Translations under genes and position numbers: made by a program
Assembly: GCA_030640865.1 (NCBI GenBank)
Contig: DAOWIP010000216.1
Coordinates: 1-13,128, forward strand
Direction: 5' to 3'
DNA length: 13,128 nt
From: Sedimentisphaerales bacterium
Lineage (GTDB): Bacteria > Planctomycetota > Phycisphaerae > Sedimentisphaerales > SM23-30
Part shown: piece after piece, positions 1 to 13,128 of the stretch
How the letters are laid out: each line of letters begins with the position of its first letter
How positions within the stretch are numbered: position 1 is the first letter of the stretch
The notes under the pieces: generated by a model
What the model saw: the letters and a program-made list of their open reading frames with translations, nothing else
What the model was told of the DNA's origin: nothing
The model's database searches: none

Positions 1-482
1 ACGCCCGCAACCTGGGCGGGGACAACAGTCATAACGACCGTGGAAATTAGCGGCGCCGATGCGCCGGGGACACAGACGCCTACCCGCTGAACAGGATGAT
101 AGCGAATACCCAAATGAGCGCCGAAACAGGACCAGTCCGGTTGTTTTTTGACCTTGATCTGTTTCTGGTAGCTACGAACATTCTCAATGGCATCACGCAG
201 GGCGGCCAATAGGGTTTCGTCAAGTTGCCGGTGGGCTTGGCGCAACTGCTGTTCGGGGACGCGAAAGTCCTCCGGACTAATCTCGACCTTATCAAGATCG
301 GCTGTCAGTTGGGCGATCGCCTCGTCACCTTTCAGTCGTACTTTTTCCACGATTCGCCGAACCTGCTCTATGCGTTGACCATTTTCCAGTAACTCCCCTT
401 CCAGGCTCAGTTTTTTCCGAAGTGCCTGCCACTGTTGCCGGAAACCAGCTTGTTCTGTTTTTATTATTGTCAAAGCGGTCAT
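1..482 (-). CDS. hisD: Histidinol dehydrogenase, N-terminal part (cut by window edge)
   Basis: HisD catalyses the last two steps of histidine synthesis in the cytoplasm: NAD-dependent, zinc-dependent oxidation of L-histidinol to L-histidine. Reading from the ATG at 482 gives 160 open codons running off the left edge. The first part has the family's helical start (VRRIVEKVRLKGDEAIAQLT, about residues 43-62). The sequence PVQRVGVCVPGASAPLIST (about residues 129-147) followed by VVMTVVPAQVAGV matches the start of the HisD NAD-binding region, where E. coli has the similar PGGSAPLFSTVLM. The second glycine of the usual PGG is alanine here. HisD is normally about 430 residues, so some 270 are missing beyond the window; the zinc and catalytic His/Glu residues lie in that part and cannot be checked. 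There is no strong Shine-Dalgarno site, only GAAAG about 9 nt upstream. The gene follows feoB by 82 bp but has its own promoter-like sequence, so it need not belong to the iron operon. Confidence 0.88.
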   Translation of the reverse strand, partial: MTALTIIKTEQAGFRQQWQALRKKLSLEGELLENGQRIEQVRRIVEKVRLKGDEAIAQLTADLDKVEISPEDFRVPEQQLRQAHRQLDETLLAALRDAIENVRSYQKQIKVKKQPDWSCFGAHLGIRYHPVQRVGVCVPGASAPLISTVVMTVVPAQVAG

Positions 483-520
483 ATTTTCACTTTCGGAATG
501 GTTTTGCGAACAAAAGAAAT

Positions 521-548
521 ATTATATGCGGTCAGGGACAAGGGGCAA
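521..548 (-). promoter_or_regulatory. Candidate sigma70-type promoter for hisD
   Basis: On the minus strand TTGCCC (543-548) is followed after 16 nt by a perfect TATAAT (521-526). The predicted transcript would start near 514 and have a leader of about 30 nt before the hisD ATG at 482. The -10 box is perfect; the -35 matches 4 of 6. This is a pattern match only. Confidence 0.5.
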
Positions 549-564
549 CAAAAAATATAAGCGT

Positions 565-2706
565 TTAGCCGAGGCCGATATTCAAAAGGATGCCTGTCTG
601 ATACACAATAACGGTCAGCACGTAAGCGATGAGTGTCAGGCCGCCGAACTGAAACAGTGCCCATAGCCATGAACCGGTTTCCCGCCGGGTAATGGCTACC
701 GTGGCCATACAGGGGGTTGAGAGCAAACAAAAAAGCATAATACAAAACCCGATAAGCGGGTTATAATGTTTCTTTAAGGTATCACGCAGAGCCGGGGACT
801 GCCCGTCCGCTTCGCCCAGTGAATAGACGATTCCCATCTGGGCAACAAACAACTCCTTGGCCGGAAAGGCGCCCACCAAAGCGGTGCCGATTTTCCAGTC
901 GAAACCCATCGGTTTAATTACCGGCGCAAGGCACCGGCCGAGGCGGCCTGTAAAGGAATAACGCAGGGCCGCCTCCTGTGCCTGTTCGCCGGAAAGTCCC
1001 TCAAGCTGCTCGGCTGGTACCTGGGGGAATACCGCCAGCGCCCACATAATAACTGAAAAAGCCAGAATAATCGTTCCGGCCTTACGCAAATAAAGCCATG
1101 TTCGCTGCCAGATATGAATCAGTACCGCCCTTAAAGTGGGGATTCGATAGGGAGGCAGTTCCATAACGAACGGCGAAGGGGACCCCCTGAAAATGGTCGA
1201 ACGTAGCAGCTTGGCACAAATAACCGCTACCACAATCCCGATGATATAAAGCGAATACATCACCATTGCCTGCCGGTCCGGGGCAAAAAAGGCGGGGATT
1301 ATCAGCATATATATCGGCAGCCGCGCACCACAACTCATCAAAGGCAATACCAACAGAGTTGTGAACCGGTCCCGGCGGTTGTCCAGTATCCGTGTTCCCA
1401 TTATTCCCGGCACCGAACAGCCGAACCCGGTCAGCATAGGTATGAAACTTTTGCCGTGCAGGCCCACCCACTTCATCAGTCGATCCATAATAAACGCGGC
1501 GCGGGACATATAGCCGGTGTCTTCCAGTAGCGTAATGGCGGCAAAGAGTAAAACAATATTAGGCACAAAAACAAGAACGCCACCTACTCCACCGATAATC
1601 CCGTCAATAACCAATGATCGCAAGGCTGGGACATAGGCATCGGACCAATGTCGGCCGATCAGGTCGGCAAGGCCTTCTATAGCCGATTCGATCCAGCCCA
1701 TCGGCGCTTCCCCGACAGTAAAGACCAGCCAAAAGGTAAGGTACATCAAAACCGCAAAGATCGGTAAGCCCAACACTCTGTTGGTCAGTACCTTATCGAA
1801 CTTATCGGTCAGGTTCATACGGGACTGGGGTGTTTGGCGGATAACGGCCAGTGATACACCGCGAACATAACCGTAACGCTGCTCGGCGATGATTGTTTCA
1901 GGGTCCTCGCCAAACATTTCCGTTAGTCTCTTGCGGCTGCGCTCCACCTGTTCAGATACTGCACGGCGAGTCCGGCTGTCATGAAGACTCCGTAGTACTT
2001 CTTTATCGTTTTCCAGCAGCTTAATCGCCACCCAATGGGGCGAAGTTGCCATACATAAAGAATTATCCAGACCAGCCCGGCTGTTTTGCAGCGCATCTCT
2101 GCGTTCGATAATCGGATGTGTGATTTTTTCCAGTTCGGTTTCGATCTCCCGGCCGTAATGGATCGGAGGACTCTGGGGCCTGTCCCACTTGCCAGTGGCC
2201 ACTTCAATAACCGCTTCGATAAGCTGTCTTATCCCCCTCTTTCGGGTGCCGACAGTGGGTACGACCGGAGCACCGAGGTCCTGGCTTAAAAGCGCCAAGT
2301 CAACATCGACACCTTTCTTCTTCATCTCGTCGGCCATGTTCAGGTCGATCACCATGGCCGCGCCGAGTTCCTTTAACTGGGTCGTCAGATAAAGATTGCG
2401 TTCAAGATTGGAACCGTCCACCACATTTAATACGACATCGGGCTGTTCCCTGATGATAAAATTGCGGGCGACTATCTCCTCGATCGAATAGGCGGTCAGT
2501 GAATAGGTCCCCGGCAGATCGACAAACCTGATGGTGTATTGACCATGCTGAAGAATTCCTTCTTTGGTTTCAACAGTAACACCACCATAGTTGCCCACCT
2601 TCTGATTGGCGCCGGTCAAACAATTAAAGATAGTCGTCTTACCGGAATTGGGATTGCCGGTTACCGCTACGGTTATTGTTTGCTTCAGATGTGATTGTGT
2701 ATTCAC
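565..2706 (-). CDS. feoB: Ferrous iron transport protein B (FeoB)
   Basis: FeoB is the inner-membrane Fe2+ uptake protein with a cytoplasmic GTPase domain. The 713 residues are slightly shorter than E. coli FeoB (773). The G protein motifs are in order: G1 GNPNSGKTT (17-25), G2 GVTVE (42-46), G3 DLPG (63-66), G4 NMAD (123-126) and a G5-like VGTRKRG (152-158). A helical GDI-like segment follows (about 170-295), then the membrane part from about residue 310. The membrane part has both Gate regions: FGCSVPGIM with its conserved cysteine, then FPAKELF. A further STPCMATV lies near the C-terminus. The start is 42 bp after the feoA stop, and a REP-like hairpin fills most of that gap. AGGG about 9 nt upstream is a weak ribosome site. 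No feoC-like gene follows. The gene looks intact and functional. Confidence 0.97.
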   Translation of the reverse strand: MNTQSHLKQTITVAVTGNPNSGKTTIFNCLTGANQKVGNYGGVTVETKEGILQHGQYTIRFVDLPGTYSLTAYSIEEIVARNFIIREQPDVVLNVVDGSNLERNLYLTTQLKELGAAMVIDLNMADEMKKKGVDVDLALLSQDLGAPVVPTVGTRKRGIRQLIEAVIEVATGKWDRPQSPPIHYGREIETELEKITHPIIERRDALQNSRAGLDNSLCMATSPHWVAIKLLENDKEVLRSLHDSRTRRAVSEQVERSRKRLTEMFGEDPETIIAEQRYGYVRGVSLAVIRQTPQSRMNLTDKFDKVLTNRVLGLPIFAVLMYLTFWLVFTVGEAPMGWIESAIEGLADLIGRHWSDAYVPALRSLVIDGIIGGVGGVLVFVPNIVLLFAAITLLEDTGYMSRAAFIMDRLMKWVGLHGKSFIPMLTGFGCSVPGIMGTRILDNRRDRFTTLLVLPLMSCGARLPIYMLIIPAFFAPDRQAMVMYSLYIIGIVVAVICAKLLRSTIFRGSPSPFVMELPPYRIPTLRAVLIHIWQRTWLYLRKAGTIILAFSVIMWALAVFPQVPAEQLEGLSGEQAQEAALRYSFTGRLGRCLAPVIKPMGFDWKIGTALVGAFPAKELFVAQMGIVYSLGEADGQSPALRDTLKKHYNPLIGFCIMLFCLLSTPCMATVAITRRETGSWLWALFQFGGLTLIAYVLTVIVYQTGILLNIGLG

Positions 2707-2722
2707 TAATTACCCTGTTTAG

Positions 2723-2752
2723 TCAGACAGCATGGGCTGAAGCCCATCCTAC
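2723..2752 (-). repeat. REP-like hairpin, copy 1 (feoA-feoB gap)
   Basis: On the minus strand this reads GTAG, then GATGGGC, TTCA, GCCCAT, then GCTGTCTGA: a 6-bp ATGGGC/GCCCAT stem with a 4-nt loop. It matches copy 2 (3023-3052) at 28 of 30 positions. A GTAG tetranucleotide 5' of a hairpin is the known hallmark of REP elements recognised by RAYT (TnpA-REP) transposases; no such transposase is in the window. The TAG of the GTAG is the feoA stop codon, and the element ends 16 nt before the feoB ATG, so it may influence message stability or feoB translation. Confidence 0.75.
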
Positions 2753-2985
2753 ATGTCTTCAATAATTATGTCGCGGGCTTCCCCGTGTCGCAGGCTTATA
2801 TGGTATCCTTTAACGATATACTCAGCCGGGTCAGCCAGCGGCGCCAGTTTTACTTTTTCGATTATTTCGCCTTTAATCAGCCCCATCTCCAGCAGTCGTT
2901 TTTTAAACGGACTTTTGCCGCGGATTCGCACGATTCTACCCTTGCCTCCATCCACAAGCTCGCATAAAGATATTTCCTTATTCAT
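2749..2985 (-). CDS. feoA: Ferrous iron transport protein A (FeoA)
   Basis: FeoA is a small cytoplasmic SH3-like protein needed for FeoB-dependent Fe2+ uptake, thought to bind FeoB. From the ATG at 2985 it is 78 residues, close to the family norm of about 75. It shows the core pattern GKGRIVRIRG, then RLLEMGLIKGE, a variable strand, and ISLRHGEARDIIIEDM. A longer reading would begin at the ATG at 3033, but that ATG lies inside REP-like copy 2 and adds 16 residues unlike FeoA. The 2985 start also has GCGAG just upstream, so it is preferred. The stop codon lies in REP-like copy 1. It is the second gene of the operon, 85 bp after the regulator, whose own C-terminal domain has the same fold signature. 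Confidence 0.95.
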   Translation of the reverse strand: MNKEISLCELVDGGKGRIVRIRGKSPFKKRLLEMGLIKGEIIEKVKLAPLADPAEYIVKGYHISLRHGEARDIIIEDM

Positions 2986-3022
2986 ATTTTCTCGCTTGGG
3001 AGTTGAATCCGCCCATCGAAAA

Positions 3023-3052
3023 TCAGACGGCATGGGCTAAAGCCCATCCTAC
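3023..3052 (-). repeat. REP-like hairpin, copy 2 (regulator-feoA gap)
   Basis: Same orientation and layout as copy 1: GTAG, GATGGGC, TTTA, GCCCAT, GCCGTCTGA on the minus strand. It differs from copy 1 at two positions, one of them in the loop. It lies between the regulator stop (3071) and the feoA start (2985), exactly 300 bp from copy 1, so feoA is bracketed by two direct copies. Confidence 0.75.
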
Positions 3053-3070
3053 GTAACTCATTAAATGTAT

Positions 3071-4372
3071 TTATGGTGCGGCTGTCCGGTCGGCAGTATG
3101 GCGATGACGGCGACGGCGATGGTGTGGGGAAAGCTCGGTGGTATCAGGCGGAACAGGTACTATCCTGATCTTTTTGGACGTGGCCCGATCGAGCATCAAT
3201 CGAGTCGAACCGGCCACAACAATAATACTATCTCCGCAACAATCGTCACTAATTACCTGGACGAGAGTACCGGGGTTCAGCCCCATATCAGATATTCTGT
3301 TTTTCGTTTGCCTGTCGGCCACGATTCGTACTATCTCGACCTTCTCATCGGCAAGGCATTCGTTCAGATTACGGGTTTTGGCCTCCAGCTTGATACAATC
3401 GTGGCATACGCCGTAAATATTGAGCGAGTGCCTGAGCATACGGAAGTCGGCCCGACGGGCGTTTTCTTCCTGCAGCCGTTCAATCCTCGGATCGAAGAAT
3501 TCGATTATCGCTCCACATTTGACACAAAACATATGGTCGTGATGCGATTCCGGGTGCAGGTGCTCATAATATATCTGGTCTTTGAACGAAAAGGCACGGG
3601 CAATCTTGTGTTCGCACAGGATTCCCAGAACCCTTTCGGTTGCCTCCCTTGTTACATTGGGATCGATCTTGTGGGTATATTTATACAGACTATCCAGGGT
3701 TTGATGCTTTTCCGTGGACAGGAATGTGCCGGCTATCGTCAGTTCCAGGGGAGATAAGGGATGTCCCCCTTCTTTCTGAACCAGCTTGAGTCTGGTGAGG
3801 ATTTTCTTGTCACGGTCCTTGGTAACTTTTGGCAGGGCCTGATTGTCGGATTCCCGCGGTGATGGAACGGCGGCCTTGTCCTGCAAGTGATTGATACATT
3901 CGGAAATGCACTGGGAGCAATTTTCCTGCAACCGGCCCTGCTGACAGAATACGCCGAACCCCTTCATCCATTCGCGGCCGGCACGGGGACAATTTTCCAG
4001 AAAACCCTCAAACTGTTTCATTCGCTGGAGCACTTCTTTATCAAGGACATGCTCCATACGACAGGCATTAGCCTCGGCGACTTTTTCATTGACGGCCAAT
4101 ACATCAGTCAGGAAGCCTTTTATTGCCTGATGTCGCTGAGCCACACGACGGCCGAACTTACGGCCCTTTTCGGTCAGGGTAATGGCTTCATAAGGTGTAT
4201 AATTGATCAGTCCCTTTTTCGATAATTGGTTCAGTGCCCAGGACACGCTGCTTTTACCGACCCCAAGATGCTCGGCGATATGGTTGGCATGGGCCATAGG
4301 CTTGTCCTGACAGAGCTGGTAAATAGCCTCGATATAGTCTTCCAAACTGGGACTTAACGTATTTTCTGCCAT
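3071..4372 (-). CDS. Fused DtxR-Fur-FeoA-domain metal-dependent regulator
   Basis: Probable iron-responsive DNA-binding repressor of the feo operon, 433 residues. Residues 1-125 look like DtxR/MntR: EDYIEAIYQL (11-20), a winged helix with SSVSWALNQLSKKGLI (41-56), and a dimerization/metal region with H81 and ACRMEHVL (103-110). C104, E107 and H108 align with the DtxR primary site C102, E105, H106; D12 aligns with MntR D8. Residues 126-165 carry C128, C143, C152, C155 and C159. Residues about 190-330 are Fur-like: HHDHMFCVKCG (277-287), E291, RHSLNIYGVCHDC (314-326), giving two CxxC pairs for structural zinc. The expected Fur recognition helix ATVYR is replaced by EATER. Residues about 338-407 match FeoA (RISDMGLNPGTLV), followed by a His/Arg-rich tail. 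Ordinary DtxR proteins are 140-230 residues and Fur about 140. It is the first gene of the operon. No clear Shine-Dalgarno site precedes the ATG. Domain calls are by eye; the in vivo metal and DNA targets are unknown. Confidence 0.88.
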   Translation of the reverse strand: MAENTLSPSLEDYIEAIYQLCQDKPMAHANHIAEHLGVGKSSVSWALNQLSKKGLINYTPYEAITLTEKGRKFGRRVAQRHQAIKGFLTDVLAVNEKVAEANACRMEHVLDKEVLQRMKQFEGFLENCPRAGREWMKGFGVFCQQGRLQENCSQCISECINHLQDKAAVPSPRESDNQALPKVTKDRDKKILTRLKLVQKEGGHPLSPLELTIAGTFLSTEKHQTLDSLYKYTHKIDPNVTREATERVLGILCEHKIARAFSFKDQIYYEHLHPESHHDHMFCVKCGAIIEFFDPRIERLQEENARRADFRMLRHSLNIYGVCHDCIKLEAKTRNLNECLADEKVEIVRIVADRQTKNRISDMGLNPGTLVQVISDDCCGDSIIVVAGSTRLMLDRATSKKIRIVPVPPDTTELSPHHRRRRHRHTADRTAAP

Positions 4373-4451
4373 AAGGTTATGTTCTTTTTGTTAGCGTTGC
4401 GATTCATCGCGTGGCCCGGAATCAATAAATGGGTATTGACAACACACATAA

Positions 4452-4480
4452 ATTGTACGAAGTGTCGAACTTTTTGTCAA
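4452..4480 (-). promoter_or_regulatory. Promoter of the regulator-feoA-feoB operon
   Basis: On the minus strand a perfect TTGACA (4475-4480) is followed after exactly 17 nt by TACAAT (4452-4457, 5 of 6). The transcript would begin near 4445, with a leader of about 70 nt before the regulator ATG at 4372. The box quality predicts a strong promoter that needs repression, which fits the first gene encoding a repressor. Confidence 0.75.
4455..4470. promoter_or_regulatory. Candidate operator palindrome in the feo promoter
   Basis: GTACGA AGTG TCGAAC is an imperfect inverted repeat: two 6-nt arms with one mismatch around 4 nt. It overlaps the -10 box and half the spacer, a position where a bound repressor would block RNA polymerase. 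It does not resemble the classical Fur box or the corynebacterial DtxR box. It is the best candidate site for the fused regulator, but this is inference from position only. Confidence 0.4.
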
Positions 4481-4577
4481 GCAATATCCCACCGGCTGCC
4501 ACCTCCGCGTAATTCGTAGTTTCCTCTTTTTTTCTGTCTTCTCTCTTTCTCACAACCCACCACCCACAACTCACTCA

Positions 4578-4606
4578 TTGACAATCGTCGGCATATAATG
4601 TAAAAT
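4578..4606 (+). promoter_or_regulatory. Promoter of the GLUG-repeat protein gene
   Basis: TTGACA (4578-4583) is followed after 17 nt by TAAAAT (4601-4606, 5 of 6). The leader would be about 78 nt. A second -10-like TATAAT at 4594-4599 is too close to this -35 to pair with it. Confidence 0.65.
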
Positions 4607-4677
4607 AATAAAAATGTTTAGGAATTTGCATTTTGGTGGGATTTACAGGATAAAATAGGGCCAACGGGGTAATCCAA

Positions 4678-4684
4678 AGGAGGG
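4678..4684 (+). promoter_or_regulatory. Strong Shine-Dalgarno site, decides the GLUG gene start
   Basis: AGGAGGG lies 6 nt before the ATG at 4691 but only 3 nt before the in-frame GTG at 4688. The ATG is therefore the likelier start. It is the best ribosome site in the window; most other genes here lack a clear one. Confidence 0.75.
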
Positions 4685-4690
4685 TTCGTG

Positions 4691-7600
4691 ATGAGAAAGA
4701 CAGCTTACTTTATCATTTCAATGGTTTTACTTTGTCCGTGCTTTACTTTCGCGGCAGGTGGTAATCTGCCCGGCAGCGGGACTGAGGCTGATCCGTACCG
4801 AATCGAAGACCGGGCGGATTTTGACGCGTTTGCCGACCCGGCCAACGCATCGACTTATTGGTCCGGTGGTATTCATACAAAACTGACGTGTGATCTTGAT
4901 CTGTCGGGTGATGTATTCGAGACGGCTGTTATTGCACCGGACACGGATTCCACCAGCGGCGGTTTTCAGGGAACAAGTTTTACCGGCAAATTTGACGGCG
5001 ACGACCATACGATTAGTAATCTGACCATAGATACCGGCGGAGCGAACAATGATTATCTTGGCCTGTTCGGCAAAATTGGCCCAAGTGGCCAGGTAAGAAA
5101 CCTCGGCCTCGAAGACGGCGCAGTAACTGGTGGATTTTATGACTTCCATCTTGGCGGCCTGGTAGGAGCAAACCGCGGCAGTATCACGAACTGCTACGCC
5201 ACCTGCGTAGTTACTGGTAGAGATTGTAGCTACTATCTTGGCGGCCTGGTGGGATACAGCTATGAGGGCAGCAGCATCTCGAACTGCTACGCCACCGGCG
5301 CAGTTACTGGTATAGCGAATTGCGGATATCTTGGTGGTTTGGTAGGGTGTAGTGATGGCAACATCTCGAACTGCTATTCCACCGGTGATGTCAGCGGTAA
5401 TGACTATATCGGCGGTTTGGTGGGAAAAAACCGTGGAATTGTCATGGACTGCTATTCTACCGGTGATGTCAGCGGTCATGAACGTGTCGGCGGCTTGGTG
5501 GGGTTTATAGTGGGATATGATGAATGCTGTATTGTGTCGAATTGTTTCTGGGACACTGATACGCAGACCCACGGCATAACCAGGAGTATTGGTGAAGCCT
5601 ACGGCGCCGTTACCAATGTGGAAGGGCTTACTACCGGCCAAATGCAGACAAAGTGTACGTTTACCTATGTCGGCTGGGATTTTACTGGTGAGACAGTTAA
5701 CGGTATAGAAGATTTGTGGCGAATGCCGCATGGGGGCGGCTATCCGATCTTGTCGTGGCAACGGGACATCCCCGGCGATTTTGCCGGCTCTTATGGCGTG
5801 GATTTGATTGATTATTCGTACTTTTCAGGGTATTGGATGAATGATAATTGCAGCGAGGTCAACGACTACTGCGACGGTACGGATATTGACTTCTCCGGAG
5901 CGGTGGATATAGCGGATTTAGAGATATTATTTGTCCATTGGCTCAAGGGGGAAGAGATAGCGGAATGCAGGTACGGCGGGGGGACGGGTGATCCGTGCGA
6001 ACCGTATTTGATTTCCGATCCATGTCATTTGGACTACCTCGGCTTTTACCCGTGCGACTGGGGCAAGAGCTTCCGGCTGACGGCGGATATTGATATGAGT
6101 GGCTACAGCTACGAAAAGGCCCTGATTGCACCTGACAGGTTTTCCAGCGACGGCTTTCAGGGAACAAGTTTTACCGGCGAATTTGACGGCGACGGCCATG
6201 TCATCAGTAACCTGACCATAGATACCAGCGGAGCGGACAATGATTATCTCGGACTGTTCGGCCAAATCGACCCAGGCGGCCAAGTAAGAAAACTCGGCCT
6301 CGAAAACGGCGCAGTCACCGGTGCATATGGAAGCAGGTATCTTGGCGGCCTTGTGGGGAAAAACTACGGCAGTCTCATTAACTGCTACGCCACCGGCGAT
6401 GTCATTGGTAATTCCTCTGTCGGTGGCCTGGTGGGAAACAACTACAATGGCAGTATCATAAACTGCTATGCCACCAGCGCAGTCACCAGTGTAAAGCATG
6501 GCTGGTGTCTTGGCGGCCTTGTGGGATACAACTACACAGGCAGTATCATAGACTGCTACGCCATCGGTGCCGTCAACATTGGAGATGGAGGCTACTATCT
6601 TGGCGGCTTGGTAGGATCAAGAGACAGTGGCGATATTACGGGCTGTTTCTGGGATGGTGATACATCGGGGTTGTGCTATAGCGCCGGCGGATGGAAAAAG
6701 AGTACCACAGAGATGATGAGTGCGGAAACCTATATCGGCTGGAATGACGGTTCATGGGTCATAGATGAAGGGAATGACTATCCTCACCTGTCATGGGAGA
6801 AGGCGGCCCAGGGATTGCCGAACATCACCACAGATTACCCCGAACGGACATATCCCGGCAACGGGCAAGACCAGCCCTTCGAACTGGATAGCAGCGAGGA
6901 CATTGTCTGTATGTCTTTGCGACAAGTGGATTGGGACAAGAATTTTATCGTAACCAGCGATATCGATATGTCTTCTGTAACGGATTATTATCCAGTAAGT
7001 GGTTTTTTCGGATATATAGATGGGTCAGGCCAAAGGATTATGAACCTGACCGTTGAACCTGATGTAATCGGAAATAGATGCTTGCTTGGTTTCATAGGCA
7101 AGCTTAGCTCTTCCGGTCGTATAGATAACCTTGTTCTGGAAAATGTCAATATAAACGGCAAGGATTATTCATACTATCTTGGCGGCCTGGTGGGAAAAAA
7201 CTACGGGAGTGTTACGGACTGCTATGCCACCAGCGTAGTCACCAGTGGAGATTATGGCGGGTGTCTTGGCGGCCTGATGGGGAAAAACTACGGGAGTGTT
7301 AAGGATTGCTATACCACCGGCGTAGTCACCAGTGGAGATTATGGCGGGGGCCTTGGCGGCCTGGTGGGATATAATATGGATGGCAGTGTATCGGACTGTT
7401 ATTCAACCGGCAGTGTCAGCGGTAATGACTATCTCGGCGGCCTGGTGGGGTATAATATGGATGGCAGTGTATCGGACTGCTATTCAACCGGCAGTGTCAG
7501 CGGTGATGACTGTGTCGGTGGCTTGGTTGGGCATAATAGGTACAGTAGCGGCAACATATCGAACTGCTATTCTACCGGCGATGTCAGCGGTGTTTCCAAT

Positions 7601-8038
7601 GTCGGCGGCATGGTGGGAAAAAATTATCGTGGTAGTGTGTCGAACTGCTTCTGGGACACTGAGACACAGACCCACGGCGTAACCGAAAGTGTTGGCCAAA
7701 ACGATGGCGGTACCGTTACTAATGTGGCCGGGCTTACTACCGGCCTAATGCAGACAGAAAGCACATTTACCTCTGCCGGCTGGGACTTTTCAGAAGGAGA
7801 TGGTGATCCTGCTGATTGGAAGATGCCTTTAACATACGGTTATCCGCAACTCACGTGGGAGCTTGATCTGATCGCGGATATTGTACCGGATGGTATTGTG
7901 AATCTCGTCGATTTTTCCAAAATGGCTGAATTCTGGCTGGGCTATGCGCCGGAAGTTGACATCTACCATGACGGCAAGGTTGACATTCAGGATTTATCAA
8001 TCCTTGCCGAGAATTGGTTGAGTTTGATAGTCCCGTAG
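4691..8038 (+). CDS. Secreted GLUG-repeat protein with dockerin-like EF-hand pairs
   Basis: Large exported protein, 1115 residues, probably cell-surface or extracellular; exact role unknown. It begins with a signal peptide (MRKTAYFIISMVLLCPCFTF), with a likely cut after FAA. Three related modules follow. Each opens with a strand-rich segment such as GTSFTGKFDGDDHTISNLTI, resembling right-handed beta-helix proteins, then carries GLUG repeats of the type GGLVGKNYGSV.DCYATG.V. I count 15: 5, 4 and 6 per module. The repeat runs end in NCFWDT-type units. Calcium-loop pairs like type I dockerins occur between modules 1 and 2 (about 358-418, DIDFSGAVDIAD) and at the C-terminus (about 1061-1115, DIYHDGKVDIQD then LSILAENWL). 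Such endings are common in Phycisphaerae secreted proteins. GLUG repeats are known in bacterial adhesins and IgA-protease-like proteins. No catalytic domain, sortase signal or transmembrane anchor is visible. Adhesion or polysaccharide binding is a guess. Confidence 0.88.
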   Translation: MRKTAYFIISMVLLCPCFTFAAGGNLPGSGTEADPYRIEDRADFDAFADPANASTYWSGGIHTKLTCDLDLSGDVFETAVIAPDTDSTSGGFQGTSFTGKFDGDDHTISNLTIDTGGANNDYLGLFGKIGPSGQVRNLGLEDGAVTGGFYDFHLGGLVGANRGSITNCYATCVVTGRDCSYYLGGLVGYSYEGSSISNCYATGAVTGIANCGYLGGLVGCSDGNISNCYSTGDVSGNDYIGGLVGKNRGIVMDCYSTGDVSGHERVGGLVGFIVGYDECCIVSNCFWDTDTQTHGITRSIGEAYGAVTNVEGLTTGQMQTKCTFTYVGWDFTGETVNGIEDLWRMPHGGGYPILSWQRDIPGDFAGSYGVDLIDYSYFSGYWMNDNCSEVNDYCDGTDIDFSGAVDIADLEILFVHWLKGEEIAECRYGGGTGDPCEPYLISDPCHLDYLGFYPCDWGKSFRLTADIDMSGYSYEKALIAPDRFSSDGFQGTSFTGEFDGDGHVISNLTIDTSGADNDYLGLFGQIDPGGQVRKLGLENGAVTGAYGSRYLGGLVGKNYGSLINCYATGDVIGNSSVGGLVGNNYNGSIINCYATSAVTSVKHGWCLGGLVGYNYTGSIIDCYAIGAVNIGDGGYYLGGLVGSRDSGDITGCFWDGDTSGLCYSAGGWKKSTTEMMSAETYIGWNDGSWVIDEGNDYPHLSWEKAAQGLPNITTDYPERTYPGNGQDQPFELDSSEDIVCMSLRQVDWDKNFIVTSDIDMSSVTDYYPVSGFFGYIDGSGQRIMNLTVEPDVIGNRCLLGFIGKLSSSGRIDNLVLENVNINGKDYSYYLGGLVGKNYGSVTDCYATSVVTSGDYGGCLGGLMGKNYGSVKDCYTTGVVTSGDYGGGLGGLVGYNMDGSVSDCYSTGSVSGNDYLGGLVGYNMDGSVSDCYSTGSVSGDDCVGGLVGHNRYSSGNISNCYSTGDVSGVSNVGGMVGKNYRGSVSNCFWDTETQTHGVTESVGQNDGGTVTNVAGLTTGLMQTESTFTSAGWDFSEGDGDPADWKMPLTYGYPQLTWELDLIADIVPDGIVNLVDFSKMAEFWLGYAPEVDIYHDGKVDIQDLSILAENWLSLIVP
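7181..7516 (+). repeat. In-frame tandem GLUG repeats, recently duplicated
   Basis: Four consecutive units each start at GGCGGCCTG: 7181, 7268, 7355 and 7436. The first two are 87 nt long and nearly identical to each other; the last two are 81 nt and nearly identical over their first 60-odd bases. All periods are multiples of three, so unit gain or loss would keep the frame. The similarity at DNA level, including silent positions, points to recent duplication or conversion. Confidence 0.85.
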
Positions 8039-8109
8039 TTACTGATGTTACTTACCCGCGAACTAACGGGAAAATTCGATCGTGAGCACTATACAAGTTG
8101 CGTTATTTC

Positions 8110-8153
8110 GCCCTTTCAGGGCTTAAAATATTGATATCGTCCCAAAGGTTGGG
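8110..8153. repeat. Pair of small perfect hairpins
   Basis: GCCCT TTC AGGGC (8110-8122) and CCCAA AGG TTGGG (8141-8153) are two perfect 5-bp stems with 3-nt loops, 18 nt apart. The layout recalls short interspersed elements of environmental bacterial genomes, but I cannot confirm family membership from one copy. Confidence 0.4.
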
Positions 8154-8174
8154 GAAAATTGTATTTGACATACT

Positions 8175-8428
8175 GTCAGTGTTTGCCGAAAAAATATTCC
8201 TTTTTCGGCGCTCCGAATTTGACTTTTTCAATTTTTACAAGAGTGGCTGTTCAGCAGGTGAAAGCAACAGAATGAAAAGTAGGATATTTCGTATTATCAG
8301 GTACCATAAGGTTGTTTATAACCTTTTAGCCATACCTATATTTGCTTTCACATGAAATTAAATTATGGGTAAAAATTGAAAAAGTAAAATTCTCTACCCC
8401 GAAAAAGAGTATTTTTTCTCGACCTGAC
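8175..8428. repeat. Foldback element with nested inverted repeats
   Basis: The inner arms 8215-8238 and 8369-8392 are inverted copies matching at 23 of 24 positions, with a perfect 17-nt core (ACTTTTTCAATTTTTAC). Similarity continues outward with mismatches and small gaps: CTTTTTCGG at 8200-8208 against 8399-8407, and GTCAG at 8175-8179 against CTGAC at 8424-8428. Inside lie a 10-nt perfect pair GTGAAAGCAA/TTGCTTTCAC (8258-8267, 8342-8351) and a central hairpin AAGGTT/AACCTT. No obvious target duplication flanks it. It could be a MITE-like element or a structured RNA. Confidence 0.65.
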
Positions 8429-8511
8429 GATTCATTTTTACAAACAATATTCGGCTATATCTTTCTGTTAAATAAACAGATACAATATATTTCCTTGTAA
8501 AAAGTTCACGG

Positions 8512-8530
8512 CGTTGGGTGCCACCCAGCG
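8512..8530. repeat. Short palindrome CGTTGGGT/ACCCAGCG
   Basis: An 8-bp stem (one G-T pair) with a 3-nt loop. It lies in the shared 3' region of two convergent genes and has no T-run, so it looks more like an interspersed repeat than a terminator. Confidence 0.45.
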
Positions 8531-8564
8531 TTTGGTGAACCCAGTATATTTAATTTAACTGACC

Positions 8565-8582
8565 AGTAGGGTCGCCCCTACT
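8565..8582. repeat. Short palindrome AGTAGGG/CCCTACT near anti-sigma stop
   Basis: A perfect 7-bp stem with a 4-nt loop (GCGA on the minus strand), 15 nt past the anti-sigma stop. It carries GTAG on both strands, as in REP-like elements. There is no U-run after it on the minus strand, so a factor-independent terminator is not supported. Confidence 0.5.
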
Positions 8583-8596
8583 TTCCGCAACAGGGA

Positions 8597-9925
8597 CTAA
8601 TTATTTGGGTCGAACGGTTTGGGTGGGATGGAGATTTGATCGTTATCTTCGAGATAAGGGTTTGTCGTGGGGTTGTTAATTATCTCTGTTGGCGGGATGG
8701 CTTGGTTTGTGGTCGGCGGTTCAGGTTGTTCCAGGGTTTGCAGAACCAGAACCAGTGCGATCATTCGTGCCGGCTGGGACTGGCTGTCTTTATTTTTGGT
8801 TTGGTCTTTCTGGTCAGGCATATCGGTGGGTGTGGGAGGTATCGGGTGGTCGGTTCGCTCGTAGAGCGTTGTCGGGGACGGTTCGTTGGCGGCAATACGT
8901 GGGACATCTTCATAGTGAACATCGTTAACATCGGAGAAAGGAGTTGCGTCAATCGGTGGCGCCAGCGGTTGCAGGCCGGTAAGTTCAGGTTCTACCTGGG
9001 CGAATAACCGGAGCAGTTCCGGTGTGTCATCATCATCCTGACGGTCAAAATCGCCCTGGTGGTCCCCGGCAGTAAAACGCAGAGCCTGGGCAATTTGTAT
9101 TAACGGATTGGCCTCGCCGGCCAGTACCAGGGCTTGCTCTTCGGTGGCGTTTTGGACCATAATTTCACGACCCGCAGTCTCGTCGGTTACGACAATATCA
9201 ATACGATTTTCAGTATTCTCAAGATTCTGGAAGAATTGTCTGAACTTGTCCACTGGGCAGACGAGTGAGTAACGGCAGCTAATCAGGTCGGAATATTCGC
9301 GAAAGACATTATCGATCTGTAAATCCTGGAACATTTGGTCCAGACGCATGCTAAGTGTCAGCACATCGGGAGTATTGACTACCATACTCAACTGGCTCAA
9401 ATTTACCTGGAGCAGGGCGGTTTTCAAGGCATCGGTGTCATTTCTGCTGGAATCAGCGGTTGAAAACAACTCTTTTGAGGTTGACGTTTCGTCCGGAGCA
9501 ATTGCGACGGCCTCCGGCTGAATAATGGAGTCCGAACCGCCCGGCGATTGGCTCAGAACATTATAGACAATGGTAACAATGGCACCAGCCAATATGAGCA
9601 CGGCAGCGGCGGTTAGGAACCGGCGAAGGCGTAAATGGTTTCGGCCGGCCGTTTCGGCCAGGACATCGCCCTGATCGAGCAGCAGGTCCCGTTCAAGCTG
9701 TTGAATGACTCCTTCGGCAAGATCGTCCGGAGCGGCAACCCGCGGCAGTTCTCTGATACTGCCGGACACCCGGCGAAGCTCATCGAGTAATTGCCGAAGC
9801 TGTGGGTCATCGGCAAGCTGCCGTTCAATCTTTTCCGTCAGACCTGGTGAAAGCTCGCCGTCAAGATAGGCGCTGAGGGTCTCAACGAGTTTGGTTTTAT
9901 TATGACGCATGTCTTTATCAGCCAT
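8597..9925 (-). CDS. Membrane-anchored anti-sigma factor (predicted)
   Basis: Probable partner that holds the neighbouring ECF sigma factor inactive at the membrane, 442 residues. The N-terminal segment has the layout of an anti-sigma domain: LSAYLDGELSPGLTEKIERQ (17-36), then helices to about residue 80. The zinc-type HxxxCxxC motif is absent, so it would be a zinc-less ZAS-like domain. One membrane helix follows (about 103-124, FLTAAAVLILAGAIVTIV). The outer part of about 315 residues has a folded-looking section (about 160-290) and a Pro/Thr/Asn-rich tail, probably disordered. No family for the outer part is recognised; it could be the sensor. CAGGGA sits 3 nt before the ATG at 9925. The gene is 138 bp downstream of the sigma gene, looser than the usual sigma/anti-sigma coupling. 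The assignment rests on the N-terminal pattern, the single membrane helix and the neighbour. Confidence 0.75.
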   Translation of the reverse strand: MADKDMRHNKTKLVETLSAYLDGELSPGLTEKIERQLADDPQLRQLLDELRRVSGSIRELPRVAAPDDLAEGVIQQLERDLLLDQGDVLAETAGRNHLRLRRFLTAAAVLILAGAIVTIVYNVLSQSPGGSDSIIQPEAVAIAPDETSTSKELFSTADSSRNDTDALKTALLQVNLSQLSMVVNTPDVLTLSMRLDQMFQDLQIDNVFREYSDLISCRYSLVCPVDKFRQFFQNLENTENRIDIVVTDETAGREIMVQNATEEQALVLAGEANPLIQIAQALRFTAGDHQGDFDRQDDDDTPELLRLFAQVEPELTGLQPLAPPIDATPFSDVNDVHYEDVPRIAANEPSPTTLYERTDHPIPPTPTDMPDQKDQTKNKDSQSQPARMIALVLVLQTLEQPEPPTTNQAIPPTEIINNPTTNPYLEDNDQISIPPKPFDPNN

Positions 9926-9971
9926 AAGTCCCTGATTTATAATATGTTATACTCATTCCAGGAAAGGCGCT

Positions 9972-9986
9972 TGGGGTCAGACCCCA
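9972..9986. repeat. Palindrome TGGGGTC-A-GACCCCA
   Basis: Perfect 7-bp arms around a single A, between the sigma and anti-sigma genes. The short perfect form is typical of interspersed intergenic repeats; it could equally be a protein-binding site. Confidence 0.5.
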
Positions 9987-10027
9987 CTTACAAGACTTAA
10001 TTTTACATATGGGCGGCACAAATAATT

Positions 10028-10049
10028 GCAGGCAAGATGCCTGCGGTAC
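10028..10049 (-). repeat. REP-like hairpin with GTAC leader
   Basis: On the minus strand GTACC precedes GCAGGC ATCTT GCCTGC, a perfect 6-bp stem with a 5-nt loop. It lies 15 nt past the sigma factor stop. The GTA- leader before the stem resembles the REP-like copies around feoA, although the stem sequence differs. Confidence 0.55.
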
Positions 10050-10063
10050 AGGTTACTGGCATT

Positions 10064-10720
10064 TTAGAGCAGTTGTTCACGCAGGGTACCGCGAGCCCGT
10101 GAGAGTCGGCTTTTTACTGTGCCTACGGGCAATTCCAAAATCTGCGCGATTTGGCCATAGTGCAACTGCTCAATATCACGCAGCACTACGACCGCGCGAG
10201 CGTCCGGCTCGAGTGTTTCCATCGCTGTCAGGACACGATCATAATTTTCCTTAATCTGCGCCTGTTTATCGGGCGAATACTCACCTGACTGTGCCATTGC
10301 CGCCAGATGGTCCGCCTGACGGCCTATGCCGTCGTGTCCGCTTTGCAGCGAAGTAATATGCACCCGTCGGCTTCGCCGATGGTGGTTGATGCACAAATTC
10401 ATACCGATTCGATACAGCCAGGTAAAAAAACCGGCACTGCCGCGAAACTTCTTCAGACCCTTCATAGCCCGATAAAATGTCTCTTGGGTAATTTCCAGAG
10501 CATCATCGCGGTTGCCGACCATCCGAGAGACAGCGTTGAAAAGCCGATCCTGGTATCTCTCGACTAATTGGCCAAAGGCAGCCATATTGCCCATACGACA
10601 GCGAGCGATCAGGGCCTCATCCTCGGCAAGCTCCGAGTCATAACTCACTTCGTTACTTACCTTTGGACAATTGGTGGCGTAATCGGTTCCACCAGGTTGA
10701 TAACTTTTTATCTTTTTCAT
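10064..10720 (-). CDS. ECF-type RNA polymerase sigma factor
   Basis: Extracytoplasmic-function (sigma70 group 4) factor that directs RNA polymerase to stress or envelope promoters. Numbered from the GTG at 10729, region 2 spans about residues 38-120 (DALEITQETFYRAMKGLKKF, then GFFTWLYRIGMNLCINHHRR), covering -10 recognition and melting. Region 4 spans about 163-220 (LEPDARAVVVLRDIEQLHY, then LPVGTVKSRLSRARGTLREQ), with the -35-binding helix-turn-helix. Region 3 is absent, as expected. AGGTG lies 6 nt before the ATG at 10720, so that start (218 residues) is preferred over the GTG at 10729, which overlaps the ribosome site. The anti-sigma gene follows on the same strand. No specific ECF group can be assigned by eye. 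Confidence 0.93.
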   Translation of the reverse strand: MKKIKSYQPGGTDYATNCPKVSNEVSYDSELAEDEALIARCRMGNMAAFGQLVERYQDRLFNAVSRMVGNRDDALEITQETFYRAMKGLKKFRGSAGFFTWLYRIGMNLCINHHRRSRRVHITSLQSGHDGIGRQADHLAAMAQSGEYSPDKQAQIKENYDRVLTAMETLEPDARAVVVLRDIEQLHYGQIAQILELPVGTVKSRLSRARGTLREQLL

Positions 10721-10740
10721 CAAAAACACCTATATATACC

Positions 10741-10769
10741 ATCATTTCATATTTGGTTAATTATGTCAA
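10741..10769 (-). promoter_or_regulatory. Candidate promoter for the sigma/anti-sigma pair
   Basis: On the minus strand a perfect TTGACA (10764-10769) is followed after 17 nt by AATGAT (10741-10746, 4 of 6). The leader would be only about 14 nt, just enough to carry the AGGTG ribosome site. No separate ECF-type autoregulatory promoter is evident. Confidence 0.45.
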
Positions 10770-10826
10770 GACTTTGATGATTGGACTGCCCAAAAATGAA
10801 CGCTATCCGATAGACAAAGGAGACCA

Positions 10827-10855
10827 TTGACCGGTGACGGCCTGTTCGTTACACT
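10827..10855 (+). promoter_or_regulatory. Candidate leaderless promoter of purB
   Basis: TTGACC (10827-10832, 5 of 6) is followed after 17 nt by TACACT (10850-10855, 4 of 6). A start 7 nt after the -10 box falls on the A of the purB ATG at 10862. No Shine-Dalgarno site precedes that ATG. A perfect TATAAT at 10855-10860 would start transcription inside the gene. Confidence 0.4.
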
Positions 10856-10861
10856 ATAATT

Positions 10862-12304
10862 ATGAAAAAAAACACCACCCATAATGTGTATGAGAATCCG
10901 TTGATCAGCCGTTACAGTTCAAATGAGATGTTGGGAATCTTTTCGCCTCGGTTCAAATTCGGCACGTGGCGGCGACTGTGGCTGGCGCTGGCGGAGAGCC
11001 AGGCCGAGTTGGGTTTGCCTGTTACCACAAGACAGTTGGCACAGATGCGGCGCAATTTAGACGAGATCGATTTCAACCGCGCAGCCCGTTACGAAAAGAA
11101 GTTTCGCCATGATGTAATGGCGCATGTTCACACCTTCGGCGATGCCGCTCCACTGGCACGACCGATCATCCACCTCGGTGCGACAAGCGCATTTGTAGGC
11201 GATAATACCGACCTGATCCAGATGCGCAAAGGATTGGAACTGATCCGGGCACGACTGCTGCGAATAATCGAATTGCTTGGGCGGTTCGCAAGGCGTTATC
11301 GGAAACTGGCAACATTGGGCTATACCCATTTTCAGCCGGCTCAGCTTACTACGGCAGGTAAAAGGGCTACCCTCTGGTGCTATGATTTTACGCTCGACCT
11401 GGAAGAAATCCATTACCGAATCAATTCAATTTGCTTCCGTGGAGTAAAAGGTACAACAGGGACGCAAGCCTCTTTTCTGAAACTGTTCAACGGCAATCAT
11501 AAAAAAGTTGCTCGGCTCGAAAAGATGGTCGCGTCCAAAATGGGTTTTACAAAAACATCGCCCGTTTCAGGTCAGACGTATAATCGTAAAATTGATGCCA
11601 ATGTGCTGGCGAGCCTCTGTGGGATCGCGCAATCGGCTCACAAGATCAGTAACGATGTACGGCTACTGGCCCACTTGAAACAAATCGAGGAACCTTTCGA
11701 AAAAAGCCAGATCGGCTCTTCCGCGATGGCCTATAAGCGTAATCCCATGCGAAGCGAGCGTATTACGAGTCTGTCACGGTATGTAATCAGCCTGGCCTCG
11801 TCGCCGGCTATGACCGCGGCCGAGCAGTGGTTCGAACGAACACTGGACGATTCGGCGAATAAACGTTTGGCAGTGGCCGAGGCCTTTCTGGCTGTTGACT
11901 CGATTCTCTGCATTTTGGCCAACGTAGTGGATGGGCTGGTTGTGTATCCGAAGGTGATTGCCGCGGCAATTCAGGCGGAACTGCCGTTTATGGCCACGGA
12001 GAATATTATTATGGCCGCGGTCAATGCCGGCGGCGACCGTCAGCAGTTGCATGAGGCGGTTCGTACACACAGTATGGCCGCAGCGGCCGAGGTTAAACAG
12101 CACGGCCGGGCTAACGATCTGATAAAAAGACTGAAAAATGATCCGGCATTCGCAAAGGTTGATTTCAAAAACGTGCTCAAGGCAGAACATTATATCGGCA
12201 GATCGCCCGAGCAGGTGGACGAGTTCCTCCGTGAGGTTGTGGGGCCAATCAAACGTAAGTTCAGAAAATACGCCCTGGCGGTGGATATGGAGTTGCAGGT
12301 TTGA
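10862..12304 (+). CDS. purB: Adenylosuccinate lyase
   Basis: PurB removes fumarate from SAICAR and from adenylosuccinate, two steps of purine and AMP synthesis, in the cytoplasm. The 480 residues fit the fumarase/aspartase superfamily. Visible signatures are RHDVMAHVHTFG (82-93), HLGATSAFVGDNTD (104-117), GYTHFQPAQLTT (153-164) with the catalytic His at 156, and the family loop GSSAMAYKRNPMRSE (285-299), whose Ser 287 is the expected catalytic base. The loop wording resembles the animal-type enzyme (SSAMPYKRNPMRSE in human ADSL). The start fits the family opening YENPLISRYSS; an in-frame TGA lies at 10835-10837 and no other start lies between. It is divergent from the sigma gene and 108 bp before pyrE on the same strand, so the two may be co-transcribed. 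Confidence 0.96.
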   Translation: MKKNTTHNVYENPLISRYSSNEMLGIFSPRFKFGTWRRLWLALAESQAELGLPVTTRQLAQMRRNLDEIDFNRAARYEKKFRHDVMAHVHTFGDAAPLARPIIHLGATSAFVGDNTDLIQMRKGLELIRARLLRIIELLGRFARRYRKLATLGYTHFQPAQLTTAGKRATLWCYDFTLDLEEIHYRINSICFRGVKGTTGTQASFLKLFNGNHKKVARLEKMVASKMGFTKTSPVSGQTYNRKIDANVLASLCGIAQSAHKISNDVRLLAHLKQIEEPFEKSQIGSSAMAYKRNPMRSERITSLSRYVISLASSPAMTAAEQWFERTLDDSANKRLAVAEAFLAVDSILCILANVVDGLVVYPKVIAAAIQAELPFMATENIIMAAVNAGGDRQQLHEAVRTHSMAAAAEVKQHGRANDLIKRLKNDPAFAKVDFKNVLKAEHYIGRSPEQVDEFLREVVGPIKRKFRKYALAVDMELQV

Positions 12305-12382
12305 GGAAGAAGTTATGAAAAAGTTGTGAGCTGTGAGGAAGAAAGAAAATAGAAGAAATGAGAAATCAATAACGAATATCGA
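12305..12382 (+). other. Purine-rich spacer between purB and pyrE
   Basis: The purB-pyrE gap is almost wholly A and G on the plus strand, with GTTGTGAG followed by GAAAGA-type runs. A tract of the same style, inverted, lies at about 4512-4578. It could be degenerate low-complexity sequence or an interspersed repeat. Confidence 0.35.
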
Positions 12383-12412
12383 ATGACCAAATCAGTGGGA
12401 GCACAACCGAAA

Positions 12413-13084
12413 ATGCAGCAGTATCAAACGAATTTTATCGAGTTTCTGGTGAGGTCGGAAGTGTTGACCTTCGGTGATTTTGTTACGAAGAGCGGCCGGC
12501 AGACGCCATATTTTATAAATACGGGCAAGTATCGTATGGGTAATCAGCTTGCCCAATTAGGTTGCTTCTATGCGGAGGCAATCCTGCGATGCTTCGGGCC
12601 GGATATTGATAATCTGTACGGGCCGGCCTACAAAGGGATTCCACTGGCAGTTACAACGGCAATCGCGCTGGGCAGTGAACATAAACTGGATGTTTCAGTA
12701 ACCTATAACCGTAAAGAAATAAAAGATCATGGAGAAAAAGGTGTGCTGATCGGACAGCAGTATAACGGATCAGAACAGGTAATAATTATCGAAGACGTCA
12801 TTACGGCCGGTACGAGCGTACGCGAAACCCTGGAACTGCTGAAGAAACAGGGTAATCCACAAATAAAAGGTGTTATCGTCTCGGTAGATCGGATGGAACG
12901 CGGCCAGGGCAAACTATCGGCGATCCAGGAGATGAAAGAACAATTCAGTCTGCCGGTTTATTCCATAGTTACAGTCCGGGATATCATCGCACACCTGTAT
13001 AATCATCCACTGGACGGACGAATGTATATTGATGATGATATGAAATCCCGCATAGAAAGATATTTGACTCAATATGGCATTTAG
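12413..13084 (+). CDS. pyrE: Orotate phosphoribosyltransferase
   Basis: PyrE joins orotate to PRPP to make orotidine 5'-monophosphate, the fifth step of pyrimidine synthesis, in the cytoplasm. From the ATG at 12413 it is 223 residues. Visible are the N-terminal KSGRQTPYFINTG (26-38), the flexible catalytic loop YNRKEIKDHGEKG (98-110) with its lysines and histidine, and the PRPP-binding motif VIIIEDVITAGTS (123-135). The in-frame ATG at 12383 would add 10 residues. The 12413 start is preferred because family members typically begin near MxQYKxxFIEF; GTGGGAG 11 nt upstream is a poor but present ribosome site. The length resembles the longer clostridial-type enzymes more than E. coli PyrE (213). 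Confidence 0.95.
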   Translation: MQQYQTNFIEFLVRSEVLTFGDFVTKSGRQTPYFINTGKYRMGNQLAQLGCFYAEAILRCFGPDIDNLYGPAYKGIPLAVTTAIALGSEHKLDVSVTYNRKEIKDHGEKGVLIGQQYNGSEQVIIIEDVITAGTSVRETLELLKKQGNPQIKGVIVSVDRMERGQGKLSAIQEMKEQFSLPVYSIVTVRDIIAHLYNHPLDGRMYIDDDMKSRIERYLTQYGI

Positions 13085-13128
13085 CTTTTTTACGCGGGCC
13101 ACACTCACGAATAGAAGCCCATAATACT

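Follow-up and report, generated by a model that had tools for sequence, protein, structure and literature searches.

A planctomycete regulator joining DtxR, Fur and FeoA domains ahead of feoA and feoB, with the metal ligands of its Fur part kept and the DNA contacts mostly lost

The stretch of DNA analysed here, referred to as the window, comprises 13,128 nucleotides of a Sedimentisphaerales contig. Its minus strand carries a regulator gene at positions 3071 to 4372, a single uninterrupted frame of 433 codons in which DtxR, Fur and FeoA domains all exceed the Pfam cut-offs. The three folds were also recovered by structure comparison of the fused protein with the PDB, where Foldseek ranked Fur, MntR and FeoA entries among the matches. 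An earlier, sequence-only reading of this DNA had proposed one frame with this domain order, and the Pfam and fold matches bear it out, including the middle segment, where the Pfam FUR profile scores above its cut-off and the Fur fold is matched. The predicted model of the whole protein has a pTM of 0.35, and its arrangement of domains deserves no trust. From the N terminus, the protein consists of a DtxR/MntR part with a winged helix and a metal-binding and dimerisation domain (residues 6 to 134, positions 3971 to 4357; Pfam, alignment and fold), a cysteine motif located by alignment and model (residues 128 to 159, positions 3896 to 3991), a Fur part (residues 186 to 332, positions 3377 to 3817; alignment, fold and residue comparison), an SH3-like FeoA domain (residues 335 to 405, positions 3158 to 3370; Pfam, fold and a FeoA tree) and a C-terminal tail delimited by alignment (positions 3074 to 3157).

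The cysteine motif, CPRAG..W..F..C...C..C...C (C128, C143, C152, C155 and C159), lies in the linker; each cysteine is present in 35 to 42 of 57 aligned fused proteins, and the region has low confidence in the predicted model. It is a possible metal or Fe-S site, judging from the spacing of its residues. The same motif ends the unfused DtxR protein of L180 and is found in DtxR-FeoA proteins such as that of L184. The Arg/His-rich tail carries an R..H.H motif in 55 of the 57 proteins. The window protein has a single FeoA domain and two of its aligned relatives (P0043 and P0046) have two, the regulator being additionally fused in these to a second, transporter-like FeoA domain.

Downstream on the same strand lie feoA (positions 2749 to 3033, supported by Pfam and related loci) and feoB, which encodes a ferrous iron permease (positions 565 to 2706; reading frame and Pfam). 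The open reading frame of feoA starts at 3033, and an inner ATG near 2985 would be an equally likely start. In agreement with the feo context first proposed for the regulator, every one of the nine fused loci that have long flanks (L005 to L013) has feoA and feoB behind the regulator in the same orientation. An OprB-type porin gene is found between regulator and feoA in L007 (6321-7616), L012 (6395-7675) and L013 (6399-7613). In L009 (4986-7604) an OprB-type porin shares one frame with the regulator, an arrangement that probably arose through a frameshift. A 22-base palindromic element, CATGGGCTnAAGCCCATCCTAC, occurs twice in the window, flanking feoA (2731-2752 and 3031-3052), where none is expected by chance; of 218 loci, 10 contain its 12-base core, eight of these overlapping the window itself. 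The remainder of the window encodes a 1116-residue protein that contains ten stretches of the GLUG motif and ends in a dockerin-like segment scoring below the cut-off (4688-8038), an ECF-type sigma factor (8597-9925) and, behind it, a probable anti-sigma protein whose start resembles zf-HC2, also below the cut-off (10064-10729), an adenylosuccinate-lyase-type protein (10862-12304) and a phosphoribosyltransferase-domain protein (12383-13084).

A search of 5.8 billion proteins returned 95 matches. The whole domain order is present in 56, which were aligned with the window protein (alignment A1, n=57); the remaining 39 lack at least one domain, and many of them are short or cut. At E <= 0.001, FUR, FeoA and Fe_dep_repr_C are detected in every member of A1 and Fe_dep_repress in 56. 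These 56 relatives come from several sources, are 37-93% identical and carry the same order within one frame, and in a tree their Fur domains group in a single clade (100/99, with the bootstrap not fully settled). We therefore reject the reading in which an assembly error or a frameshift joined two or three genes, to which we assign a negligible probability. Split neighbouring genes do exist (L179, L180), and the probable frameshift of L009 shows how a regulator can become joined to the next gene, but comparison with related genomes, proposed earlier as a way to expose a sequencing join, turned up proteins in one frame rather than separate ones. The fusion is real and lineage-wide, and constitutes a variant of the DtxR family. 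Homologues in Planctomycetota had been guessed at from the window alone; beside the 56 database relatives, whole copies are found in nine named records (L005 to L013), all metagenome assemblies labelled as Sedimentisphaerales, Phycisphaerae or Planctomycetota bacterium. We found no description of a DtxR-Fur-FeoA fusion in the open-licence literature, judged by title or abstract, and the sequence-only reading likewise knew of none.

Within the phylum, the distribution is narrow. An even draw of 392 genomes gave a full-length match in the window's own genome only. Among 161 genomes of the order, ten have a full or nearly full match and G394 has a copy cut by a contig end, which means that, G394 included, 11 of the 13 genomes in the window's own family have the domain order. 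None of the other 148 genomes of the order gave a full-length match, a count that cut or very diverged copies could escape. With P0054 as query, five of 397 genomes of the class were matched; all five matches, 37-61% identical, are fused proteins from the window's family. Since P0054 finds all its matches there and the cut copy of G394 resembles P0060, the clade P0052-P0060 probably belongs to the same family.

In several of these genomes, the fused gene stands alone. A single Fur match and a single DtxR match were obtained in the window's genome (86% complete), both within the fused gene, and the same is true of G399 (95% complete). Of the ten genomes of the family in which the fused gene is full or nearly full, five (G000, G397, G399, G401 and G402) have no other Fur match. 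None of the ten has a second DtxR match above 27 bits, with G397 and G400 each having one extra match that just reaches the cut-off of 26.

The DtxR part bears the marks of its family, an N-terminal winged helix, the Fe_dep_repr_C dimer domain and the primary-site ligands; D12, H81, C104, E107 and H108 are invariant in the 57 fused proteins. The primary site of PgMntR from Porphyromonas gingivalis is described as Asp19/Cys108/Glu111/His112, and that protein binds both Mn(II) and Fe(II) (PMC4805248). Because the fused proteins have the same Asp/Cys/Glu/His set, iron and manganese are both possible by analogy as the metal of the DtxR site.

For the Fur part, residues can be compared with those of MgFur from M. 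gryphiswaldense, in which site 1 is formed by H33, E81, H88, H90 and E101 and site 2 by H87, D89, E108 and H125 plus Q111 (PMC4506495). The reported contacts are K15, Y56 and R57, which read DNA, and R20 and T54, which touch the backbone; R57A abolishes DNA binding, and Y56A and K15A weaken it (PMC4506495). Transferring these numbers by motif via the C. jejuni Fur sequence places site 1 of the window protein at H223, E270, H278, H280 and E291, site 2 at H277, D279, E298 and H315, the structural Cys4 site at C283, C286, C323 and C326, and the DNA-contact equivalents at P205, E210, A244, E246 and R247. Alignments differ on the equivalent of E81, which falls on E270 (present in all 57 proteins) or on H271 (56 of 57). 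With Q111 left out, the two sites and the four cysteines give thirteen ligand positions; none of the 57 fused proteins has lost any of them, and among the 28 Fur-FeoA proteins each is kept in 27 or 28.

The DNA contacts have mostly been lost. As a reference we used 63 free-standing Furs, made up of 16 planctomycete frames and 47 database matches to a Fur-FeoA query, many of them near copies. The equivalent of R20 is Arg in all 63 and in none of the fused or Fur-FeoA proteins. That of T54 is Thr in 62 of 63 free-standing Furs against 4 of 57 fused and 0 of 28 Fur-FeoA proteins, and that of K15 is Lys or Arg in 62, 6 and 0, respectively. At the place of Y56, Tyr is found in 53 free-standing Furs and in neither of the other groups, and 37 of the 57 fused proteins have Glu or Asp. 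R57 is the contact most often retained, with Arg in 63 of 63 free-standing, 26 of 28 Fur-FeoA and 10 of 57 fused proteins, eight more fused proteins having Lys. When Lys or Arg was allowed at position 15 and Thr or Ser at position 54, fused proteins kept zero, one or two of the five contacts (38, 17 and 2 proteins), Fur-FeoA proteins zero or one (1 and 27) and free-standing Furs four or five (11 and 52). The window protein keeps one, R247 at the Arg57 place.

Conservation within A1 follows the same division. The metal-binding and dimer half of the Fur part is the best conserved of eight segments (3.41 bits), the DtxR recognition helix is better conserved than that of Fur (3.48 versus 2.40 bits), and His223 is invariant within an otherwise drifting Fur winged-helix half. 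The mean charge of the winged helix is -0.5 in the Fur part and +2.4 in free Furs, a weak argument because the DtxR winged helix itself averages -1.3. Compared by sequence with the PDB, the Fur part matches Fur proteins best, the H. pylori and C. jejuni Fur structures being among the matches. Since the DNA contacts are mostly lost and the metal ligands invariant, the Fur part is unlikely to be a second DNA-binding repressor; it may act like a Fur sensor, and we do not class it as a Fur repressor. The idea of one regulator with two kinds of metal site, put forward from the window alone, agrees with the invariant ligands of both parts, but Fur probably does not serve in it as a DNA-binding repressor.

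Upstream of the gene, on the minus strand, lies a sigma70-type promoter (4452-4480), with TTGACA at 4480-4475, a 17-nt spacer and TACAAT at 4457-4452; such matches alone are no more frequent than in shuffles (3 between 2600 and 4700, against a mean of 2.8). Inside it is an imperfect dyad, GTTCGACACTTCGTAC (4455-4470), which we propose as the operator from its conservation and matrix scores. An operator had been suspected within 4436-4480, and this candidate falls in that interval. The block AAAGTTnGrC..nYCkTACAAT, containing the imperfect dyad, is found in the promoters of 10 of 11 fused genes, with leave-one-out scores of 21.3-31.1 bits. Nine of the ten blocks stand behind a TTGACA-like box that precedes the TACAAT-like box by 16-18 bases; in L012 the dyad has no recognisable -35 box, and L006 is without the block. 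The dyad was first spotted by eye and then scored, an inverted-repeat scan of upstream regions having missed it.

The dyad is not confined to fused genes. A symmetrised matrix was run on 67 upstream regions of Fur-less DtxR genes (L014-L084 less four), counted from the start of the tblastn match; these regions are not independent, and many are desulfobacterial. No Fur-like frame was found in these loci at E <= 1e-8. Scores of at least 10 were obtained for 24 of the 67, and the other 43 score under 10; these loci also supplied 1647 control windows, of which 16 scored that high, as did 1.8% of 1340 shuffles. Several Fur-less dyads are clean, for example AAAGTTTGGTATGCCAAACTAT in the deltaproteobacterial L048. 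Its enrichment ahead of DtxR genes that lack Fur ties the dyad to the DtxR part rather than to Fur, and we propose it as a candidate operator type of the DtxR domain. Among other loci, the split operons L179 and L180 score 14.4 and 10.4 and L184 scores 9.8, with L181, L183 and L187 under 2. A pattern scan of the window's own genome for further sites was uninformative (172 matches against 305 for the reversed control); of five sites inspected, four lie within reading frames and one is intergenic. The intergenic one, GTTTGATTTATCAAAC, is a dyad of the operator type with perfect 7-base arms and precedes a small ORF in G000 (C317:5945-5960; L208).

Two genomes carry the components as separate genes. 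In G080, a 181-aa DtxR gene stops behind the same cysteine motif; a 239-aa Fur-FeoA gene begins 16 bases further on, and feoB comes next. In G011, the DtxR gene overlaps a Fur-FeoA gene (taken by its longest start), with feoA and feoB behind. The Fur parts of both group with the fused ones, apart from the 63 free-standing Furs (99/94; L179 on a long branch). DtxR genes and Fur-FeoA genes with damaged contacts thus adjoin, and their end-to-end joining would give the window protein. The sequence-only reading had instead suggested that Fur was inserted between DtxR and FeoA domains; from the neighbouring genes in these two genomes, insertion appears the less likely course. The tree is unrooted and would also accommodate the opposite direction, the splitting of a fused gene. 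Three further genome searches revealed no split pairs beyond the query genomes G080 and G241 (1 of 3, 1 of 9 and 1 of 29 genomes). G241 (81% complete) has a Fur-FeoA gene (L181 3153-3863) followed by feoA and feoB, with neither a DtxR gene nor a dyad adjoining; most Fur DNA contacts of its product are replaced, and DtxR matches elsewhere in the genome are only marginal (best 26.2 bits against a cut-off of 26). A FeoA-domain tree of 76 columns does not separate a closer kinship of the fused FeoA with Fur-FeoA proteins from one with DtxR-FeoA proteins. It does set the fused domain apart from the FeoA rows of transporter type, nine in number (100/100), a hint that the domain is of a regulator type.

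The closest parallels are DtxR/MntR/IdeR proteins with an SH3-like (FeoA) C-terminus, which share the winged helix, the metal-binding and dimer domain, the primary-site ligands and the FeoA-type domain, and whose Fur-less genes share the upstream dyad; the fused protein differs from them by a whole Fur domain and a Cys-rich linker between the dimer and FeoA domains. PgMntR has the same Asp-Cys-Glu-His mixed Fe/Mn primary site and is likewise an unusually long DtxR protein with an extra C-terminal domain that matters: without its last FeoA domain, DNA binding is reported to be abolished (PMC4805248). It has two FeoA domains whereas the window protein has one, no Fur is among the four domains named for it, and it did not bind the ferrous transporter promoter tested in that study (PMC4805248). 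With MgFur (PMC4506495) and the Furs of H. pylori and C. jejuni, the Fur part has in common its fold and the metal ligands at both sites and at the Cys4 site. It differs in having mostly lost the DNA-contact residues and in not being a free protein. The FeoA-FeoB protein of B. fragilis also has a FeoA domain fused to another Feo-related protein, but is described as a transport protein, whereas the window protein is a regulator (PMC8980893).

From the architecture, the operon, the ligand conservation, the loss of Fur contacts and the shared upstream dyad, we infer that the fused protein is a self-regulating DtxR-type repressor of regulator-feoA-feoB that responds to iron, with Fur as an added metal sensor coupled to the first. 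We put the probability of this reading at roughly 0.55. The DtxR part would be the only DNA reader: by analogy with known DtxR proteins, metal in the Asp12/Cys104/Glu107/His108 site would lead the DtxR dimer to bind the dyad between -35 and -10 and turn the operon off. The FeoA domain would correspond to the SH3-like domain of DtxR proteins, and the Fur part would no longer read DNA but supply a second metal sensor and a dimer module within the same chain. In Fur, the winged helix and the dimer half are connected through site 1, and metal bound at this site moves the winged helix onto DNA (PMC4506495). In the fused protein the winged helix is tied to the DtxR part by the linker, so a movement at site 1 could instead shift the tethered DtxR part and set the metal level at which it binds.

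Other roles for the Fur part fit the data less well. It could be a plain scaffold in which the Zn-Cys4 site and the dimer domain hold the dimer together, the other metal sites are structural and all sensing is left to DtxR. Free-standing Fur dimers form through the metal-binding and dimer half, and that half is strongly conserved here together with the Cys4 site; the invariance of the site 1 and site 2 ligands, His223 included, would be superfluous in a pure scaffold, and we find this role unlikely. We are more doubtful still of a two-headed repressor whose Fur part binds DNA through altered contacts, bridging or looping two operator types. The winged-helix fold is retained, and Arg stands at the Arg57 place in the window protein, some other fused proteins and most Fur-FeoA proteins. 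This DNA-binding role is nevertheless disfavoured by the loss of the other contacts, with Arg20 never kept and Tyr56 often replaced by an acidic residue, by the low winged-helix charge (weak, as noted), and by the fact that the sole conserved upstream element found is common to Fur-less DtxR genes.

Least probable of these roles is a Fur part that senses peroxide (as PerR), zinc (as Zur) or manganese and overrides an iron response of DtxR. The metal does differ among members of the Fur family, which leaves room for it. So does the DtxR site, which is of the mixed Fe/Mn type seen in PgMntR (PMC4805248). However, the operon is feo, and the best PDB sequence matches are Fur proteins. The residue at Asp104 of PerR decides between a PerR-type and a Fur-type protein, Glu being as in Fur (PMC4866751); the position that matches it by ligand order is Glu in all 57 fused proteins, which favours a Fur-type over a peroxide-type site and speaks against a PerR-type sensor.

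Several observations also weigh against the reading of a DtxR-type repressor with an added Fur sensor. Arg at the Arg57 place is kept in the window protein, as in nine others of the 57, with Lys in eight more; L006 lacks the dyad, and L012 has it with no clear -35 box. The 67 Fur-less genes are not independent and 43 score under 10, and the scan of the window's own genome found fewer sites than its reversed control. With a model pTM of 0.35, coupling between the sensors is purely a proposal. Finally, a Fur-FeoA gene heads feoA-feoB in G241, where DtxR matches are marginal, contrary to a need of Fur-FeoA proteins for DtxR.

What is new here is the combination of invariant Fur metal ligands with lost DNA contacts, the promoter dyad and the split DtxR/Fur-FeoA gene pairs. 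Fur and DtxR are the two classic, unrelated iron repressors of bacteria and have mostly been studied as alternatives. The surprising part is that, as the residue comparison suggests, a Fur domain has been kept for metal but not for DNA. We see about an even chance that a Fur fold that does not bind DNA acts here as an allosteric metal-sensing co-domain of a DtxR reader, so that two sensors would have to agree before the operator is bound, and that the pair also works unfused as DtxR and Fur-FeoA proteins encoded by neighbouring genes. The natural joining of Fur and DtxR makes the combination of two metal sensors into one decision directly testable, and the fused protein offers a test of whether a Fur domain can signal without contacting DNA. 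It also sets a trap for annotation, as a Fur match in these genomes may not mean a DNA-binding Fur. If our reading is true, the combined regulator would be, in some of these bacteria, the sole Fur and the sole DtxR of the cell.
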